IMG/VR virus record: IMGVR_UViG_3300033997_000035 | Location: 64,001 to 128,000 of that record | Direction: 5' to 3' (one strand) | Source of the DNA: a virus | Length of the DNA stretch: 64,000 nt | Shown here: positions 1-64,000 of the stretch, one piece after another | Numbering within the stretch: position 1 is the stretch's first letter | Layout of the letters: each line of letters opens with the position of its first letter | Position numbers and translations under genes: made by a program | The notes under the pieces: generated by a model | The model's database searches: none | Seen by the model: only the letters and a program-made list of their open reading frames with translations | Told to the model about the DNA's origin: nothing

Positions 1-1
1 T

Positions 2-1414
2 GATAATTTTATGATTGATAATGTTATAGAATATACTTTTAAATCTTACCCTGTATTATGGTTTACTGATACAATATTACGAACACTTTATTATGAGAAT
101 AATTGCCACATCTACTTAAACTTTGATTTTAAGTCTAAGGAAATACCTAAGCGTTGTAATGACTTCTTTAATGAACTTTGTGATGACTTTTACACACATC
201 TTACCAGTGTTCGTAGCAGGGTTAGTAAGGTTAAGATGAGATGCACTGTAAGGCTACTGCTTAAGAATATTAGTAGGTTAAAGTTCCATAAGAAATATGC
301 CCTTCTTTACAGTAAGAAAGAAGCTAACTGGGTCGGTGTAGGTAACCACTACTCCCATAACTACTTTGAGGAGCTAGTAAACTACCTAGTGTCGTTAGGT
401 GTCGTCAAGGATTTTACAGGATTCTCTTCCGATGATGGTAAAGACAACATAATGAGTATGTTGTTAGTGTTACCACAATTTATAGATAAATGTAATGGTT
501 TTGGGACTAACTTACACATGGACGAAGAGCTGTTACCAGAGGTTCGTGCTAACTGTGAGATTAGGGTCAAGAAGGGTAAGAATTCATATGATGTTGTAAA
601 ACCAAAGAAGGTGGAGGTAGATATGTATACGTTAGCAGACAATATCATGAGTCAGTTAAACGATCTTTTTAGAAACACATACATCACTATTGGTAATGTA
701 GCCATACCAGAATATTTTCTTACAAGGATATTCCGTGACAATATGCACCTTGCTGGCCGCTATCATGACAGGAGTGAAGTGCAAGGAGAGAACTCTAAAG
801 TCCGTTCTACAATACAGATCGACTTTGAAGACACGATAGAAATAGATTATAAATCCCTACACTACTCTATTGCCGCAGAGGAGCTTGGGTTAGACCTGAA
901 GGACAAAGACCCTTATGACTTTCCCTTTGACATACCGATAGACCAAGAGGAACTGATTACTTGGAAAAGTCAATATGGTATCGAAGATTACGATCCGATA
1001 CGTAATATTAAAAAGACAGCCTTGTTAACTATGTTTAATGCGATTGACAAGACATCCGCTATCAGAGGCATCTCAGATTCTATTCGTAAGGACTATAGGC
1101 GTAGGAACAAAAGTACTCGTAAGTATGTTGGGTTAAAGAACATTCCAGTAACTAAACTGGTTGAAGCTGTTATCCAACACAACCAAGATGTTGCTGCATA
1201 TTTCAATACAGGTGTGGGGATTAGATTTCAAAACCTAGATAGCAAGATGATTACCTACTGTGTTGAGCAGTTTATTTCTAAAAATCAAGTACTGTTACCA
1301 GTGCATGACAGTATTATAGTTAAGAAGAGTTTAACAGACTTCGGTGTGAAGTGTATGGAGGACGCTTTTGAGCATGTAATGGGTAGTAAGGTTAATTGTA
1401 GATTAAAGTTTTAA
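2..1414 (+). CDS. Family A DNA polymerase-like palm-domain protein (5' end may lie outside window)
   Basis: Counting from the ATG at 11 the protein is 467 residues. The last 200 residues carry weak versions of the family A polymerase motifs: motif A around D279 (IDYKSLHYSIA), a motif B-like helix R331xxKK335 with N343, and motif C V431-H432-D433 (PVHDSIIV, where classical Pol I has VHDE). No 3'-5' exonuclease domain is visible; the first 200 residues are unrecognised. The frame stays open to the window edge and no ribosome site precedes the ATG at 11, so the true start may be upstream. I infer a polymerase-like or replication-initiator palm protein. The glutamate missing from motif C makes activity uncertain. 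Confidence 0.6.
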   Translation, partial: DNFMIDNVIEYTFKSYPVLWFTDTILRTLYYENNCHIYLNFDFKSKEIPKRCNDFFNELCDDFYTHLTSVRSRVSKVKMRCTVRLLLKNISRLKFHKKYALLYSKKEANWVGVGNHYSHNYFEELVNYLVSLGVVKDFTGFSSDDGKDNIMSMLLVLPQFIDKCNGFGTNLHMDEELLPEVRANCEIRVKKGKNSYDVVKPKKVEVDMYTLADNIMSQLNDLFRNTYITIGNVAIPEYFLTRIFRDNMHLAGRYHDRSEVQGENSKVRSTIQIDFEDTIEIDYKSLHYSIAAEELGLDLKDKDPYDFPFDIPIDQEELITWKSQYGIEDYDPIRNIKKTALLTMFNAIDKTSAIRGISDSIRKDYRRRNKSTRKYVGLKNIPVTKLVEAVIQHNQDVAAYFNTGVGIRFQNLDSKMITYCVEQFISKNQVLLPVHDSIIVKKSLTDFGVKCMEDAFEHVMGSKVNCRLKF

Positions 1415-1427
1415 AGGAATGTAAGTT

Positions 1428-2636
1428 TTGAAATATTTAAAAGGTATGTGTTTTGAGATAAAAGGTTCTACTATAAAGCTAGAAGAGAAATTGACGGGCA
1501 GGGACTGGATAGTTACCTGTTCAAAGTGTTCTGAGGATTCGGAGTTATGGTCTTATGGTTCGATGGTGATTAAGATAGGAAGTCTTACAGGAGGTAGTCT
1601 TCCTTGCTCCTGCTCCAATAGTGCCAAATATACTGAAAATCAAAACATAATCAGGGTAAAAAGAGAGTGTAAAAATAGGGGTTATATTTTCACTAGGTGG
1701 GATGGTGAATATAAAAACCTCTCTAAAACAGGTTTCATAGCTTACGATACTTTGGTCGGTAAAGAGGTGATCATTAGGTCGGCAACTAAATTCCTCGCAG
1801 GAGAGGATAGTAATGAAAGAACATCTAATAAGATCAGGAAAAGTAAACTCAAGGATGACAGTTATTACACGGAACTTTTCAACAGTAATGGATGCTTCGC
1901 GAAAGGTACTATATTCAAAAGATGTGAAGACGTAGTAGGCGGAAGTGGGAGATTTGATAGGTGGGTATACTGGTGCCCTACTTGCGCTAATGATGATATA
2001 GCACTCTCTGAATTTGGTTGTAGTGGTTGGTTTCCTTCTAATTATAATAGTCTTAAAAGTGGCATGAGGTCTTGTAGGTGTACCAAACAATACCGCTATT
2101 CCGTAGAGGAGAACGAAGTTAGGCTTAAAAACTTAATTGAAAAGGAGGGGTGCTTTTGGGGAGGATGGGGAACAAACCAAGAAGGTATTGGCAATCCTTC
2201 TAAGAAGTTCAAATGGTATTGTAATAAAGGTCATGAAAATTCTACAAGTGTTAATAATTTCCTTAAGGGTAGAAGATGCTCGTTTCCTGAGTGTAGATAT
2301 AAAAACTCAGCAGTCTGTAATAATTACGGTTTTTACGAAGGTAGAGAATTAGATCTAGACTATCTTTATGTCATAAAGATGTATAACGAAAATGAGAGCT
2401 TCATAAAGATTGGTAGAAGTTTTTCACCAACTAGAAGGTTCCAAGTTCTTAGAAAGAAATATGAGATCGAAGAATTACATCTGGAATTTGGTATGCATAA
2501 AGATATATGGCTGAAAGAATCAATGTTACATGAGAAATATGCAGTATATCACTACACACCACTAATATCATTTAAAGGAGGCGTGTTTGAGTGTTTCACC
2601 AAGGAAGTGTTGACACACCTAAGCAAAGAATTCTAA
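1428..2636 (+). CDS. GIY-YIG homing-type endonuclease with N-terminal cysteine modules
   Basis: TTG start behind AAAGGAAT. The 402-residue protein has repeated CxxC/CxC modules (CSKCSED, CSCSNSAKY, CPTCANDD, CRCTKQY) and a C-terminal GIY-YIG/T5orf172-like domain (LYVIKMY then IKIGRSFSPTRRF, later ESMLHEKY with the metal-binding glutamate position). Such genes are free-standing homing nucleases: the cysteine modules probably bind DNA and the C-terminus cuts. It sits between the polymerase-like gene and a methyltransferase. A related cysteine-rich architecture recurs in the genes at 23722-24939 and 60686-61660. Confidence 0.75.
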   Translation: MKYLKGMCFEIKGSTIKLEEKLTGRDWIVTCSKCSEDSELWSYGSMVIKIGSLTGGSLPCSCSNSAKYTENQNIIRVKRECKNRGYIFTRWDGEYKNLSKTGFIAYDTLVGKEVIIRSATKFLAGEDSNERTSNKIRKSKLKDDSYYTELFNSNGCFAKGTIFKRCEDVVGGSGRFDRWVYWCPTCANDDIALSEFGCSGWFPSNYNSLKSGMRSCRCTKQYRYSVEENEVRLKNLIEKEGCFWGGWGTNQEGIGNPSKKFKWYCNKGHENSTSVNNFLKGRRCSFPECRYKNSAVCNNYGFYEGRELDLDYLYVIKMYNENESFIKIGRSFSPTRRFQVLRKKYEIEELHLEFGMHKDIWLKESMLHEKYAVYHYTPLISFKGGVFECFTKEVLTHLSKEF

Positions 2637-2680
2637 AATAACACTCGATCCAATTCTAAGATTACAATTTAAGGGGGTAT

Positions 2681-3169
2681 ATGACTAATATTAACGATAA
2701 GGTGTATACACCGCATCACATAGTAGATGAAGTTATTGATATTTTCAAACAGTACTACAATGGAGGTACTATATTAGAGCCATTTGCAGGAGGAGGGGCT
2801 TTCTTGGATAAACTTCCTGTAGGTTCCTTGTGGTGTGAAATAGATGATGGTGTAGATTTCTTAGACTTTAGTGGAAATGTTGAATGGGTTGTAACTAACC
2901 CACCATATTCTACTTTTGATGAGATGCTACGAAAGATGATGGAAGTCACCAATAATATGATCTTGTTGATACCTGTCAATAAGATACTTTCCAGTATGCC
3001 AAGACTGATGGATATAAAACGCTCTGGTTTTTATATAAACCATATACATTATATAGGAAGTGGTAGGCAGATTGGATTCCCTTTCGGATTCCCTGTGGGT
3101 GCTGTGATACTCACTAAAAATTCCAGTGATGTAAAACTTACATATTCCGATAGATGTAAACATAAATAA
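2681..3169 (+). CDS. Small class I SAM-dependent DNA methyltransferase-like protein
   Basis: 162 residues behind AAGGGGG. An N-terminal YTPHHI segment, a SAM-binding motif I (LEPFAGGGAFLD) and the N6-adenine catalytic motif NPPYS are visible. The protein has the core Rossmann fold but is short for a stand-alone methyltransferase and has no obvious target-recognition domain, so specificity is unknown. It may modify phage DNA against restriction, or act on another amino group. Two further adenine methyltransferase-like genes lie at 53583 and 54825. Confidence 0.7.
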   Translation: MTNINDKVYTPHHIVDEVIDIFKQYYNGGTILEPFAGGGAFLDKLPVGSLWCEIDDGVDFLDFSGNVEWVVTNPPYSTFDEMLRKMMEVTNNMILLIPVNKILSSMPRLMDIKRSGFYINHIHYIGSGRQIGFPFGFPVGAVILTKNSSDVKLTYSDRCKHK

Positions 3170-3172
3170 CGC

Positions 3173-3201
3173 TTGACACAGATACCAGATGAGGCTACTC
3201 T
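3173..3201 (+). promoter_or_regulatory. Sigma70-like promoter candidate
   Basis: TTGACA at 3173-3178, 17-base spacer, TACTCT at 3196-3201, just upstream of the HD hydrolase gene. It overlaps the hairpin at 3182-3219, so one of the two roles may be weak. Confidence 0.45.
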
Positions 3202-3219
3202 TGTCTGGTATTTTAATTT
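3182..3219 (+). terminator. Hairpin with T-rich tail, possible terminator
   Basis: ATACCAGA (3182-3189) pairs with TCTGGTAT (3204-3211), followed by TTTAATTT. It lies just after the methyltransferase stop codon. Confidence 0.55.
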
Positions 3220-3231
3220 AAGGAGGACAAC

Positions 3232-3669
3232 ATGACACTATCACGCAACATGGTACAGGTATTAAACTTTGCTGTAGCAAAACATCATGGACAAAAGTAT
3301 GGCGACAAAGAATACTTCCATCACTTAGATAACGTATATCAAACGTACTGTTATTTGTTTGGTGAACCTGACGAACAGACATTTATGTTGGTCTACTGTC
3401 ACGATATACTTGAGGACACAGATGCTACAGTGCAGGAATTACTAGAGATGGGGTTGAGTGAGGATTCGATATCTTCATTACTTAAACTTACCAAGAAGAA
3501 AGGTGTACCTAATCACAAATACTTGTCGGATTTAGTGTATGACAGGGATGCGTTGCTAGTTAAGATTGCAGACTCTACTTCCAACTTGAACTATAGTCTT
3601 CGGGACGGTAACGATAGGTTGATTGTAAAATACACCAACAACCTTAGATACCTTTATCAATTTGTTTAG
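3232..3669 (+). CDS. SpoT/MESH1-like HD-domain (p)ppGpp hydrolase candidate
   Basis: 145 residues behind AAGGAGG. It shows the HD superfamily pattern of SpoT/RelA hydrolase domains: H31, the H57-D58 pair in YCHDILEDT, E61-D62, a LLKLTKKKG segment, and D114 in VKIADSTSNL (SpoT-type: KLADRLHNL). Length and motif order match small alarmone hydrolases that lack a synthetase domain. The inferred role is removal of host (p)ppGpp or a related nucleotide during infection. Substrate is not proven by sequence. It is followed by two tiny membrane protein genes. Confidence 0.75.
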   Translation: MTLSRNMVQVLNFAVAKHHGQKYGDKEYFHHLDNVYQTYCYLFGEPDEQTFMLVYCHDILEDTDATVQELLEMGLSEDSISSLLKLTKKKGVPNHKYLSDLVYDRDALLVKIADSTSNLNYSLRDGNDRLIVKYTNNLRYLYQFV

Positions 3670-3678
3670 GAGAATAAC

Positions 3679-3804
3679 ATGGAAACATTGATAGGTGGGT
3701 TGATACTGTGGGGTGGTATTTCTGTGGTAGTGCTAATGTTTGTGCTACTCGCTACTGTCGGTAATGGTGATCTCCTACATAAAATTGTTAAACTATATAT
3801 ATAA
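3679..3804 (+). CDS. Small membrane protein
   Basis: 41 residues, start METLIGG behind AGGAGAATAAC. One hydrophobic helix spans nearly the whole N-terminal two thirds (GGLILWGGISVVVLMFVLLA), with a short basic C-terminus. Function unknown. Confidence 0.55.
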   Translation: METLIGGLILWGGISVVVLMFVLLATVGNGDLLHKIVKLYI

Positions 3805-3818
3805 ATCCTAAGAAGGAG

Positions 3819-3968
3819 ATGGACGTAGGGTTTCTGCTACTACTCCTGACAATCCTACCATTAGTGCTGATTGTTGTGGTATTGTTTGCAGCAGCGTATG
3901 TGGTGGAAATAATTTACACAAAGACACTAGAGCCGATATTGTCTATTAAACTATTTAAAGGAGAATAA
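3819..3968 (+). CDS. Small membrane protein, start uncertain
   Basis: 49 residues with one long hydrophobic helix (LLLLLTILPLVLIVVVLFAA). The AAGGAG site abuts the ATG with almost no spacing, so initiation here is doubtful, but no other start fits. The stop lies two bases before the next ATG. Confidence 0.4.
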   Translation: MDVGFLLLLLTILPLVLIVVVLFAAAYVVEIIYTKTLEPILSIKLFKGE

Positions 3969-3969
3969 C

Positions 3970-4407
3970 ATGAAACTACATTGTGCAAAGTGTAACAAGC
4001 AACTCACACATGACTTGTATAAAGTGTCAGTGAGCCGATTAAATGGTGTTGTGCTTAATATTAATGATATTTGGCACAAAGATACTGGGTGTGATTATCC
4101 CAGAAGTGATATTAAATCTGGGCTATTCTATGAAACACGGAATCGTCCTAAAGAGAATAACAAGTGGCACGATGATAAACCAGCACAAATCATCCGTAAG
4201 ATTAAGAGTGAATTTGTAGTAGCTGAAGCTAGTATGTGTGATGGTGTGATCCCTCTGTTCAAATCAGGATATGGCTGCTGTAATTATAGTATGGGAGAAC
4301 CATTGATGTGCGAGTGTGGTAATCACGTAGGTAGTATGTATCTAGATTGCTACGAAGATAAGAGTGTGCACTTGATTAAAGATAGCGTAGTTCGGGTTTA
4401 TAAATAA
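3970..4407 (+). CDS. Hypothetical protein with CxxC motifs
   Basis: 145 residues behind AAAGGAG. The N-terminal CAKC and a C-terminal CECGNHVGSMYLDC could bind zinc. No catalytic motif recognised. Flanked by small membrane protein genes. Confidence 0.7.
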   Translation: MKLHCAKCNKQLTHDLYKVSVSRLNGVVLNINDIWHKDTGCDYPRSDIKSGLFYETRNRPKENNKWHDDKPAQIIRKIKSEFVVAEASMCDGVIPLFKSGYGCCNYSMGEPLMCECGNHVGSMYLDCYEDKSVHLIKDSVVRVYK

Positions 4408-4417
4408 GGAGAAACAT

Positions 4418-4588
4418 ATGTTAGTATTATTAACAATTGGTATTGGGGTGTGTTCGCTGTTGCAGGGTTATGTTGGAAATGATATAGCAGGGAACATACT
4501 TCTGGCGTTTATGTGGTTACCACTCATTGCAGGTAGTGCTATTGATTACTACTTCAAATGTAAATCTGAATATGATAGCAAGAAGTAA
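4418..4588 (+). CDS. Small membrane protein
   Basis: 56 residues behind AAGGAG. Two hydrophobic stretches (MLVLLTIGIGVCSLL and GNILLAFMWLPLIAG) and a basic C-terminus (YDSKK). Function unknown. Confidence 0.6.
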   Translation: MLVLLTIGIGVCSLLQGYVGNDIAGNILLAFMWLPLIAGSAIDYYFKCKSEYDSKK

Positions 4589-4714
4589 CAGTAATATACC
4601 AATTTAAACGCAATAGGAATCATTCTGAGCCACTTTCTACACAAGGTAATATGATGGTGGCTTGGATGTATTATAATCGATTGTAGAGCGTCCTATAGAC
4701 TATGAGGAGGGTAA

Positions 4715-4870
4715 ATGAAGCGCACATTCACATCACACTACAAATGGGGTGATAGTAATCGCAACAAACTTATTGCAAATATGATTGCACAAGGGTATAG
4801 TGTGAAGTATCGCTGGGAGCCGCAAATTATTGGTGAACCGCTGGTTATTATTTGGGAACGTGATTATTAA
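4715..4870 (+). CDS. Hypothetical small basic protein
   Basis: 51 residues behind a strong GAGGAGGG site, soluble and rich in aromatic and basic residues (SHYKWGDSNRNK at the N-terminus). Function not recognised. The 126 bases before it have no gene; AGCCAC/GTGGCT arms there could form a weak hairpin. Confidence 0.55.
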   Translation: MKRTFTSHYKWGDSNRNKLIANMIAQGYSVKYRWEPQIIGEPLVIIWERDY

Positions 4871-4891
4871 ATCACAGTAAGGAGGGTTGAT

Positions 4892-5653
4892 ATGGATACT
4901 GGTGATATTTATAAAACAAACTTTTGTGGTGACATCGAAGTTATTAACTATATAAATAACAAAAATGTACGGATAAAATTCATAGAATCTGGGCATATGA
5001 AATACACTACGTCTAGGTGTATACGACTAGGGGAAGTAAAAGACCCTTATTCCAAAACAGTATTCGGTGTAGGTTACTTAGGTGAAGGGAGGTTCACTTC
5101 GACCGTCAAAGGTAAAACAACAGAACCTTATGTAAAGTGGTACAGTATGATTAGGAGATGCCATAGTGTACTAGCCTTAAAGAACCGCCCAACATACTCT
5201 GACTGTACTATATGTAAAGATTGGTATAATTTTCAGAGTTTTGCAGAGTGGTGGACATCAAATAAACCTTCAGGTCTTTACGATATTAAATGGGAGTTAG
5301 ATAAAGATTTGCTATCGTCTTGTGAAGGTAAGGTATACTCCCCTAATAATTGTTCTATTATATCTGCAAGTTTAAATTCTTTTATGACAGAGAGGCAGAA
5401 CTGTAGAGGGGATTTTAAAATAGGGGTTTGTGAAAGAACGGGAAGGTCTGGTGTATTTCTGGCATATTGTAATAATCCATTTTTACTGAAACAAGAATAT
5501 CTAGGTCAGTTTGATAATGAGGAAGATGCTCACTATGCATACAAACTAAGAAAATTTGAGTTAGCAAAAGAATTGGCGTATTTACCTGAAAATATACACG
5601 TTGCGTGTAGTATATTAAATAAATATAAAATTGGAGGTTCTGATGTTAAATAA
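4892..5653 (+). CDS. HNH/AP2-type phage homing endonuclease-like protein
   Basis: 253 residues behind AAGGAGGG. The centre has the pattern common in phage HNH-annotated homing proteins: WYSMIRRC, YSDCTICKDWYNFQSFAEWW, then LDKDLLSSCEGKVYSPNNCS. The C-terminus (IGVCERTGRSGVFLAY to NEEDAHYAY) resembles an AP2-like DNA-binding hairpin. It lacks the N-terminal cysteine modules of its relative at 60686-61660. Its last bases overlap the start of the exonuclease gene, as expected for an inserted mobile gene. Activity is inferred. Confidence 0.65.
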   Translation: MDTGDIYKTNFCGDIEVINYINNKNVRIKFIESGHMKYTTSRCIRLGEVKDPYSKTVFGVGYLGEGRFTSTVKGKTTEPYVKWYSMIRRCHSVLALKNRPTYSDCTICKDWYNFQSFAEWWTSNKPSGLYDIKWELDKDLLSSCEGKVYSPNNCSIISASLNSFMTERQNCRGDFKIGVCERTGRSGVFLAYCNNPFLLKQEYLGQFDNEEDAHYAYKLRKFELAKELAYLPENIHVACSILNKYKIGGSDVK

Positions 5654-6356
5654 ATCTAAAATCGTAGACGTAGAAACTGCTAGCCTTAAAGGTGGTATTT
5701 GCGAGTTGGCAAGTGTTGAAATTGGGATGGATGGTAAACTTAAACCTAATTCACTAAAGGTTGATAGAGTTAATCCAGAGTGTCAGATTAGCTTCGAGGC
5801 GATGGCAGTCCATAACATAACCCAGTCTGATGTTGAGAATTGTCCACCAATTGATCAAGTATATAACAAACACCAGTTGAAAGGTGATGGATACATCATT
5901 GCACACAATGCAGCATTTGACCTTAAGATGTTGCCATCAGACTTTGTACTCCCAAACCAGAAGGTATTATGCACACTGGAGTTAGCAAGAGCATTGTATC
6001 CAAAAGGTGTAGTAGAGTCTCACAAACTTGGTGTGTTGTTCTATCAGTTTGGTTTGAATGAGAAATTTAGTTTCAAAGGTGACTTCCATTCCGCTGGTTA
6101 TGATGTTCAAGTGACATCTGCTGTATTGGAGTATATGCTCAAGGATAAAGGATTGAACTTAGATACCGCATATGCGTTACTTAATCAACCTATTGAACTA
6201 ACACATTGCTTCATGAAGAAGTATCGTGACCAAGAAAAGACTTGGGAGTGGGTGGTTAAGAATGACGATAATTATGTTCGTTGGTTACTTGCTAATTTCA
6301 ACTGGGGAGATGATAATAAAGAATTAGTGCAATACCTCAAGGAGAATGTAGCATGA
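5643..6356 (+). CDS. DEDDh 3'-5' exonuclease (DnaQ/ExoX-like)
   Basis: 237 residues. Motif Exo I is VDVETASL, Exo II is HNAAFDLKML and Exo III-epsilon is HSAGYDVQVT, giving the D-E-D-H-D set. The domain alone accounts for the first 170 residues. The ATG at 5643 is preferred over the in-frame TTG at 5631 because TTGGAGG is its ribosome site. Likely a stand-alone proofreading or DNA-degrading exonuclease. Confidence 0.85.
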   Translation: MLNKSKIVDVETASLKGGICELASVEIGMDGKLKPNSLKVDRVNPECQISFEAMAVHNITQSDVENCPPIDQVYNKHQLKGDGYIIAHNAAFDLKMLPSDFVLPNQKVLCTLELARALYPKGVVESHKLGVLFYQFGLNEKFSFKGDFHSAGYDVQVTSAVLEYMLKDKGLNLDTAYALLNQPIELTHCFMKKYRDQEKTWEWVVKNDDNYVRWLLANFNWGDDNKELVQYLKENVA

Positions 6357-6553
6357 TCATCGAATACAAAGGAACACTTGACATTATCGTAGATCCACAT
6401 ACAATGGAGACTGTTTCAGCACCATTCATGTTCCAAAGTAATGGTGTCCTGACGAACGATAAGATTAAAGTTGAGGCAAGTAAGTATATCCATGAGCAAA
6501 CTGTGTTTTATGGGGTTGCAGGGTTGGATTACAAATGGGAGGTTGTGGGATGA
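6353..6553 (+). CDS. Hypothetical protein
   Basis: 66 residues, overlaps the exonuclease stop by 4 bases (ATGA), so it is translationally coupled. No recognised motif. Confidence 0.6.
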   Translation: MIIEYKGTLDIIVDPHTMETVSAPFMFQSNGVLTNDKIKVEASKYIHEQTVFYGVAGLDYKWEVVG

Positions 6554-6750
6554 GTAATAAAACATACACTATTAAACAAATACGTGAAATGTTAGATGAC
6601 ATGGAAGAAAACATGTGTTGGACTAGATACCTTGATTGTGTTGAAGGGTTTAAGGAGGTTCATGAGTTGTTACAAACAATTGAGGATAACGAAGATAGTG
6701 ACGTTCAAGACGATGAATGTATTGACGTGATGGCAGAGTTGAATGGATAG
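6550..6750 (+). CDS. Hypothetical acidic protein
   Basis: 66 residues from the ATG at 6550 (GGGAGGTTGTGGG before it; overlaps the previous stop). Strongly acidic C-terminal half (EDNEDSDVQDDE). Last gene of the left plus-strand block, directly followed by a terminator. Confidence 0.6.
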   Translation: MSNKTYTIKQIREMLDDMEENMCWTRYLDCVEGFKEVHELLQTIEDNEDSDVQDDECIDVMAELNG

Positions 6751-6753
6751 CAC

Positions 6754-6785
6754 AAAGCCCTTAGAAGTGATTCTAAGGGCTTTTC
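6754..6785 (+). terminator. Strong rho-independent terminator, probably bidirectional
   Basis: AAAGCCCTTAGAA pairs with TTCTAAGGGCTTT around loop GTGA, with T residues on one side and A residues on the other. It separates two convergent transcription units. Confidence 0.9.
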
Positions 6786-6786
6786 T

Positions 6787-7068
6787 CTACTCAGGGCTAC
6801 TCTGGTATCTCCAAGGGTATAACTCGCGATTACGTGCTTCTTTGACCTCTAGTTTTAGCTCTGTAACACCTTCCTTCAGATACTTTACATCCTGTGACAT
6901 AATAATACTCTGCTCAAGGAGTAAATCTAGCTTAGCCTCAGATGTCTCCCTGAATTTAGTGTTAGCCTGAACTTCACTGTATAAAGATACAGTACCAACT
7001 AGCAATATTACACTCAGACTCACACTGACTGGGGCGATGTATAATTGTGCAAACTCTTTGAATGTCAT
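6787..7068 (-). CDS. Small membrane-anchored coiled-coil protein (holin/spanin-like position unknown)
   Basis: 93 residues. One transmembrane helix near residues 10-30 (IAPVSVSLSVILLVGTVSLY) followed by a heptad-rich charged region. It is the last gene of the leftward structural unit. The topology would fit an i-spanin or holin accessory protein, but no diagnostic motif is present. Confidence 0.65.
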   Translation of the reverse strand: MTFKEFAQLYIAPVSVSLSVILLVGTVSLYSEVQANTKFRETSEAKLDLLLEQSIIMSQDVKYLKEGVTELKLEVKEARNRELYPWRYQSSPE

Positions 7069-7069
7069 T

Positions 7070-7609
7070 TTACGGCCATCCTCTATATTTACGACGATCG
7101 CAGATACTACCTATAGACCAGCCATTACGTGAGTCTGAATTGGTGGCAACCTTGTCATATTGTTTCTGTGAAACACCACCGATGATGACGGAGCCAGAGT
7201 TGTTGGTGGTATATTGATCAATAGGATTGCATCCTATAGTGGAAGGGTCTGCTAAAAGGTCTTCGAGAACCTTGTCCCAGCCAGAAGCTGTCCCAGAGGA
7301 AGTACCAACATCCCACTCGACGGTAACTTGGCGCTGGCCCACTTTTTCGATCCGCTTCTTAACCTCACCTGTACCCACAGCACCAGAGGAACCTTTAGCT
7401 TCGTTACGGATTAACCACCTAAGAACATCTAAGGTAGAGTAATAAGTAATTTTACATAAATCTTCTCCATACTTACCGATGTTCATTGCGATGAGGATTT
7501 GCATATCAGCAGATGATATTAAGCTTGTACTAATGTTACCAAGAAAAAATCTTATGTAACTTTCTATTTCGTTCAAATCTGGAGGGAGTGTTGTTGGAAA
7601 CCCTGACAT
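7070..7609 (-). CDS. Putative head completion or neck protein
   Basis: 179 residues behind AGGAGATACT. Begins PTTLPPDLNEIESYIRFFLG, with a long middle helix (LDVLRWLIRNEAK) and a glycine/serine-rich C-terminal half (SGSVIIGGVSQKQYD). Its place after the capsid genes in reading direction suggests a connector role, like lambda FII-region genes. The four genes at 7730-11064 lie between it and the capsid. Assignment is by context only. Confidence 0.55.
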   Translation of the reverse strand: MSGFPTTLPPDLNEIESYIRFFLGNISTSLISSADMQILIAMNIGKYGEDLCKITYYSTLDVLRWLIRNEAKGSSGAVGTGEVKKRIEKVGQRQVTVEWDVGTSSGTASGWDKVLEDLLADPSTIGCNPIDQYTTNNSGSVIIGGVSQKQYDKVATNSDSRNGWSIGSICDRRKYRGWP

Positions 7610-7640
7610 AGTATCTCCTAAAATAATTTCAAATAATCTA

Positions 7641-7700
7641 TTGACATCTCTTAATCAGCATTATACCATTTATCCCAAGTTAACTAAATAGGTGGTTAAC
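7641..7700 (+). promoter_or_regulatory. Promoter and inverted-repeat operator candidate before the antirepressor
   Basis: TTGACA (7641-7646), 17 bases, TACCAT (7664-7669). Just downstream, two GTTAAC sites (7679-7684 and 7695-7700) lie 16 bases apart, placed like an operator near the start point. Confidence 0.45.
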
Positions 7701-7729
7701 GAAGGTAATTTTAACAAAGGAGAAATATT

Positions 7730-8458
7730 ATGAACGAAGTAAAGAAGTTTGACCATGAGTTATTTGGGCAGTTGAGCGTGATTATGTATGAGGATAAACC
7801 GCACTTCATTGCTAACGAGGTTGTAAATATCCTTGGATATAAGAACAAGAGTGAAACCTTACAATATCACTGTAAGTCTGTGATTAAATTAGATTATAGC
7901 AAAATGCTAGAATTGAAAATGGAGGCAAAACCTACTGGAATTCAAATCATCCCAGAGAGTGACGTCTACCGTTTAATCATGCGTAGTAACTTACCCAATG
8001 CTGAACAATTCCAAGACTGGGTAATGGAAGAAGTGTTACCTTCTCTACGTAAGACTGGTGGCTTCGTATCAGATGTTGACCAGATCATCGAGACATTCTA
8101 CAAGAACGAAGCTCCACACATTAAGGAAGTTATTCGTGCTGGTTTAAACTTCCAGAAGAATAACCAGCATAAGATTGACTTCGCTGATGATGTGGCAGAT
8201 GTCGTGAACTTACGTTCCATGAATGAAGTTGCTAAGGCATTTGGTGTAGGTCGAAATAAGATGTTTGCGAAGATGCGTGACTTAGGTATTCTGGATATTA
8301 AGAATGCACCGTATCAGACATACATTGATCGCGGTTACTTCAAAGTTAACCAAGTAACTAAACATAGCTTCCTGCATAATGTGACTATGGTTACAGGAAA
8401 AGGTGAAGTTTGGTTACATAAGAAGCTTAAAGAAGAATCCTTCTTGTTAGCGGCTTAA
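7730..8458 (+). CDS. ant: Phage antirepressor: BRO-N plus KilA-C-type ANT domain
   Basis: 242 residues behind AAAGGAG. An N-terminal BRO-N domain (FGQLSVIMYEDKPHFIANEVVNILGY, then NAEQFQDWVMEEVLPSLRKTGGF, split here by context) is followed by an ANT domain (SMNEVAKAFGVGRNKMFAKMRDLGI, C-terminal TGKGEVWLHKKL). Such proteins bind DNA or repressors and change phage gene expression. No repressor is seen nearby. A promoter with a paired GTTAAC site precedes it. Confidence 0.85.
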   Translation: MNEVKKFDHELFGQLSVIMYEDKPHFIANEVVNILGYKNKSETLQYHCKSVIKLDYSKMLELKMEAKPTGIQIIPESDVYRLIMRSNLPNAEQFQDWVMEEVLPSLRKTGGFVSDVDQIIETFYKNEAPHIKEVIRAGLNFQKNNQHKIDFADDVADVVNLRSMNEVAKAFGVGRNKMFAKMRDLGILDIKNAPYQTYIDRGYFKVNQVTKHSFLHNVTMVTGKGEVWLHKKLKEESFLLAA

Positions 8459-8469
8459 TTGGAGGATAT

Positions 8470-8712
8470 ATGGCAAGAAAACAAACATTTAACCAACTCA
8501 AATTTATAATCAAGGACGTATGTGGTATTCCCGCTGGAGTTGAATTCACTGAGGAGACTACATTTCAGGATTTATGGTTTGATTCCCTTGACATTGTTAA
8601 CCTAGTTTGCGAAGTTGAGGATGAGTGGGACATTGAGATTTCAAATAGTGAATGGTTTGAGTGTCAGAAGGTTGGCGATATTATTGAATTAGTGGAGGGA
8701 AAACTTAAATGA
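8470..8712 (+). CDS. acpP: Acyl carrier protein homologue
   Basis: 80 residues behind GGAGG. The FDSLDIVNLV segment holds the Ser39 that receives 4'-phosphopantetheine, and the acidic VCEVEDEWDIEIS helix II matches ACP. Length equals bacterial AcpP, but the sequence diverges at the N-terminus. A phage copy could serve fatty acid or lipid A changes, acylation of a virion protein, or another ACP-dependent partner. No ketosynthase or acyltransferase is encoded nearby. Confidence 0.85.
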   Translation: MARKQTFNQLKFIIKDVCGIPAGVEFTEETTFQDLWFDSLDIVNLVCEVEDEWDIEISNSEWFECQKVGDIIELVEGKLK

Positions 8713-9101
8713 TACAAGAATCAGAATTCACAATGTCAGCATCACCACGTGAGGTGTTGAATGTTGTAGCCACTATCCAAATTAGCAAAGGAGATGTTTT
8801 CTTTCCTAAGTTGACATTGGCTACCAAGGATGGCGCAGAGGGCATTCCAGAGTATTACATTATTCAACACAACACTAACGGATTACCTTCACCAAGGCAC
8901 CTAAATGGCGATTCTGGGAGCTTTCACCACTTCACCTATACGAAGGTATGCTTCCGTGACTTTAACATGGTAGATCAAGCTATGATGGCGTGGGATGTTG
9001 TGCAACATAAGTGCTGCTTAAATCCATTTACATTCATCTACACCTACGTATTGGCAAAATACAATGTAGATTTGATTGAGATTGGATTATTTGAAGTATG
9101 A
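8709..9101 (+). CDS. Hypothetical protein
   Basis: 130 residues, start overlaps the ACP stop (ATGA), so it is probably translationally coupled to ACP. No motif recognised. Partner function with ACP is possible but unproven. Confidence 0.65.
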   Translation: MIQESEFTMSASPREVLNVVATIQISKGDVFFPKLTLATKDGAEGIPEYYIIQHNTNGLPSPRHLNGDSGSFHHFTYTKVCFRDFNMVDQAMMAWDVVQHKCCLNPFTFIYTYVLAKYNVDLIEIGLFEV

Positions 9102-9109
9102 TAAGAATA

Positions 9110-9139
9110 AAGCCCTTCCTCTTGGTTGGGCTTTTGTTT
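9110..9139 (+). terminator. Rho-independent terminator
   Basis: AAGCCC (9110-9115) and GGGCTT (9128-9133) arms followed by TTTGTTT, after the ACP unit. Confidence 0.8.
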
Positions 9140-9158
9140 ATCTTGACTAACAGTATTA

Positions 9159-9200
9159 TTGACTAAGATCAAATAAGGTGTTTACTATAGTTGGTATAAT
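9159..9200 (+). promoter_or_regulatory. Promoter candidates for nrdD
   Basis: TTGACT (9159-9164), 18 bases, TACTAT (9183-9188); overlapping it an extended -10, TTGGTATAAT, ends at 9200. Either could start nrdD transcription. Confidence 0.5.
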
Positions 9201-9231
9201 ACTCCTACACTTTAAAACAAGGAGATTATAA

Positions 9232-11064
9232 TTGTTAGCAGATAAAATTTTAAACATCATTAATGGGGTAGATTCAGAGGTAATGACAGAGAACGCAAAC
9301 AAGTCTGCTGTTACATTCTCTACACAGAGGGATTTGATCGCTGGATCGGTAGCTAAACATATAGCAAAAGAACGCCTATTACCTCATCACCTATATGAAG
9401 CACACGAACAAGGCTTGATCCACATTCATGACTTAGATTACTTTCCGTTGATGGGGTATACAAATTGCTGCCTTATCAACCTTAAGGATATGCTAGATAA
9501 TGGTTTCCACATGAATGGGGTTAAAATATCAACCCCTAAAGGTATTCAGACGGCAATGACGCTGACAAGTCAAATAGTAATGTCGGTTGGGTCATCTCAG
9601 TATGGCGGTATGAGCTTCAACAGGTTTGATGAGGTTATGGCACCGTATGTAACTAAATCATATGCTAAATGGTGTGCCTTGGGTAGAGAGATTGGTGTTG
9701 AAGATATAGATGATTTTGCTAGACAAAGAATCCGTAAAGATGTATACGATGCGTGTCAAACCCTTGAGTACCAGCTTAACAGTATGACATGCACAAGTGC
9801 TCAAGTTCCTTTCGTGTCAGTCAATTTTGGACTTGGTTTGTCGTGGGAAGCTAAACTAATTCAAGAGATGATTCTCCAAGTAAGATATGAAGGCATTGGT
9901 GAGGATAAAATTACCGCAATCTTCCCTAAACTTATCTATAGTATCAGGGACGGTGTGAACCACAAGAGACATGACCCAAACTACGACATTAAACAACTAG
10001 CGTTAAAATGTTCAGCTAAGCGTATGTATCCAGACATCTTGAACTACGATCAAGTTGTGGAGAAAACTGGTAGCTTTAAGTCTAGTATGAGTTGCAGAAG
10101 TTTCTTATCGGCTTGGAATAATGAGGAAGGAGAATTGCAGCATTCTGGGAGAACCAACTTAGGGGTTCAAACGCTAAACTTGCCAATGATTGCAGTTGAG
10201 TCTGGAGGAGATTTAAATAAGTTCTGGAAGATGTTAGATATCGGGTTAGACCTCTGTAAACAGTGTTGTGATTTCAGACTAGAGGTACTATCAAAAACTC
10301 AAGCTAAAAATGCACCTACGCTATACATGGAAGGTGCGTTGATGAGACTGCAACCAGATGAATACGTGCTACCACACCTATTAAAAAGGGGTAGTAGTAT
10401 CAGCATTGGGTACATTGGTCTTAATGAAATGGTAAATGCTTTATTTGGTGGGGAAAGCCACATTTTAGACAGTGAAACTAAGACGGATTTTGCACTCAGT
10501 GTAGTACAGTATATCAATAATTATGTAAATAAAATTAAGAGAGATACAGGTATAGGATACTCTGTTTACGCAACACCAAGCGAGTCACAATGTTACAGAC
10601 TACGTAATGCAATTTATAACAAGTTCGGTATTATTGATGGTGTGACAGATAAGGAATATCTAACTAATAGTTTCCATCTAGAGGCAGGTAAGCAAACAGA
10701 CCCATATACACGTATGTTATTTGAGGCCAAATTCATTCAATATAGTGCAGGAGGGTTTATCTCCTATAGTGAGCTACCTGATATGACAAGGAATATTGAG
10801 GCACTTGAAAACCTATGGGATTTTAGTTACAATGTAACCCCTTATTATGCAATTAATTGTCCGTCGGACAAATGTCTAGAATGCGGGTTTGAGGGAGAAC
10901 TTCTCAATAAAAGTAAGGGATTCGTTTGCCCTAGGTGTGGTAACAATGACGCTACTACATTGTACGCTGTCAGACGTGTAAGTGGATATTTAGGTAATCC
11001 AGCACAGCGTCCGTTTAATAAAGGGAAGATTAGTGAAGTAATCGACAGAGTAAAGAATGGTTAA
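9232..11064 (+). CDS. nrdD: Anaerobic (class III) ribonucleoside-triphosphate reductase
   Basis: 610 residues, TTG start behind AAGGAG. It begins directly with the catalytic domain (no ATP cone). Seen: HIHDLDYFPLMGYTNCCLIN, SSQYGGMSF, and the C-terminal zinc ribbon CLECGFEG plus CPRCGNND ending in RRVSGYLG. Members reduce NTPs under anoxia using a glycyl radical. The usual radical motif RVCGY reads RVSGY here: the cysteine next to the glycine is replaced. The activase NrdG is not in this window. It lies inside the oppositely transcribed structural region, with its own promoter and terminator. Confidence 0.95.
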   Translation: MLADKILNIINGVDSEVMTENANKSAVTFSTQRDLIAGSVAKHIAKERLLPHHLYEAHEQGLIHIHDLDYFPLMGYTNCCLINLKDMLDNGFHMNGVKISTPKGIQTAMTLTSQIVMSVGSSQYGGMSFNRFDEVMAPYVTKSYAKWCALGREIGVEDIDDFARQRIRKDVYDACQTLEYQLNSMTCTSAQVPFVSVNFGLGLSWEAKLIQEMILQVRYEGIGEDKITAIFPKLIYSIRDGVNHKRHDPNYDIKQLALKCSAKRMYPDILNYDQVVEKTGSFKSSMSCRSFLSAWNNEEGELQHSGRTNLGVQTLNLPMIAVESGGDLNKFWKMLDIGLDLCKQCCDFRLEVLSKTQAKNAPTLYMEGALMRLQPDEYVLPHLLKRGSSISIGYIGLNEMVNALFGGESHILDSETKTDFALSVVQYINNYVNKIKRDTGIGYSVYATPSESQCYRLRNAIYNKFGIIDGVTDKEYLTNSFHLEAGKQTDPYTRMLFEAKFIQYSAGGFISYSELPDMTRNIEALENLWDFSYNVTPYYAINCPSDKCLECGFEGELLNKSKGFVCPRCGNNDATTLYAVRRVSGYLGNPAQRPFNKGKISEVIDRVKNG

Positions 11065-11069
11065 TAAAT

Positions 11070-11100
11070 AAGCCCACCTTTTCAGGTGGGCTTTGTTTTA
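11070..11100 (+). terminator. Rho-independent terminator after nrdD
   Basis: AAGCCCACCT (11070-11079) pairs with AGGTGGGCTT (11084-11093), then TGTTTT. Confidence 0.85.
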
Positions 11101-11197
11101 CGCTTAGTTGCTATAAAGGTAAATCTAACATCCCATTATATCCTTCAACTCTAGCTGCTATATCCTGTAACGACACATACATACTTTCACCTATTAT

Positions 11198-11236
11198 ATA
11201 AAATAAAACCCACTAAGAACAAGTCAAAGTGGGTTA
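11198..11236 (-). terminator. Rho-independent terminator of the capsid unit
   Basis: On the minus strand AACCCACT and AGTGGGTT arms are followed by TTATTTTAT. The 11101-11197 stretch upstream holds only a possible 23-codon minus-strand ORF (11112-11183) and no clear gene. Confidence 0.8.
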
Positions 11237-11258
11237 ATATTATTACTAATTGTTATTG

Positions 11259-11792
11259 TTATGCACCAACTGCTGATTTGAAATCTTCAATCATGTTGGT
11301 GATAGTCTTTGTTTTCAACAAAGTGACACCATACTTAGACGCATACGTGGCTAGTTCTGCCTTATCACCCTTAGTGTTCTTGAATGCTTCTACACGAGGC
11401 CAATCAATCAAATCGTAAGAAAGATATTCAGTAGATTCAATCGTCGATTCTGGTGCTTCCTGTGGAGCCTCAGACGATGTTTCTACTACAGATTCTAATT
11501 GGATTAATGGAGTAGCAACAACAGCTTCTTGTTTAGGTTTTTCATCGGTAAACACTACAATCCATCGGTCTCTACAGACAATAGATTGATTAGTGTCGAT
11601 GAAGTAGCCAAAGACTTCGTTCAGCTTTTCAAAATACTCTAACGCACACCGAGTCACATACTTATTACCCTCCACATCAGCGAAGGTGAACTGTGGTAAG
11701 CCGTCTGTAATCTTAGCATCAAACTTAGGTTTGAGTGATTGAACATATGCCGTGAATAGAGGTTTCCTAATAAAATATTGAGAGTCTTTCAC
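11259..11792 (-). CDS. Structural-module protein with C-terminal HeH/LEM-like motif
   Basis: 177 residues, GTG start behind AGGAGG. The N-terminal 90 residues are a compact unknown domain; an acidic/proline linker (ETSSEAPQEAPESTIES) leads to a helix-extended-helix segment (KGDKAELATYASKYGV). It sits right after the capsid gene, the position of lambda FI/FII-type packaging or head-tail joining proteins. Role inferred from position. Confidence 0.6.
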   Translation of the reverse strand: MKDSQYFIRKPLFTAYVQSLKPKFDAKITDGLPQFTFADVEGNKYVTRCALEYFEKLNEVFGYFIDTNQSIVCRDRWIVVFTDEKPKQEAVVATPLIQLESVVETSSEAPQEAPESTIESTEYLSYDLIDWPRVEAFKNTKGDKAELATYASKYGVTLLKTKTITNMIEDFKSAVGA

Positions 11793-11848
11793 ATATCCTC
11801 CTAAAATAAAAAGGGAGCCTCACGGCTCCCTAGGTATATTAAGCTACA

Positions 11849-12862
11849 TTATACACGCAGGGTGTTACCAGTGGCTTTAACAACTAACTCTGGACGAGTG
11901 TTGACGACGATGAAACCAGTCTCAGTTTCAACTTTAGAAACACGGTGACTAGACTCATCTAAGAACACATACATTTCTTGAGCAGGTTGGTTAGCATATA
12001 ACACACTGTCAGCAGGAGCATATTGCGCCATGAACATTGTGCTAATACCCATTGGCATGAAGTATGCATCACCATCAGCAATCTCACCAGAGATATCTTC
12101 GATGTAAGTTACACCAGAGGTATCAAATGAACGGTTGATTAACTCACCACCTAAACGACGACGCAGAGGTTCACTTTCACTTGGGTAGCTATCATATGCA
12201 GCTTGAACCAAAGGATGAGTGATTAATGAGTTGAAGAAACCAGAACCAACTAATGCGATAACTTTGTAGCTATCACCATTGTCAGCAGCATTAGTGATAA
12301 TGTGCTTACGAGCTTCTTTTTCAACAGTAATACGTGGGTCTTTAGTATTATCAGTGAAGTCAATTGGGAAGGTTTTCTTCAGGGCTGTCACACCAAACTC
12401 AGTGTAGTAGTCATACTGACCTTGAGTCCATGATGGGGAGTATGAAGAACCTTTTACAGCAGCATACAATGCCTTCTCAAAACCATTGGTGTGAGAGTTA
12501 ACAATACGCTGCATAGAGCGCATTACACGTGCTTCTACAGTAGCAGGGGTGTCGGAAGTACCGTACTCACGCAGGTCTTGAATTTCTTGAGCAGTGAAGC
12601 GAGTATCTAATGGGAAGAAAGGTACGTTAAAGTTACGTACGATTGCCTTCTCACGGCCAGCGTAGTTACGGTCACCACCACGAGCACGGGCTTGGATAGC
12701 ATCTAAAGCTTCAGTTACACGTTCTACTTGAGCAACGGTAGAAGTACCCATCACTGTGTTTTGAACCAAACCTAAGCTGGATAAGAGTTTAGGAACACGT
12801 GGTAAAAGTTGTACTAACGGGGTAAAGTCTAATACACCAAAATCGCCATTACGAGCATTCAT
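11849..12862 (-). CDS. Major capsid protein, lambda gpE family
   Basis: 337 residues behind AGAAGGAC. Features typical of gpE-type capsids: an N-terminal DFTPLVQLLPRVPKLLSSLG, a VPFFPLDTRFTAQEIQDLREYG segment and the C-terminal ETGFIVVNTRPELVVKATG, with a middle KALYAAVKGS region. The order portal, protease/scaffold, decoration, capsid supports this. It follows the decoration protein gene by 21 bases and is ended by the terminator at 11198-11236. Confidence 0.9.
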   Translation of the reverse strand: MNARNGDFGVLDFTPLVQLLPRVPKLLSSLGLVQNTVMGTSTVAQVERVTEALDAIQARARGGDRNYAGREKAIVRNFNVPFFPLDTRFTAQEIQDLREYGTSDTPATVEARVMRSMQRIVNSHTNGFEKALYAAVKGSSYSPSWTQGQYDYYTEFGVTALKKTFPIDFTDNTKDPRITVEKEARKHIITNAADNGDSYKVIALVGSGFFNSLITHPLVQAAYDSYPSESEPLRRRLGGELINRSFDTSGVTYIEDISGEIADGDAYFMPMGISTMFMAQYAPADSVLYANQPAQEMYVFLDESSHRVSKVETETGFIVVNTRPELVVKATGNTLRV

Positions 12863-12883
12863 TATATTATTGTCCTTCTAAGA

Positions 12884-13240
12884 TTAAGCAAATTGGTTTA
12901 ATTGGGCAGCTAGTGCAGTTTTACCAGCAGCGTTAATGGCGGCGTCAGTGAACTTCAAGTTAGCTTCTTTGAATACACAACCACGTTTAGCAACAGCAAC
13001 TACCAGCGAATCACCAACAGTAAGGGTGTCACCATAATCACGCACTGTGAGGTCATCAATAACACCAGCAGCGGTTGCAGCATCCGCTACAGCAACTTCA
13101 ACACCAGCAGCATTAACGATAGAACCATTCTTCATGGTAGCTGTCCAAGTAACTGCTACATCATCATGAGTGAATGACGGCAGGTCAGAAGTAACAGCGT
13201 TCAATACGATTTGGCTTGCACCAAGATTTAAATCAGACAT
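12884..13240 (-). CDS. Head decoration protein (lambda gpD-like position)
   Basis: 118 residues, alanine/valine rich, behind CTAGGAGATACTAG. It contains DYGDTLTVGDSLVVAVAKRG, fitting a small beta-rich capsid-binding protein. Assignment rests on composition and on the position between protease/scaffold and capsid genes. Confidence 0.65.
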   Translation of the reverse strand: MSDLNLGASQIVLNAVTSDLPSFTHDDVAVTWTATMKNGSIVNAAGVEVAVADAATAAGVIDDLTVRDYGDTLTVGDSLVVAVAKRGCVFKEANLKFTDAAINAAGKTALAAQLNQFA

Positions 13241-13257
13241 CTAGTATCTCCTAGTTT

Positions 13258-13716
13258 TTATTTAGTTTGTTGAGTAGCTTTTAAACGGGCGATCTTTTCT
13301 TCTAGGATATTTTTACCAGAAGCGGGTTCTTTTAATTCTGCTTGCACTGAATGAACCGTGGTGCTAAACTCAGCTTTAACTTTCTCAGCTTCAGCTTCGG
13401 CAGCGGTTACTTTCTCTTGTGCAGCAGTAACTTGGTTAGCAGCTTCAGTGAGAATTGACTCATTAGAAGCTTGTGCAGATGCGATAACAGAATTCATTAA
13501 CTCTTTGTATTCAGCACCAACATCTTTAGACATAAAGAAACCAGCAAGCTGTTCTTTACATTCTGCTAAGAAAGGGGTAGTATCAAATTTAGCTAAGAGT
13601 GCTTCTTTTTCTAATTGAAGTTCCTTAGCTTGGTATGCGGCTAGCATTTCTGCTTGCTGTTTCATCTGTGCTTGCAACTCAGCAAATGCAGATGGGTCGA
13701 TTGATAAATCAGTCAT
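13258..13716 (-). CDS. Nested scaffolding protein (Nu3-like internal start)
   Basis: In-frame ATG at 13716 within the protease gene, preceded by AAAAAGGAT about ten bases upstream. It would give a 152-residue helical protein (MTDLSIDPSAFAELQAQM...) matching the scaffold domain exactly. This copies the lambda C/Nu3 arrangement. Expression is inferred. Confidence 0.65.
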   Translation of the reverse strand: MTDLSIDPSAFAELQAQMKQQAEMLAAYQAKELQLEKEALLAKFDTTPFLAECKEQLAGFFMSKDVGAEYKELMNSVIASAQASNESILTEAANQVTAAQEKVTAAEAEAEKVKAEFSTTVHSVQAELKEPASGKNILEEKIARLKATQQTK

Positions 13717-14646
13717 GCAATTCTTATCCTTTTTATAGGGCTTTATTTCAATAGGGTCTTCTTTTGGCGGAACAGTCACATCCTCGTTAGCTTCGAGTTC
13801 ATCAATGTCAGCAAGGTATGTATAGAACTCCTCACCTTCCATCACCTTATCAACCAACCCTAATCGTAAACAATCAGGAGCAGTGAACATCTTAGCTTCA
13901 GTGTCACGAACTACAGTAGAGGCAATTCCACGCATGTTTGAAACATGGTCTACGAACTCGCCATATAATGTATCCACTTTAGACTGCAAATCTGCAATGA
14001 ATCCCTCACGGAACTCACCATTGTCATCAAAGGGGACTTTACTCGCACCAGCAGTGATATATTTAACAGTGATACCTTCGTTATCCAGACGTTTATTCTG
14101 ATTAACCAATCGCACCACCACACCTATAGAACCACACTCCGCTGAGGGATTCATAATCACTTCGTGTGCAGCACTGGCTAGAGCATATCCAGCAGAAGCG
14201 GCCATTCCATCTACATATGCGTAAATCTTAATACCAGCAGCGTCGGCCTTTTTACGTAGCTCTCTTGCTGTCTCAAATGCACGATAGGCTTCACCACCTT
14301 GGCTATCTACCAGCATAAGCACCTTAGTTACTTCCCTCATGGATACAATCTCATCCATTTGTTCAAGCAACCCTTGGTAACTACACCCACCACAAAGAGA
14401 TTCCCACCCTGTAGTTTTATAAGTTGTTGGGCCTTCTACTCGTAAGATCCCTACGGAACCTTCTACCAAATCACCAGAGGAATACTCCATGTAATCATTA
14501 GACAAATTAGCTACATTGGAAGCCGCCTCGTATAAACCGTTATTACGGTCTTCGAGAACAGAGGCGATTTCTTCAAACTTTTCTGCTGTGATTAACTGAG
14601 GTAGGTCTAAGATAGATTTGGAGAGTCTAGGCAATTTATGTGCCAT
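13258..14646 (-). CDS. Prohead protease (S49/SppA-like) fused to scaffold domain, lambda gpC-like
   Basis: 462 residues behind AAAGGAG. Residues 60-270 form an S49 peptidase: LMLVDSQGGEA, the nucleophile Ser151 in DGMAASAGYALAS, and CGSIGVVV. After a linker rich in proline and lysine, residues from about 311 on form a helical alanine/glutamate-rich scaffold domain. In lambda the same gene makes protease-scaffold C and the separate scaffold Nu3. The enzyme cleaves scaffold and portal/capsid parts during prohead maturation. Confidence 0.9.
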   Translation of the reverse strand: MAHKLPRLSKSILDLPQLITAEKFEEIASVLEDRNNGLYEAASNVANLSNDYMEYSSGDLVEGSVGILRVEGPTTYKTTGWESLCGGCSYQGLLEQMDEIVSMREVTKVLMLVDSQGGEAYRAFETARELRKKADAAGIKIYAYVDGMAASAGYALASAAHEVIMNPSAECGSIGVVVRLVNQNKRLDNEGITVKYITAGASKVPFDDNGEFREGFIADLQSKVDTLYGEFVDHVSNMRGIASTVVRDTEAKMFTAPDCLRLGLVDKVMEGEEFYTYLADIDELEANEDVTVPPKEDPIEIKPYKKDKNCMTDLSIDPSAFAELQAQMKQQAEMLAAYQAKELQLEKEALLAKFDTTPFLAECKEQLAGFFMSKDVGAEYKELMNSVIASAQASNESILTEAANQVTAAQEKVTAAEAEAEKVKAEFSTTVHSVQAELKEPASGKNILEEKIARLKATQQTK

Positions 14647-14750
14647 TATATCTCCTTTAGAGGTTGAATTATCACCTTATGAAGTATATTACCATTTAAA
14701 GGTTATTTAATCAACCCTTTATTATATTGTTGATAGTTTGTCAAGTGTTA

Positions 14751-15299
14751 TTATGCACTTTCTTTGTTACCGACTGAGCGGTCTCCACCCTTAGAAGTTG
14801 ACTCACCTATTCCATTTGGCAACCCGCTCTCCATAGCTTCAGAACTTCTGCTGGTGTTATCAGACATATATTGCTGAATACTCTCAGGCGTAGCATCCTT
14901 ATCGAAGCGGTAATTCAATCCTAACTTACTATATATTTCATTCAGGAACTTAGGGTCACGTGCTGGGGCTAATCCAACTGCTGCCACACGTTGCAACATC
15001 TTACCAAACTCATCAATACTGATAGGTTCAATGTCACCAGCCTTAACCTTCGGCATATCTTCTGGTGAAAGTTCCCAACCATTTAATCTAAATAACTGAG
15101 GATTAATGTCAGTGTTTAATGCTTCTTCAATTACTGCAATGTCGCGCTCAATGTAGAAACTGTGGATGCTATTCATACCCTCAAGCATGTTATAGCTACC
15201 ACCTGCACCATCACCAGCGATAAGGTTACCAGCACCGAATGCGTTGTATATGGCACGTTTTCGTTGCTCGATGAGAGCTACAGTGTCAAAGTTTTTACC
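14751..15299 (-). CDS. Portal protein, exon 2 (C-terminal part)
   Basis: 183 codons after splicing. The exon starts GGT AAA AAC TTT GAC, giving GKNFDTVALIEQRKRAIYNA and FGAGNLIAGDGAGG, the standard portal segment after the GGG turn. Translation of the unspliced RNA would stop in the intron. The tail (TSKGGDRSVGNKESA) is disordered. Exons 15630-16598 and 14751-15299 together encode 505 residues. Confidence 0.85.
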   Translation of the reverse strand, partial: GKNFDTVALIEQRKRAIYNAFGAGNLIAGDGAGGSYNMLEGMNSIHSFYIERDIAVIEEALNTDINPQLFRLNGWELSPEDMPKVKAGDIEPISIDEFGKMLQRVAAVGLAPARDPKFLNEIYSKLGLNYRFDKDATPESIQQYMSDNTSRSSEAMESGLPNGIGESTSKGGDRSVGNKESA

Positions 15300-15629
15300 C
15301 GTTATGTTTTAATGGCTCGCTATACCATTATGCTTATTAGCACTCTGTGTTACCACAGAAGACCAGACTATATCTTAGCAATAAATGCTTTCACTTTTTC
15401 GAGGTGGGCTACCACCCCTACATTCTTACGAATTAGTCGTTGGAGATAAATCTAAAACCACGAGGTGTATCAAATTTTGTTCATGTGGATTTACTTTTAG
15501 ATCTTTTCCTGCTGATTAACTAAACTCTGCAATTTTTACAGGTCGTTACACATCACTGTGTAATATTGTATGAAGAGTGTAAAGTTTTTCCAGCAATTAA
15601 ATGAATTTTACGGAGGCTATGTAACCATG
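15300..15629 (-). other. Group I self-splicing intron in the portal gene
   Basis: 330 nt. On the minus strand I see P-like UUAAUUGCUGGAAA, Q-like AAUCAGCAGGAAA, R-like CAACGACUA and S AAGAUAUAGUCUGG, in this order; GACUA/UAGUC form P7 and GCUG/CAGC form P4. The 5' exon ends GGUGGU, which pairs with GCCUCC in the intron (P1, with a U.G at the splice site and one mismatch), and the intron ends in G. No ORF inside. Splicing restores IDGG-GKNFDT. Confidence 0.88.
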
Positions 15630-16598
15630 ACCACCATCGATTCCAAGGAATTTTAGCTCAAAACTACGCATACCATTACCAGACTCACTTTGTGTGTCAG
15701 AAGGTAATATTGTATAGTTCTGGTCACCTGTGTGCATATTAGCCATGTTAATTTTAAGCTGCTCAACCATAATCCCTTCTGGGCTAGTTGGGTCAGTGGC
15801 GGCACGATCTAATATGTCAGAAGGTAGATATAATATCGGTGTTCCTGAGAAGTCTTTCGTTACACCAATAAGTGTATATTCTTGGAGTAATGTTTTCTCT
15901 CGCCAAGCAGTATAACAAGTATCAAACGCTGAAACACCAAATGGTTGAGCATCCGTCCCATTGTAAGTAACCAGTGTGAGTTTGTTACGAGGAATACCTA
16001 CATAACCTAATCCACTGTTAATCACTTCAATTGGTAGGACATCCGTAGTATTCCTGAAAGCGTTTATACTCTGTCGCATCTCAAGAATATCACGGCCACC
16101 GTTAGTCACTGTAAATGGCGTGGTTGGTTGCAACGATAGTGGGTGAACATAGAGTAACTTATCTAATGTCCAATAATCTTCCCATTTACCTGCCCCTTTA
16201 CGAAATGTCTTCTCAAATGGTGCTAATCCATCTCGTTTGAATTCAGCAGCACATCTAGCAAAGCTACGAAGTGTTTGACCCCGCATGTTTTCATAACAGT
16301 AACGTAAGAACTCTGCGGCTTGTTTAGAATCTTCTGAGTAGGTATTATAACCTATCTCGTAATTAGCAAACGCTTTCTCGACTAAAATACAGTTGGCTGC
16401 GAAAGCATTTCCAACAGCATCATCAAGTAACATTTGCTGATATGTTCTAAACCTTTGGGTTTGAGATAATTCATATGGTTTGAGGATATTAACTATCGTG
16501 CGAATTGTTTCTATTGCAGGGGTAGCCAAACTCTTTTTAGATTGTCGGCTTTCCCTCGTTGAATTAGATGGTTTGGCCTTAGTAGGCGGTCTAGCCAT
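15630..16598 (-). CDS. Portal protein, exon 1 (N-terminal part)
   Basis: 323 codons from the ATG at 16598 (AAGGGAGACATTGAC before it), which is better placed than the upstream in-frame TTG at 16655. Residues include RFRTYQQMLLDDAVGNAFAANCIL, GLAPFEKTFRKG and GVSAFDTCYTAWREK, typical of the DUF935-type/lambda-like portals that form the dodecameric DNA channel of the head. The final splice-junction codons are GAT GGT GGT. Confidence 0.88.
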
Positions 16599-16626
16599 GT
16601 CAATGTCTCCCTTGTGATATAAGGGA

Positions 16627-16640
16627 ATTATAACACTTTT
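16627..16640 (-). promoter_or_regulatory. Extended -10 promoter candidate for the portal unit
   Basis: Minus strand TGTTATAAT, an exact TGnTATAAT element, about 30 bases before the portal start. A TTGACA lies only 13 bases upstream, too close for a standard -35. Confidence 0.4.
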
Positions 16641-16672
16641 GTAAATGTCAAGCAAATTGAGGAATTATGGGC

Positions 16673-16697
16673 AAAAATAAACCCGCACTAGGCGGGT
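16673..16697 (-). terminator. Rho-independent terminator after the RNA-repair unit
   Basis: Minus strand ACCCGC / GCGGGT arms followed by TTATTTTTG, just beyond the 50-residue ORF stop. Confidence 0.8.
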
Positions 16698-16701
16698 TGA
16701 G

Positions 16702-16854
16702 CTATTTTCTGTATCCAAGGTTAACTAAATACTCTGCGATATCAACTCCATTCTCAATAGCATAATGTATTGCAGATCGAAGGTCAACTATTTGTTGCAA
16801 TTTAATCCGCGATTCAAGTAGATCGAATTCTACATCCTCTTCAGTATGTGGCAT
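16702..16854 (-). CDS. Hypothetical small protein
   Basis: 50 residues behind AAGGAGAAACACA, mostly helical and acidic (TEEDVEFDLLESRIKLQQIV). Last gene of the pnk/rnl unit. Function unknown. Confidence 0.6.
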   Translation of the reverse strand: MPHTEEDVEFDLLESRIKLQQIVDLRSAIHYAIENGVDIAEYLVNLGYRK

Positions 16855-16865
16855 TGTGTTTCTCC

Positions 16866-17750
16866 TTAGAATTCAATAAATGGATTACCAACGGATATAA
16901 TCGGAATGCCGAGTTCTACCCACAGGCGCAGAACACTTGGGCGGTCATCTACTGCAAATTGAACATTCCAGTTATCAGCGACATGTTCCCAGAATAACTC
17001 CTCCTTCACAATAGTGTCTTTCCGCATATCACCTTGCTTTCTCATGTGAAGTTCATCAACATAAATTCCATGTTGAAGTAACCAATCTTCAGTATCTTGA
17101 CGGCAAACTTCATCTCGTCCAGACATACAGACTATATAGGTATCGTCTTGTATGCCCTTAACTATATCAATTACGTGCTGATGTGGTAGGTCAGTTGATA
17201 CCTTGTCCCAATCGAAAAACCCACGACCATTTACCTTAGCAACTGTCCCATCTACGTCCAGTATCACACACTTTGGTTTGTTAACGTCTGGTGTGTAAGT
17301 TTTACGTCCAATATATTTCAGGTAGTTTTGATACTGCGTATATATGATTGTCTGACTAATACCACCTTGACGTTGATTATTTCTTTTACAAGCTTCTTCA
17401 AAGGAAATGTCGAATACTTTGAAGGATACCTCATACCCTAAATCATAAAGAATCTCGGTCAGACGATTACGAGTATTACTATTTAAATTTGTATCACTAA
17501 TGATAATATCTTTTAGCTCCGCTGCCGCATCATAGATCTTCTGGTTGCAAACCTCTGTGACACGGTTTTCATTTCCCTTGCTAAACTTATACTTTCCCCA
17601 ATCGCGAACACCATCAGAGAATAATGTAAATCGAACATCATCACGATTGATGTTTACCCACGAAGGGTTTTCAGATACAAACTTTTCAGCCCAAGTTGTT
17701 TTACCACTTGAAGATATCCCTACTGTTAAAATAGCTTGTGGTTTATACAT
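16866..17750 (-). CDS. pseT: Polynucleotide 5'-kinase / 3'-phosphatase (T4 PseT-like)
   Basis: 294 residues. N-terminal kinase with P-loop GISSSGKTTWAEKF and the INRDDVR motif; C-terminal HAD phosphatase with DVDGTVAKV, MSGRDEVCRQDTEDWL and AVDDRPSVLRLW. The domain order and length equal T4 Pnkp, which heals broken tRNA ends by removing 2',3'-cyclic phosphate and phosphorylating 5'-OH. The ATG at 17750 follows GGAGAAAGATA and overlaps the stop of the RNA ligase gene, so the two are coupled. Confidence 0.95.
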   Translation of the reverse strand: MYKPQAILTVGISSSGKTTWAEKFVSENPSWVNINRDDVRFTLFSDGVRDWGKYKFSKGNENRVTEVCNQKIYDAAAELKDIIISDTNLNSNTRNRLTEILYDLGYEVSFKVFDISFEEACKRNNQRQGGISQTIIYTQYQNYLKYIGRKTYTPDVNKPKCVILDVDGTVAKVNGRGFFDWDKVSTDLPHQHVIDIVKGIQDDTYIVCMSGRDEVCRQDTEDWLLQHGIYVDELHMRKQGDMRKDTIVKEELFWEHVADNWNVQFAVDDRPSVLRLWVELGIPIISVGNPFIEF

Positions 17751-18822
17751 TATCTTTCTCCATAATTGTTTCAATAAGCTTAACTTTATATGATGTATTT
17801 TGCTCTGTCAATACCTTTGTTACATCAACTCCAGATTTTCTTGCGGTAAACAAAACCCCACAAAAAGGTAAGTGCTTTACAGCCAAAGCAAACTCCTTTT
17901 GGTCTGCAATATCTTTAGTTGATACCATAGCCGTCTTACATCCCTCTTTTACAGTTTCCCATGCATTGACGTATTCCGTGAAATACTTCTCATCTTCTGG
18001 GAATACCGCCAAATACTCATCCTGTTCGTTGATAACCACTAACTCACGAATACGTTTAGGCGTAAGACCTTCGCCTTTAATTCGATGAGCCACCAAGTAT
18101 GAAGGAGACTTTATTTTACAAACTGGAATACCTTCACTATTGTATGCAACATACCCTTCCTCTAGGTTTGGTAAATCTTTAACTGAGTTGATACAATCTT
18201 CAGTGGATTTAAACTTGTAAATCCTTGGGCTGTGGAACTTGTGTGTTACAATCTTGTTGTAGAACCCAAACTGGTTATTGCGAATTGCAAGTAGGTAAGC
18301 TGCATCATCTTCGTAACGGACAACAACACGGTTCTCTCTACTGACAACTTCGAATATGTATGTAAAATCCTTGTCACCTTTGAATCCAGCAGTCCAGTTG
18401 AGAGAACTTTCGATTAAATCTTTCCAAGTCCTGTCGTAACCGTTGATTGTAGTCGTGGGCATGGTCATAGACTTAGTTCGATATAGCCACTCACCTTTAT
18501 AATTAAATACACTTACCAAACTACCATCTAGTTTCTCGTAACACACTAAACTGCCAATATTAGGACTATACCCGTTTTCTGAGTGGTTAAAGAAACGGTC
18601 AAACGCCCTGCTTACAACGAAAAACGTTTTACCTTTGTCTACACTACCCAACACCAAACTACGGCATTCTAGCACGATTGGGTGCGTCTTAGGACTATCT
18701 ATCTGGTCATAGTTAAGCACATAAAGGTCTGGATAAAGCTCGTTCTGTGAAACTTTGATACTAAGTTCATCAGATAAATCCTGTAGTGTTTTTGTTTCTA
18801 AATATTTTAATACGTTCATCAT
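17743..18822 (-). CDS. rnlA: T4 Rnl1-like RNA ligase
   Basis: About 359 residues. Nucleotidyltransferase motifs: I EKLDGSL with Lys97 as the AMP acceptor, ECRSLV before it, motif IIIa region YIFEVVSRENRVV, IV EEGYVAYN and V KIKSPSYL. Together with the overlapping kinase-phosphatase it should reseal tRNAs cut by host anticodon nucleases. Start is one of two adjacent ATGs (18822 or 18819) behind GGAGG; the first is chosen. It overlaps the upstream small gene by four bases. Confidence 0.93.
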   Translation of the reverse strand: MMNVLKYLETKTLQDLSDELSIKVSQNELYPDLYVLNYDQIDSPKTHPIVLECRSLVLGSVDKGKTFFVVSRAFDRFFNHSENGYSPNIGSLVCYEKLDGSLVSVFNYKGEWLYRTKSMTMPTTTINGYDRTWKDLIESSLNWTAGFKGDKDFTYIFEVVSRENRVVVRYEDDAAYLLAIRNNQFGFYNKIVTHKFHSPRIYKFKSTEDCINSVKDLPNLEEGYVAYNSEGIPVCKIKSPSYLVAHRIKGEGLTPKRIRELVVINEQDEYLAVFPEDEKYFTEYVNAWETVKEGCKTAMVSTKDIADQKEFALAVKHLPFCGVLFTARKSGVDVTKVLTEQNTSYKVKLIETIMEKDNV

Positions 18823-19133
18823 TTCTTCCTCCAACATTTATAATTCTGCACACGACCAATGTGTCTGGCCGACAATTTACGTTTGTGTGGGATATTCCCT
18901 TGGTCAATAACATACACCATACCACACTCATATTCAAGTAGATACTGATCTGTGTTACGTTCCTCTAATGTGGCGAAAGGTAATTCCTCTGGCAACATGT
19001 GGAAGTGGCACAAAGCTTTCTTCAGTGTGCGGAATGTATGATCGTTGCCGCTGTAGGCAACCACCCATGTGGTTTGTGCCAGACGGGATTTACGTGCCTC
19101 GTGGTTGGCACGATGGAGTAGTTTGCGTGACAT
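18819..19133 (-). CDS. Hypothetical basic protein
   Basis: 104 residues behind AAGGAG. Basic ends (MSRKLLHRANHEARKSRL and RVQNYKCWRKK) suggest nucleic acid contact. It overlaps the RNA ligase start, so a helper role in RNA repair is possible but not shown. Confidence 0.6.
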   Translation of the reverse strand: MSRKLLHRANHEARKSRLAQTTWVVAYSGNDHTFRTLKKALCHFHMLPEELPFATLEERNTDQYLLEYECGMVYVIDQGNIPHKRKLSARHIGRVQNYKCWRKK

Positions 19134-19148
19134 AGTGTATTCTCCTTA

Positions 19149-20105
19149 TTAAATAAACATACCACAAGCGGCACTAACATCCTCCCCAGCGGAGAATTGC
19201 ACCTTTAGTTTTCCAACTCTCAAATCACTCTCTAACATTTGAATAATTTCAGACATATGTGGGGACTCTTTATCCTCTGAGAATCCATTGTATCGTAGAA
19301 CACGGAACTCAAAACCCTCAAACACTTTATTACTATTTACAAATGAAATCAAGCTTTCTACTGAATCACTGTCGTCATTTACCCCAGTAATAAACATATA
19401 ATGAACGACCACATTGACACCTTGGGCTGATACATCTTCCAGCAACTCTAAAGTTTTCTCAATAGATTTACTGTTTGGAATAATAATATCACGGTAATTC
19501 TGGTTGTAGTGGTGCATAGAGTAGAACAAACGCACAATACTACGGTTGACATCAGAGTGGTTGTATGGGTTTAAGTTAAAACCATGTACAGTTAATGCAG
19601 CATTCATAGTAATAATACTGCCCATTAATCTGCTAGGGATGTTTGGCATAGAGGTGGCAATATCTACACCATCTAAACCTACGGCCAGCCCTTGCTTCAA
19701 TACTTTATAAATAATCTCATATGCTGAGTCACATGTGTTGTTCATATTCAGAATAGCTTCACCTTCACCCATATAACACAGTTTGATGTAACGTGTGCTG
19801 ATTGAAGGGTCTAACTCATTCACCGCTTCGATGGCCTCTATAACATTAGTGACAATGGTATCCTTTGACACAGCTTTAAATTCTTTACCAAGCTGAGTAA
19901 GGTGACAGAATGAACATGACATCTGACATCCGTGAGAGGATGAAATAATCACGGTGTATTTGTTTTTATCACATAGAATAGGATTATCACGATCCAATTG
20001 CTCAGAGGTAAAGAAACCTGACGGACTAAGCTTAATCGAGGTCTGCATCCCGTTATCGTGGATAATGTTGTAAGTGTGTTGTGTAGCAGAGTGTAAAATT
20101 TTCAT
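19149..20105 (-). CDS. RlmN/Cfr-like radical SAM methyltransferase candidate
   Basis: 318 residues behind AAGGGGAAA. The cluster motif is CQMSCSFC (CxxxCxxC, RlmN type); MGEGEAILN matches RlmN GMGEPLLN; and the C-terminal GEDVSAACGMF matches RlmN GDDIxAACGQL, keeping the second catalytic cysteine. RlmN methylates C2 of adenine in 23S rRNA and tRNA. The substrate here is unknown. It sits upstream of the RNA repair genes in the same direction, which suggests RNA modification. Shorter than RlmN (about 380) and lacks the N-terminal accessory domain. Confidence 0.82.
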   Translation of the reverse strand: MKILHSATQHTYNIIHDNGMQTSIKLSPSGFFTSEQLDRDNPILCDKNKYTVIISSSHGCQMSCSFCHLTQLGKEFKAVSKDTIVTNVIEAIEAVNELDPSISTRYIKLCYMGEGEAILNMNNTCDSAYEIIYKVLKQGLAVGLDGVDIATSMPNIPSRLMGSIITMNAALTVHGFNLNPYNHSDVNRSIVRLFYSMHHYNQNYRDIIIPNSKSIEKTLELLEDVSAQGVNVVVHYMFITGVNDDSDSVESLISFVNSNKVFEGFEFRVLRYNGFSEDKESPHMSEIIQMLESDLRVGKLKVQFSAGEDVSAACGMFI

Positions 20106-20116
20106 AATATTTCCCC

Positions 20117-20545
20117 TTATTTCATAATAGTATATTCAATATGGATATGTTCAAGTGTTTCAAAATACCCATCCCATCCGCGATTAATTACATGGTCTTG
20201 ATCATCACTTGTGGTGAATTTTAGCGTTTCATAACATTTACCTTTCTTCTCTAGTACATCACGAAATTCACGTGCGGCAGCTTCATCTAAGAATACGCCC
20301 ATTGCTTCGAACGAAGAATTCTGTCCACGCCCAAAACTATCACCGCTAGACCATTCAGCCCACACTACATAACAACGATCTCCTGCTGGAATTGAGATGG
20401 ATGAAACAATATCAGGGTATTCATTAACCTTACATATTGATCGAAATCGATTGTCAAATACCTCACTCCAAGATGACCACTCTCCTTCATCGCGATGGGA
20501 ACGGACACACCGTTGTTCGATTTCGACAGTATAGCCAAATAGCAT
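20117..20545 (-). CDS. Hypothetical protein
   Basis: 142 residues behind AAGGAG. Mixed alpha/beta composition with a tryptophan-rich N-terminal half (GEWSSWSEVF, VVWAEWSSG). No motif recognised. Part of the unit running from 21024 to 16702. Confidence 0.65.
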   Translation of the reverse strand: MLFGYTVEIEQRCVRSHRDEGEWSSWSEVFDNRFRSICKVNEYPDIVSSISIPAGDRCYVVWAEWSSGDSFGRGQNSSFEAMGVFLDEAAAREFRDVLEKKGKCYETLKFTTSDDQDHVINRGWDGYFETLEHIHIEYTIMK

Positions 20546-20556
20546 AATATTTCTCC

Positions 20557-21024
20557 TTATTTACCGATCAATACAAAACCTTCGTCATCACAATCGTTGT
20601 GGTCGTAGTATACATCACCAAACTGAGCAACTGCAATAGCAACTTGCTGCATGATTTCATCAGACTTACCCCAACAACCTAGAGAGAATATGATTTTGTC
20701 ACCAGCATAAGTATCTCGGTAGTCGGAGTTGCAATCTGGGAAAATTCCTAACATACGGTGGTTGACATCACCACATCCGAAATGAATATTCAACACTTTC
20801 ATATCATACGCAGAAATGCTCACACCGTTGGTGAACATTTTGGCTTGTGCTGTGTAATCCTCACACATTAAGAAATGGAGGCGTGACACAGCATCCGTGT
20901 GAGTTTTCCAATAGGCATCTAGTTCAGCACGAACCCAAACATTTAATTGTGCGACAACAGCATTCACTACTTCAAATAATTTATCCTTGCCGCAGGTAAC
21001 GAACAATTTAGCGTCTACAGACAT
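20557..21024 (-). CDS. Hypothetical protein
   Basis: 155 residues behind AAGGAG. First gene after a clear promoter at 21057-21085. Cysteines and aspartates near the C-terminus (DHNDCDDEG). No recognised family. Confidence 0.65.
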   Translation of the reverse strand: MSVDAKLFVTCGKDKLFEVVNAVVAQLNVWVRAELDAYWKTHTDAVSRLHFLMCEDYTAQAKMFTNGVSISAYDMKVLNIHFGCGDVNHRMLGIFPDCNSDYRDTYAGDKIIFSLGCWGKSDEIMQQVAIAVAQFGDVYYDHNDCDDEGFVLIGK

Positions 21025-21056
21025 AATATTTCTCCTTGTGTTATTTAATTGAACTA

Positions 21057-21085
21057 AGTGTATTTGATGTGGAGGAAGGTGTCAA
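21057..21085 (-). promoter_or_regulatory. Sigma70-like promoter of the RNA-repair unit
   Basis: Minus strand TTGACA (21085-21080), 17 bases, TACACT (21062-21057). The start site lies about 30 bases before the gene ending at 20557. Confidence 0.75.
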
Positions 21086-21088
21086 GAC

Positions 21089-21793
21089 CTATACCACAAT
21101 ATTTGCAATTTCTTTAGCTGACAACCCTGACTTCAACACATGTGCAACTACTGATACCACAGCAGTAATATTCTTGTCAGTGACAACACCACCATCGCGA
21201 GAGGTGATCACCTTAGAGAAGTAACCGTTATCTTCAAACTTACGCTTAGTAATAGCACAGGTTGATCGAGTATAAGCTTTCTTATAAGCATTGAAGCTGA
21301 CATTGTTATTCTCGCAGAATTTTAGGTAACTCTTAGCAATTTCAACATCACAATTAATTTCATTATTTTCCATCATAACTTTATCCTCCGATACAGATGT
21401 ATTTGAATACTCGTTACCTAGCAAACCTAAACGTTGTTTATACTTAAGTGTGAAATCGAAACCAGACTCAAGCTTACGTCTAAGAGCCTTCAGTTGCTCT
21501 CGTTCAGTTTCCGTGATACCAACATAATCACCACCTTCATCAATGATTCTGTCTTTGAGGTGATTAATGCGTTGAGTGACCACACAGCAATTATCCACAG
21601 TGTAACCTTTGGTTCTATCTATACGCTCAAGACTTCCTGTATTCAAACTTAGTTTCACGCCAGTATAATCACAGTAACCTTCTTTCATTTCGTTACGGTA
21701 GACAAGGAATTGTTCAAAAGTAAGTTCAAAGTTGATACCACGTTTTACGGAACTTTCACTTTTGTTACGATAAAGTTTTGTAACTGTAGACAT
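21089..21793 (-). CDS. HNH-type endonuclease
   Basis: 234 residues behind TAGGAGATAATTA. Residues 35-90 carry an HNH pattern seen in phage nucleases: YCDYTGVKLSL, SLERIDRTKGYTVDNCCVV, RINHLKD. The C-terminal part is helical and may bind DNA. Probably a free-standing homing endonuclease. It lies directly downstream (in reading direction) of TerL, beyond the terminator, with its own promoter. Confidence 0.75.
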   Translation of the reverse strand: MSTVTKLYRNKSESSVKRGINFELTFEQFLVYRNEMKEGYCDYTGVKLSLNTGSLERIDRTKGYTVDNCCVVTQRINHLKDRIIDEGGDYVGITETEREQLKALRRKLESGFDFTLKYKQRLGLLGNEYSNTSVSEDKVMMENNEINCDVEIAKSYLKFCENNNVSFNAYKKAYTRSTCAITKRKFEDNGYFSKVITSRDGGVVTDKNITAVVSVVAHVLKSGLSAKEIANIVV

Positions 21794-21825
21794 TAATTAT
21801 CTCCTATATTCATTCTATGCAGAGA

Positions 21826-21854
21826 AGATTAGCATTGTGGAGATGGCGTGTCAA
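21826..21854 (-). promoter_or_regulatory. Sigma70-like promoter for the HNH gene
   Basis: Minus strand TTGACA (21854-21849), 17 bases, TAATCT (21831-21826) with an extended TGC in front. Confidence 0.7.
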
Positions 21855-21891
21855 CAATTATTTTTCAAGTAATAAAGAAATTATCATGCAG

Positions 21892-21927
21892 ATAAAGAAA
21901 AGCCACCTACAGAGGATGTAAGTGGCC
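21892..21927 (-). terminator. Rho-independent terminator after TerL
   Basis: Minus strand GCCACTT...GTGGCT arms followed by TTTTCTTTATC, 60 bases past the TerL stop. Confidence 0.75.
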
Positions 21928-21987
21928 GAGAGGATGGAATGTTGGGGTAGGAGAGTGGTATCACCGTGGGTGACTGATGTGGGAATC

Positions 21988-23424
21988 CTAGCGGATTTGT
22001 TTACGGTGCCCAGCGAGGAGTGTGGGGGCGTTGATTTCGGGGAGGGCGACGGCTTTGTGGACTTTTATCTTTTGACAAGAAGCATACGCACTTGAAAAAC
22101 AGTCAACTAGATCGTCATGGTATCCGTTATTTTTCTTACCGTCGAAGTTTTCTAGCTCAAGCAGCATGTAGTCCCACACAGAAGGATGGAAACTGGACTT
22201 GACCCAGAACACATCCCCCCGATAACACGCTGCTGCAAAAGGTTCAAACCTAAGTCGCTTAGAACGGTTACTGACAGAAGCATCCTGTTTAACTATAAAA
22301 CCCTCTGCTGCAAGCTTCTTAGCACTCTCTTGAAATTCAACAACCCCTGCTTGGCCTAAATCTTTTGGGAAGACAACTACAGTATCAACACCGTCTAAAA
22401 ATGCCTGACGTTCTATATGTTCATCCCTTTGACCGGGCTTTTCACGTATCCTTGCTATTTGGACACCATCTTTATCTTCAACATAATCTCCCATGACATA
22501 TATATTGTTGTATTTATCTTTTGCAAACTTAATACTGGCTGTATAGTCAGGATCTAACTGCGAAGAATCTCCTCCCTCCGTGGAAGGTTTAGAGGATGCT
22601 TTATCCCAAGCACGTAGATATGTACAACCCATAGGTTCTCTCTCGACAACCTGTATGGTGTTCCTATCCCATACGCCATTTGATGCAGGTTTCCAAAGCC
22701 AGTTACCTTCTAACAACAATGCTGCGTTAGCTGGGTCGTTTGCCCGAAGGTCATCCTCGTATTCACTGTTGTTTAACAACATTGCTGGGTTATCTGCAAG
22801 CGAACTTGGCACCATCGTATATTTACGTGGCTTCTTGTTTGGGAACATTTCTATCAACTCATTTTCATCCCAAGAAGTGATAGTTTGCCCTTTGTCCACC
22901 ACATAATACGCCATACGACCAGAGTATTCTTTGATAGCAAATCCAGTCTTTTGGTCGATAAACCTAGCTAAATATTTAAGACAGAAGTGATTAGGCTCTG
23001 GGTTTAATGTGCATCGGATAAAAGATTGATACTTACTCTTACTTCGCATACGTGTACGAATGTAGTTAAAGGCAAATTCTGAGTGGTTACCGAACTCTTC
23101 GAAATATGCCCCAGTAAGCTGTGCCCCCTGCCAGTTCTTCTTAATCTCCGCTTCTATATCTAAAAAGGAAAACTCAACTTTAGCTCCACTAGGGAATATG
23201 ATTACTTTATCCTTTTCCCTGATCTGAGCCTTACCTATAAACTTACCTTTGTTTGGGCCAGATTGATGCTTAAGGAAGGGGTCATACATTTCTTTAGCTT
23301 CAGGCCATAAGGTGCGTTCTATCTGTTTAACTGTGTTACGGAAGAATACTAAATACGCATGAGGACAATCCACATACTTTAGGGCATCAAATAGTATGGC
23401 CCAACTTTTCCCGCCGCCCGCTGC
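21988..23424 (-). CDS. terL: Terminase large subunit, exon 2
   Basis: 479 codons. After splicing the exon begins AAGGKSWAILFDALKYV, completing the Walker A loop. Further: a Walker B-like GAYFEEFG, and nuclease-domain motifs RAWDKASS, DPDYTASIKF and the C-terminal HDDLVDCFSSAY. It packages DNA into proheads by ATP-driven translocation and cuts the concatemer. The full protein is 510 residues with exon 1. Confidence 0.95.
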   Translation of the reverse strand, partial: AAGGGKSWAILFDALKYVDCPHAYLVFFRNTVKQIERTLWPEAKEMYDPFLKHQSGPNKGKFIGKAQIREKDKVIIFPSGAKVEFSFLDIEAEIKKNWQGAQLTGAYFEEFGNHSEFAFNYIRTRMRSKSKYQSFIRCTLNPEPNHFCLKYLARFIDQKTGFAIKEYSGRMAYYVVDKGQTITSWDENELIEMFPNKKPRKYTMVPSSLADNPAMLLNNSEYEDDLRANDPANAALLLEGNWLWKPASNGVWDRNTIQVVEREPMGCTYLRAWDKASSKPSTEGGDSSQLDPDYTASIKFAKDKYNNIYVMGDYVEDKDGVQIARIREKPGQRDEHIERQAFLDGVDTVVVFPKDLGQAGVVEFQESAKKLAAEGFIVKQDASVSNRSKRLRFEPFAAACYRGDVFWVKSSFHPSVWDYMLLELENFDGKKNNGYHDDLVDCFSSAYASCQKIKVHKAVALPEINAPTLLAGHRKQIR

Positions 23425-23636
23425 CGTAAGTGTTTGATTTCGTTACAAATCTCCCATATTACTATGGGTATCGGATCATATCTTCACAAATGTGTTTACC
23501 GTTTCGAGCACCACTTGATACCCTACACCTTTTCAGGTTGATCTCTACACTATTATGTTAGCTCGGTATTAACGAATATCGCCTCCACCGAATTAGATAA
23601 ATTCTAGTTACCGAGTGGTAACGGGGCGCAACTTTC
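23425..23636 (-). other. Group I self-splicing intron in the terminase gene
   Basis: 212 nt, no ORF. Minus strand: 5' exon ends GGGGGU and pairs with GCCCC in the intron (P1, U.G at the cut). R-like GUGUAGAGAUCA and S-like GAAGAUAUGAUCC form P7 (AGAUCA/UGAUCC). The intron ends in G and the ligated exons read FYGG-AAGGKSW, a perfect GxxxxGKS. The neighbouring GIY-YIG gene may be its mobility nuclease. Confidence 0.9.
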
Positions 23637-23732
23637 ACCCCCATAAAATACAAGTGGTACATCGTCCCACAAGTTTACAAATTGGCATTGCGGCCCCGCT
23701 TGGGGTCGCAATACAAATGGTTCATCTGACAT
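23637..23732 (-). CDS. terL: Terminase large subunit, exon 1
   Basis: 32 codons from ATG at 23732 to the GGG GGT before the intron: MSDEPFVLRPQAG, then QFVNLWDDVPLVFYGG. This is the usual short N-terminus of phage TerL before the P-loop. The start overlaps the last 11 bases of the GIY-YIG gene and lacks a strong ribosome site of its own, so coupling to that gene is possible. Confidence 0.85.
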
Positions 23733-24939
23733 AGTTGTCTATCTCTAGTATTATATCGTTTATCTCTGCACTACTTAATATAAAGCACTCAGTATGTCCT
23801 GCCCACGAACTTTTTAAATCAATGTGATTACAATACGAGTATTTCTTGTGGAGGTAGTGCTCTAGGTTGAAACTGTCGTAAAGATTATAAGCTTTGTAGT
23901 GGATAACTTCTACAGGACATTTGGTGACTCTTTTGATATCGGCCACCCTTTGGTCTAGTACACCACTTATACCTATCTTAAAAAGCGAATCCCTCATTTG
24001 TAAAAGATACACACCAGATGGAATTTGCAGATAGGCACCCTTATTTTCCTCAACCCTGCTCCTGTGAAAACTTACATACCTAAGTCTCAACCTTTTACAC
24101 TCGGGGCAACCTTTAGCCTTATTTACATGATTATCTGGAGATTGCCAGAAATGAAAAGGTTCTTCGTGTTCATGGCATACAATATGAACCTTTTCTCTGG
24201 CTTTGGTGTAGACTACATTAGAGTAGTCATACTTATATGAGTGCACATCATTGGCTTGCTTTAAAAACCAGTCTGTATCCTTTAGTAGTCTTTTTGATGT
24301 CCTCATACCAGCACAGTTATTACAGCCCTTCCCTCTTACCAGATTACCATATAACATATCCACATAGTGGCTACACACAGAACAGGTAACACCTATCCTG
24401 TAATCCCTCTTTGTCTGGTAGCTAATGGGAAAAACAGGGTTAATCCAAGTCGTATGCTTTATCTTCTCTATAACATCGGTCTTGACTTCACCCTCATCCA
24501 TTTGGTAGCGGTTACTACACTTGCAAAATTTTCTCCCCTGAGTCAAAACTTCGAAAGGGTTACAGGTAAGCTTCTCAATTCCGCATATTTTACAAGCAAA
24601 CCCCCAGTTGCGAGATTTATTATAATCAGTTCCTATACTTGTTAAAGTTATTGTTGCGGCGTCATTCAATAACCTTAACGACCTGAACACCCCTTGTAGA
24701 TTCCCTTTACATGTAGCATAACATCCACAGGATGTTGTAACACCACGTATTACTTGAGTTAGTGTGGCCTTACAATGTTTACCACACAGGCATCTAAAAG
24801 CCCATTGGCCTACACCCTGAACTTTAAATAGAGGGGTTAATCTGTTATAAGATTTTTCAGTAGGTAAAGGTTCCCTGTTACTATACTTATCAATCCGTAT
24901 TGAATCTAAATATTCCAAACTAACACTATTATCTTTCAT
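23722..24939 (-). CDS. GIY-YIG homing-type endonuclease overlapping TerL start
   Basis: 405 residues behind GAGGTGATTA. Cysteine modules: CLCGKHCKA, CGCYATCKG, CKICGIEKL, CSVCSHYVD, CPECKRLRL. The C-terminal GIY-YIG/MUG113-like domain reads GVYLLQMRDSLFKIGISG with FNLEHYLHKKY as the catalytic glutamate region. It ends inside the TerL start codon region. Being next to the intron yet outside it, it may drive homing of the terminase intron (collaborative homing), which is an inference. Confidence 0.8.
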   Translation of the reverse strand: MKDNSVSLEYLDSIRIDKYSNREPLPTEKSYNRLTPLFKVQGVGQWAFRCLCGKHCKATLTQVIRGVTTSCGCYATCKGNLQGVFRSLRLLNDAATITLTSIGTDYNKSRNWGFACKICGIEKLTCNPFEVLTQGRKFCKCSNRYQMDEGEVKTDVIEKIKHTTWINPVFPISYQTKRDYRIGVTCSVCSHYVDMLYGNLVRGKGCNNCAGMRTSKRLLKDTDWFLKQANDVHSYKYDYSNVVYTKAREKVHIVCHEHEEPFHFWQSPDNHVNKAKGCPECKRLRLRYVSFHRSRVEENKGAYLQIPSGVYLLQMRDSLFKIGISGVLDQRVADIKRVTKCPVEVIHYKAYNLYDSFNLEHYLHKKYSYCNHIDLKSSWAGHTECFILSSAEINDIILEIDNYVR

Positions 24940-24954
24940 TAATCACCTCAAACA

Positions 24955-25338
24955 CTAATGCACCCTCCCCTCACTCTTCACATCCATCAACACATGCCCT
25001 ACATGCGGGATGCTCTCCAATACCGTGACGATATCCTTAATCCACGCACATCCATAATACCTCAAATTATTTTCCTCCGCTAAGCCCTCTAATTCGCTCT
25101 CTGAGACACTTTCTCCATATTCCGATACATCCGTATCACCCTCATAATAAAGTTCCGTAAATCCCGTCTCTGGAACTATACGTGCATGGAACACTTCATG
25201 ATATTGCATGAATGATAAACATATCGCCTCATCCCCGTATTCGTCCAAGTGGACGGAGAATGCCATCATGTGCGGCACCTTCTGTAGCCACTCTAACATT
25301 GAGAGTGTTTCATCTGAGCAATCTTCTAGTTTAATCAT
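24955..25338 (-). CDS. Hypothetical acidic protein
   Basis: 127 residues; ATG at 25338 follows AAAAGGAGGAATA, so the upstream in-frame ATG at 25356 is rejected. Acidic centre (YEGDTDVSEYGESVSESELEG). No family recognised. Confidence 0.65.
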   Translation of the reverse strand: MIKLEDCSDETLSMLEWLQKVPHMMAFSVHLDEYGDEAICLSFMQYHEVFHARIVPETGFTELYYEGDTDVSEYGESVSESELEGLAEENNLRYYGCAWIKDIVTVLESIPHVGHVLMDVKSEGRVH

Positions 25339-25349
25339 TATTCCTCCTT

Positions 25350-25736
25350 TTAACACAACACTAAACGTGTGTGCATGTTTGCCTTCGTGCGTAATCTACT
25401 GTTCATATACATAACGAATTCAGTAAAATTATCCATCTTGTGATTATAGTCATTATCGTACCGAATATCTTCAGATATGATTACTGTACTTAGTTGCAGC
25501 CCTGTATAATCATAATGTGGATTATCACCTACAACGTCAGCAATCTGAAGTCTAGCACCTTCCTGAGTCTTGAACTCCTTTCGTTGCTCATTGAAAGTTC
25601 CATTCAAAGTTGATTTGACTATCTTAATCAACTCCCCATGCTCCTCCACGGGAGCAAACACAACTCCTACGTACTCAGGATCAAGTAGTCTCCCACTCAA
25701 TAATTCATTGTGTAACTCAATTGCTACTGGTTTCAT
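25350..25736 (-). CDS. Hypothetical protein
   Basis: 128 residues behind AAGGAGG. Starts KPVAIELHNELLSGRLLDPE; no motif recognised. In a unit with the PTH2-like gene. Confidence 0.65.
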   Translation of the reverse strand: MKPVAIELHNELLSGRLLDPEYVGVVFAPVEEHGELIKIVKSTLNGTFNEQRKEFKTQEGARLQIADVVGDNPHYDYTGLQLSTVIISEDIRYDNDYNHKMDNFTEFVMYMNSRLRTKANMHTRLVLC

Positions 25737-25785
25737 ATTTCCTCCTTAATCATCCCACACCTTATTCTACCATACTTTCACATAC

Positions 25786-26205
25786 TTACTCAAATTCTAC
25801 ACTTCCACACACTGTAGCCGTTCCCTCCTCCACCTCTGTCAGCCCCATATCACGCTGCACATAATCTGCTGATTCACAATATGATTCGAACTTAGTGTGG
25901 CTAGCTTCTAGCACAATAATCTTACTAGGCACATTACCTTGTTTCAACGTCAAATGTGCCACAACATGACCCACTTGTGCAGCGAGTTTACCTTCTGACA
26001 TACGTAAAGTCTTGTCGTAGTGGAGTTTGAATACTGGAACTACTTGATGTTCGTGCAGACCATGTTCTTGGTCTAATCTAGCTAGTTCCTCCAACCAATT
26101 CTTACTAACATATTTAACTCCCATGTGCAAGTCTGCTTCGTGTTGGCCAGAAATAGTATTCACCTCATCAATCTGCTTCTGAACCCAATTATCTGGATGT
26201 GTCAT
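25786..26205 (-). CDS. PTH2-like peptidyl-tRNA hydrolase family protein
   Basis: 139 residues from ATG at 26205 (GGAGGAGAAATAAT). The second half matches the PTH2 core: DKTLRMSEGKLAAQVGHVVAH, then IIVLEASHTKFE and GLTEVEEGTATVCG. PTH2 enzymes release peptides or aminoacyl-like adducts from tRNA. The first 50 residues are phage-specific. It may rescue stalled tRNAs, in keeping with other tRNA-related genes in this phage. Confidence 0.8.
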   Translation of the reverse strand: MTHPDNWVQKQIDEVNTISGQHEADLHMGVKYVSKNWLEELARLDQEHGLHEHQVVPVFKLHYDKTLRMSEGKLAAQVGHVVAHLTLKQGNVPSKIIVLEASHTKFESYCESADYVQRDMGLTEVEEGTATVCGSVEFE

Positions 26206-26206
26206 A

Positions 26207-26419
26207 TTATTTCTCCTCCAAATGTTGCACATATACCCAACCATTTTCATCCCGTTTACTTATCACTGTCCCTTGCAACTCTAGGCAACGTTTTGTCACC
26301 TTGAATCCTTGCATTGATAATAAGTAATTAATCTCGCGCCCCATCCATCTCGGATCGAAGTCCTCTTGCGACATAATGTTATCTATGTCTGATAATGTTA
26401 TATATCCAATGTTTGGCAT
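26207..26419 (-). CDS. Hypothetical protein
   Basis: 70 residues; ATG at 26419 follows GGGAGGATTT. Contains a helix rich in methionine and aspartate at the N-terminus (LSDIDNIMSQEDFDPRWMG). It overlaps the upstream gene. Function unknown. Confidence 0.6.
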   Translation of the reverse strand: MPNIGYITLSDIDNIMSQEDFDPRWMGREINYLLSMQGFKVTKRCLELQGTVISKRDENGWVYVQHLEEK

Positions 26420-26634
26420 AAATCCTCCCATGTGATCTTGTGGTTAAATGAATCGCCGTTCCCTGAAGCATGTAATCCATACAGTTTGTTAGTTTTTATG
26501 TCCACAACCTCAGAATACGTCCCATCAAAATATACTACCTCAAACCCCTCTGGTAAATGATAATCCAAGTATTCATTCATTTTAAATGTGTTATCTGGGT
26601 GGTAATGCTCTGTAGACCAGTAATAGTTATCCAT
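26398..26634 (-). CDS. Hypothetical protein
   Basis: 78 residues behind TAGGAGGAGTC; aromatic-rich N-terminus (MDNYYWSTEHYHPDN). No motif recognised. Follows the macro domain gene by 8 bases. Confidence 0.6.
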   Translation of the reverse strand: MDNYYWSTEHYHPDNTFKMNEYLDYHLPEGFEVVYFDGTYSEVVDIKTNKLYGLHASGNGDSFNHKITWEDLCQTLDI

Positions 26635-26642
26635 GACTCCTC

Positions 26643-27089
26643 CTACTTATCTAAATACACAATCACGTTGTCTGGTAGACATTGCAGTAATGGCAGCACA
26701 TCATCCACACTCTGCCCGCCGTTGCTAATTGCAGGAAATGGTAAATGGAATGTATATTCTGGTCGAGCACTTGCAATCTTGGCAAGTCTGAATACACTAT
26801 ATTCCACTAACTCAAGAGGACTAGGGTCTTGCCAACTATATTTTGTCTGGAATGCCCCAATCCATTGGTAATCGTGCTTGACAAATTTAACACCAAACTT
26901 ATCCATGTCGTCAATAACATCCCCAAACAGTTTATCAATTCCTAGGTATGTATCTCGGACAGTTTTAGCGCAACCTCTGCCCATAACAAGTTTACCGCTA
27001 CCATTCACCACAGAATTGGCCGTGAACATGTAAATATTATTCCCAACAAGTCCACGTGGGTATGTCAATCGCTTGTTTACTAAAATCAC
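26643..27089 (-). CDS. Macro-domain-like ADP-ribose-binding protein
   Basis: 148 residues, GTG start behind AAGGAGG. Pattern typical of phage macro domains: NSVVNGSGKLVMGRGCAKTV, LFGDVIDDM, GAFQTKYSWQDPSPLELVEYS and LPFPAISNGGQSVDDV. Macro domains bind or hydrolyse ADP-ribose or its adducts. With two NADAR-like genes at 36489 and 36923 it suggests handling of ADP-ribose modifications or NAD products during infection. Catalysis is not proven. Confidence 0.8.
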   Translation of the reverse strand: MILVNKRLTYPRGLVGNNIYMFTANSVVNGSGKLVMGRGCAKTVRDTYLGIDKLFGDVIDDMDKFGVKFVKHDYQWIGAFQTKYSWQDPSPLELVEYSVFRLAKIASARPEYTFHLPFPAISNGGQSVDDVLPLLQCLPDNVIVYLDK

Positions 27090-27192
27090 TATACCTCCTT
27101 AAATGAAACTACACTTTCACAATATGGATAAAAGTGAAGTTTTAGCTTGCCTATTTAAACATTCACGGCAATAACCACCGTATTTCCCGTAT

Positions 27193-27221
27193 ACTATAAA
27201 CTCACACAATCGCTATGTCAA
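27193..27221 (-). promoter_or_regulatory. Sigma70-like promoter for the macro-domain unit
   Basis: Minus strand TTGACA (27221-27216), 17 bases, TATAGT (27198-27193). It implies a 5' leader of about 95 bases before the GTG at 27089. Confidence 0.8.
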
Positions 27222-27237
27222 CATTAAATTTAAGGTA

Positions 27238-27275
27238 AAATAAAACCCGCACTCACACATGACGGTGAGGCGGGT
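27238..27275 (-). terminator. Rho-independent terminator after the TerS candidate
   Basis: Minus strand ACCCGCCTCACC...GTGAGTGCGGGT stem followed by TTTATTTT. Between it and the TerS stop (27276-27466) no minus-strand gene is seen; on the plus strand there are two strong ribosome-site-like sequences (see findings). Confidence 0.8.
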
Positions 27276-27466
27276 GAAGGAGGGAAGGTTGCCATGAGAC
27301 AACAATATTGGACAATTGAATTGCTCTACTTCTAGGAGGGAGGGAATTAACTCGGCCAGACAACACAAGGAGGAGGAATGTTAATCCCGCCAGCTTTATT
27401 CCCTATACATGAATTATATCAGCTACATAACATTATAGTCAATGAGAATGATTGTTATTTAGATGA

Positions 27467-27817
27467 TTATCCCACTTTTGAAGGTGGTGGCACTAAGCTG
27501 ATCAGGGGTGAATGCCCTTTCTCTGCTGTGACAGCAGCCAATACACCTTGTGCCTCAGCTTCCTCTTTTAGTTCAGCAGCAAGGTCTTCGGCTTCAGCAG
27601 CTTTTAACTTGTGATAGAGGTCAATAGTTTGTGCTGCCGCACGGAGGACACTGTTGTCTGCTGCATTATCGTCGTTTAAAATATCCTCCATTCTCTTCAA
27701 TGATAGTTCCACAAGTTTAGGGACTCTCACCTTCATTGTGTTAGATACCCCTTTCCAACTTCTCTCAGCCACTTGGTCTGTCGTAGGACGACCACCCTTA
27801 CTCTTTTCTTCATTCAT
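27467..27817 (-). CDS. terS: Putative terminase small subunit
   Basis: 116 residues. KSKGGRPTTDQVAERSWK, a helical middle (LVELSLKRMEDILNDD), NSVLRAAAQTIDLYHKLKA and an alanine/glutamate coiled coil fit small terminase DNA-binding/oligomerisation domains. It is the nearest upstream candidate to TerL, though 3.7 kb and a terminator lie between. Start chosen at 27817 behind TAGGTG; 27823 is possible. Confidence 0.5.
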   Translation of the reverse strand: MNEEKSKGGRPTTDQVAERSWKGVSNTMKVRVPKLVELSLKRMEDILNDDNAADNSVLRAAAQTIDLYHKLKAAEAEDLAAELKEEAEAQGVLAAVTAEKGHSPLISLVPPPSKVG

Positions 27818-27995
27818 ATTCATCACCTAATAATTCTTTGTTATATTCATCTAAGTTAATTTTAATAATTTCTTCACCTGTTAACGGGATTTCAAATGTT
27901 TCAAACCCACGACAGCTATCACACATATCATCTTCACGGTTGTAGGTGAGTTTGGTGTATCGAGGAGTGAAGAAATTTCCACATTGGCATTGCAT
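27810..27995 (-). CDS. Small zinc-ribbon protein
   Basis: 61 residues behind AAGGATATG. MQCQCGNFF at the N-terminus and DMCDSCRGF form a CxC/CxxC zinc ribbon. It is first gene after the promoter at 28084-28112 and overlaps the TerS candidate. Confidence 0.65.
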   Translation of the reverse strand: MQCQCGNFFTPRYTKLTYNREDDMCDSCRGFETFEIPLTGEEIIKINLDEYNKELLGDEYE

Positions 27996-28083
27996 AGGTC
28001 ATATCCTTATAGGACAATATTCCCATATTCGTTTGTTTGTCGGGAACAATATCCAAGTTTGTTGGTTAATGTTATATGCAATT

Positions 28084-28112
28084 ATGATACCATGTAGAAG
28101 AATAGTGGTCAA
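28084..28112 (-). promoter_or_regulatory. Sigma70-like promoter for the TerS unit
   Basis: Minus strand TTGACC (28112-28107), 17 bases, TATCAT (28089-28084). It lies directly after the terminator of the large RNA. Confidence 0.75.
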
Positions 28113-28123
28113 ATTTCAGGTAT

Positions 28124-28146
28124 GAAAAACCCCTCGTGTGAGGGGC
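28124..28146 (-). terminator. Rho-independent terminator ending the large RNA
   Basis: Minus strand CCCCTC (28135-28130 arm) ACAC GAGGGG with TTTTTCAT downstream. The T run is only on the minus strand, fixing the direction. Confidence 0.88.
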
Positions 28147-29040
28147 ACTTGTGCTCGCTAATAGGTATCAATACTGTTTCCAGCGGAAGAAGCCTACGCT
28201 ATTATTGCAGTATGCTCTTTATGCATGTGCATAATCATGCCCTCTAAACCGTTTTATACTAGGCTGAAGTTGTCCTAGTGTTTCGAGGCGTCCCTCTAGG
28301 CTATCACAGTGCCTTACTTCTGGCCTCTAAAGAGGTCTGCGGGATTTCTCCCAAGCCCTTGCTAATTTATACACCTAGCGGAAAAGTGTTTTGCGTTCTT
28401 TTCGGGAATACCTCAACTAAATATGTTGAGTGATCCGAACGTGCTCACCTACGTTTCCGTACCGATAAAGTGCTTTACGCTAAGACTACCTTAAGCTATC
28501 GGCAAGCATACAGTAGAATGGCACAACAGACCCCAGAATTAAAACCACTTCCAGCATTGCGCTTGGCCTTATCACAGGCGGGGACTCCAACCAATTTTCA
28601 TTGAGACGGGTCAGGAGTATCGTCATGAGTTTAAACACATCTGAGGTGTTGTGGTAGTGTATGACATTTCAGACCTGATTGTCTTGGTGTGATTGACACT
28701 ACCAACCTCATGAGTTTTACATCTTCTGAGGATGACGTGTCGATACAATCAACATATTCTTTTAATATATTTAAATTTAGTATTAAAATAAACATATCAG
28801 AATAAGTAACCACCTTAACGTAGTGGTTGTGCATAGTCGTAAACTAACAGGACGATAACTGGTTTCTCTTTTTATAAGGTGTTCACCGTAGGGGTTATAC
28901 CCATCAATCACCTCTTGCACACGCATCTCAACGTGCCGACCTTTTTACAAGTTACTGACTCTTGTTACCAATGGCAGGACTGCTCCACTACTCCAAATTA
29001 CTGATACCATAGTGATAAGAAGGCTAAGTTCTTTCTTGTA
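28124..29040 (-). ncRNA. Large structured noncoding RNA candidate (GOLLD/ROOL-like in size and setting)
   Basis: About 900 nt without a credible gene. On the minus strand I can pair many helices: GGTAGTGT with ACACTACC inside GAGGT/ACCTC (28640-28720), CTCAAC/GTTGAG (28412-28431), CCTC/GAGG (28323-28334), and three hairpins capped by GAAA: TACG-GAAA-CGTA (28450-28461), GGGA-GAAA-TCCC (28341-28352), CTG-GAAA-CAG (28174-28183). It ends at a terminator and shares a promoter with tRNA-Gly. The 5' boundary is uncertain (may reach 29040 or be processed). Large ornate RNAs near phage tRNAs are known (GOLLD, ROOL); homology to them was not tested. The predicted AT-rich 67-codon ORF inside (28631-28834) is likely chance. 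Confidence 0.7.
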
Positions 29041-29059
29041 TATGTAAAACCTGAACACT

Positions 29060-29254
29060 CTATTTTGGTAAATCTTTTATGCCTAAGATTTTACGGGCGT
29101 TTGTTTCATCACCAACATTTAAATTGAACGCAGCCATTGACAATTTAGTCATCATCACACTCACTGTTTCAGCACAATTGTAGTTGGAACAGTTTAATCG
29201 TTGCAGTGCCTTAGATAACTCATCAATTACTGGCAACAAATCTTCATTTTTCAT
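29060..29254 (-). CDS. Hypothetical small helical protein inside the RNA unit
   Basis: 64 residues behind AAGGAAATTAT. Helical (LLPVIDELSKALQRLNCSN, then MMTKLSMAAFNL). It is the only convincing ORF between the tRNA and the large RNA, so it may be co-transcribed and could bind that RNA. Function unknown. Confidence 0.65.
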   Translation of the reverse strand: MKNEDLLPVIDELSKALQRLNCSNYNCAETVSVMMTKLSMAAFNLNVGDETNARKILGIKDLPK

Positions 29255-29341
29255 ATAATTTCCTTACCCTGCACATGAGGGATTAAGTAGTTTAAGGTAA
29301 TAACATGTTTACAGACGCTTCATCTTCCTACAAGAGACTGA

Positions 29342-29366
29342 TGCTTAAACGGCCTGCACGTTTAAG
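29342..29366 (-). other. Perfect stem-loop
   Basis: Minus strand CTTAAACG-TGCAGGC-CGTTTAAG, 8 perfect base pairs, no T run, so not a terminator. It lies between the tRNA-like hairpin and the 64-residue ORF; processing or folding element possible. Confidence 0.5.
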
Positions 29367-29450
29367 TAGGTAATGTGTTGGCTGCTAGTTGGTGTAGTTG
29401 CCAATCACTACACGTCCAAAGGTGCCTAAGCAATCTAAGAAACTAACTTT

Positions 29451-29536
29451 ACACATTATGGAAGTGTCTATGCAGTCTCGAATTGCTTGCTGGCTGAGCT
29501 ACCATCTACATGCCAGTAAACACTTTCATAATGTGT
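29451..29536 (-). ncRNA. tRNA-like structure with long closing helix
   Basis: Ends ACACATTATG (29451-29460) and CATAATGTGT (29527-29536) are perfect inverses, and pairing continues inward through GAAGTGT/ACACTTT with one G.U: about 17 pairs. Inside, the minus strand reads GGTAGCTCAG (D-arm-like) and TTCGAGACTGCA (T-arm-like) but has no proper anticodon arm. It could be a decayed tRNA or a folded domain of the downstream large RNA. Confidence 0.5.
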
Positions 29537-29614
29537 CCCATACTATCGCAGTGGGTGCGGGTAACGTTTACGTGGAACCGATTCGGCACAGTCTCCAAGC
29601 TGGCTTAGGAGATT

Positions 29615-29690
29615 TGGAGCAACATATCAGTTTCGAACTGATGACCTTCTGGTTGGAAGCCAGACGCTCTACCTACTGAGCTAATGTTGC
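29615..29690 (-). tRNA. tRNA-Gly, anticodon TCC
   Basis: 76 nt cloverleaf: acceptor GCAACAT/ATGTTGC, D-arm GCTCAGTAGGTAGAGC, anticodon stem TCTGG/CCAGA with loop CTTCCAA, T-arm ATCAG-TTCGAAA-CTGAT, discriminator T and encoded CCA. It reads GGA/GGG-type glycine codons. It is the only clear tRNA in the window and is first in its transcript. Confidence 0.95.
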
Positions 29691-29728
29691 GTATACCTTA
29701 AGCTACAGTGCCTTGTTTACATACACAT

Positions 29729-29757
29729 ATGATACCAGCCGCAGGTAATTGTGTCAA
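29729..29757 (-). promoter_or_regulatory. Promoter of the tRNA / large RNA unit
   Basis: Minus strand TTGACA (29757-29752), 17 bases, TATCAT (29734-29729), about 40 bases upstream of tRNA-Gly. Confidence 0.78.
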
Positions 29758-29760
29758 CTA

Positions 29761-29991
29761 CTAATCTTGAATAAGCTCATTACCAACTGGTTTCATTTTA
29801 TCCCACAATTCAAAATCTTCTGGAATAGGCGCATCCTCATCACACTGAGATAATAGTTCTTCCAATGTGTAGGTTGACTTCCTAGGGTTAGATAAAACCT
29901 CATTAAGTTGCTCCCGTGCTTCATTCGATAATTTAATCGTATTAGCTTCTAGCGCACTTTGCAATAGTTGCTCAAATAAGTCTGGTTCCAT
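29761..29991 (-). CDS. MazE-type antitoxin tail-like protein
   Basis: 76 residues behind GAGGAGGAAAT. The C-terminal third (YTLEELLSQCDED, DFELWDKMKPVGNEL) matches the toxin-wrapping tail of MazE/PemI/ChpS antitoxins. The N-terminal AbrB-like DNA-binding hairpin of those proteins is absent; instead there is a helical segment. No MazF toxin gene is adjacent. Inferred role: neutralise a host MazF-type RNase during infection. Confidence 0.65.
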   Translation of the reverse strand: MEPDLFEQLLQSALEANTIKLSNEAREQLNEVLSNPRKSTYTLEELLSQCDEDAPIPEDFELWDKMKPVGNELIQD

Positions 29992-30045
29992 ATTTCCTCC
30001 TCACACGCTCAAGCGTATAATATTCATTCTACACGGTGTGGTGTG

Positions 30046-30162
30046 TTAATCGTAGCTACTGCTAGACGAGCTACTGCTTCCACTATCACCATAAGAATCG
30101 CTTGGTGATGAACTAGAATAACTATCATCATAATAGCCCCTAGAACGCACTGTATCGCACTA
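30046..30162 (-). other. In-frame continuation of the 30160-30642 gene past an amber codon
   Basis: Directly after GAT GAT ACT TAG the same frame stays open for 37 more codons up to TAA at 30046, encoding a serine/aspartate/tyrosine tail (YYDDSYSSSSPSDSYGD, then a run of serines, YD). Such tails are common at the end of small phage membrane proteins. It suggests a recent nonsense mutation or stop readthrough. Confidence 0.5.
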
Positions 30163-30642
30163 AGTATCATCTCTGCTACCATCGTATTGGCTACGTGATA
30201 AAGTTGAATCTGATGCTTCCTGTTGCGTTGTAGATGTATTGTCACAGCTAGTCACATCCTCACCATTATATCGAATACAACTCTCTTCAAATGGTGTGCT
30301 GAACATAAGATAATATGGAACCCAAATGTTTGTCGGACTATGCCACACGTCCACATCACGAATACTTGAGCCATTATAACGGTATTTAGTGTAGTTGGCA
30401 ACATGTGTTCTACCAGAGGATTTAATCATAATTACACTATTAATCAGGTCAGATGAAGCATCTCTCTGAACACGAACATCCTCAAAATCCTTTAGTAATA
30501 GAGACTCACGTTCGCGTCTGATGTCCTCCTTAGATTTCAATGTAGCATCAACCTTCGAAACTCTTATGATGTATGCAAAAACACACATTCCTAGAATGCC
30601 GATAACTATACTTGCTATTGATACTATTAATGTTATCTCCAT
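30160..30642 (-). CDS. Membrane-anchored protein, possibly truncated by an amber codon
   Basis: 160 residues behind AAGGAGATAAATA. One N-terminal transmembrane helix (ITLIVSIASIVIGILGMCVF), a charged coiled region, a soluble domain with WHSPTNIWVPYY, and a threonine/serine-rich end. The open frame continues after its TAG. Function unknown. Confidence 0.65.
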   Translation of the reverse strand: MEITLIVSIASIVIGILGMCVFAYIIRVSKVDATLKSKEDIRRERESLLLKDFEDVRVQRDASSDLINSVIMIKSSGRTHVANYTKYRYNGSSIRDVDVWHSPTNIWVPYYLMFSTPFEESCIRYNGEDVTSCDNTSTTQQEASDSTLSRSQYDGSRDDT

Positions 30643-31184
30643 TATTTATCTCCTTTCCAAACTAAATCGCCTTTTGCGATAGCCTCTAGTAAGCCACGAA
30701 ATTCGCTACTACGATACAGACTATCAACCCACACGTTCTCATCGGGATTGCCACCCTTACCAATAACAAAGTTTTCGGCAGCTTCCCGTGTCAAAAAGAA
30801 GTTGATTGTCTTCCATTGTTTATTCCCATGATAAACTTCCCAACCATTGTGGGGTTGTAATTGCTGCATGGTATATTCTACATCGCTAAGAGATGAATGA
30901 TCTTCTATAAAACACTTCTTTGTTGGATAATCTGATAAACCAAAAGTATACTCCCATTCCGATTCGTCATAAGAATCTACAAACTCTTGGACAGTGTTAT
31001 AACCATCACCTTCCCAATCACAATAACCTAACGTATGTTCTTGTGCATAGTCCTCCTGAAAACCCCATATAGTTTCTTCTACACGGGCAAGGAATATTGG
31101 TGCATATGTTCCATCATTACCCACACAGTTAATGTGATGGTCGATTAAGTTATTCTTTAGTTTCTCAAACCCTTGTTTGTCCAT
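30642..31184 (-). CDS. Hypothetical protein
   Basis: 180 residues; ATG at 31184 after GGGGTGG is preferred over GTG at 31193. Acidic and aromatic (WEGDGYNTVQEFVDSYDES). C-terminal LYRSSEFRGLLEAIAKGDLVW recalls small phage proteins of unknown role. Overlaps its neighbour by one base. Confidence 0.65.
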   Translation of the reverse strand: MDKQGFEKLKNNLIDHHINCVGNDGTYAPIFLARVEETIWGFQEDYAQEHTLGYCDWEGDGYNTVQEFVDSYDESEWEYTFGLSDYPTKKCFIEDHSSLSDVEYTMQQLQPHNGWEVYHGNKQWKTINFFLTREAAENFVIGKGGNPDENVWVDSLYRSSEFRGLLEAIAKGDLVWKGDK

Positions 31185-31378
31185 TATTGCCACCCCGCAC
31201 TCTGCGCCATAAGATCGTCCAACCCTTGTTGTAGTTCTTCAATTTTCATTGCCATAGCCAATACAAGGTTATCCCCAACTAAATCATCCTTCCGCCAAGG
31301 TTCTCCGTGACGTAATACTTCCTGCATACCTGTATTCTCGTCGAAGACGTAAGTGTATTTACCTAATTCAATTTTCAT
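31184..31378 (-). CDS. Hypothetical protein
   Basis: 64 residues, start overlaps the previous stop (ATGA). Helical C-terminal half. Function unknown. Confidence 0.55.
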   Translation of the reverse strand: MKIELGKYTYVFDENTGMQEVLRHGEPWRKDDLVGDNLVLAMAMKIEELQQGLDDLMAQSAGWQ

Positions 31379-31602
31379 AATCTACCCTCCTCCATAACCT
31401 TAGCTGTAAGCTCCCATTGTTTATTTATGTCATCCTTCATTAATGGCAGGACAACAGTTCTATAATACTCCCAATAAGCCACCTGAGCGAGAGCCTTACG
31501 TTTCTCAAACTCATACACTTCACGGTCTACTTCGGAGCAGTCAAGTAATGAGAGAACTCCCCATACAAGTATCCCGATTACACCGAAGATTAACCAGATC
31601 AT
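31375..31602 (-). CDS. Small membrane-anchored protein
   Basis: 75 residues; N-terminal helix MIWLIFGVIGILVWGVLSLL, then a charged helical cytoplasmic part. Overlaps both neighbours by four bases. Confidence 0.6.
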   Translation of the reverse strand: MIWLIFGVIGILVWGVLSLLDCSEVDREVYEFEKRKALAQVAYWEYYRTVVLPLMKDDINKQWELTAKVMEEGRL

Positions 31603-31976
31603 AAATCAAGCCCTTCACATCCTACAATCTTGGCAATCTCTGAAAGTAGTTCCATGCAATCTTCATACTCTTTCCCTTCTGGGTATGCAGAAAGTAAGAT
31701 AGATTTATTTTCCAGCAACTCACGTAACTGTTTCAGTTTATCTTCTGATTCGGATAATAACTCCACAATCTCATATACATCTTGGTCATCGAAATACAGA
31801 CTCTTATACTTGTCAAGTTTATCAACAAATTCTTTAAGTAAAGGATCACGTTTAAGATACCCTTGAGTATATGAAAATGCTGCCTTGGCATGATTGATCT
31901 TGCGCCACGAATTCTTACCACTTTTTGTTGACCACTGTTCTTTTGTAACCTTGTTACGAATTATAAATGTGCTCAT
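31599..31976 (-). CDS. Hypothetical helical protein
   Basis: 125 residues; ATG at 31976 follows GGAGGAATA. Coiled-coil centre (ELLSESEDKLKQLRELLENK). No family recognised. Confidence 0.6.
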   Translation of the reverse strand: MSTFIIRNKVTKEQWSTKSGKNSWRKINHAKAAFSYTQGYLKRDPLLKEFVDKLDKYKSLYFDDQDVYEIVELLSESEDKLKQLRELLENKSILLSAYPEGKEYEDCMELLSEIAKIVGCEGLDL

Positions 31977-32365
31977 TATTCCTCCAATTGACACATAACA
32001 TTAAACATCTTTTTCTTACTTTCCAACTCATCTAGTTTTCTCAACCACTCACGTCTTTCGTGAAGATACTGTTTTAGGTGAGCCAGTGCATCTTCGTAGG
32101 TGGAGAACACTAGCCTACCGCTATCATAATCGCAACCGTGCTCCCAGTAAGATCTATAGTGAACAAGCCCGTTTCCTCCCAATAATTTAGGTAATCCTAG
32201 GTATCCCTCACATACAGTTTGATGTATCTCAAACTCATACTCTGCAACTTGGACAATACGGAACTGTCTTGGTAAGTCCCCACTGGCTGAGTATTTGAAC
32301 ACCTTCCCAATAGGGGTGGTGTCTAGCACACTAGGGTATACTATGAATTCACTCATTTCTGACAT
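31976..32365 (-). CDS. Hypothetical protein
   Basis: 129 residues behind GGAGGAATT; beta-rich start and a helical charged end (YLHERREWLRKLDELESKKK). Overlaps the next gene by one base. Confidence 0.6.
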   Translation of the reverse strand: MSEMSEFIVYPSVLDTTPIGKVFKYSASGDLPRQFRIVQVAEYEFEIHQTVCEGYLGLPKLLGGNGLVHYRSYWEHGCDYDSGRLVFSTYEDALAHLKQYLHERREWLRKLDELESKKKMFNVMCQLEE

Positions 32366-32553
32366 AATTCCTCCATGTCATAATCTACTTTAGCCATTTT
32401 AATACATTGTTTAATAGTTGAGTGTGAAGTTCTATCCCTCACAACCTTGCCATCTTGCACAAAAGAATACTCGTATCGGAAATAGTCAGTTCCATTGTCA
32501 TAGACTTTAATGCAAGTGTCATTATATTTTATAACCTTAATTAGTTTAAGCAT
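32353..32553 (-). CDS. Hypothetical protein
   Basis: 66 residues; ATG at 32553 follows AAAGGAACC. Basic N-terminus (LKLIKVIKYNDTCIKVYD). Function unknown. Confidence 0.55.
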   Translation of the reverse strand: MLKLIKVIKYNDTCIKVYDNGTDYFRYEYSFVQDGKVVRDRTSHSTIKQCIKMAKVDYDMEELCQK

Positions 32554-32815
32554 TACAAGGTTCCTTTGGTTTAGCAACACCCATCATTACGTCGTAACTC
32601 TTAGTCCCTTTGTGTAAACTGAAGCTGATTTCACAGGTTGCTAGTTTACATTGAAAATTAACAATCTCACCTAAGTCAGAATAGAATACACTCTCTGCCT
32701 TGGAAATGTCAATATGGTTTAACTCAGGAATTGTAATTGGATCACATACTGAGTAACCTCTATCTTCTTTTGTAGACCAAAATAGGGATACATTATCTGG
32801 GCTATATTCGTTCAT
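32546..32815 (-). CDS. Hypothetical protein
   Basis: 89 residues behind GGAGGAAATA. No motif recognised; four cysteines spread through the sequence. Confidence 0.58.
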   Translation of the reverse strand: MNEYSPDNVSLFWSTKEDRGYSVCDPITIPELNHIDISKAESVFYSDLGEIVNFQCKLATCEISFSLHKGTKSYDVMMGVAKPKEPCNA

Positions 32816-32825
32816 TATTTCCTCC

Positions 32826-33041
32826 TCAGCAAACTCTTACCCAATCAACACCCAACCCTCCATCTAAGGAAGGTTCCTTTATACTATCACTCAACTCCAA
32901 CACCAGATATTGCAACTTCTCAATATCACCATACATACAATCATATTGTTCGATCGATAGGTTATCTGAGTAACGGTTTAATGTCAACTTTAATTGTGCT
33001 AATTTATCTGAGATTGTGGCAATCTGTGTTTTGATGGTCAT
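32826..33041 (-). CDS. Hypothetical helical protein
   Basis: 71 residues behind GGAGAAATAAC. Long helices with hydrophobic heptads (IATISDKLAQLKLTLNRY). Function unknown. Confidence 0.57.
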   Translation of the reverse strand: MTIKTQIATISDKLAQLKLTLNRYSDNLSIEQYDCMYGDIEKLQYLVLELSDSIKEPSLDGGLGVDWVRVC

Positions 33042-33042
33042 G

Positions 33043-33216
33043 TTATTTCTCCTCCAGATATTTCAGGTGTTTATATAAAGCACATTTGAAGTGACTATCC
33101 TGCACCCTAGAGACGTAGATCATTAGAGTTTCTACACAACTTTCTGGGGTGAAATTACAGCCATCTTCTTCATATTCAGCGAGTAATGTATCCATATTTT
33201 TGTCAAAATCTTTCAT
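33043..33216 (-). CDS. Hypothetical protein
   Basis: 57 residues; ATG at 33216 follows GGAGGCTACATT, so the longer frame to 33273 is rejected. Acidic N-terminal half. Function unknown. Confidence 0.55.
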   Translation of the reverse strand: MKDFDKNMDTLLAEYEEDGCNFTPESCVETLMIYVSRVQDSHFKCALYKHLKYLEEK

Positions 33217-33461
33217 AATGTAGCCTCCAGTTTGACGGGGTGCCAAACATCTTCTGGAAGATCGTCTATCCAAGCTAACATGTTAAATGCTTCCTGCTCA
33301 GAGTAAAACTTAGTAGCATCCTCGACAACATCTGTCGTTGCAACACTCCAGTCTGATTCCCATAACCCATATTCACCTCCAGTGAAATACATAGAGGTCG
33401 CTGTTAATACAGCGTATTCGATTATATTATTACCTAGTTTATTTTGCAATACGTAATACAT
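33213..33461 (-). CDS. Hypothetical protein
   Basis: 82 residues behind AAGGAGAAATAAA. C-terminal ATKFYSEQEAFNMLAWIDDL resembles small phage proteins that read field data of other enzymes; role unknown. Overlaps the next gene by four bases. Confidence 0.57.
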   Translation of the reverse strand: MYYVLQNKLGNNIIEYAVLTATSMYFTGGEYGLWESDWSVATTDVVEDATKFYSEQEAFNMLAWIDDLPEDVWHPVKLEATL

Positions 33462-33462
33462 T

Positions 33463-34011
33463 TTATTTCTCCTTACGAATATTAGATAATCTTAACTTCC
33501 TTAAATGTTTAAGGTAGAATGTTTCCCAAGACACTGGTTTGTTTTCTGGGGAATATTCAACTAAACGTTCCTTAACCTTACAAGATTTTGCAAGTTGCAT
33601 ATTAAGTAAGCTATTTAACTTTGGTTTATATTTATCTATCAACATCATTTCTAGTTCTAACATATCTGAATTACTAGGAACTTGTTGGAAAAGGACACTA
33701 TCAAAATCTTTAGAAAGTTTATGTGTCTTTAGTCTGCTTTTTATGTTGGTTGAACTGCCTATATAGACAATAACACCTTTAGACACAAGTGCGTAGACCA
33801 TAAATCTACAAGGATTTATTTTATCAATCACTTGTAATAACTTACTAGATATTTTTCCTTTGTCTTTGTTATAAGTATCTAATAGATAGTCATAAAGATA
33901 TTGTTTGTCATAACCATCGTAGTAAATTAAAGCCTCTATATAATCATAAGCTACAGATACTTCGAAATCCTTTTTATAGAATAAGTCTGTTAAATTTTCT
34001 AAATTACTCAT
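33463..34011 (-). CDS. GIY-YIG endonuclease
   Basis: 182 residues. GIY-YIG core: VYALVSKGVIVYIGSSTNIKSR (split as VYALVSKG and VYIGSSTNIKSRL), HKLSKDFD, and the metal glutamate in LELEMMLIDKYKPKLN, followed by SLLNMQ. The N-terminal 70 residues are helical. No good ribosome site; its ATG overlaps the stop of the gene upstream, so translation is coupled. AT-rich relative to neighbours. Probably a mobile homing nuclease. Confidence 0.85.
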   Translation of the reverse strand: MSNLENLTDLFYKKDFEVSVAYDYIEALIYYDGYDKQYLYDYLLDTYNKDKGKISSKLLQVIDKINPCRFMVYALVSKGVIVYIGSSTNIKSRLKTHKLSKDFDSVLFQQVPSNSDMLELEMMLIDKYKPKLNSLLNMQLAKSCKVKERLVEYSPENKPVSWETFYLKHLRKLRLSNIRKEK

Positions 34012-34699
34012 GTATTTTATCTTTATTTAATTTGTTGTCAGATACTAACCTTTTTATAGTAGGTAGTGATTTGTTTACTAGTAATGCTACTTCTTTTTGT
34101 TTCTTACCAGAGGATAATGCTTCCAGTGCAATATCTTTCCAACTACGTTTACCTTCCAACTCAGCTATCCTAGCTAACGCAGCTTCTAGTTCCTTAGCTT
34201 GTTTCTCTAACTCTTCTTCAAATCTTGCAATTACATCCATCTCTCTCATCCTCCAAGTTAGTGGTTTTCTTTTACTTAGGTCTGATTTATTAAACACTTT
34301 GCTATTTCTGATAAGCATTGCAGTAGGGTGTTCTGACCTAAGAAGTGCTTGATAGAGTTCACTACCAAAATGCTTAGCTTTAGGTATAGTCACACACCAA
34401 TCTACCTCTTTGTTTCTTTTACCTGTAGTTTCGTATACATAATTAAAGGATTTTTGTATAACACCCCTTCCTCCTTTGAACCAGTGGTCTAATACTAACC
34501 TAAGTTCGTAAGAGGTTATTTTATTTAATTTTAAACCCTTCTTTAATCTAAGGTCTATTGCCTTTTGTTTGTATGTCTCCTGCTCTATCTCCTTACTACA
34601 TAAGATTCTATACTTATCTACTATAGCTTCTATTTTACTTTCATCTACCTCGAAAGTTACTGTTGGTGTTGTATCTACAACAAATTCAAATCTCTCCAT
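34004..34699 (-). CDS. Hypothetical protein with coiled coil and C-terminal helix-turn-helix
   Basis: 231 residues. Residues about 160-190 form a coiled coil (RFEEELEKQAKELEAAL); the end (GKKQKEVALLVNKSLPTIKRLV) reads as a helix-turn-helix. Its tight pairing with the GIY-YIG gene suggests a DNA-binding partner or regulator of a mobile unit. Function not known. Confidence 0.6.
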   Translation of the reverse strand: MERFEFVVDTTPTVTFEVDESKIEAIVDKYRILCSKEIEQETYKQKAIDLRLKKGLKLNKITSYELRLVLDHWFKGGRGVIQKSFNYVYETTGKRNKEVDWCVTIPKAKHFGSELYQALLRSEHPTAMLIRNSKVFNKSDLSKRKPLTWRMREMDVIARFEEELEKQAKELEAALARIAELEGKRSWKDIALEALSSGKKQKEVALLVNKSLPTIKRLVSDNKLNKDKIHE

Positions 34700-34727
34700 A
34701 ATGTTTCCAAGTTAATTAACATATCTT

Positions 34728-34756
34728 ATTATAGCTCATATATGACACTTAGTAAA
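34728..34756 (-). promoter_or_regulatory. Promoter of the GIY-YIG pair
   Basis: Minus strand TTTACT (34756-34751), 17 bases, TATAAT (34733-34728). It sits in a very AT-rich 255-base gap (34700-34954) with no gene; a 7-bp hairpin AAGGTAT/ATACCTT is also there. Confidence 0.7.
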
Positions 34757-34954
34757 TACTTTTAGTATAATTAATGATACTATTAAAAAGAATACTATAC
34801 TATGTTATCTCTTAGTGTTATTTTATAAAATGTAGTTACTAACTTACAAATAGATATTATTAAATTCAATAACTTAAAAGGACTATCAAGGTATCACAAT
34901 TATACCTTTTAAAAAGTAATAAATATCGTAGAACTTTAAAGACATACTGATGTT

Positions 34955-35215
34955 CTACATATCAATACTTAATCTCTTAGCTTCACTTAAGATGTCTGTA
35001 TGGTAGAAGTTAAAAGGATCATAATCTCTTTCCTCTACAAAACTAACTAACATCCTGATGGTATCTTTATACTCAAACTCTCTTACTTCTAACATTTGTT
35101 GTAGTGTAAGAAGATCACCAAAGGTATTGGTGTATAAGTTAAGTGCCTCTTGTGTGTTACCATTCTGGCACATCTTATCTTCATAGTGTTGGATTAATTC
35201 GTCTAATGCCTTCAC
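34955..35215 (-). CDS. Hypothetical protein
   Basis: 86 residues, GTG start behind GGGGGAAGGGA. Helical (IQHYEDKMCQNGNTQEALNL). Function unknown. Confidence 0.58.
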   Translation of the reverse strand: MKALDELIQHYEDKMCQNGNTQEALNLYTNTFGDLLTLQQMLEVREFEYKDTIRMLVSFVEERDYDPFNFYHTDILSEAKRLSIDM

Positions 35216-35249
35216 TTCCCTTCCCCCATATTAACCCTGATTGCACAAG

Positions 35250-35372
35250 TCAACACCGTAACCACCAGAAACCTCCCCAACCTTCTATCCCATTATAAGC
35301 CAATGTCCCTGCTGCAATTGCACATAGTATTGCTGGTATGTCGTGTATAAACAATAATAAAATAGTTTTCAT
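35250..35372 (-). CDS. Small membrane peptide
   Basis: 40 residues, ATG behind GGAGGGAGCTAA and overlapping the previous stop. One hydrophobic helix (ILLLFIHDIPAILCAIAAG) followed by EGWGGFWWLR, typical of short phage inner-membrane peptides. Confidence 0.55.
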   Translation of the reverse strand: MKTILLLFIHDIPAILCAIAAGTLAYNGIEGWGGFWWLRC

Positions 35373-35584
35373 TTAGCTCCCTCCAAAGCTAATAGTAATG
35401 CATCTGCTTGAGCAACCGCATCTTCGGCCATATACTTCCATTCATTATACCCGTGGGCCATACCTGCCATAATGTGCATAGCAAACATTTCACGCTTAGT
35501 TAAGCCTCCAGATCTTGCCGCCGCCCATTCTGGATCTCTGTCATTAGGGCTTGTTGGCATTGCTGGCATATCACCATTCTTCAT
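35369..35584 (-). CDS. Conserved small phage protein
   Basis: 71 residues from ATG at 35584 (TGGAGGGA upstream). MKNGDMPAMPTS and GLTKREMFAMHIMAG match a family of short phage proteins of unknown role found in many enterobacterial phages (recognised by pattern, not by search). Confidence 0.6.
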   Translation of the reverse strand: MKNGDMPAMPTSPNDRDPEWAAARSGGLTKREMFAMHIMAGMAHGYNEWKYMAEDAVAQADALLLALEGAK

Positions 35585-35586
35585 TC

Positions 35587-35817
35587 TCATTCCCTCCACA
35601 CTTTAACATTAACCTCAACTAACCCTTTACCATTGCAATTGTTACACATTATATGTTCAATGTCAATAGAGTAATACAATGGAGTTTTATTTAACACTAC
35701 ACCGTATCCATTACACTTAGGACACACTACATTAGCCTTGAATAAGGATGTGTCCACTTGGTTGTGTTGTGTTATCGTAGATAAGTGTTGGGTGAATAAT
35801 GTGTTGATGTCAGACAT
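35587..35817 (-). CDS. DnaJ-like zinc-finger protein
   Basis: 76 residues. CPKCNGYG and CNNCNGKG form a pair of CxxCxGxG motifs as in the DnaJ zinc domain. Overlaps the upstream stop by one base. It may bind nucleic acid or unfolded protein. Confidence 0.65.
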   Translation of the reverse strand: MSDINTLFTQHLSTITQHNQVDTSLFKANVVCPKCNGYGVVLNKTPLYYSIDIEHIMCNNCNGKGLVEVNVKVWRE

Positions 35818-36191
35818 CAGATTTTCCTCCTTACAATTTCTCTTATTTTACGGAATAGATCCCTGCGATGCGAAAGATTACAAGGGATAGTTGTATACCC
35901 AATGCAAAATCCGTGTCGAGCGTTTATCTTCTCAGTTACCTTCATACCATTTACCTTTTCCAAGTAAATCCAAGGTAGGTTACATCCTAATTCTATTTTA
36001 ATACCAATCAGACTAAGCCTATCATACAACCTCTGTGTAGCACACCTATGATAGTGGTTGATGACATCACCAATATTATGTTTACCATACAATGTTGCTG
36101 AGTATTTACCGTTTAAACTCCTGACCTCTGCTGTATACACATCACCAAACCTAGTAGTCTTTGATGCAACGGATATAACTTCAAATTTCAT
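35817..36191 (-). CDS. Hypothetical protein
   Basis: 124 residues behind AGGGAGTGTGAT. Beta-rich N-terminus and a basic helical end (SHRRDLFRKIREIVRRKI). Possible nucleic acid binding. Family unknown. Confidence 0.6.
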   Translation of the reverse strand: MKFEVISVASKTTRFGDVYTAEVRSLNGKYSATLYGKHNIGDVINHYHRCATQRLYDRLSLIGIKIELGCNLPWIYLEKVNGMKVTEKINARHGFCIGYTTIPCNLSHRRDLFRKIREIVRRKI

Positions 36192-36192
36192 A

Positions 36193-36339
36193 TCACACTC
36201 CCTCCTTCAACCACAATATCACTTTCCCAACAATACCAGAGTGAACGCCGTATGTCCAACCAAGAATGATCGCTAGTGCAATAATTAAGCATACTAAGCT
36301 AGATAACCCTTTGGTTTCAGATTCATCATCTAGTTTCAT
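36193..36339 (-). CDS. Small membrane protein
   Basis: 48 residues behind GGAGGAAGAATTGAT. Acidic start (MKLDDESETKG) then one hydrophobic helix (LVCLIIALAIILGWTYGV). Its start lies one base after the stop of the next upstream gene. Confidence 0.55.
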   Translation of the reverse strand: MKLDDESETKGLSSLVCLIIALAIILGWTYGVHSGIVGKVILWLKEGV

Positions 36340-36340
36340 A

Positions 36341-36499
36341 TCAATTCTTCCTCCAATAATCTAAGTAAATTCCTAATAGATACTCCGCATTAGCAACATC
36401 ACCACTGCGAATATCCTGACACACAATCTTAATTAATTGCTGCCGAGCAGATTGTGTTGATAATGATGACATGATGGAGCTGTATTTGTCAAGATTCAT
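36341..36499 (-). CDS. Hypothetical small protein
   Basis: 52 residues; the start overlaps the NADAR stop region. Sequence MNLDKYSSIMSSLSTQSAR then helical. Function unknown. Confidence 0.5.
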   Translation of the reverse strand: MNLDKYSSIMSSLSTQSARQQLIKIVCQDIRSGDVANAEYLLGIYLDYWRKN

Positions 36500-36926
36500 T
36501 TCTAATTTCCTCCCTGACCTGCATCAATAGCCTACCAAGATTATTCTCACCTTCGCCAGTTTTCATACAAACACCCCAAAACATATCGCCCCACCTGTTA
36601 CCTTCTTGAATATACATATCCGCTGTTTGTAGTAGATTGTATCTTAACGTGGGATTAGCTTTTGAAAATTTAAACCTTAATCCAAATAACATCACATTAA
36701 TTTTGATATCATCCCAATCGTCACGTAAAGGGAATGTGTTCCCAAATCTTTTAAGTCCTTTTATTGGGTGATTAGACACAGCATACCTTGTATTTAAATC
36801 TTTAGTTTTCATTGCAACATAAAAGTGTTCGTTAGTTAGGTAATGCAGTCCCTGATAAATCAGTGGACTTTCAAAGTGCCAAAAATTAGACAACCACCTA
36901 AATTCATTTTGAAACTCAACAATCAT
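36489..36926 (-). CDS. NADAR (YbiA-like) domain protein
   Basis: 145 residues. YbiA/NADAR signature through the whole length: EFQNEFRWLSNFWHFES, YLTNEHFYVAMK, KRFGNTFPLRDDWDDIK, VMLFGLRFKFSKANPTLRY and WGDMFWGVCMKTGEGENNLGRLLM. Known NADAR members act on ADP-ribose: riboflavin-pathway N-glycosidases, and removal of ADP-ribose from guanine in DNA opposite DarT1-type toxins. A phage copy is likely a counter-defence or NAD-recycling enzyme. The start overlaps the stop of the second NADAR-like gene. Confidence 0.85.
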   Translation of the reverse strand: MIVEFQNEFRWLSNFWHFESPLIYQGLHYLTNEHFYVAMKTKDLNTRYAVSNHPIKGLKRFGNTFPLRDDWDDIKINVMLFGLRFKFSKANPTLRYNLLQTADMYIQEGNRWGDMFWGVCMKTGEGENNLGRLLMQVREEIRNES

Positions 36927-37378
36927 TTTAAACCTCCTCGTAATCTATCTCTAATCCTATATAACCTACTACAAAACTCATTTACAGTTAAGACTGTCTC
37001 TTGTATTTTATTTTTCCCAATACTGTGAGTAAAGCTACACTCACCTGTAGATAATAATGCTTTACTAAAAGAGTCATTGGTACTCAGACAATCAAACGCC
37101 ATATCCAAAAGAATTTGATATTCAAGACTAGATCTTTTTATGGGCATTCCAAGCCAGTACAGTGTCTGGTGCTTCTTCCATCTCTTATTTCTTCCTTTAA
37201 CCTTCGCAGCCATTCCTGATAAGGAACAAACGTACAATTGCATATCTTGGTTCTTGAACTTTAAGGATTGTAAGAAACCCTCCATAGAATTGCAAGTAAT
37301 GCCGTCTATTGTGAAAGGATGACGTGCAAAGTTAGATAGCGAAGATGCGGGATACCCACCGCCACTTTTTATTTCCAT
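36923..37378 (-). CDS. Second NADAR-like protein
   Basis: 151 residues behind TAGGAGGGTTT. Divergent relative of the same fold: SSLSNFARHPFTIDG, CNSMEGFLQSLKF, GMAAKVKGRN, QTLYWLGMPIKRSSLEYQ and SIGKNKIQETVLTVNEFC. The order of blocks follows NADAR. It is coupled to the first NADAR gene (ATGA overlap), so they may act together. Confidence 0.7.
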   Translation of the reverse strand: MEIKSGGGYPASSLSNFARHPFTIDGITCNSMEGFLQSLKFKNQDMQLYVCSLSGMAAKVKGRNKRWKKHQTLYWLGMPIKRSSLEYQILLDMAFDCLSTNDSFSKALLSTGECSFTHSIGKNKIQETVLTVNEFCSRLYRIRDRLRGGLK

Positions 37379-37481
37379 AAACCCTCCTAAATCGCTCTAT
37401 ATTGCACAATCACCTTACAGAGCACCCATCATATTACCTTCGTGATAAAGTGTCTGAGAGTGCTCGTTTGGTGGGTTAAAA

Positions 37482-38840
37482 TTAATTTGTAGTGTTGTGC
37501 TCAAGTCTCATCTTCTTAAGCCACTCTACAGTTTCCAAATCAACAGAAATATCCTCTGGTCGTAACTTACGTTTCAAGAATACACCGTCGATACTCCTCA
37601 TACGAGATAATGCCACATATGTTAATCCAGTTGCCCAGCCCCCACCAAATCCTAAGTCAATAATTGCCTTGGCTAGTGAAGACCCTTGGCTGCGATGGAT
37701 ACTTATAGAAGCACACTGTTTCAACGGAGCTTGCGTAGCACTACCTGCAACATATTGAACCAATTCTTCATGACCATCTTCATTGGTTATCACGTCATAA
37801 CCATACTTCTCCCATCTTGCTGGTTCAATAAGAACCTCCTTACCATTAGACTTCAATCTAACACGAACTCCCTCTGGTGACATATTCACTACAGTAGCTA
37901 CATCGCCGTTAACATATTTAACCTCAGCATCACGAGGTGAGTTCTTGACAATAATAACATCCAGCCCTTCCTTCAGATACAACTTCTCATCACAAGGCAA
38001 GTCTGCTGGTTTGAACGAACCTGTAAATGTAGCTTCAAACAACGCTGCTGGATTGTGGTTCTGATCATAAGCTATCTTGTTGTATTCTGCAACAGACTTA
38101 TTAGTAGATGCCAAAACTGGACAATTACGTGGTAATGGGTAAACTACACGCTTGTTGAAATAATCAATAGCTTCGATTACATCCTCACCATACACAGGTT
38201 TGCTACCATTGTAAGATACTGGAGTAGCCTCCCGTATGCGTGACAACATCTTCTTCATCTCGACATCATCTTGACGCATTACCTCAGTCAACTCAGCAAA
38301 CTTAAACTTCATGTCGATAAATTCCTTCATTAGAAAGAACTTGGTGACACCATACTCTTGTTTAGCCAGCTTCATCTCCACAGGAGACATAATTGCCCCA
38401 AGTTGAAGCGGGTCACCAAACAATACCACTTGGAAGTTAATTGGGCCACGATTCTTAGTCTTCTTAGAGAAGCGGATAAGACGCTGCACGAATCCATACC
38501 AAGTGCTAGGTGTAATCATAGATATCTCGTCGATTACGATACGTTTAATAACACCTTTGGAGAATAACTTCTGAACATCAGAAGATACCTTCTTAAGTGC
38601 TTCCTTAGTAACGTGTCCTACTGGAATAGACATGCCAGAGTGCAATGTATTGCCCCCAATAGCCACAGCACTAATACCTGTAGTAGATAAGAAGATGGTG
38701 TCATTCGCCATTTCTGATTTAATTGTGTGTATTAACAATGACTTACCAACCCCGCCCTCTCCGACCACTAACACGTTGTGACCTTCTTTTATTAAAGAAT
38801 ACACATTCTGTTGCCCAGCATTTAGTTTAAATTCACTCAA
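37482..38840 (-). CDS. PIF1/Dda-like superfamily 1 helicase
   Basis: 452 residues. Motif I VVGEGGVGKSLL, Ia STTGISAVAIGGNTLHS, II RIVIDEISM, III VVLFGDPLQLG, a LTEVMRQ motif IV and, near the end, SISIHRSQGSSLAKAI (V) and TYVALSRMRS (VI). This 5'-3' helicase type (Dda in T4) works at replication origins and recombination. It is one of the first genes of the leftward early unit. Confidence 0.93.
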   Translation of the reverse strand: MSEFKLNAGQQNVYSLIKEGHNVLVVGEGGVGKSLLIHTIKSEMANDTIFLSTTGISAVAIGGNTLHSGMSIPVGHVTKEALKKVSSDVQKLFSKGVIKRIVIDEISMITPSTWYGFVQRLIRFSKKTKNRGPINFQVVLFGDPLQLGAIMSPVEMKLAKQEYGVTKFFLMKEFIDMKFKFAELTEVMRQDDVEMKKMLSRIREATPVSYNGSKPVYGEDVIEAIDYFNKRVVYPLPRNCPVLASTNKSVAEYNKIAYDQNHNPAALFEATFTGSFKPADLPCDEKLYLKEGLDVIIVKNSPRDAEVKYVNGDVATVVNMSPEGVRVRLKSNGKEVLIEPARWEKYGYDVITNEDGHEELVQYVAGSATQAPLKQCASISIHRSQGSSLAKAIIDLGFGGGWATGLTYVALSRMRSIDGVFLKRKLRPEDISVDLETVEWLKKMRLEHNTTN

Positions 38841-39052
38841 ACTTCTCCCTCCCCGTTACGTAATTCATAGTTATGTAAGTAGTCTGCAAATCCAGACCAA
38901 TAATCTCGCCTTTCTCCACACGAAGGGGTATCATCACTATACCAAACATAAGCTTGGGTATTATAAAAATAATATTCCAAGGTTACAGACACGCCCACCT
39001 CCACTACCTTTGCCTCAGCATCCAACAACCCACGCATCCAACCACTTCTCAT
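38837..39052 (-). CDS. Hypothetical protein
   Basis: 71 residues; ATG at 39052 follows GGAGGCTAAT. Aromatic-rich (YYFYNTQAYVWYSDD). Overlaps the helicase start by four bases. Confidence 0.6.
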   Translation of the reverse strand: MRSGWMRGLLDAEAKVVEVGVSVTLEYYFYNTQAYVWYSDDTPSCGERRDYWSGFADYLHNYELRNGEGEV

Positions 39053-39064
39053 ATTAGCCTCCAC

Positions 39065-39310
39065 TTACATTGATGGATTCCAGATCCAAACCTTAGTTAA
39101 CTTGTTGCCTTGGATTTCACTCCACCCTTTAGGGATCTCACCTGACCTTCCTGCACGTCTAGCTACGGAAGTGTTCTTATATAGGCCAAGAGCTACTAAT
39201 AAATTGGGTAATAGTGTAACCTGACTGTCAAGCATATAACAAGGCTCATCTCCAAACAAAATCTTCTGGTCAGAGTTCCTAAAATATTGGTTATATATTA
39301 CTACGTTCAT
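39065..39310 (-). CDS. Hypothetical protein
   Basis: 81 residues; ATG at 39310 follows AGGAGGATGGTGC. First gene of the leftward early unit. Contains KNTSVARRAGRSGEIPKGWSE, like small DNA-binding phage proteins. Function unknown. Confidence 0.6.
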   Translation of the reverse strand: MNVVIYNQYFRNSDQKILFGDEPCYMLDSQVTLLPNLLVALGLYKNTSVARRAGRSGEIPKGWSEIQGNKLTKVWIWNPSM

Positions 39311-39380
39311 GCACCATCCTCCTATATAAAGTGTAACCATCTACACTATTGTATCGAAATTAACCTTAAATTACAAGAAT

Positions 39381-39396
39381 GTGTAGCATCCTACAC
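39381..39396. promoter_or_regulatory. Perfect inverted repeat, operator or leader hairpin candidate
   Basis: GTGTAG-CATC-CTACAC. It lies just downstream of the leftward early start site; a half-site TCTACAC is at about 39343-39349. No gene from 39311 to 39585. Confidence 0.5.
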
Positions 39397-39422
39397 CTAC
39401 ATGAAATCCAATTCCTGCACCT

Positions 39423-39450
39423 ATAGTAACACACCTACCACCCTTGTCAA
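39423..39450 (-). promoter_or_regulatory. Leftward early promoter
   Basis: Minus strand TTGACA (39450-39445), 16 bases, TACTAT (39428-39423). It is placed to drive the long minus-strand block from 39310 downwards. Confidence 0.75.
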
Positions 39451-39528
39451 CACAATAAATCAAATTATCTGCACATTTATCTGCGGCAAATTTCAGGAGA
39501 AGTATACACTTTTCTGCACATTAAGTAG

Positions 39529-39556
39529 TTGACAAGAGAATTTGGCATGGTAAAGT
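39529..39556 (+). promoter_or_regulatory. Rightward early promoter
   Basis: TTGACA (39529-39534), 16 bases, TAAAGT (39551-39556). Because it lies within the longest open frame, the next gene must start downstream, at 39586. Confidence 0.72.
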
Positions 39557-39585
39557 ATGTGGAGTGGATAACAAATAGGGGGTTT

Positions 39586-39843
39586 ATGAGCAGGACAGAC
39601 ATTGGCAGCCGTAGCACATTAGATGTTTATGAAGAGTTGAATATTTACATGAATAATGTGCAGGGTTACCATAAAGGTGGAGAGTGTGACTACACTCATG
39701 TATATCCAGATGTGGTTGACATAATCTGCGATAGATATCAAGTGTCACCAGATAAGGTGGTGTTGTTAGACCACGAATGTGTTGGTGAAGTTTGCATCTA
39801 TGTGGATGGTAAATGGGGTGGGTATGTTTCAGAATATCTATAA
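39586..39843 (+). CDS. Hypothetical protein
   Basis: 85 residues from ATG at 39586 behind ATAGGGGG; the longer frame from 39529 is rejected because it contains the promoter. Acidic, with HVYPDVVDIICDRYQV. First gene of the rightward unit. Function unknown. Confidence 0.6.
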   Translation: MSRTDIGSRSTLDVYEELNIYMNNVQGYHKGGECDYTHVYPDVVDIICDRYQVSPDKVVLLDHECVGEVCIYVDGKWGGYVSEYL

Positions 39844-39852
39844 GGAGAGATT

Positions 39853-40026
39853 ATGAGAAAGTGCCGCATTATTGAAGGGTATGGTGTTAGTAAAGATTGT
39901 CACACTAATATAGTGACTGGCTTTGCCGAAATATTGGCAGAGGTTAAGACAGGTGACTGTGATTGTCATGGAGTAAACAAAGAAGGTATTGCTGTGATTA
40001 GAGACCAGTTTGGTGAACTCGAATGA
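39853..40026 (+). CDS. Hypothetical small protein
   Basis: 57 residues behind AAGGAGAG. Cysteines at MRKC, KDCH and DCDCHG may bind metal. Function unknown. Confidence 0.55.
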   Translation: MRKCRIIEGYGVSKDCHTNIVTGFAEILAEVKTGDCDCHGVNKEGIAVIRDQFGELE

Positions 40027-40166
40027 CCAGGACAGCCGGGTATACTGGGACGTCTGACGAATATCTTGGCGATGCTAAATACCCGTTGTATGTAGACGGT
40101 GCTAAATCTGGTGCAGAAATGGCAACAATATTACGTAAATTAGCAGACGAAGTGGAGGGTTTATGA
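40023..40166 (+). CDS. Hypothetical small protein
   Basis: 47 residues, overlapping neighbours by four bases on both sides (ATGA). MTRTAGYTGTSDEYLG start; helical end. Function unknown. Confidence 0.5.
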   Translation: MTRTAGYTGTSDEYLGDAKYPLYVDGAKSGAEMATILRKLADEVEGL

Positions 40167-40417
40167 CATACGAAGAAGTGATTAGAAATTTACAAATGTC
40201 TGGAATGACGCGACAACAGGTTGACATCCCGTTGGAGAAGATTGACCTATTCATCTCGCGGTGTATCAGTGAACTTGGCTACAATGAGCACAGCTTGCAT
40301 CAGACAATTTCATTTAAATTATATGGACATGTGCAGCCACCTGATGTTATCATTTTGTCTGATGCGGAAGCAATTGTGCTGCCGAAGGTATTAGCTAGAT
40401 TGGAGGGTAAATTGTGA
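40163..40417 (+). CDS. Hypothetical protein
   Basis: 84 residues behind GGAGGGTTT. Helical first half (TYEEVIRNLQMSGMTRQQV). Overlaps the next GTG start. Function unknown. Confidence 0.57.
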   Translation: MTYEEVIRNLQMSGMTRQQVDIPLEKIDLFISRCISELGYNEHSLHQTISFKLYGHVQPPDVIILSDAEAIVLPKVLARLEGKL

Positions 40418-41004
40418 GAGAGTTAATTGTAGGTGAGACTAAGATTAAATGGGCAGGGGAAGAAGAACCTAATATAGCGTTCTCCCTGTGGAAACATAAA
40501 GAGGGTACTTATATCGGAATGATTCAAGGCTGTCTATGGTGGAAATCTCCAGATGGAGCTGAATTTAAATATGGCACCAGAACTAACATATGGGATGATA
40601 AAGACTTGGAATTTATAGAGGACGAAACCGCCAGTCCCACCAAATCTGAATGGAAAGACAAACACTACGGCCACTATAGTTGTGCTGGACTAGAACCTGT
40701 TGGGGAATTAGTAAAGCCTGACGTTGTTGAGCCTAAAGATCCAACAAAGTCAGAATGGACAGATAAACACTACGACCATTATTACACTCTAACACCAGAG
40801 GATATTGCTGCTGGTAAGATTAAGATTGACCCTTATTTTGTGAATACAATTTGGGGTATTAATGATGCAGATAAAACAGGAGCTGCATTCCACAATCTGA
40901 AAACCCTGTCACGTATGGCGAAGAATAAAAACTCTTTGGCACGTGAGTGGGATGCTATGATTGGGCAATCTACACGTGCACGACAATTGATGAAAGGAGA
41001 ATAA
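40414..41004 (+). CDS. Hypothetical protein with an internal duplication
   Basis: 196 residues, GTG start behind TTGGAGGG. The segment PTKSEWKDKHYGHY is repeated about 36 residues later as PTKSEWTDKHYDHY, which could form two copies of a binding site. The C-terminal helix region (SRMAKNKNSLAREWDAMIG) is conserved-looking but unrecognised. Confidence 0.6.
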   Translation: MRELIVGETKIKWAGEEEPNIAFSLWKHKEGTYIGMIQGCLWWKSPDGAEFKYGTRTNIWDDKDLEFIEDETASPTKSEWKDKHYGHYSCAGLEPVGELVKPDVVEPKDPTKSEWTDKHYDHYYTLTPEDIAAGKIKIDPYFVNTIWGINDADKTGAAFHNLKTLSRMAKNKNSLAREWDAMIGQSTRARQLMKGE

Positions 41005-41005
41005 T

Positions 41006-41665
41006 ATGGCACCTCGGAAATTACCGACACCTAAAGACCACGAGGCACTAGGGCGCATCAAGGATACCCGTTACCAAGTAGGCACCAAGCATGAAATGCA
41101 TAAACCAGTGCTACAGAGGGGGATGCCTTCACGTGCCAGTGTGCGATGGTATCTGAAACAATGCAGCAACAATGTAGACTTGGCGGCATGGATGTGCCTG
41201 ATTGACCGTGAGCTTATTCTATCAATGAACGAGGAATATTGTGCTGAGATATTGCAGATCGCAACTTCGTTGAATGATAAATATGGAAAATTGTCCACTG
41301 TGTATAACAAAGTTATTGCAAAGGAATGTGATGAATTGTATAGTTACATCTACCAGAAATACGAAGTTGCAAGACAAGAACGTGTGCGGCAGTATAAGCA
41401 GTGGGTGGATGTGATTGACCCTGAGGGTAAGTTGTATAAGTATGGGTGGTGCCAACGCAAGAAAACCAAGGCTCATAGCAGGAGTAAGACAAGGAGACTA
41501 CTCAACAGAGTGGCCGAGAAGCTGCTCGATAAATATGGAAAGGTGGAAGATAATCCAGACTTCCGAGCTAAACATTGGAATGAGATATTAAATTTCGAAT
41601 CTTATGTTTACAAGAATCTGAGATTAGGTTATGATGCATTCATAGCATTTAAAATTTTTGAATAA
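41006..41665 (+). CDS. Hypothetical basic helical protein
   Basis: 219 residues behind AAAGGAG. Very basic middle (KKTKAHSRSKTRRLLNRV), aromatic C-terminus. Possibly nucleic acid binding. No family recognised. Confidence 0.6.
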   Translation: MAPRKLPTPKDHEALGRIKDTRYQVGTKHEMHKPVLQRGMPSRASVRWYLKQCSNNVDLAAWMCLIDRELILSMNEEYCAEILQIATSLNDKYGKLSTVYNKVIAKECDELYSYIYQKYEVARQERVRQYKQWVDVIDPEGKLYKYGWCQRKKTKAHSRSKTRRLLNRVAEKLLDKYGKVEDNPDFRAKHWNEILNFESYVYKNLRLGYDAFIAFKIFE

Positions 41666-41674
41666 GGAGGACTT

Positions 41675-41785
41675 ATGAAAGATAAATTCATTTTAACACC
41701 AGGCGGTGGTGTAGGTTTCGATGGTGCAATGGGTGTGGCTAACCTAACAAATGAAGAAGTGGTAAAAATGTTGAATGGTTTTTAA
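41675..41785 (+). CDS. Very small hypothetical protein
   Basis: 36 residues behind AAGGAGGACTT, glycine-rich (LTPGGGVGFDGAMG). The strong ribosome site supports it. Function unknown. Confidence 0.45.
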   Translation: MKDKFILTPGGGVGFDGAMGVANLTNEEVVKMLNGF

Positions 41786-41832
41786 TGCACATTGCCAGAA
41801 ATTGAAAGATGAGGTTAAGAAAGGAGGAAACA

Positions 41833-42225
41833 ATGCCAACTAAATATTTCGCATCCACAGATACACATGTGGAATTGAAAGATACAATGAAGTTGCAGAA
41901 GGCGAGCTTGGAGTCATTTGCCGCTAACTTATATTACTCTTGGGATAAAGAACAGGGTAATTACGCGACATGGGATGATAACTCTGCTATGACCAGAGTT
42001 TCATTGGACACTATGCAGAATTGGCACAATGGTGATTTCAGTAGTTGTGGTTTGTATTCTTGGCACGGGGAAGATACCATTGTGGAAGCTGCAAAGTTAG
42101 TTGGTGTAAAACCGAGTAATTTACAACGTGCAGTAGATTCTAAACTTGTGCAAACTACACATTTGCAGTATAGTAAGAAACAACGTAAGCTACTTTGCAC
42201 AGACCATCAAATTCAATTCGCATAA
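41833..42225 (+). CDS. Hypothetical protein
   Basis: 130 residues; ATG at 41833 follows AAGGAGGAAACA. Middle contains VEAAKLVGVKPSNLQRAV, resembling a helix-turn-helix. Possible DNA-binding role, not proven. Confidence 0.58.
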   Translation: MPTKYFASTDTHVELKDTMKLQKASLESFAANLYYSWDKEQGNYATWDDNSAMTRVSLDTMQNWHNGDFSSCGLYSWHGEDTIVEAAKLVGVKPSNLQRAVDSKLVQTTHLQYSKKQRKLLCTDHQIQFA

Positions 42226-42235
42226 CGGGGGAATA

Positions 42236-42940
42236 ATGACACAAACTAAGAAGATTCTGACACCAGATGATATCTATTACATGCAATCTGAGGTGACTAA
42301 GTGGAATGGGGTATTTAATAATTTATCTACTGATAAGAGCCTAATCCCAACCTACGAGAACCTTGTCCGTGAGGAATGGGGTGGCAAAGGTGAGTATTAT
42401 GAATCATACCTTGCTGGCGATTTAGTCGGGCGTGCAGACGGTATCTGTGACTTGATTTTCACAGGGATGATGTTGGCAGCATTGAATGAGTGCCACTATA
42501 CTGAAAATGATCGTCGTTGGTTAGAAATAGTTTGCAGTAGACATGAAATTGAATTAAACGACGAAGTGCGAAATATCCATTCTTGGATTGACGAAATGAC
42601 TTTTATGCACAATAAATTAGCAGCCACGTTGCCATATCTACTACGTGCTGAAAGTGAATATATGGATATTCGTGCAGCGTTTGATCGAGTGTTAGAATCA
42701 AACTACTCTAAGGCAATTCATATCTCGGCAAATGTAGATATCGAGGCTGAGATTGCACTTGTCGAATCACAAGGGCGTTACGCTGAGGTATTTGCTGAAG
42801 TTAATGGTGAGTGGATTATCTTACGTGCACATCGAGACTTGCAGGAAGGCAAGTATTTTGAGAAGGGTAAGATTGCCAAATCATCATTGTTTAAGGATGT
42901 GAAAGACCTTGGAGGACTGGATGAGTTCATCTACGTATAA
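42236..42940 (+). CDS. MazG-like nucleotide pyrophosphohydrolase candidate
   Basis: 234 residues from ATG at 42236 (CGGGGGAATA). An all-alpha region REEWGGKGEYYESYLAG and GRADGICDLIFTGM recalls the MazG EExxE...ExxD pattern, and the second half (VLESNYSKAI, then GKYFEKGKIAKSSLF) resembles the phage MazG-like family with SNxSKF and DGKxxKS. Members hydrolyse NTPs or alarmones. Fit is moderate. Confidence 0.6.
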   Translation: MTQTKKILTPDDIYYMQSEVTKWNGVFNNLSTDKSLIPTYENLVREEWGGKGEYYESYLAGDLVGRADGICDLIFTGMMLAALNECHYTENDRRWLEIVCSRHEIELNDEVRNIHSWIDEMTFMHNKLAATLPYLLRAESEYMDIRAAFDRVLESNYSKAIHISANVDIEAEIALVESQGRYAEVFAEVNGEWIILRAHRDLQEGKYFEKGKIAKSSLFKDVKDLGGLDEFIYV

Positions 42941-43217
42941 ACTCCTCACCAAATCATGGGAAGACCCTGACGGATTTATTCACGAAGGGGAGTGGCGTAA
43001 GTTTGAATTAGTCACTATAACTAAATCTAAACGAAAACAGGCCATCGCTTCAGGGTTTGGTCATTTAGTTAATGGTGACTGGTTGTGGGTCAAATACCCT
43101 AATATTGAAAGAGTTTGTCGTATCTATATCCGCACTATTGACAAGATTGTGAACATGAACGATAATAAGCTTGAGTTAGAATACGATGGTTTAAATTTTA
43201 AATTGAAGGAGAAGTAA
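42921..43217 (+). CDS. Hypothetical protein
   Basis: 98 residues; ATG at 42921 follows TTGGAGG. It overlaps the previous gene by 20 bases. Beta-rich, basic centre. Function unknown. Confidence 0.58.
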   Translation: MSSSTYKLLTKSWEDPDGFIHEGEWRKFELVTITKSKRKQAIASGFGHLVNGDWLWVKYPNIERVCRIYIRTIDKIVNMNDNKLELEYDGLNFKLKEK

Positions 43218-43219
43218 TA

Positions 43220-44071
43220 GTGAAATCATTAGTAGTTTATAAATTGGCAACACCAGTAACAATCACCAACGAAATGTTGGCGGCTAAACAATTCCAGCAG
43301 TGTGGTGCACATGATGCGTCTCGTAGCGGGTATTCTCTAGTAGAAGGAGATAACTTCGTCATCAATGGTAGTGGTGAGACGCAAATTATTAAATTCACCA
43401 CACAGACCAAGAAGCCGAAGAAAGCTGAAGTTAAGCGTCAACTTGCACTTGCTGTAGAAGAATACATTGAGGAGTTTGGTGATTCTCCCAGCAAGCAAGA
43501 ATTGAAAACTATGGAGGCTGAAGTAACCGAGAAGTTGTTACCTAGCACTCCTGCTGACGAAGAAAAACATGCGTTAGTTGTAATCTCACCAACTAAAGTA
43601 TATGTGGAAGGCAATTATAAGCAAGCAGAAACGATTCTGGAGAGCTTACGCAACATCCTAGGGTCATTGCAGGTTGAATTGCTTAACACGTCTCAGGATG
43701 CGTCTAAATGGCTCTCAGATATGGTTGTAGAGACTATCACTCCTGACAACTTTGTATTAGGTGACAAAGTGAGTTTGGTGACTGCTGATGAGCTCAATGT
43801 GACACAAACTAAAGGTTCGGTGTATGGCTCATCTGCAAGTGACTTAGTGAAGGAAGGTGGCGTTGTCACTTCATTGCAGATGGAATTCAATTCCTACACA
43901 CTATTCACACTGAAAGATGATTTATCTATGTCAGGATTCAAGTATGCGAAGGATTTATTTGAAGGAATTGATGCTGATGACACTGTAGGTGTGATGCTGA
44001 AAAGTGTTGCAGAAGTGATTATGTTGGTGGATGATTTGGTTGCAGAACTGGGTGGTTTAGTGGAAGAATAG
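43220..44071 (+). CDS. rdgC: RdgC-like recombination-associated protein
   Basis: 283 residues, GTG start behind AAGGAGAAGTAATA. The RdgC pattern runs throughout: LVVYKLATPVTI, QQCGAHDASRSGYSLV, KLLPSTPADEEKH, TILESLRNILGSLQVELL and VVTSLQMEFN with LKDDLSMSGFKYA. Host RdgC is a ring-shaped DNA-binding protein that limits RecA action. A phage version may shape recombination or protect replication forks. A terminator follows. Confidence 0.88.
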   Translation: MKSLVVYKLATPVTITNEMLAAKQFQQCGAHDASRSGYSLVEGDNFVINGSGETQIIKFTTQTKKPKKAEVKRQLALAVEEYIEEFGDSPSKQELKTMEAEVTEKLLPSTPADEEKHALVVISPTKVYVEGNYKQAETILESLRNILGSLQVELLNTSQDASKWLSDMVVETITPDNFVLGDKVSLVTADELNVTQTKGSVYGSSASDLVKEGGVVTSLQMEFNSYTLFTLKDDLSMSGFKYAKDLFEGIDADDTVGVMLKSVAEVIMLVDDLVAELGGLVEE

Positions 44072-44079
44072 GTTTATGT

Positions 44080-44117
44080 GGCACATGCGATGGTGGTTGG
44101 CATGTGCCTATTGTTTT
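44080..44117 (+). terminator. Rho-independent terminator after rdgC
   Basis: GGCACATGC (44080-44088) and GCATGTGCC (44100-44108) arms followed by TATTGTTTT. Confidence 0.88.
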
Positions 44118-44179
44118 AAGGAGGTTATTGTTTAGGCGAGGCAAAAGTCTGTTAATTAGAGAGATATGCGAGGTGATTA

Positions 44180-44668
44180 ATGTTAAGTAGAATATACCAG
44201 ACTTTAGGATTCGACACCAAGACTGAAGATGTAAAAGGTAATAGTTACCAGTATATGACTGAGTCACTCGACTACAGTCCGTTGTTGGAACTGTTACCAT
44301 CACGTCATCATGAGATTAGATATATCTTAGCATCTGGCAGCGTGTACAATAATTCCCGTAGATGCAGAGGGATAAATGTTAAATTGGATATGAGTGACAA
44401 AGAATTTAATGCAATGGTAAACTGCTCCAATCCTTATATGATGGACGACACTAGCTTGTGGGAGGATGTGCATAAAGTATTGGAAAGAGAAGTTTATGGT
44501 GTGTTACAGGAATTCTACACTCAGTGTAGAGGTAAGGTAGTTGTGTTCTACCCTTTAAATTATAAAGAAGATTGTCCGTCTACAGGATTTTATCTGCTCA
44601 AAGAAGGGGATGAGTTTTGGTTGAAGGCTAAATATGAAGTGTTTAAGGAGGTGATAACATGCAAGTAA
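44180..44668 (+). CDS. Hypothetical protein
   Basis: 162 residues behind GAGGTGATTA. Central part LASGSVYNNSRRCRGINVKLDM; beta-rich end. Function unknown. Confidence 0.62.
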   Translation: MLSRIYQTLGFDTKTEDVKGNSYQYMTESLDYSPLLELLPSRHHEIRYILASGSVYNNSRRCRGINVKLDMSDKEFNAMVNCSNPYMMDDTSLWEDVHKVLEREVYGVLQEFYTQCRGKVVVFYPLNYKEDCPSTGFYLLKEGDEFWLKAKYEVFKEVITCK

Positions 44669-44841
44669 TCAAAGATAACTACCATGAACTTAAACGACTC
44701 AAAGAGGAATATGAGTTGGTGGAGTGGATCGGTGATAAATTGGATTTAGGTAGTGTTAAGACAGTCGAGATGATGCGGTATAAGAGCGAATTGCTTAATA
44801 AGGTAGGAGAAATTATGGAGGGCGGTGATGACGTCGCGTAA
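44659..44841 (+). CDS. Hypothetical helical protein
   Basis: 60 residues behind AAGGAGGTGATAAC, one long charged helix (ELKRLKEEYELVEWIGDKL). Overlaps both neighbours. Function unknown. Confidence 0.57.
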   Translation: MQVIKDNYHELKRLKEEYELVEWIGDKLDLGSVKTVEMMRYKSELLNKVGEIMEGGDDVA

Positions 44842-45211
44842 AAGTATTGCTAAACGTAAATACCCAGCTTGGTTCACAACACAACATGACAAATGGTTCA
44901 CTGGGTATGATGGAGATATCACAACAAACACGGATGAGTGTTGGAAAACATCTTGTTACCACATAGATGAACACATCATACAGATACTGAAATTGAAACC
45001 AAAGTCGTTCTCACGTGGCCGTAGTGCCGCAAACTTTGACTTCGTGGACGAAGAAGGGTTTGTATACACATTGTCAATGAAATCGGTGTCTACTTTACTA
45101 CACGCTATCAGCAATAGAAATATCGAGGTTGATGAGGAAGGCTGGTTCATCGGAGAATTCTGCCAGATTAAACAAGGTGCTAACTATTTTATAGATTTAG
45201 TGGAGGAATAG
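44828..45211 (+). CDS. Hypothetical protein
   Basis: 127 residues; ATG at 44828 follows GGAGGGCGGTG. Basic N-terminus (SRKSIAKRKYPAWF). Ends just before the exonuclease gene and likely shares its transcript. Function unknown. Confidence 0.6.
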   Translation: MTSRKSIAKRKYPAWFTTQHDKWFTGYDGDITTNTDECWKTSCYHIDEHIIQILKLKPKSFSRGRSAANFDFVDEEGFVYTLSMKSVSTLLHAISNRNIEVDEEGWFIGEFCQIKQGANYFIDLVEE

Positions 45212-46726
45212 ATGACATTTAAATTTCAAGTGGATACTAATAATACCACGAAAGATGAGTATGATTATGAGGACACATCTTCAGGTTACAAGTTCATTAG
45301 AAGTAAGCAGGACAATAATATTCTGTTACCGCTACAAATAAAAGACAACTTCTTTGACGTAGTTGACGAAAATGCAGTTTTGTGGGGAGACTTTGACGGG
45401 ATTCCATTTAAGTGCGCATCAAGTGTAGAGGATGATTATATTGTTGTTAAGCTACTTAAAAAAGAAGATACTACAGATAAGAAGCTAGTGTTTGAGGAAA
45501 CACAGGAATACAAAAACAAGACTGAGTTCAAGGGTGCCACTAAGGGAGATAAGATTGGAAGCGGCAGTGTTCTGTATGATAAGAACATTGAACGTGAAAT
45601 TGCGGGACTTTCACCTTATACAATGGCAGACTTTGAGGTAACACCTTGCAAGAGGTTAAAGCATGAAAATGGTGCAACTATTGACGGCATCAAGTTTGAT
45701 AACTCTTTGGAAGTCTGTAAGTATTACATTGATAAGTGGATAGAAGCTTGTTTATTGCAAACAAGATTGAAGAAAGTTCGTCCAGTGTTGGGTAGTGGTA
45801 TAACACATAGACACAGTGTATTAGTGCCTCACCAGTATAAAAGTGATCGGAATGACATCCGACCTATTCTACTTAAAGAGGCACGACAACATATTATTGA
45901 TAACTATGATACAGTAATTGCACCCCCCTTGTTTGAAACCGATGAAGTGGTTGATGCAGTGGCAGCAAGAGCATACGATCATGCACGTGCCACAGGAACT
46001 AAGATTAAGGTAGTCAAGGCTGCAACTGACAAAGATGCTAAGTCTAAACGTGGTGTGTTATTTGATTGGGAAAAGTCATTCCATTTTAACAACCCGCAGT
46101 GTTGGTTAATCAAGGACTTTGATGAAGATGTTGGTTTGCTTGAAATGCACAAAGGTAGTATAAAAGGTGCTGGTAGTAAGTTTTTTGCCTATCAATGCCT
46201 TATGTCAGACACAGCAGACGAGTACAGCCCACGTAAGTATTTACCTGATGATTTTACCCACTACGGAAAAGGTTATGGGGATGAAAGTTTCTACAAAGAT
46301 TTCTCCCCTTTAAAAACCTCCAAGGAAGTGTGGCAAAAAGTAGTTGACAAATACTACGAGTGGTTTCCAAAAGGTTTGAAATACACTGCTTGGGATGGGA
46401 CGGAAGTGGTCGAGGACACCTTGTCATATTTGCAGAAACATTTCCAACTGGCTTATATGCTCGAAGGGAAAGACGATAAAACTACGGTAGTTAACTTATT
46501 AGACAAATTCAAGGTTGATTACTCCAAGATAACCAACAACCATATTCGCAAACTAAAAGGTCATCCAGAAGTAGATGAAGCTGTTGTAGAATATAAGGAT
46601 TTGGTAGATAAGGTGGTTGAGTTATTGTCTGATAATTCTGGTAAGGCTGCCGATAAGACTGCACGTAAGGATGAAGCCTTGGACTTGTTAAAGCAGATTG
46701 GTGAGTTTGATAAACTTTATCAATAA
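45212..46726 (+). CDS. PIN/FEN-like phage 5'-3' exonuclease candidate
   Basis: 504 residues behind GTGGAGGAATAG. Residues 55-75 (LWGDFDGIPFKCASSVED) fit the first acidic strand of flap-nuclease folds, LVPHQYKSDRNDIRP and ETDEVVDAVAAR fit the arch and DD pair, TDKDAKSKRG the DKD strand, and KGAGSKFFAYQCLMSDTADEYSP the helical clamp (usual: GDTxDNIPG). Some acidic positions are altered (DD to DE), so activity may be reduced. Likely primer removal or host DNA degradation. Confidence 0.7.
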   Translation: MTFKFQVDTNNTTKDEYDYEDTSSGYKFIRSKQDNNILLPLQIKDNFFDVVDENAVLWGDFDGIPFKCASSVEDDYIVVKLLKKEDTTDKKLVFEETQEYKNKTEFKGATKGDKIGSGSVLYDKNIEREIAGLSPYTMADFEVTPCKRLKHENGATIDGIKFDNSLEVCKYYIDKWIEACLLQTRLKKVRPVLGSGITHRHSVLVPHQYKSDRNDIRPILLKEARQHIIDNYDTVIAPPLFETDEVVDAVAARAYDHARATGTKIKVVKAATDKDAKSKRGVLFDWEKSFHFNNPQCWLIKDFDEDVGLLEMHKGSIKGAGSKFFAYQCLMSDTADEYSPRKYLPDDFTHYGKGYGDESFYKDFSPLKTSKEVWQKVVDKYYEWFPKGLKYTAWDGTEVVEDTLSYLQKHFQLAYMLEGKDDKTTVVNLLDKFKVDYSKITNNHIRKLKGHPEVDEAVVEYKDLVDKVVELLSDNSGKAADKTARKDEALDLLKQIGEFDKLYQ

Positions 46727-46730
46727 CTAC

Positions 46731-46758
46731 TTGACATACACAATAGCCATGCTAAACT
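46731..46758 (+). promoter_or_regulatory. Sigma70-like promoter
   Basis: TTGACA (46731-46736), 16 bases, TAAACT (46753-46758) with extended TGC before it. Confidence 0.72.
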
Positions 46759-46788
46759 TGAGTGTGGCTTATTTAAACAGGAGGATAC

Positions 46789-47058
46789 GTGGCAGAGATT
46801 TATGACTGGTTCACGGTAGGACTTCCTCGTAGCACTACAATGTTATTACGGGAGTATGTCAAGCAACACCCTGAATTTACGGAAGCGTCTGGGGGTGTTG
46901 CAATACGTGAATTAGTGTCGGAGGCATTGCGTGGTGACGCTATCCAGCGTAACATTGAACTTGTCCAGTTATTGAAGGATATGGAAAAGTTACATGCACG
47001 TGATAAGGAAGGGGTGGCTGCGTGGCAGCAGCGGAAAATTGATTTGATAGGAGAGTAA
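46789..47058 (+). CDS. Hypothetical protein, possible ribbon-helix-helix
   Basis: 89 residues, GTG start behind AGGAGGATAC. Starts with a short strand and helices (FTVGLPRSTTMLLREYV, then GGVAIRELVSEALRG) in the pattern of ribbon-helix-helix regulators, followed by a coiled end. First gene after its promoter. Regulator role tentative. Confidence 0.6.
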   Translation: MAEIYDWFTVGLPRSTTMLLREYVKQHPEFTEASGGVAIRELVSEALRGDAIQRNIELVQLLKDMEKLHARDKEGVAAWQQRKIDLIGE

Positions 47059-47060
47059 CT

Positions 47061-47351
47061 ATGGGTAATAAAGTTGACATACTTAAACGGTTTATACTTG
47101 AAACTGAAGGCTTACCATTAATCGAAGTAAAAGATTGTGTCTGGTTAGAAACTGAATACGATATTACATGGAACACCGAGGATAATCTGATAGACCTTTA
47201 TAACGGGAACGGGGAGACATACTCAGGGGAGGTAATGTGTGGTGCTTCGTTAGAGTGGGAAGGTTATAAGGTTGTAAACTTATACACTGGAAGTGTTACA
47301 GTTACTTACCTTTTCCCCTTAAATAAGGAGGTTAAACCCGATGAGTTGTAA
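47061..47351 (+). CDS. Hypothetical protein
   Basis: 96 residues behind AGGAGAGTAACT. Beta-rich, acidic. Overlaps the next gene by 11 bases. Function unknown. Confidence 0.58.
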   Translation: MGNKVDILKRFILETEGLPLIEVKDCVWLETEYDITWNTEDNLIDLYNGNGETYSGEVMCGASLEWEGYKVVNLYTGSVTVTYLFPLNKEVKPDEL

Positions 47352-47709
47352 TAATGAGATTGAGGATGTGATATCCAGTGCTAAGGTCACTCATACAATT
47401 ACATCTGCAAACTATATGCCTTGGTGCCACAAAGGTAATTACATAGCCCACCACACCAATGGTAGGAGATTTGTAGATTATTCCGATGTGGAAGTTTTCT
47501 GTAGGGAACTACCTCAGATCCGCATGTTCATGCGTGATAGCGGAATGGTTGCTACACATAATATGCCGTGTTCAGTGTGTAAGGTTAACCATGCAGTGTT
47601 TAATTGTAATATAGGAACGTTCTCACCTTGTAGAAGTTGTCAAGAAGAAGGTTGGGTGACTACTAAGATGACTAAGCTAGAGAGGAGATGGTATGAGTTT
47701 TGGAAATAA
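47341..47709 (+). CDS. Zinc-ribbon hypothetical protein
   Basis: 122 residues behind AAGGAGGTTAAACCCG. C-terminal CSVCKVNHAVFNCNIGTFSPC and CRSC suggest one zinc site. Ends in basic/aromatic LERRWYEFWK. Function unknown. Confidence 0.6.
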   Translation: MSCNNEIEDVISSAKVTHTITSANYMPWCHKGNYIAHHTNGRRFVDYSDVEVFCRELPQIRMFMRDSGMVATHNMPCSVCKVNHAVFNCNIGTFSPCRSCQEEGWVTTKMTKLERRWYEFWK

Positions 47710-47845
47710 AGAACGTGGATACATAGGCGGAGGGTGGGATAGTTTCTTTATTGCAGCAGCGATATTTTGTGGAGTAGTTGGTTGGGCTGTGATTGAGTTA
47801 TTATTGTGGTTATTTAGTTTCGTTCACATTAGTTTTGGAGGGTAA
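47693..47845 (+). CDS. Small membrane protein
   Basis: 50 residues behind AGAGGAGATGGT, overlapping the previous gene. Hydrophobic helix FFIAAAIFCGVVGWAVIELL. Function unknown. Confidence 0.55.
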   Translation: MSFGNKERGYIGGGWDSFFIAAAIFCGVVGWAVIELLLWLFSFVHISFGG

Positions 47846-47847
47846 TT

Positions 47848-48138
47848 ATGGGCGTAGATATTAGCGGCGGTATGATTGTTGGCAATCGTCTTGGTGAGGC
47901 AGTTTATGAAATCTGCGGTGAAGACGTAGCATTATGGTGTGAGGAACAAGGCATGGAGTTTATGTCACCTTGGTATGACTCAGAGCCAGAATATTGGACA
48001 ATCGGTTACAAAGTAAAGGATGTCTCAGTAAAGGAAATGGACGCGGACTGGTATAACAATATTAAGGTTCTTGGGGAGGAGTTCAAGAAGATCACTGGTG
48101 TTGGAGCCAAACTTAAAGGAATGGCGGATGTTTATTAA
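47848..48138 (+). CDS. Hypothetical protein
   Basis: 96 residues behind TTGGAGGGTAATT. MGVDISGGMIVGNRL start, tryptophan-rich middle. Pattern occurs in several phages without known role. Confidence 0.6.
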   Translation: MGVDISGGMIVGNRLGEAVYEICGEDVALWCEEQGMEFMSPWYDSEPEYWTIGYKVKDVSVKEMDADWYNNIKVLGEEFKKITGVGAKLKGMADVY

Positions 48139-48153
48139 AAAAGGGGGTACAGG

Positions 48154-48441
48154 ATGGTTTTACAATACAAAAACACTATGTGGGCTGAGATGTCTCCTGA
48201 TTTATATGATGGAGAGGATTGTGACCAAGTTAAGCCTAGGTGGAAAGTAAGTTCTGATGGGGACACTGGTTCAGAATTTATGAACAAACTGACATTAACC
48301 GCATTACAGTTTCCAGCAGGAGCTAAAGTGACAATATCTCTCCCCTGCTGTCCTAAGTGCGGACAGGATGTAGATTGCTGCAAAACAGATGACTCTTGTG
48401 ATTTTGATTGGGAAGAGTGGGTTAGTAACGAGTATTCTTAA
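48154..48441 (+). CDS. Hypothetical protein with cysteine cluster
   Basis: 95 residues behind AAGGGGGTACAGG. C-terminal CCPKCGQDVDCC may bind zinc. Acidic overall. Function unknown. Confidence 0.6.
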   Translation: MVLQYKNTMWAEMSPDLYDGEDCDQVKPRWKVSSDGDTGSEFMNKLTLTALQFPAGAKVTISLPCCPKCGQDVDCCKTDDSCDFDWEEWVSNEYS

Positions 48442-48450
48442 GGAGGTTCA

Positions 48451-48669
48451 ATGTCAGTATTAGTTATTCGACTCGGTGATGGGGAGTGGGAAAATTGTAT
48501 AGAACACGGAACCTTTAATGGTATATACCAAACCTATATCGAAACAGGTAGGGCGGCACTGATCATACCGAAAGATGCAGATATACAAGTAGAAGAACTT
48601 TCTTCAGTAGAGAGTAAAGTGCAAGTGATACGTGAATCAACGGGAGAATGTCTTGGTAGTAGCGACTAA
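48451..48669 (+). CDS. Hypothetical protein
   Basis: 72 residues behind AAGGAGGTTCA. Overlaps the start of the HNH gene. Function unknown. Confidence 0.55.
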   Translation: MSVLVIRLGDGEWENCIEHGTFNGIYQTYIETGRAALIIPKDADIQVEELSSVESKVQVIRESTGECLGSSD

Positions 48670-49234
48670 AGAAGAAATTGCAAAACGTGAGAAGAAGCGA
48701 CAGGAGTTGTGGAAAGGTTTGAATCCTGACGGGAGTATGACAGAGAAGCAACTCTGCACACAATTACGTAGCGCTATCCGAAGCGTATGGATGAAGCACA
48801 AAACTAAGTTATCATATCTGTATGACAGAACTTTCCCAGACACTAATCCTAATACAAGGACTAAATGGTTGGTTGAGTGCGAGATGTGCCTTCTACCATT
48901 CAAATTGTCGGAGATTGAGATCAACCACAAAAAAGGAGAAAACCCTTTACAAACTTTAGATGATGTATTACCATTTGCTCAGAGTATTCTTGGTGTGACA
49001 CATGATGATATTGAGTGTTTATGTGTTGACTGCCACTCAGTTCTGACATATTCTCAACGTTATGGTGTTACTTTAGAAGAGGCCAGAACCCAGAAGGGGG
49101 TTATTTCTAAGATGAAGCAAACTGTAGCTAAACAGAAAGCTGAGTTGAAGAAAGCTGGGTTCGCACCAGCAGAATACTCAAATGAGAAGCTTCGTAGGGA
49201 ATGCTACACTAAACTTTTGAACAAGGAGAAATAA
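48653..49234 (+). CDS. HNH-type protein with recombination-endonuclease-like zinc site
   Basis: 193 residues from TTG at 48653 (GGGAG six bases before); GTG at 48632 is possible but lacks a site. CEMCLLPFKLSEIEINHKKG holds the first zinc pair and the HNH histidine; CLCVDCHSVLTY the second pair and last histidine. Basic ends. Likely a nuclease in DNA processing or homing. Confidence 0.75.
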   Translation: MVVATKEEIAKREKKRQELWKGLNPDGSMTEKQLCTQLRSAIRSVWMKHKTKLSYLYDRTFPDTNPNTRTKWLVECEMCLLPFKLSEIEINHKKGENPLQTLDDVLPFAQSILGVTHDDIECLCVDCHSVLTYSQRYGVTLEEARTQKGVISKMKQTVAKQKAELKKAGFAPAEYSNEKLRRECYTKLLNKEK

Positions 49235-49236
49235 TA

Positions 49237-49767
49237 TTGAAATACATCCTCATTACATCAGTTAAGCTACTAACATTCTTGATTGGAATTTACTCAGCTA
49301 ACGTTGCCGCTAGTAATGAGGAGTATCGTGGGTTCAATCCACCACCCATTGATTTGATTGAGGCAGCGAGGTTGTCCTCCGTGCAATGTGCCACGTTGAA
49401 TCTATACCGAGAAAGCAGGTCAGAGTCATCGATCGCCAACCTTATGGTAATGTCTGTTTTGCTGAATCGTATAGATGACCGTAGGTTTCCTAATGAAGCG
49501 TGTGAGGTGGTGTTTCAACATAAGCAATTCTCTTGGACGATAGATTTAATCTACAAGGAAGTGAAGAATGTTGAACAATGGCAACGTTTGTATAAGATTG
49601 CTGAGTATGCGTTCATGAACAAGGAATTGGTGCAGGAGATGTCTCAGGGTGCAACGCATTATCATGCAACAAGTGTTACACCATACTGGGTTGACGGGAA
49701 TATGAAGCATGTTGCACGAGTCGATAAACATATATTTTACAGATGGGAGGGTAGAGGCAGTAAATGA
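49237..49767 (+). CDS. SleB-like cell wall hydrolase with signal sequence
   Basis: 176 residues, TTG start behind AAGGAGAAATAATA. A hydrophobic N-terminal signal (YILITSVKLLTFLIGIYSANVAA, cleaved or anchored) precedes the Hydrolase_2/SleB-type lytic domain: NLYRESRSESSIANLMV with the catalytic glutamate, LLNRIDDRRFPNEACEVVF, FSWT, and GATHYHATSVTPYW ending HIFYRW. It should cut peptidoglycan in the periplasm and act in lysis. A second endolysin is at 60093. Confidence 0.85.
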   Translation: MKYILITSVKLLTFLIGIYSANVAASNEEYRGFNPPPIDLIEAARLSSVQCATLNLYRESRSESSIANLMVMSVLLNRIDDRRFPNEACEVVFQHKQFSWTIDLIYKEVKNVEQWQRLYKIAEYAFMNKELVQEMSQGATHYHATSVTPYWVDGNMKHVARVDKHIFYRWEGRGSK

Positions 49768-49907
49768 AATTTAAAACATTAAGCAAACGTGACCAATTTG
49801 GACGAATCTGCATTGTAAATGAGGCGGGTAATATCGTTAAGCGTGTGAAGAGTGTATCAGCCGCAATAATGTGGATTATTATGAATAGTCAGAAAGGGGA
49901 GATTTGA
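49764..49907 (+). CDS. Hypothetical small basic protein
   Basis: 47 residues, overlapping the SleB-like stop (ATGA). Basic, no membrane segment except a weak helix AAIMWIIM. Function unknown. Confidence 0.5.
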   Translation: MKFKTLSKRDQFGRICIVNEAGNIVKRVKSVSAAIMWIIMNSQKGEI

Positions 49908-49908
49908 T

Positions 49909-51165
49909 TTGAATTACACAGAACAGCAGTTGGAAGTAAAGCGCCTATTAGAAAGTGGTGTTAGTGTTCGTGAGGCAGCACGTTTGGTGTTGGAGAGAGA
50001 GTCACGGGAGAGTACTATAAGGTCGTGGGTGAAGAATGGATTGTTGGGTGAGGTTGTGTGTGACACTAATTCCAATCCCACAGACGATGACTTGGCCGAC
50101 TTAACTCAGCAAGAATTAGACTTACTATGCGAAAATCCTGACTGGTCGGTATCTAACTTAGCTAAGCGATTACGTGCTGCACAGCGTAGTAATAATCAGT
50201 TGCGTAAGGTTCAGCGGGAGTTGTTTGACTCCGCAGGTGCGGAAGATTACGATTTCGCCTCAGTTATGCAAGATGTTGTCAAGGATTTAGTCAATTTCAA
50301 AGTGGAGCCCGTAATCACTTTACCAAGCGAAAAGAAGGTACGAACAGTAGAGATTCTTTTTTCAGACTTGCAGATAGGGAAGATTACCGAACACTATAAT
50401 ACCGAGGTAGCAAAACGGACTTTGAAATATTACGGGCAGGAAGTGCTGAAGAAGATTGAGCAGGTAAACCCAGAACGCCTCATATTTACTGCTCTCGGAG
50501 ATAACTGCGAATGTAATGATAAGCATGGTATCCAATCTGCTATCTCTACAGACACAGGTAATGCGGAACAGATGGTAAATTGCATTACTGAGGTATGGAA
50601 GTCAGTGCTATTGCCCATTTTTAGTTTAGGCATTCCTGTAGACTTCCACGGAGTTCAGGGTAACCATTTATCATCCACCATTAAAGGTATGGGTAATTTT
50701 TATGAAGGACGGTATGGTTGGGACTATGCCATCTATAGTGCATGGAAACTCTTAGCAGAGACGATGAACTTTACCCACGTGACATTTACTTTGCCAGAAG
50801 GTATTTTCGGAACCTATGAAATCTATGGGAAGACCACTGTCTATGAACATGGTTACGAATTGAAAGGTCAAGGTGAAGGTGCCATGCAGAACTTGAAAGA
50901 GAAGCGCATGAATAACACTAAGAAGTGGATTGACCGTATCGTTATTGGTGATCGCCATCACAGTGAGATTTATGGTTGTGGTGATTATGTTCTGAATGGC
51001 AGTTTCTTCGGTATTAGCCAGAAAGGCGTTGAGTATGCGGGTAACTTAGGGTTTAATGCTAACCCGATGCAAACAGTATTGGTGCATGAGCCTACTGACT
51101 TACCTAACGTATCAACTGTAGTAGGTATCCACTGTATTCAGATTGTTAAAGGTTACGGTCTGTAG
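49909..51165 (+). CDS. Metallophosphoesterase with N-terminal helix-turn-helix
   Basis: 418 residues, TTG start behind AAAGGGGAGATTTGA. Residues 1-50 form a homeodomain-like HTH (VKRLLESGVSVREAARLVL). The calcineurin-type phosphoesterase domain follows: EILFSDLQIGK, TALGDNCECND, GVQGNHLSS, TTVYEHGYELK and IVIGDRHHSEIYG. Related phage proteins are annotated as DNA repair exonuclease-like. The first motif has DLQ rather than DxH, so metal binding may differ. Confidence 0.8.
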   Translation: MNYTEQQLEVKRLLESGVSVREAARLVLERESRESTIRSWVKNGLLGEVVCDTNSNPTDDDLADLTQQELDLLCENPDWSVSNLAKRLRAAQRSNNQLRKVQRELFDSAGAEDYDFASVMQDVVKDLVNFKVEPVITLPSEKKVRTVEILFSDLQIGKITEHYNTEVAKRTLKYYGQEVLKKIEQVNPERLIFTALGDNCECNDKHGIQSAISTDTGNAEQMVNCITEVWKSVLLPIFSLGIPVDFHGVQGNHLSSTIKGMGNFYEGRYGWDYAIYSAWKLLAETMNFTHVTFTLPEGIFGTYEIYGKTTVYEHGYELKGQGEGAMQNLKEKRMNNTKKWIDRIVIGDRHHSEIYGCGDYVLNGSFFGISQKGVEYAGNLGFNANPMQTVLVHEPTDLPNVSTVVGIHCIQIVKGYGL

Positions 51166-51174
51166 TATTACATA

Positions 51175-51188
51175 GCACAAGGACGTGC
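51175..51188 (+). promoter_or_regulatory. CsrA-site-like hairpin in a leader
   Basis: GCACAAGGACGTGC: four-pair stem with AAGGAC loop, 17 bases before the 51206 start. One base off the core ACARGGAUGU. See finding. Confidence 0.4.
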
Positions 51189-51205
51189 CTACTAAGGAGA
51201 ATTAA

Positions 51206-51379
51206 ATGCCAGACAACCTAACATTCGCCCGTAAGGGGCAGGTAATCATCCTCACACAAGGTGATTCAAATTCGGCTCAATTCCTAGGCGGCAAACTATA
51301 TGCCACAGCAGAGAATCAGGCTGAGTTGATTAAATTCCTTGAGGATGTATTGAATAAGTTGAAAGAGGAAAATGTATGA
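51206..51379 (+). CDS. Hypothetical small protein
   Basis: 57 residues behind AAGGAGAATTAA. Short beta start, helical end (ELIKFLEDVLNKLKEEN). Function unknown. Confidence 0.57.
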   Translation: MPDNLTFARKGQVIILTQGDSNSAQFLGGKLYATAENQAELIKFLEDVLNKLKEENV

Positions 51380-51591
51380 ATAAAGATACACAATCGTTTG
51401 TAAAACACTTGCTACTGAAGTATAATAGCTACCAACAATTACCTGACCCAGAGTGTCTACACTTTAACAATAGCAGCACCATCACTGAGATTGATGGTCA
51501 GCCAATTGAATTAGAGTGTGTAGACGCATTCTCACTGATTAAGGAATTGTGTGTGGCATTGGATTTGAAGGAGGATGAGAGTGATCAATAG
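51376..51591 (+). CDS. Hypothetical protein
   Basis: 71 residues, start overlaps the previous stop. Acidic C-terminus. Function unknown. Confidence 0.57.
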   Translation: MNKDTQSFVKHLLLKYNSYQQLPDPECLHFNNSSTITEIDGQPIELECVDAFSLIKELCVALDLKEDESDQ

Positions 51592-51793
51592 TTTCAATGT
51601 TACATTGACATGGGAACAAATGGAGTTGTTAAGTAACTCATTGTTCAGGGCAACACGCGATATCAACAATGAAATCACCATTTGCTATCAAGATGGAAAG
51701 GAGGAAGAATGTTCCGAACTGGAAGAGGAGTTGTCAGCAGTAGTAGATTTGTCCGAGAACTTATTTAGAGGTATTGATTTTGACACCAATTGA
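51581..51793 (+). CDS. Hypothetical acidic protein
   Basis: 70 residues from GTG at 51581, six bases after AAGGAGG; the ATG at 51575 abuts that site. Acidic helix (GKEEECSELEEELSAVVDL). Function unknown. Confidence 0.55.
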   Translation: MINSFNVTLTWEQMELLSNSLFRATRDINNEITICYQDGKEEECSELEEELSAVVDLSENLFRGIDFDTN

Positions 51794-51965
51794 AATTCAA
51801 GTATTAATCACATTCTACCTATTTCTGTCAGTGGCAGTGAAACTTACTGAATCAATGAAATGGTTGTCATTTATGACACAACTATCCTTGATGTTTATGA
51901 CAGGCGTTGGTATGATGATGTTCACAGCGGTTGGTTGGATTATTGAATTTATTGGAGGGGTCTGA
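51774..51965 (+). CDS. Small membrane protein
   Basis: 63 residues, TTG start at 51774 or 51780 (TTAGAGG upstream). Two hydrophobic helices (IEIQVLITFYLFLSVAV and LMFMTGVGMMMFTAVGWI). Overlaps the previous gene. Holin-like topology, role unknown. Confidence 0.55.
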   Translation: MILTPIEIQVLITFYLFLSVAVKLTESMKWLSFMTQLSLMFMTGVGMMMFTAVGWIIEFIGGV

Positions 51966-51966
51966 T

Positions 51967-52986
51967 TTGTATAAAGTAGTAAAAGAAGGTAAAGGTGGAA
52001 TTGTAGCACGAATTGTTGCAGACAGTATTAACGCTGCTGGTAACCGTATCACAACTTTTGAGTTGGAATACCATCGCTACATTCACGGAGAGATCATGAC
52101 TCACAGATTATTCTCTCGTAATGCTATGAGTAGCCGTGCTGTTCCTATCAAGAAGATGATTAAGCAAGTTAAGGACAGTCCTGCAACACCTATTCATTGG
52201 GGTAAGAATCAGTCGGGTATGCAAGCTAAGGAGGAGTGCAGTAACTTAGTTCTATTGGATTGTGATGGTATTATTTATAAATACGAGAGGGATGAAGCTT
52301 GGTCTTATATAGCCTCATGTGTTGCAGATTTTGCAGAAAGCTTTGAGGTTGCTGGTTACCACAAGCAAATTGTTAATCGACTACTCGAACCATTTCAGAT
52401 GATGAAAACTGTGCTGACAGCAACTGAGTTTGAGAATTTCTTCTGGCTACGGTTAGATGCCGATGCGCAACCAGAGATTCAAGAGTTGGCAAAATGTATG
52501 TATGAAGCTATGAAGGAAAGTGAGCCAGAGTTACTTAGTGCGGGAGAATGGCATACACCTTATGTCGAACACCAAAGATGCCAAGTAACAGGGGATTTAC
52601 ACTACGTATCAGAAGTGCAAGGTAGTGACGAGAAAGATAACTCAGTAGCAAAATATTTAAGTAAAGAAGAAGCTATTTTGGTATCATCGTCCTGCTGTGC
52701 TCAAGTTAGTTACCGTAATATTGACAATACTTATGACAAGGCGATGAGTGTGTATGAGCGATTGGGTGTTGGTGGAAGTAAGATCCATGCCTCACCGTTC
52801 GAACATCCTGCAACACCAATGAGAAAGACTTTTGCAGAAGATTGTGATGAAGCTGGATATGAAGTGTTTGGCGACAATCACACTGAAAAAGGCGTAACAC
52901 ACCTAGACAGGGATTTGAACTACTGGTCAGGTAATCTGAAAGGTTGGGTTCAACACCGCCAGTTGTTATCCAACCATACCAAGTAG
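51967..52986 (+). CDS. thyX: FAD-dependent thymidylate synthase
   Basis: 339 residues from TTG at 51967, behind GGAGGGG. The ThyX motif region reads MTHRLFSRNAMSSRAVP (classical RHRxxS...S.R with the first R changed to T, common among phage versions), preceded by ELEYHRYIHGE and followed by HWGKNQSGMQA. A later EWHTPYVEHQRC and SSCCAQVSYRN complete the fold. It makes dTMP from dUMP with flavin and folate. Confidence 0.88.
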   Translation: MYKVVKEGKGGIVARIVADSINAAGNRITTFELEYHRYIHGEIMTHRLFSRNAMSSRAVPIKKMIKQVKDSPATPIHWGKNQSGMQAKEECSNLVLLDCDGIIYKYERDEAWSYIASCVADFAESFEVAGYHKQIVNRLLEPFQMMKTVLTATEFENFFWLRLDADAQPEIQELAKCMYEAMKESEPELLSAGEWHTPYVEHQRCQVTGDLHYVSEVQGSDEKDNSVAKYLSKEEAILVSSSCCAQVSYRNIDNTYDKAMSVYERLGVGGSKIHASPFEHPATPMRKTFAEDCDEAGYEVFGDNHTEKGVTHLDRDLNYWSGNLKGWVQHRQLLSNHTK

Positions 52987-53027
52987 TATATAAGTGTTTA
53001 TTTGCAATTTATAATAAGAGGTGTATA

Positions 53028-53564
53028 TTGAGCTATTTTAAAAATATGAAAGGTAAGAATTCCCAAACGTGCAGCACAACAATGGAAGTAGTTGAGTTCG
53101 TATCCTCACTCATACCAAATGTCCTACAGGACGCAAATGGTAATCCGCACATTGGAAAAGTGTTATTTATGTTAGGGTTTCAAGTGTCACCAACAGACAT
53201 GTGCTACGTGACTAAGAATGCCCTAGTGCGTAACCGTGACCGACCTTATATGGTGTATGAGACGACTGTGTTCACTGGTAACGTGCGTAATGAAGTGAGT
53301 CACGTAGATAGTAATGGTGACATTGTATTCAACCCTAAACAGAAACATTTTATGGAACGTGTGTATGTGGAGAATGAAATTCTCACGTTATCGGGGTTAG
53401 ATATAAGTGTTATGAAGAACATTAACGATATAGGTATTAAGGAATTCTACGAGAAAGGTATGGCAGCATTAGATAGGCGTGTGGATGCAGAAAAGCCTGA
53501 CCGTAACATTGTGGATAGCATGGCTGATTCTGATACCTATTTCATGATGTTTGATGGAAAGTGA
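53028..53564 (+). CDS. Hypothetical protein
   Basis: 178 residues, TTG start behind AAGAGGTGTATA. Beta-rich middle (PYMVYETTVFTGNVRNEV). No family recognised. Located between thyX and the Dam-like gene. Confidence 0.62.
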   Translation: MSYFKNMKGKNSQTCSTTMEVVEFVSSLIPNVLQDANGNPHIGKVLFMLGFQVSPTDMCYVTKNALVRNRDRPYMVYETTVFTGNVRNEVSHVDSNGDIVFNPKQKHFMERVYVENEILTLSGLDISVMKNINDIGIKEFYEKGMAALDRRVDAEKPDRNIVDSMADSDTYFMMFDGK

Positions 53565-53582
53565 TTGACAGCAGGAGGATTG

Positions 53583-54422
53583 ATGACGATTCAAAGTGCT
53601 ATTTACTTGGCAGGTAACAAACGTAAATTATTTGACAATATCTACCCACACCTGTCAGGTCGCAGCACTTTGATAGATCTGTTTACAGGCTCAGGGACAG
53701 TAGCACTCAACTGTGCTGCAAAAGGCGAGTTCAAGGGGATATTAGCTAACGATAAGTTGACACCACTTTACGAATTACATTGTTGGTTGCAACGGGACGA
53801 TTTGGAATATGACTACATCGAGGGTGTCAACAACTCATATGCTGCAACCAAGGAGGATTATTTAAGGTTGCGACAGGATTACAATGACAGGCCATCAGCT
53901 TTGAAACTATTGTTGTTGCAATATCGCTCAAACAGTAATATGATGCGTTGGAGTAGTAGAGGTTTTAACGTCCCTTATGGCGAGAGACAAAGGCTAGACC
54001 TAGAAAGAATCAAACGACACAATGCTCTTGTCCAAGACATTAATTTCTTCAATCACGATTTCGCAGACATGTTAGAGTTAGTCAAGAAGGAATATGAAGG
54101 TAAGGAAAGCGATGTTGTAATTTACATCGATAGCCCCTATTTTGGCACGACAGCCGTCTACCAAGAGTGTGGTGGCTGGACAGAGAACGACAACCAAACA
54201 CTGTTTGAGTATGCTGATTATTTACATGACTTAGGGTTTAAGATTGTAATGTCAAATATATTCTCCAACCGAGGGGTTGAACATATTCAGATTCAAGAGT
54301 GGTTGGCGGGTAACGAGAGATATGATGTGTACCACTTGAATATCGATTACTCTAATAGTAGTTTCAGAAAAAGTGAGCATAAGACTGACGAGGTGTTAAT
54401 TGTGAGCAAGGAGGGGTTATGA
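53583..54422 (+). CDS. Dam-like DNA adenine N6-methyltransferase (DSPY variant)
   Basis: 279 residues from ATG at 53583 (AGGAGGATTG). AGNKRKLFDNIYPHL and motif I IDLFTGSGTVALN match the D12 class; NVPYGERQRLD matches its target region. The catalytic DPPY is DSPYF here (VVIYIDSPYFGTTAVY). It probably methylates adenine in GATC-like sites of phage DNA; effect of the Pro to Ser change is unknown. Confidence 0.85.
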   Translation: MTIQSAIYLAGNKRKLFDNIYPHLSGRSTLIDLFTGSGTVALNCAAKGEFKGILANDKLTPLYELHCWLQRDDLEYDYIEGVNNSYAATKEDYLRLRQDYNDRPSALKLLLLQYRSNSNMMRWSSRGFNVPYGERQRLDLERIKRHNALVQDINFFNHDFADMLELVKKEYEGKESDVVIYIDSPYFGTTAVYQECGGWTENDNQTLFEYADYLHDLGFKIVMSNIFSNRGVEHIQIQEWLAGNERYDVYHLNIDYSNSSFRKSEHKTDEVLIVSKEGL

Positions 54423-54832
54423 AATTAAATTGGTTAGATTTGGATATTAAACACCACTTAACGGGTGCAGTTGGAAAGGGGTTAGTTTGTAACAAACAAG
54501 CTCTGGCACAAGTGATACCTTTTATTCTTGCTGATGAGTTTCCAGACCTGAGTGTGCTACACATTGATAAAGGTATGGTTGTATTGCAGAACATAGAGGG
54601 TAAGCGGTGGAAGGTATGTTGTGCAGCAGGGAAACGTTTTGATTTGGCACCATCATTTACTAAAGGTGCATCCCGTAATAAGAACGGACTTACTGTGGAC
54701 GAATACCTAGAACCTATTTGTGATGGGGTCATTTTTGTTGACTTTGAAGATGCAACTAACCTGAAATTGTTGGTACTCAGTTTAGAAAACATCGATGTTC
54801 GCGAAGATGGTGTGGTAGTATTTCATGAGTAA
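54419..54832 (+). CDS. Hypothetical protein between two methyltransferases
   Basis: 137 residues, four-base overlap with the Dam-like gene and eight with the next. No recognised motif; may assist one of the methyltransferases. Confidence 0.62.
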   Translation: MKLNWLDLDIKHHLTGAVGKGLVCNKQALAQVIPFILADEFPDLSVLHIDKGMVVLQNIEGKRWKVCCAAGKRFDLAPSFTKGASRNKNGLTVDEYLEPICDGVIFVDFEDATNLKLLVLSLENIDVREDGVVVFHE

Positions 54833-55586
54833 GAAGAACGCCTTAGACCAGTACTATACAAAACCAGAAGTAGTTAAACATTGTTGGAGTGTATTGGACA
54901 AACTAATAGGCCATGACTATCAGTACGTAGAACCTTCGGCTGGTAATGGTGTATGGGGTATAGGTAGAGAGAATATCACAATGTATGATATCGAACCTAA
55001 GAGTAGCGCTATTACTAAACAGGATTGGTTGTCCTATAAAGGAGACTTATCTGGGAAGGTTGTGGTAGGTAATCCACCATTTGGGTTCGCAAGTAGCTTG
55101 GCAGTTAAGTTCATAAACCACAGCTTCAACTTAGGAGCTCAATACGTGGCATTCATATTACCCAGAACATTTATGAAGGAACTATTTGTTGATAGTAATC
55201 TTACCGAGTCAGCTTGTTTGGTTCACGAAGAAGTATTACCGTTAGACTCCTTCTTACTTGAAGGACAGAGTTATAAAGTACCTTGCGTGTTTCAGGTATA
55301 CAAATGTGGCAACAGGGATAAATTAGAGTACCAATCTTACCTAACAAAAGGTGCGCCAGATGATCACGATTTTGTGATGCGACGAGTTGGAGGACGTGCG
55401 GGTAAAGTAATCACTTTGACAGAGTTTACTGAGAGTTCCAGCTTATATGTTAAGGGGGATGTAAACTTACTAAACTCTGTAGCAAATGAAGTAGAACGAG
55501 TCGCCAACCTTACCGCTGGAGTTAAAAGTATTACGTTAAATGAGGTTAATTTTATAATCTCAAATTCCTTAAAATACTACGAATAG
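54825..55586 (+). CDS. DNA adenine N6-methyltransferase-like protein (NPPF)
   Basis: 253 residues. DQYYTKPEVVKHCW, motif I YVEPSAGNGVWG and catalytic VVVGNPPFGFAS. Fits class I N6-adenine enzymes such as phage-encoded orphan methyltransferases. The start overlaps the preceding gene. Specificity unknown. Confidence 0.82.
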   Translation: MSKKNALDQYYTKPEVVKHCWSVLDKLIGHDYQYVEPSAGNGVWGIGRENITMYDIEPKSSAITKQDWLSYKGDLSGKVVVGNPPFGFASSLAVKFINHSFNLGAQYVAFILPRTFMKELFVDSNLTESACLVHEEVLPLDSFLLEGQSYKVPCVFQVYKCGNRDKLEYQSYLTKGAPDDHDFVMRRVGGRAGKVITLTEFTESSSLYVKGDVNLLNSVANEVERVANLTAGVKSITLNEVNFIISNSLKYYE

Positions 55587-55590
55587 TGGG

Positions 55591-55619
55591 TTGTTTGTCG
55601 GAGGGCAATCCGCTATAAT
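55591..55619 (+). promoter_or_regulatory. Sigma70-like promoter of the ribonucleotide reductase unit
   Basis: TTGTTT (55591-55596), 17 bases, TATAAT (55614-55619). Confidence 0.7.
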
Positions 55620-55657
55620 ATCAATCTCGGCAACTAACATAAGAGGTGATTGTATAG

Positions 55658-55897
55658 ATGATTTATGCTGAAAATAGAAAACCATTGCAGCCACAAAAGT
55701 ATGAGGGTTCCTTCGCACAGGAACTGGGTATTCCAGAAGATAAGTGGGTGGACACAAGTCAGCTTGAGTTACACACATTGTTAGGGTATAAAGGTGAAGA
55801 GTGGCGACTGAAGATGCAGAATGAACACATTGGTAATGCTATGTGGGATGAAAGTGGTTATGAGAGTCAGTGGACAGAGTTTGATACAGAATTATAA
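55658..55897 (+). CDS. Hypothetical protein
   Basis: 79 residues behind AAGAGGTGATTGTATAG. Acidic, with WVDTSQLELHTLLGYKGEEW. First gene of the unit before nrdA. Function unknown. Confidence 0.6.
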   Translation: MIYAENRKPLQPQKYEGSFAQELGIPEDKWVDTSQLELHTLLGYKGEEWRLKMQNEHIGNAMWDESGYESQWTEFDTEL

Positions 55898-55912
55898 TAA
55901 GGAGAATAGTAG

Positions 55913-57158
55913 TTGAGTATTATTAAAACAGTAGTAAAACGTGACGGTAGTGAACAAGAATTTTCGCCTGAGAAGTTAAATCGTTGGGCTGAGTATGCCA
56001 CTAAAACTGGCGGTAACTGGAGTGAAATCTCACTTGAGACATATAAGCGATTACCCGATAAAGTAAAGACATCTGATATCCACCAGACAATGATTAACGT
56101 TTGTTTGGATAAAGAACAAATTGAATATTCTCGGGTTGCTGCCCGTCTTGAACATGCACGTATCAGGAAAACTTTAGATTCATATGGTATCCGAGACTCT
56201 GGTAGCTTTAAGGATATCTACAACTTCATGTTAGAAAAGGGTGTTTGGAGTAAAGAGGCATTACCTCCATACAACCCTGAGTGGGAAGCGTGGTATAAGG
56301 AAATTTATAACAATAAGCTTGAATATTGGCAAATTAAACAGTGGTCAGATAAATACTCTCGTAAGTTAGACGGTAAGGTGATTGAGACGCCTCATATCGG
56401 TGCAATGGGTATTGGTCTAGGGTTTCATGGTGATACGGAAACAGCACGTAAGTTGGCTAGAGGTATCATTGAAGGTAAGATTAACCTGCCAACACCTGCA
56501 CTAAACGGTGTGCGAAATAATGACTTTAATACCATCAGTTGTTGTGTAATCACAGGTGGCGATAGTGTTGATAGCATTCTTACTGCAACACACCTAAGTG
56601 CTTTATTCACTAGCAAGAAAAGTGGTATCGGTGTGGAGTTGGATACACGTTCCAAAGGTGACCCAGTTAAAGGCGGGGCAGTTGATCACTTAGGTAAGCA
56701 CAGTCTGTATGCCTCTGTAGACACGGCAGTAAAATTATTTACACAGATTACACGTGGAGGAAGTGCTACGGTTACATTTAAGTGCATTGACCCAGAAGCT
56801 GAACAAATCTGCTTGTGGAAAACACAGCGTGTAGACGTAGAAACTCGTCTGGATAAGATTGACTACAGTATGGCTTACAATAACGCATTCTTGGAAGCTG
56901 TGGTTAAAGGCGATGACTGGTATCTGTTTAGTCTTAAGAATGCACCAGAAGCCCATGAGGCGTTCTATAAGCCACAAACGACACTAGCTGACTACAAGGA
57001 CATGGCTAATCGCTTACCTCACGTTGTAGTGAAGGCTAGGGACTTACTGAAGACATTTTTAATTGCACGTAACGAAACTGGGCGTGTATATTGTTTCAAC
57101 GTATCACGAGCTAATGAACATACCCCGTTCTCAGATAGAATTAGTTTATCAAATCTGT
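55913..57158 (+). CDS. nrdA: Class I ribonucleotide reductase alpha subunit, exon 1
   Basis: TTG start behind AAGGAGAATAGTAG. VVKRDGSEQEFSPEKLNRW is a short ATP-cone start, DFNTISCCVITGGDSVDSI holds the first redox cysteine, and SGIGVELDTRSKG follows. The exon ends in SDRISLSNL plus T, the first base of the catalytic cysteine codon. Without splicing translation stops at once at UAA. Full protein 730 residues. Confidence 0.95.
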
Positions 57159-57375
57159 AAATGGTGCAGCATTATGTGGCGACATGTAATGAAAACTATG
57201 TGAATTCTTGGGAAGCTATGTAGCTAATCAAGAGCCGTTAATTCGGTGTAGAGACTAACCTTATAGGTGTAGGGGTATTAGTATGCCTCGAAGCGCAAAG
57301 CAACCCAAGTGGTTGATGATATAGTCCGATAACGTAGGGAACTACGGAAGAAGTGTAGCGACTTCAAAACTAAAG
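57159..57375 (+). other. Group I self-splicing intron in nrdA
   Basis: 217 nt, no ORF. 5' exon CUGU pairs with intron GCAG (P1, U.G at the cut). R-like GGUGUAGAGACUAACC and S-like GAUGAUAUAGUCCG build P7; the intron ends in G. Joining T|GC restores SNL-C-QEICLPT, the conserved radical-cysteine motif. Confidence 0.93.
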
Positions 57376-58322
57376 GCCAAGAAATCTGCTTACCAACTAA
57401 AGCATACACAGGGATTAAGGACTTATACTCTGATAATAGTGTAGGTGAGACAGCATTCTGTGTGCTATCTGCAATCAATGTGCAGAACGTAGACAAGTCT
57501 GAATACGAAGATGTTGCAGAAACCGTATTACGCACAGTTGATGTGATGATCGACAAAGCTGTAATGCCAAGTAAGAGTTTGGAAGCTAAAATTAAAATGC
57601 GTAGGAGTGTTGGTGTGGGTATTACAGGGTTGGCTGGCTACCTATACAAACAGGGATTAGATTATGACGGTAGTGAGAAATCACTTGAAGTAGTGAGTGA
57701 ACTGGCTGAACGTCATTACTACTACTTACTCAAGGCATCACAGAAGATTGCAGCAGAAGAAGGGTATGAGATTGAAGGTGTGGATTTAAACTGGTTACCA
57801 GTAGATACACGTATCAACCAGCACCCCTTGAAGTTAGATTGGGAAGCTCTACGTGGCAAGCAACGTAAGCATAGTGTGTTAGTTGCACATATGCCCACTG
57901 CAAGCTCTGCTACATTCTCTAATGCAACGTCAGGGTTATACCCTCAACGCAATAAAGTGATTAACAATAAATCGCGTAAAGGCTTGGTGCAGTATATTTG
58001 TGAATGGTTTGATGATAGTAAATTTAAGTCTGCTTGGAAAGTTGACAACATCACCCTAAGTAAGTATTATTCTGTTATCCAAGACATGACTGACCAAGGT
58101 ATCAGCGCAGACTACTACTTTGACCCAAGTCAATATGCAGACGAGAAGAAACCGTTATCTGAGCTGATGAAAGAGTGGGTTGCTCAAGCTAAACTTGGTA
58201 ACAAGAGTATGTATTACATCAACACTCGTGACTATAACGGTGGTAGTTACCAAGATACACTTAAGTCCGCTGAAGTGGTGGAAGAAGTTGGTGGATGTGA
58301 CAGTGGTGGCTGTAAATTATAA
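57376..58322 (+). CDS. nrdA: Class I ribonucleotide reductase alpha subunit, exon 2
   Basis: Begins GC CAA GAA ATC TGC and supplies QEICLPTKAYTG, LCVLSAINVQN-like AFCVLSAINVQNVD, and the conserved MPTASSATFSNATSGLYP loop. The C-terminal tail GGCDSGGCKL carries the two redox-shuttle cysteines. With NrdB it makes dNDPs aerobically. Confidence 0.95.
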
Positions 58323-58330
58323 TACGTTGT

Positions 58331-58356
58331 GAGGGGGAGAAATCCCCTCTTTATAA
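58331..58356 (+). terminator. Hairpin between nrdA and nrdB
   Basis: GAGGGG and CCCCTC arms with a 7-base loop then TTTAT. A weak terminator or mRNA end-protecting hairpin that could lower nrdB relative to nrdA. Confidence 0.55.
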
Positions 58357-58368
58357 GTAGGAGGGAAT

Positions 58369-59448
58369 GTGACAAGTTTTACTAAATTTAATGCAAACAA
58401 TAAAGGTTATGAAAAAGGTTACCCGCTGTTCTTAGGTGACCAGTTGGGTGTTATTGATACCATCAACATACAATATCCTAAACTGGAGGATTTATATCAG
58501 AAACAATTATCCCAGATTTGGTCTGAATATGAAATTGGTCTAGAGCAAGATAAAATGGACATGCTCAATGTCCCTAAAGATACACGGGATTTGATGGTGA
58601 AGACCATTATGTTCCAGACATCTGCCGATAGTTGTGCATGTCGTAGTATTGTAGAGATTCTTGGTAAGTATATCTCCAATAGTGAGTTGTTGAATCTGGT
58701 TACATTACAAACGTTCTTTGAAGTGATTCATGCACGGACGTATTCGCATATCATTAAGCAGACGTTTGCAGATCCGTCCGATATGTTGGAAGATTTGTAT
58801 AATGAAGCTAATGTTATTCGACGACTTGAACCTATTGTGAAGGCGTTCGATGAAATTACAAACTTATCACCTAATGCTACACAGAAGCAGAAGAAACAGG
58901 CAATCATTAAGACAATGACGGCACTGTTTGCACTAGAAGCTATCTCGTTCATGTCCAGTTTTGCGGTAACATTCGCCATTACAGAGACTGACGTGTTCCA
59001 AGGTATTGGGCAATTAGTGACATTAATCTGCAAGGATGAAGTATTACACGGGCGTATGGATTATGAGGTGTTGAACATCCTTAAACAAGACCCCGAATGG
59101 AAGATTGAGATGATTTTCCTCACGGAACAACTTAAGGAAATCTTGGATAGTGTTATTCGACAGGAAGAAGATTGGACAGATTATTTGTTCAGTGAAGGTC
59201 GTCAGGTTATCGGACTAGGTGCTACGTTACTAAAGGATTATGTCTATTACATGGCAAAACCCGTGTATGATGCATTGAATATTCCATTCGACTTCAAAGT
59301 AGTGACCAAGAACCCATTACCTTACATGGACAAGTATATTGACAGCACTCTGGTGATGGCACTACCTCAAGAGATTCAAATTACGTCTTACAAGGTTGGT
59401 GCTGTTAAGGACGACACTGAGGACTTAAATTTAGATTTCGACCTATAA
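58369..59448 (+). CDS. nrdB: Class I ribonucleotide reductase beta subunit
   Basis: 359 residues, GTG start behind AGGAGGGAAT. Diiron/tyrosyl ligands are all present: D in EIGLEQDKMD, FFEVIHARTYSHII (E, H and radical Y), FALEAISFMSSF (E) and CKDEVLHGRM (E, H). The C-terminal DLNLDFDL is the acidic tail that binds NrdA. Normal length for NrdB. Confidence 0.95.
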   Translation: MTSFTKFNANNKGYEKGYPLFLGDQLGVIDTINIQYPKLEDLYQKQLSQIWSEYEIGLEQDKMDMLNVPKDTRDLMVKTIMFQTSADSCACRSIVEILGKYISNSELLNLVTLQTFFEVIHARTYSHIIKQTFADPSDMLEDLYNEANVIRRLEPIVKAFDEITNLSPNATQKQKKQAIIKTMTALFALEAISFMSSFAVTFAITETDVFQGIGQLVTLICKDEVLHGRMDYEVLNILKQDPEWKIEMIFLTEQLKEILDSVIRQEEDWTDYLFSEGRQVIGLGATLLKDYVYYMAKPVYDALNIPFDFKVVTKNPLPYMDKYIDSTLVMALPQEIQITSYKVGAVKDDTEDLNLDFDL

Positions 59449-59452
59449 CCAC

Positions 59453-59481
59453 TTGACACAAGGATGTGTCCTGCTTACACT
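59453..59481 (+). promoter_or_regulatory. Promoter overlapping a CsrA-site-like hairpin
   Basis: TTGACA (59453-59458), 17 bases, TACACT (59476-59481). The spacer holds GACACAAGGATGTGTC (59455-59470). If this promoter is used, the hairpin is not in its own transcript, only in readthrough RNA. Confidence 0.6.
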
Positions 59482-59508
59482 AAATATTAATTAACAAAAG
59501 GATGGTTT

Positions 59509-60093
59509 ATGTTACATAGAAAGTTTAATAAGGTTAACAATTATGTTATCCACCTAGAAGGTCATGTGCACCCTACGGCAATGGTCGGGACTTTAGTATA
59601 TGACGAAGACACCTCTCCACTGCTACAACCTTCGCCACGTTCGAAGAAAGTGTATGTTGCGGATTTGAAAGGTCACAAGAGTATCTCCCAATGGTTGACT
59701 GAAGGGAAAGTGTATGAGGCGAGAGGCTGTTGTCCTTTAGTAGTAGAAAATGATAGACTTATATATGTAGAGTGTGACACAGGAGAGATATTTTCCTTCA
59801 GTAAACACTGGTTCAAAGAAGTTTATCTTTACGACGAAGATGAAACGTTACTAACATGCCGTGATATTGAATTCAAGGAAGGTGACTACCTCGATTTACG
59901 TAAGCATACACCTGAGCAGATTCGGCATATTGGTGTATACTGGAAGTTCTTTGATATTGAAGATTTGTTGAATGGGGGATACTATCGCACTATTTATTGG
60001 GATGGTGATGAATTCGTTGGTGACAATTACCATGACACCGATGAAGCAAAAGAATACACTTACGACGATATCTTTTACTTAGAGGAATTTTAA
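59509..60093 (+). CDS. Hypothetical protein
   Basis: 194 residues behind AAAAGGATGGTTT. Beta-rich with acidic C-terminal third. Ends one base into the endolysin gene. Function unknown. Confidence 0.62.
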   Translation: MLHRKFNKVNNYVIHLEGHVHPTAMVGTLVYDEDTSPLLQPSPRSKKVYVADLKGHKSISQWLTEGKVYEARGCCPLVVENDRLIYVECDTGEIFSFSKHWFKEVYLYDEDETLLTCRDIEFKEGDYLDLRKHTPEQIRHIGVYWKFFDIEDLLNGGYYRTIYWDGDEFVGDNYHDTDEAKEYTYDDIFYLEEF

Positions 60094-60695
60094 TGTTTAA
60101 TAGTTATAATAACGCACCAGAATTTGTTCGCAAGTTTGTAGATACCACTATCGACCACGAAGGTGAGGAATACACTAATATCAAGGAAGATAGTGGTGGC
60201 AAGACAAAATTTGGTGTGACGGAGAAAGCTGCATTAGCTAAGAAGGAATTATGGCACTTATATAATTGGGATGGGAATATGCGAACTATGCCACTCCAAT
60301 TCGCACAGGATCTGTATGTAGATGAGTATTACCTTACACCGAAATTCAACTTAGTGGCAGAGGTGTCGCAGATGATAGCTCAGGAAATGTTTGATAGTTC
60401 TGTAAACATAGGGCCGCGAATGCCAAGTCTTTGGTTACAACAGTTACTGAATGTTCTCAACAACCAGCAAACCTTCTACAAGGATATTGCCGAAGATGGG
60501 AAGATTGGTAGTGGGACGTGTGCCGCATTGCGAGCATACTTAAGCAAACGTGGTAAGGAAGGTGAGAAGGTGCTGCACAATATGCTCAATGTTATGCAGG
60601 GGTATCATTATATTAGTCTGGCAATCAAGAAGGAGTCCCAAGAAAAATTTTTATACGGGTGGATTCAGAAGAGGGTAGGGTTTAAATGCAATTAG
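60093..60695 (+). CDS. Endolysin, glycoside hydrolase family 108-like
   Basis: 200 residues. The HEGEEYTNIKEDSGGKTKFGVTE segment (key Glu in HEGEE, split motif EDSGGKTKFG) is the GH108 N-acetylmuramidase signature; a C-terminal peptidoglycan-binding part (DGKIGSGTCAALRAYL) follows. No signal peptide. Likely the main lysis enzyme, released by a holin. Overlaps both neighbours. Confidence 0.88.
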   Translation: MFNSYNNAPEFVRKFVDTTIDHEGEEYTNIKEDSGGKTKFGVTEKAALAKKELWHLYNWDGNMRTMPLQFAQDLYVDEYYLTPKFNLVAEVSQMIAQEMFDSSVNIGPRMPSLWLQQLLNVLNNQQTFYKDIAEDGKIGSGTCAALRAYLSKRGKEGEKVLHNMLNVMQGYHYISLAIKKESQEKFLYGWIQKRVGFKCN

Positions 60696-61660
60696 ACATA
60701 AAGTATCCAGTAATGTTGACTAAGAAAGGAAGTATTATATCCGTAATAGATGAGTTTAATGTTGATGGTATAATATATCTTACAATAAGTTGTAGTATAT
60801 GCTCAAAAGATGTAGAACTACATAACGAACCTTTCATACAACCGAAGAATCATTGGAAAAGAGGTGTTATTCCTTGTAGTTGTTCTGCGCATCCTTACTA
60901 TGACGAAAGGCAAGCTACTGTAGTTGCAAAACGGAGATGTGATGCAAAAGGTAAGGTATTTCATGGATTCTCTTCTAGTTTTAATGGGATAAGTAGGACT
61001 AAAGTATTTGGTAGATGCTCAGTACATAAACTTGTAGAGTGGGATAATTTGTCTAATTACTTAAAGAGACCTAGTGAGTGTCCTATTTGCTCCAAGAGAA
61101 AACCTGTATTTGGTGTAGGTATCAATGATGCCGATTACGACGTAAGATATTGTCCGTATTATTCTACTTGGAGCGACATGCTTAGGAGATGCTATTATGA
61201 ACCTTATCAGAAAAAGTATCCAACATATGTGGGATGTAGTGTAGATGAAACTTGGAAAATATTTTCCAGATTCAAGTCTTGGATGGAAATTCAGGACTGG
61301 GAAGGAAAACAACTAGATAAGGATTTACTTGTCGGAGGAAACAAGGTATATAGTGAAAATACTTGCATATTTATAAATGGTGCAATAAATACACTACTGG
61401 CCGCAAGACCATCAAAGTCAGGTTTGTCTAGGGGAGTGTGTAGAAAAGAAGGTGGGAGGTACATGGCCACCTGCTCAGGTAAGCGACTTGGAGTATTTAA
61501 TAGTGAAATGGAAGCTCATTCTGCTTGGCAATGTGCTATTGTTGATAGAATCATGTGTTTATCAGAAGGACAAAGTGATGTAGTTACCAGTAGATTGGTA
61601 GACATTGCAAACAGAATAAAAGAAGATAATAAATTCCACAGGGTGACAACTAAAATATAA
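60686..61660 (+). CDS. HNH/AP2-type homing endonuclease-like protein with cysteine modules
   Basis: 324 residues. The N-terminus has CSICSKDVEL, CSCSAHPYYDER and CPICSKRKP modules like those of the GIY-YIG gene at 1428. The second half equals the family of the 4892 gene: WSDMLRRCYYEPY, YPTYVGCSVDETWKIFSRFKSW, LDKDLLVGGNKVYSENTC. A C-terminal AP2-like region follows. It overlaps the endolysin stop by 10 bases, which suggests insertion. Confidence 0.7.
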   Translation: MQLDIKYPVMLTKKGSIISVIDEFNVDGIIYLTISCSICSKDVELHNEPFIQPKNHWKRGVIPCSCSAHPYYDERQATVVAKRRCDAKGKVFHGFSSSFNGISRTKVFGRCSVHKLVEWDNLSNYLKRPSECPICSKRKPVFGVGINDADYDVRYCPYYSTWSDMLRRCYYEPYQKKYPTYVGCSVDETWKIFSRFKSWMEIQDWEGKQLDKDLLVGGNKVYSENTCIFINGAINTLLAARPSKSGLSRGVCRKEGGRYMATCSGKRLGVFNSEMEAHSAWQCAIVDRIMCLSEGQSDVVTSRLVDIANRIKEDNKFHRVTTKI

Positions 61661-61669
61661 GGAGGGAAC

Positions 61670-61861
61670 ATGAGCACATTTTGGACAGTAGCGTATTGGG
61701 TAGTCGGTGTAACTAACCTTTTATCTAGTTTTGCTTGGCAGTACATTGACATTATGCCAAACGGTAACCTCTCCTCTGGAGAGAATGCTGTCGTCAGTTT
61801 GATAATTGCGTTCTATTGTTTTATCTCGTTAGATATTGATTCCATCAAGAAAGATAAATAA
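61670..61861 (+). CDS. Small membrane protein
   Basis: 63 residues behind AAGGAGGGAAC. Two hydrophobic helices (WTVAYWVVGVTNLLSSFAW and AVVSLIIAFYCFISL) and a basic tail. Located next to the endolysin, so a holin role is possible but not shown. Confidence 0.58.
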   Translation: MSTFWTVAYWVVGVTNLLSSFAWQYIDIMPNGNLSSGENAVVSLIIAFYCFISLDIDSIKKDK

Positions 61862-61875
61862 CCTAGGAGAGTTTA

Positions 61876-62670
61876 ATGACTGTTACCAGACATGCTAATC
61901 GTAAACCTAAAAGTAAAGCGTCTCCACACCAAGACCGCCATGAATCTCGCACTCAACGTGGCACCGAAATGATTATGTCTGAGCGTGCTGTGAATAACGA
62001 GGAGTATAAGCTAGACTGGTTTAAGCCTACGGAGAAACAAAAAGAGATTGTCTATTCTATGGTCGAGAACGGACTGACAATAGTATCGGCCTCGTCTGGA
62101 TGTGGTAAATCGACCACAGCAATTTGGCAGGGGTTACGTGACCTGAAAGCTGGTAAGTATAAACGTATATTATTTATAAAAAGTCCCACGGATAGTAGTG
62201 ATGATGCAATCGGGTATTTAACAGGGGATGCTGCTTCGAAACTGGAAATTCACCTTCGGGCGAGTAGGGGTATTTTCTCACAATTTATGTCGGAAGCTAA
62301 GCTTGAAATGGAAGAGAAACGAGGGAGGATTAACTTTGCTATTCCTAACTTTATACAAGGTGCCACGTTCGACGATACATTGATTATTATTGATGAAAGT
62401 CAGCAACTATCCCCGCCAATATTGAAGTTAGTTATGGAACGAGTTGGTGAAGGGTCGAGCGTTGTAGTCCTTGGAGATAAAAGACAGAGATACGCCTACA
62501 GAAAACGTGAAGATGGATTCTCTTTCTTTGTCAACCTTGTTACCGATATTGATGACGAAGGTCGTTACAGTAAGATTGAAAATATAGGCTATGTAGAGAT
62601 GTCAGCCGCTGATAATATGCGGTCGGAACTCTCTAAGTTGGTAGTGGCCTTGTTTGAAGAAGCTATGTAA
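61876..62670 (+). CDS. phoH: PhoH-like ATPase
   Basis: 264 residues behind TAGGAGAGTTTA. Walker A SASSGCGKSTTAIW, LFIKSPTDSSDDAIGYL with GYLTGD, Walker B TLIIIDESQQLSPPIL, and VVLGDKRQRYAY. The PhoH fold is a helicase/ATPase fold, common in marine and other phages. Its partner and substrate are unknown. Confidence 0.9.
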   Translation: MTVTRHANRKPKSKASPHQDRHESRTQRGTEMIMSERAVNNEEYKLDWFKPTEKQKEIVYSMVENGLTIVSASSGCGKSTTAIWQGLRDLKAGKYKRILFIKSPTDSSDDAIGYLTGDAASKLEIHLRASRGIFSQFMSEAKLEMEEKRGRINFAIPNFIQGATFDDTLIIIDESQQLSPPILKLVMERVGEGSSVVVLGDKRQRYAYRKREDGFSFFVNLVTDIDDEGRYSKIENIGYVEMSAADNMRSELSKLVVALFEEAM

Positions 62671-62688
62671 TTAACTTTGCACAAGGAT

Positions 62689-62702
62689 GTGCTTTATTTA
62701 AG
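62689..62702 (+). promoter_or_regulatory. CsrA-site-like hairpin in a leader
   Basis: GCACAAGGATGTGC: ACAAGGAUGU core exact, GGA in the loop, 8 bases before the AAGGAG of the ClpP-like gene. See finding. Confidence 0.45.
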
Positions 62703-62710
62703 GAGAATTT

Positions 62711-63547
62711 ATGCACACAGAACCTTACATCGCCCTTCGGACGAATTGTGTCCCTAAGAACTACACATACACTGTTAAATTTGACCGTGACATCACAGCT
62801 CCTGAGTTTTGGCAAGAGGAGTTGGACACCCTTCGTATGGCTAAGGAAGGTGACGATGTAATACTTCATGTATCTACTATGGGTGGTAACGCTGCTACAA
62901 TGGCTGAAGTCTTGCACATCATCAAACACTCTCCCGCACACTTTCATTGCGTGCTTGCAGGAACTGCATTCTCAGCAGGTGGCCCAATTATGCTGGCATG
63001 TGATACAGTTGAGGTTGGTGATTATGCTGAGATGATGATCCACACGAGTCAGAATAGTTATTATTCATCTTCACAGGGGTTAGAACAGTTTAGTGCTATG
63101 AATGGACGGACTGCACGTAAAATTCTATCAACTTGTTATGAAGGGTTTATGACTCAAGAGGAAATTAATCAGGCTTTGGATGGTAAGGAGTTCTGGTTTG
63201 ATTCTGATGAGATTAAGGAACGTTTAATCAAGCGGGAAGAATATTACTCAGAAAAGTATCCTGCCCCTATAGAACTCGAACTCACCAAGGAGGACATGGA
63301 ATCTATGTCCAAGGATGAAATCATTCGTGCAATCTTCGGTGAGGATGAGGATGAATCCGCTGGATTCGAGGATACTTCCTTTGGCACGTATGAACTCGAC
63401 GTAGACGAAATCCTCACCACCGATAAAATTGATTACTTGAAGAAAATTGCTGATGACTTCAATATCAAATACGTCCACAATATTGGTATTGAGAAGTTAC
63501 GTGAGAAATTAATAAATTATTTCACTGATGATGTTGACAACAAATAA
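62711..63547 (+). CDS. ClpP-like serine protease with C-terminal HeH domain
   Basis: 278 residues behind AAGGAGAATTT. ILHVSTMGGNAATMAEVLHII, the nucleophile region CVLAGTAFSAGGPIML, and MMIHTSQNSYYSS supply the ClpP Ser and His. After an acidic linker, DYLKKIADDFNIKYVHNIG fits a HeH/LEM module. Since the S49 head protease is separate, this one may cleave other phage or host proteins. Confidence 0.85.
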   Translation: MHTEPYIALRTNCVPKNYTYTVKFDRDITAPEFWQEELDTLRMAKEGDDVILHVSTMGGNAATMAEVLHIIKHSPAHFHCVLAGTAFSAGGPIMLACDTVEVGDYAEMMIHTSQNSYYSSSQGLEQFSAMNGRTARKILSTCYEGFMTQEEINQALDGKEFWFDSDEIKERLIKREEYYSEKYPAPIELELTKEDMESMSKDEIIRAIFGEDEDESAGFEDTSFGTYELDVDEILTTDKIDYLKKIADDFNIKYVHNIGIEKLREKLINYFTDDVDNK

Positions 63548-63563
63548 TCAGCTTGTTATTCTC

Positions 63564-63593
63564 AGCCCATGACATTCGTTATGGGCTTTTTAT
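63564..63593 (+). terminator. Rho-independent terminator
   Basis: AGCCCAT and ATGGGCT arms followed by TTTTTATT. Confidence 0.85.
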
Positions 63594-63609
63594 TAGGAGG
63601 AAATATGAA

Positions 63610-63879
63610 ATGAAAATTAACAATTTGACATTAGACGAAATTCTACACTATGGTAGTTTAGGTGAGATAACCATATCTTCACCAGAGGAGTGGAAATTAC
63701 TTGAAGGGTTAATCTCTGATTACGTAGACACCCATGCTGAAAGACTTATTGATGAGGATAGACAGACATACGACGAAGGGTATGAAGATGGTAAACAGGA
63801 GGGCTTCAACGATGGCGAAGAAGTAGGCTACGACAAAGGCTGGGTTGCGTGTGTTGAACATTACGAGATTGGGGAGTGA
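63610..63879 (+). CDS. Hypothetical protein with GY/G repeats
   Basis: 89 residues; ATG at 63610 follows TAGGAGGAAATATGAA. The C-terminal half has a four-residue periodic pattern (YDEGYEDGKQEGFNDGEE). Function unknown. Confidence 0.6.
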   Translation: MKINNLTLDEILHYGSLGEITISSPEEWKLLEGLISDYVDTHAERLIDEDRQTYDEGYEDGKQEGFNDGEEVGYDKGWVACVEHYEIGE

Positions 63880-63881
63880 TT

Positions 63882-64000
63882 ATGCCGTTTATTAAAGTTT
63901 ATGAAATTTTAGAAAGTATCAGCAATGTTAGTGGTAAGAATGAGAAGGAGTCTATTCTCTCATCTCACAAGGATAATCAGTTGCTACAAGAGTGTTTCCG
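63882..64000 (+). CDS. ATP-dependent DNA ligase, N-terminal part (runs off window)
   Basis: 39 codons seen, behind GGGGAGTGATT. MPFIKVYEILESISNV and KESILSSHKDNQLLQECF match the start of T4-type DNA ligases (T4: AILEKNKDNELLKRV). The catalytic lysine lies beyond the window. Only the first residues support this. Confidence 0.7.
   Translation, partial: MPFIKVYEILESISNVSGKNEKESILSSHKDNQLLQECF

Follow-up and report, generated by a model that had tools for sequence, protein, structure and literature searches.

The described systems closest to the locus studied in this work are the tRNA-repair pair of phage T4, composed of Pnkp and the RNA ligase Rnl1, the radical-SAM methylases RlmN and Cfr, and the bacterial Pnkp-Hen1 and Pnkp1-Rnl-Hen1 systems. 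The N-terminal helical domain of Cfr and RlmN has been described as RNA-binding (PMC13001441). Moreover, one cysteine, C118 in RlmN and C105 in Cfr, is reported to be indispensable, and the alanine variants remain cross-linked to RNA (PMC5130265, PMC9692996, PMC13001441). In the initial annotation of the DNA analysed here, a PNK, an Rnl1-type ligase and an RlmN-like enzyme were assigned to a single operon, and combined healing and methylation was regarded as new. This concept already has a precedent in Pnkp-Hen1 and Pnkp1-Rnl-Hen1; what would be new is the use of a C-methylating radical enzyme.

The window, i.e. the whole 64,000-nucleotide stretch that was analysed, covers positions 64001-128000 of a 128,076-base IMG/VR virus record. 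Its large terminase is 78-79% identical to ORF128 of Vibrio phage ICP1 (79% over 470 aa), and therefore the phage is considered ICP1-like. The terminase and portal genes are 228 bp apart in ICP1, whereas their spacing in the window is ~5.4 kb, and the gap is filled by the genes from that of the HNH-type protein to the 50-aa ORF (Table 1). This minus-strand insert of ~5.3 kb is absent from ICP1, in which no Rnl1-family ligase was found either. Because of the extra spacing and the lack of Rnl1 in ICP1, the genes were taken as an accessory insert outside the conserved phage core. The HNH-type protein is probably a homing-type neighbour, judging from its translation; PADLOC gave only weak matches for it and nothing meaningful overall. 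The exons of the intron-split portal gene match residues 23-332 and 333-499 of ICP1 ORF127. A second group I intron lies between ORFs 55913-57160 and 57462-58322, which read as halves of a ribonucleotide reductase large subunit.

Table 1. Features of the insert, its borders and other sites in the window (window positions).
Feature	Position	Strand	Basis or remark
Portal gene, ICP1 ORF127 homologue, split by a group I intron	14754..16598	-	right border of insert
Group I intron in portal gene	15343..15671	-	Rfam RF00028, 54.3 bits
Terminator-like hairpin, end of unit	16680..16698	-	terminator-like sites overall not above chance
50-aa ORF after PNK	16702..16854	-	
T4-type PNK, 294 aa from ATG	16866..17750	-	motifs GISSSGKT, DVDGT, SGRD, VDDR
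Rnl1-type RNA ligase, 364 aa	17743..18837	-	motifs KLDGS, EGYVA, KIKS
104-aa ORF	18819..19133	-	phrog_23475
Radical-SAM protein, 318 aa	19149..20105	-	truncated RlmN/Cfr fold
Exact leader site	20103..20118	-	
142-aa ORF	20117..20545	-	weak phrog_10176 match
Exact leader site	20543..20558	-	
155-aa ORF	20557..21024	-	profile match to phrog_15323 (function unknown)
Exact leader site	21022..21037	-	
Candidate sigma70-like promoter, TTGACA-17-TACACT	21057..21085	-	motif
HNH-type protein, 234 aa, adjoins terminase	21089..21793	-	read from translation
Terminator-like hairpin after terminase	21901..21927	-	terminator-like sites overall not above chance
Large terminase, ICP1 ORF128 homologue	21988..23421	-	left border of insert
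Exact leader site	7717..7732	+	
tRNA-Gly	29615..29690		
Second group I intron	57138..57348	+	58.2 bits

The genes between 16866 and 20105, the interval originally proposed, are consecutive and on one strand, but the unit begins upstream of it with two more ORFs, up to 21024. The 104-aa ORF overlaps the ligase gene, which in turn overlaps the PNK gene by 8 nt. An exact 16-nt translation leader, AAGGRGAAATATTATG, stands at the starts of the consecutive genes of the 155-aa ORF, the 142-aa ORF and the radical-SAM protein. It has four exact sites in the window, and with up to two mismatches the number rises to 7 against 0.14 expected. The idea of one promoter for the unit has a plausible site in its favour (Table 1); on the other hand, promoter-like sites in the stretch are not above chance (34 vs a chance mean of 26.9, sd 5.4), and one of equal quality lies at 17811-17783. 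A homologue of the 155-aa ORF is also found near Rnl1-PNK in Pseudoalteromonas phage J2-1. The 104-aa ORF resembles the C-terminal half of a ~208-aa protein family common to many Vibrio phages; in phage 277E43-1, the gene of the ~208-aa protein lies near DUF1768 and HD-domain genes.

The PNK matched PF25109 (1.9e-42), phrog_505 (5.2e-100) and T4 PNK (3.8e-56) over nearly its full length, and its P-loop kinase domain is followed by a HAD phosphatase domain with DVDGT, as in T4-type enzymes. The ORF first delimited as 16866-17774 is a real gene, although its TTG start lies upstream of the likely ATG start at 17750. This ATG is placed inside the last codons of the ligase gene, which confirms the reported overlap of the two genes. 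The ligase matched PF09511 over the cut-off (1.5e-12) and T4 Rnl1 (1e-16), and carries motifs I (KxDGS), IV (EGYVA) and V (KIKS), common to its relatives. Its score of 78.6 bits is below the TIGR02308 equivalog cut-off of 242.25, and by this profile the ligase is classed as Rnl1-type and not as an equivalog of T4 RnlA. The match of both enzymes, with their catalytic motifs, to the T4 tRNA-repair pair was thus correctly recognized from the start, and the assignment as a T4-like pair for tRNA healing and sealing is well supported by homology. Rnl1 and PNK genes are also adjacent or overlapping in Pseudoalteromonas phages J2-1 and HM1, Vibrio phage vB_CoeS_P1, and Pseudomonas phages phiPMW and SYP. 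In the locus of vB_CoeS_P1 (6965-8033), Rnl1 appears frameshifted near its 3' end, and the match goes on in another frame at 7845-8033. The pair in the window is of a known kind, an ordinary T4-type repair module. By analogy with T4, we infer that it would counter an anticodon nuclease. With regard to the tRNA theme emphasized in the initial annotation, the tRNA-Gly gene elsewhere in the window is real, and the PTH2-like protein does match PF01981 but at a sub-threshold score (20.9 bits vs a cut-off of 23).

The best profile matches of the radical-SAM protein are the RlmN and Cfr families, both far under the cut-offs: 74.4 bits vs 290 for TIGR00048, and likewise far below the NCBIfam Cfr cut-offs. 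The protein was modelled with AlphaFold2 from an alignment of 40 sequences (pLDDT 86.5). By comparing the model with known folds, RlmN came out as the best match (5hr7, Z 24.9, rmsd 2.5, 261 residues), followed by Cfr (Z 18.9) and then by unrelated radical-SAM enzymes from 14.7 down. Residue 1 of the model aligns to RlmN residue 82 (aligned span 82-360), and so the N-terminal HhH2-type domain is missing. The CxxxCxxC cluster (C60/C64/C67) is present in an RlmN-type barrel, and the methyl-carrying cysteine C314 (RlmN C355, Cfr C338) is present in a C-terminal CG motif. However, the position of the resolving cysteine (RlmN C118, Cfr C105) is occupied by I53, and the earlier statement that both catalytic cysteine contexts are present does not hold. 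The designation as an RlmN/Cfr-like enzyme is justified by the fold, the cluster motif and the methyl-carrying cysteine, but not by the score, the domain content or the resolving residue; the protein is neither RlmN nor Cfr.

The same truncation and absence of C118 were observed in ~80 relatives in large phages and bacterial contigs, collected from 62 IMG/VR loci, named phages and 20 bacterial contigs. All 62 loci came from an IMG/VR scan with a nine-row alignment; scans with the single radical-SAM protein or a two-row alignment gave no loci, and a scan with the window's clade alone gave only two, both already known. This clade has three members: the window protein, L021/L022 (48% identical) and the protein of Klebsiella phage 05F01 (40%). 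Nearly all relatives keep the cysteines of the cluster and the equivalent of C355. Outside the window's clade, position 118 is Y in 77 of 78 aligned members, the remaining row being a fragment, and position 174 is N in 76 of 78. Within the clade, position 118 is I, I and V, and position 174 is C in 3/3 (C110 of the window protein) compared with 0/78 in the sister family. In the RlmN rows, position 118 is C and position 174 is either V or S. The two positions covary in three states, which are C/V(S) in RlmN, Y/N in most relatives, and I or V/C in the window's clade. In a tree that took in the RlmN rows and not Cfr, each of the three groups fell on one side of a branch with support of 99, 93 and 99, obtained by a quick method and with long branches. 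The covariation suggests that the second cysteine was relocated to C110. M176 of RlmN, two residues along the same strand, reportedly lies next to the catalytic thiyl radical (PMC9692996), and therefore position 174 should face the same side. Beyond the cluster, C314 and C110, no other replacement cysteine is conserved in the three sequences of the clade. C110 may now serve in place of C118, although a proposal drawn from three sequences has a thin base. Furthermore, the E105 equivalent, E in 95% of the family set, is T33, R or V in the window's clade, in a region of uncertain local alignment; it seems to be missing, which counts against a simple RlmN mechanism. For comparison with this C118-less family, Tunturiibacter phage Tunturi_5 encodes a truncated RlmN-like protein (1881-2879 of its locus) with C118 kept.

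The radical-SAM gene is tied to RNA repair by gene adjacency in a single genome: it was seen next to the ligase and PNK genes in this genome only. The same linkage was sought in 05F01, L021/L022, Dolichocephalovirinae, Phabio, Psa21 and Tunturi_5, as well as in the relatives of the ligase-PNK pair, and it was absent. No Rnl1 was found in the closest radical-SAM relatives (L021/L022 and 05F01), and the search with the radical-SAM protein returned no match in the closest Rnl1-PNK phages. A conserved association of repair-enzyme and methylase genes, as for Pnkp-Hen1, is not seen in this single occurrence. The ligase genes in other carriers of the radical-SAM gene lie kilobases away, and RtcB is present in several of these carriers. 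Since jumbo phages often encode RNA ligases anyway (PMC7824862), finding such genes in many carriers is weak evidence; the co-occurrence counts cover carriers of the radical-SAM gene only and were not taken as proof. In Pseudomonas phage Psa21, the RlmN-like gene has a tRNA-Leu gene on one side and, ~1 kb away on the other, a gene for an RtcB RNA ligase. The recurrent neighbours of the relatives were considered as functional partners and rejected; they reflect shared phage lineages and antisense ORFs. No literature was found on RlmN-like phage proteins together with an RNA ligase.

We hypothesize, with a probability of about 0.6, that the insert serves as an accessory cassette, most likely for counter-defence, in which a T4-like repair pair is combined with a separate C118-less branch of the RlmN/Cfr fold. 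From homology and motifs, PNK would act on tRNA cleaved in the anticodon loop, presumably by a host nuclease, removing the 2',3'-cyclic phosphate or 3'-phosphate and phosphorylating the 5'-OH, and Rnl1 would seal the healed ends, as in T4. The radical-SAM protein has probably retained the first half of the class A mechanism, i.e. a methyl on C314 activated by the 5'-deoxyadenosyl radical. Another residue would then finish the reaction; in the window's clade, C110 of the neighbouring barrel strand is the most likely one. The most likely substrate would be an adenine in RNA, perhaps in a tRNA. Loss of the HhH2-type domain takes away a known RNA contact and counts against this reading.

The radical-SAM protein has somewhat less than an even chance of acting alone, on rRNA, mRNA, DNA or a nucleotide, and merely sharing the cargo slot with the repair genes. 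This is consistent with its missing RNA-binding domain and with the ~80 relatives, which occur in many settings without adjacent Rnl1-PNK; that of 05F01 lies beside anaerobic ribonucleotide reductase. On the other hand, the two nearest folds, RlmN and Cfr, are those of RNA methylases, and the RtcB gene nearby in Psa21 and the RNA ligases of many carriers also speak against this possibility. By analogy with Hen1, the radical-SAM enzyme could instead methylate an anticodon-loop adenine (A37-like) of the tRNA repaired by PNK and Rnl1, so that it resists renewed cleavage. RlmN methylates A37 beside the anticodon (PMC5130265), repaired tRNA that Hen1 has methylated resists the same toxin (PMC4411300), the best fold match is RlmN cross-linked to tRNA, and the genes are in one cluster. 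Nevertheless, we consider this unlikely, given that the linkage is seen nowhere else and that the protein lacks C118, the N-terminal domain and, probably, E105. Moreover, C2 methylation of A37 would leave unblocked the 2'-OH used by metal-independent nucleases. It is quite improbable that the complete sequence takes place, in which cut tRNA would be healed, sealed and then C-methylated by a truncated radical-SAM methylase with its second cysteine moved from 118 to C110 (position 174). Finally, the C118A variant of RlmN and the C105A variant of Cfr remain covalently attached to RNA and the window protein is without a cysteine at position 118, but a permanent thioether cross-link without a working resolving residue, which would make the protein a single-use RNA tagger or inhibitor and not a methylase, is very improbable, as the clade-invariant C110 and the invariant Y/N of the sister family look like replacements and not like simple loss.

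The altered radical-SAM branch, a little-described family with covarying positions 118 and 174, is the more interesting part compared with the repair pair. The phage and bacterial set, which keeps the methyl-carrying cysteine and has the resolving cysteine replaced in two distinct, covarying ways, is a natural test of cross-link resolution in RlmN and Cfr. If true, the relocation from C118 to C110 would represent a novel arrangement of catalytic residues in class A radical methylation. Should the enzyme act on tRNA that PNK and the ligase have repaired, it would be the phage equivalent of the 'repair with immunity' of Pnkp-Hen1.

By comparing the locus with known systems, the repair pair is closest to T4 Pnkp and Rnl1 (RnlA), with the same enzymes, PNK and ligase domain order, catalytic motifs and likely substrates. 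It differs from T4 in that its genes overlap in one unit and adjoin a radical-SAM gene, and in the ligase score (78.6 bits, TIGR02308 cut-off 242). The radical-SAM protein shares with RlmN, the m2A2503 and m2A37 methylase, the radical-SAM barrel, CxxxCxxC, and Cys355 with the CG motif (Z 24.9), but it is without the N-terminal domain and C118 and reaches 74 bits vs 290. With Cfr, the m8A2503 methylase, it shares the fold (Z 18.9) and the methyl-carrying cysteine, but not the C105 equivalent or the HhH2 domain. The bacterial Pnkp-Hen1 and Pnkp1-Rnl-Hen1 systems likewise combine RNA repair with a methylase, and the three-protein version has a T4-like PNK and a ligase. However, Hen1 is a 2'-O-methyltransferase that is physically in the complex, whereas the methylase candidate of the window is a radical-SAM protein encoded next to the repair enzymes. 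The phrog_27142 'Fe-S-cluster redox domain-containing' proteins, found in large phages, are divergently related to the window protein (4e-22); they have the same truncation and absence of C118, but carry Y/N at positions 118/174 in place of I or V/C.

What the first reader, a model, noticed from the sequence alone, without database searches (positions are those of the whole stretch)
28124..29757. RNA-rich transcription unit: promoter, tRNA-Gly, tRNA-like hairpin, small ORF, about 900-nt structured RNA, terminator
Seen directly: a TTGACA-17-TATCAT promoter, a complete tRNA-Gly with CCA, then about 1.3 kb with only one credible ORF, rich in pairable helices and three GAAA-capped hairpins, ending in a strong terminator followed at once by a new promoter. 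Known: GOLLD and ROOL RNAs are large, highly structured and often near phage tRNAs. Inference: this may be one of these or a new class of ornate phage RNA.
Basis: partly seen in the sequence, partly recalled or inferred. Interest (0 to 1): 0.9.

Follow-up and report, generated by a model that had tools for sequence, protein, structure and literature searches.

The report
Modular phage noncoding RNA beside tRNA-Gly
This stretch of an ICP1-like virus genome makes a tRNA and then a roughly 900-nucleotide folded noncoding RNA, a relative of the unexplained RNA that is the most abundant transcript of the cholera phage ICP1; comparing about two dozen phages shows it is built of movable folded blocks, which makes its unknown job testable.

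Summary
On the minus strand a near-consensus promoter (29757-29729) is followed by tRNA-Gly(UCC) with encoded CCA, a 64-aa orphan ORF, about 930 nt without a credible gene, and a terminator. The RNA matches no Rfam family: nothing but the tRNA scores at E<=10, and GOLLD and ROOL were also tested separately. It is not an orphan. The genome is ICP1-like (terminase 78% identical), and the locus is syntenic with the ~1-kb gap that encodes ICP1's most abundant transcript, a published lncRNA of unknown function. Relatives occur in about two dozen Vibrio, Shewanella, Enterovibrio and metagenomic phages. They share blocks of 30-170 nt that are duplicated, lost, split by ORFs and sometimes reordered. 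Four blocks present in the window (two pseudoknot types, two sets of hairpins) show compensatory base-pair changes beyond column shuffles; a fifth was not shuffled. tRNA-Gly(UCC) precedes the RNA in 12 members. Position relative to lysis genes is not conserved, which argues for action in trans. Best reading: a modular scaffold or decoy RNA made in large amounts; a GOLLD-like RNA-only assembly is the main rival. Folding energy was uninformative: a coding control scored better. New variant of a known but uncharacterised kind.

The parts
29729..29757 (-). sigma-70-type promoter TTGACA-17-TATCAT with extended -10
   Evidence: 11/12 match; same type of site at the start of the loci of Shewanella phages 1/4 and 1/40, 18-nt-spaced site in ICP1
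29694..29714 (-). 21-nt remnant of the 5' half of a tRNA-Met
   Evidence: 100% identical to the start of the intact tRNA-Met of relative L029
29615..29690 (-). tRNA-Gly (anticodon UCC), CCA encoded
   Evidence: ARAGORN, Rfam RF00005 71.8 bits
29060..29254 (-). 64-aa orphan ORF embedded in the transcription unit, 5' of the conserved RNA blocks
   Evidence: ORF list; no Pfam/PHROG/tblastn relative
28124..29057 (-). structured noncoding RNA, about 930 nt, family of the ICP1 lncRNA
   Evidence: blocks shared with about two dozen phages; no coding signal
28706..28734 (-). H-type pseudoknot block KL, copy a
   Evidence: alignment A7: 35/35 cells paired, 4 of 7 pairs with two-sided change
28623..28649 (-). 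H-type pseudoknot block KL, copy b
   Evidence: as copy a
28527..28620 (-). ACT block: closing stem ACUCC/GGAGU around a GAAA-capped hairpin, then a CCUGUGAUAAGG hairpin
   Evidence: found in 1/4, 1/40, KASIA, L056, L057; stem becomes AACCC/GGGUU in L056/L057
28457..28519 (-). mid block: stem CCGAUA/UAUCGG with an inner hairpin
   Evidence: alignment A8: 5 of 9 pairs with two-sided change, 0/500 shuffles
28282..28334 (-). 3' block: hairpin CCUC/GAGG, then CAGAAGUAAGGCACUGUGA with two covarying hairpins
   Evidence: model R1 at 28282-28322; 4 of 8 pairs with two-sided change
28241..28279 (-). H-type pseudoknot block PK with conserved UAAAACGGUUU linker
   Evidence: same type in 1/4, L029, ICP1, 1.063, 1.121 with compensatory changes
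28124..28146 (-). intrinsic terminator
   Evidence: 7-pair stem, 5 G-C, then T-run
28084..28112 (-). promoter of the next operon (TTGACC-17-TATCAT)
   Evidence: 10/12 match

Best explanation
A member of the ICP1-type phage lncRNA family. One strong host-type promoter drives tRNA-Gly, a small orphan ORF and a roughly 930-nt structured RNA, ended by an intrinsic terminator. The RNA is a chain of separately folding units (H-type pseudoknots, GNRA-capped hairpins, a conserved 3' double hairpin) that evolve by duplication, loss and reordering. Most likely it acts in trans as an abundant modular scaffold or decoy, each unit binding a host or phage factor (RNA-binding protein, nuclease or ribosome) through the infection. 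Shown here: family, unit structure by compensatory changes, modularity, lack of coding. Shown by others for ICP1: very high expression. Inferred: expression here, trans action, the binding partner. Family membership about 0.9; the scaffold/decoy mechanism about 0.35.
For: Genome is ICP1-like: terminase 78% identical. Flanking genes are syntenic: an upstream gene resembles the ICP1 genes at gp141/142, downstream ones match gp131, gp130, gp129 and gp128. The window RNA matches ICP1's intergenic RNA over 53 nt at the 3' block, Shewanella phage 1/4 over several blocks and KASIA over 55 nt against the whole phage collection, and L057 over 163 nt at 78%. Compensatory changes in four blocks exceed column shuffles; the ACT block has three pairs with two-sided change. 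Modularity: KL twice here and in 1/4, mid twice in L056, 3' block and PK in opposite order here relative to 1/4, L006, L029 and ICP1, and two blocks of 133 and 166 nt swapped between L029 and 1/4. ICP1's RNA is its most abundant transcript (PMC7567579). Adjacency to lysis genes is not conserved: small non-lysis genes follow here and in 1/4, portal in KASIA, terminase in henriette and 3.058, and a new promoter follows the terminator.
Against: No binding partner is known. No transcript data exist for this phage. Covariation rests on 5-6 sequences per block, which are related to one another; the PK alignment was made by hand. Folding energy does not separate the RNA from coding DNA. The 5' 350 nt after the tRNA have no detected relatives and fold no better than shuffles.
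Confidence: 0.5

Rival explanations
1. A GOLLD/ROOL-like RNA that assembles with copies of itself into an RNA-only cage or other homo-oligomer, perhaps holding tRNAs or other cargo. It would work like GOLLD without being homologous to it.
For: Similar size, phage origin, tRNAs upstream (tRNA-Gly in 12 members), very high expression in ICP1, pseudoknots and GNRA loops; GOLLD and ROOL themselves are unrelated in sequence yet both form cages (PMC12286853).
Against: No Rfam similarity. Units are swapped and lengths run from about 0.9 to 2 kb, which fits a fixed cage geometry poorly. Self-complementary kissing loops were not tested.
Confidence: 0.2
2. A cis-acting leader that controls the genes downstream (lysis or late genes), for example by regulated read-through of the terminator.
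For: In ICP1 and several vibriophages the RNA lies directly upstream of lysis or membrane-protein genes (PMC9040626).
Against: Downstream genes differ between members; a separate promoter follows the terminator here; a leader rarely needs to be the most abundant transcript.
Confidence: 0.1
3. A tRNA-operon remnant: debris of phage tRNAs, mobile endonuclease genes and small ORFs, with little function of its own.
For: tRNA-Met scar, variable tRNAs, ORF cassettes inserted at different points, orphan ORF.
Against: Compensatory base-pair changes in several blocks and conservation across phages that are only distantly related to one another.
Confidence: 0.07
4. The stretch encodes one or more small proteins.
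For: 64-aa ORF with a ribosome-binding site at 29060-29254; stop-free runs up to 70 codons within the RNA.
Against: No homologues; frames are not conserved between relatives.
Confidence: 0.03

Closest known systems
ICP1 lncRNA (Vibrio phage ICP1, gap between gp139 and gp140; Barth et al. 2020 PMC7567579, review PMC9040626)
   Same: Syntenic locus, similar size, promoter and terminator, shared PK pseudoknot and 3' block with compensatory changes
   Different: ICP1 has no tRNA; here tRNA-Gly and a 64-aa ORF share the transcription unit, the KL, ACT and mid blocks are present, the 3' block and PK are in the opposite order, and no lysis gene follows directly
Intergenic RNA loci of Shewanella sp. 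phages 1/4 and 1/40 (annotated only as tRNAs and small hypothetical ORFs)
   Same: tRNA-Gly(UCC) upstream, promoter, KL x2, ACT and PK blocks (mid and 3' block in 1/4 only), same downstream genes
   Different: Longer (1.5-2 kb) with extra blocks and an additional tRNA-Arg; PK precedes the 3' block in 1/4
GOLLD (RF02032) and ROOL (RF03087) RNAs
   Same: Large, structured, phage-borne, often near tRNAs, abundant
   Different: No detectable sequence or covariance-model similarity; unit shuffling; oligomerisation untested

Membership tests
ICP1-type phage lncRNA | Located in the syntenic gap of an ICP1-like genome | tested here: met
   Upstream and downstream genes match the ICP1 gp141/142 and gp131-gp128 regions; terminase 78% identical
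ICP1-type phage lncRNA | Shared sequence/structure blocks with the ICP1 RNA | tested here: met
   3' block BLAST to ICP1 over 53 nt; model R1, built from 6 members including this one, also finds 1.101, which it was not built from; PK pseudoknot
ICP1-type phage lncRNA | Very abundant noncoding transcript of about 800 nt during infection | not testable with these tools
   Known for ICP1 only (PMC7567579)
ICP1-type phage lncRNA | Adjacent to lysis genes (described for ICP1 and 1.121) | tested here: not met
   Next genes are small proteins of unknown function (phrog_29406, phrog_28314); the GH108 endolysin gene lies at 60093. Relatives show the feature is not universal, so it is treated as non-defining
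GOLLD (RF02032) | Covariance-model match | tested here: not met
   No match at E<=10, none in 9 records (no positive control rang)
GOLLD (RF02032) | Forms an RNA-only 14-mer cage | not testable with these tools
   Needs cryo-EM or mass photometry
ROOL (RF03087) | Covariance-model match | tested here: not met
   no positive control rang
OLE and all other Rfam families | Covariance-model match | tested here: not met
   cmscan over 4227 families at E<=10: only the tRNA; seven relatives at E<=1 hold nothing convincing in the RNA either
Group I intron | Conserved catalytic core (RF00028) | tested here: not met
   RF00028 matches elsewhere in the window but not here

The most novel reading that the evidence does not exclude
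A previously undefined class of large phage RNA that evolves like a mosaic protein: self-contained pseudoknot and hairpin domains are shuffled, duplicated and exchanged among Vibrio and Shewanella phages, and the assembled RNA is a dominant structural or decoy component of the infected cell, possibly an RNA-only particle.
Probability: 0.3. Interest if true: 0.85.

Novelty: new variant of a known kind. Interest (0 to 1): 0.62.

Why it matters
The most abundant transcript of ICP1, the dominant cholera phage, has had no defined family, structure or function; the literature calls its sequence highly divergent between phages. The relatives found here give a first set of conserved, covarying units, show that the RNA does not depend on neighbouring lysis genes, and tie it to tRNA-Gly in 12 members. 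That gives concrete pieces to delete, swap, probe or use as bait. Domain shuffling of a large noncoding RNA is itself unusual.

Tried and rejected
Rfam at gathering and lax thresholds: nothing but tRNAs and introns elsewhere. Folding energy as evidence of structure: rejected because a coding control scores better. Pattern TAGTATAAAACGGTTT in IMG/VR: 19 hits, of which only L006, L018, L015 and L016 also match the window RNA elsewhere; the rest look like chance. Patterns for the vibriophage 3' module and for CCAAGTAAAATGGATTA in IMG/VR: chance hits besides ICP1. The 3' block pattern in 84,980 bacterial and archaeal genomes: none, so no sign of a prophage or host version with that exact block. 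Neighbouring protein 27470-27826 as bait in IMG/VR: none. A general scan for pseudoknots in the window RNA alone: candidates score like shuffles, so a pseudoknot counts here only where relatives support it. Vibrio phage 1.012 shares only a 57-nt piece near a tRNA on the other strand; left undecided.

Full report
What is there. On the minus strand, an 11/12 sigma-70-type promoter (29757-29729) precedes tRNA-Gly(UCC) with an encoded CCA (29690-29615), a 64-aa ORF (29254-29060), about 930 nt without a credible gene, and an intrinsic terminator (28146-28124); another promoter-like site follows at once (28112-28084). The stop-free runs inside the 930 nt are short and their frames are not kept between relatives. 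The 64-aa ORF has no relative in Pfam, PHROGs or 50,697 phage records. A 21-nt piece just upstream of tRNA-Gly (29714-29694) is identical to the start of an intact tRNA-Met in relative L029, so a tRNA has been lost or recombined here.

What genome it is. The window is half of a 128,076-base virus record. Its terminase is 78% identical to that of Vibrio phage ICP1, and the order of genes around the RNA follows ICP1: an upstream gene resembles the ICP1 genes at gp141/142 and downstream ones match gp131 to gp128. In ICP1 the same position is an open gap of about 1 kb (80097-81107). Barth et al. 2020 (PMC7567579) report that this gap gives the most abundant ICP1 transcript, about 800 nt, noncoding, of unknown function, and compare it by size only with GOLLD and ROOL. 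The 2021 review (PMC9040626) adds that an lncRNA is a conserved feature of the lysis locus in some related phages although its sequence can be highly divergent.

Relatives. DNA searches first found Shewanella phages 1/4, 1/40 and KASIA. From there, ICP1, two dozen or so Vibrio and Enterovibrio phages (1.193, 1.121, 1.063, 1.084, 1.101, 1.170, henriette, eugene, 11895-B1, 424E50, PS17B-2, F98, K412, K406, 355E48, 3.058 and close kin) and metagenomic contigs (L006/L018, L029, L056, L057) were connected by shared blocks. Many of these are linked to the window only through intermediates. The strongest single link to the window is L057, 163 nt at 78% identity. E-values of the all-against-all comparisons apply to a small set of chosen loci; the first links (1/4 and KASIA) were significant against the whole phage collection.

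Structure from covariation. Four blocks of the window show compensatory changes beyond column shuffles. (a) 3' block: 97.9% of cells paired, 4 of 8 pairs changed on both sides, 8 such cells against 2.2 in shuffles, 0/500; sliding the partner destroys it. (b) KL pseudoknot, two tandem copies here: 35 of 35 cells paired, 4 of 7 pairs with two-sided change; the pseudoknot itself switches from UCA/UGA here to UCU/AGA in the Shewanella phages. (c) mid block: 5 of 9 pairs. (d) PK pseudoknot: hand-made alignment, 56 of 57 cells paired, 10 of 1000 shuffles as good; ACCUC/GAGGU in ICP1 becomes ACCAC/GUGGU in 1.063. A fifth, the ACT block, changes its closing stem from ACUCC/GGAGU to AACCC/GGGUU in L056/L057. 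Each set has only 5-6 related sequences, and shuffles do not remove relatedness. By contrast, folding energy is no evidence: z = -3.05 for the RNA, -5.47 for a coding control, -2.23 for ICP1's RNA. GNRA-capped hairpins are more frequent than in shuffles (4 against 1.05).

Modularity. The blocks are mostly in the same order but not always. Two blocks of 166 and 133 nt are exchanged between L029 and 1/4, each with a very low E-value. In the window the 3' block precedes PK; in 1/4, L006, L029 and ICP1 it follows. KL is doubled in the window and in 1/4, and mid is doubled in L056. In eugene 12A10 a 751-nt cassette with an ORF is inserted inside the RNA; in F98 a 664-nt cassette with an HNH gene and a related leader sits just after tRNA-Gly. 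tRNA-Gly(UCC) lies upstream in 12 loci, tRNA-Met or tRNA-Arg alone in three more; ICP1 has none.

How it probably works. Downstream genes differ: small unrelated proteins here and in 1/4, lysis or membrane proteins in ICP1 and vibriophages, portal in KASIA and L056, terminase in henriette and 3.058. With a promoter after the terminator, this argues for action in trans. Units that can be moved, doubled and lost suggest independent binding units on a scaffold or decoy rather than one rigid machine; that step is inference. A GOLLD-like RNA-only assembly remains possible, since GOLLD and ROOL are themselves unrelated in sequence (PMC12286853).

Classification. Not GOLLD, ROOL, OLE, a group I intron or any other Rfam family; the two separate GOLLD and ROOL searches rang in no control genome, so they are supporting evidence only. 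It is a member of the ICP1 lncRNA family in position, blocks and size, with differences (tRNA-Gly and ORF in the unit, added blocks, swapped order, no lysis neighbour). Hence a new variant of a known but undefined kind.

Noticed in passing
window 57138-57348 (+) and 15343-15671 (-): Two group I introns (Rfam), one splitting a ribonucleotide reductase large-subunit gene (55913-57160 and 57462-58322), the other at the end of the ORF at 15597-16655.
   Followed up: partly
window 1428-2636, 60686-61660, 23722-24939, 33463-34011: Several genes of homing-endonuclease type or context: two CapR-domain proteins, a T5orf172 protein related to ICP1 gp130, and a GIY-YIG protein.
   Followed up: partly
L035 3187-3946 (eugene 12A10), L037 173-836 (F98), also L041, L034, L052: A mobile cassette with an HNH or unnamed ORF and a conserved leader of about 60 nt inserted at different points of the tRNA-lncRNA locus; Rfam finds no intron in it.
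   Followed up: partly
L002 1906-2027 and L004 1267-1388: Shewanella phages 1/4 and 1/40 carry a 122-nt tRNA-like gene with an ATGCTAAC/GTTAGCAT acceptor stem, annotated as pseudo tRNA, 5' of tRNA-Gly.
   Followed up: no
window 25786-26250 (-): Peptidyl-tRNA hydrolase-like protein (PTH2, below the Pfam cut-off) a few genes downstream of the tRNA-RNA unit; 1/4 has an annotated peptidyl-tRNA hydrolase in the same neighbourhood.
   Followed up: no
window 29413-29376 (-): A 7+5 base-pair pseudoknot candidate (GUGUAGU..ACUACAC with UUGGC/GCCAA) in the 5' part that has no relatives; it scores just above ten shuffles.
   Followed up: no
ICP1 gp135-gp136 gap, L028 about 4208-4540: ICP1's second reported noncoding transcript (about 300 nt, PMC7567579) was not compared with the present family.
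   Followed up: no
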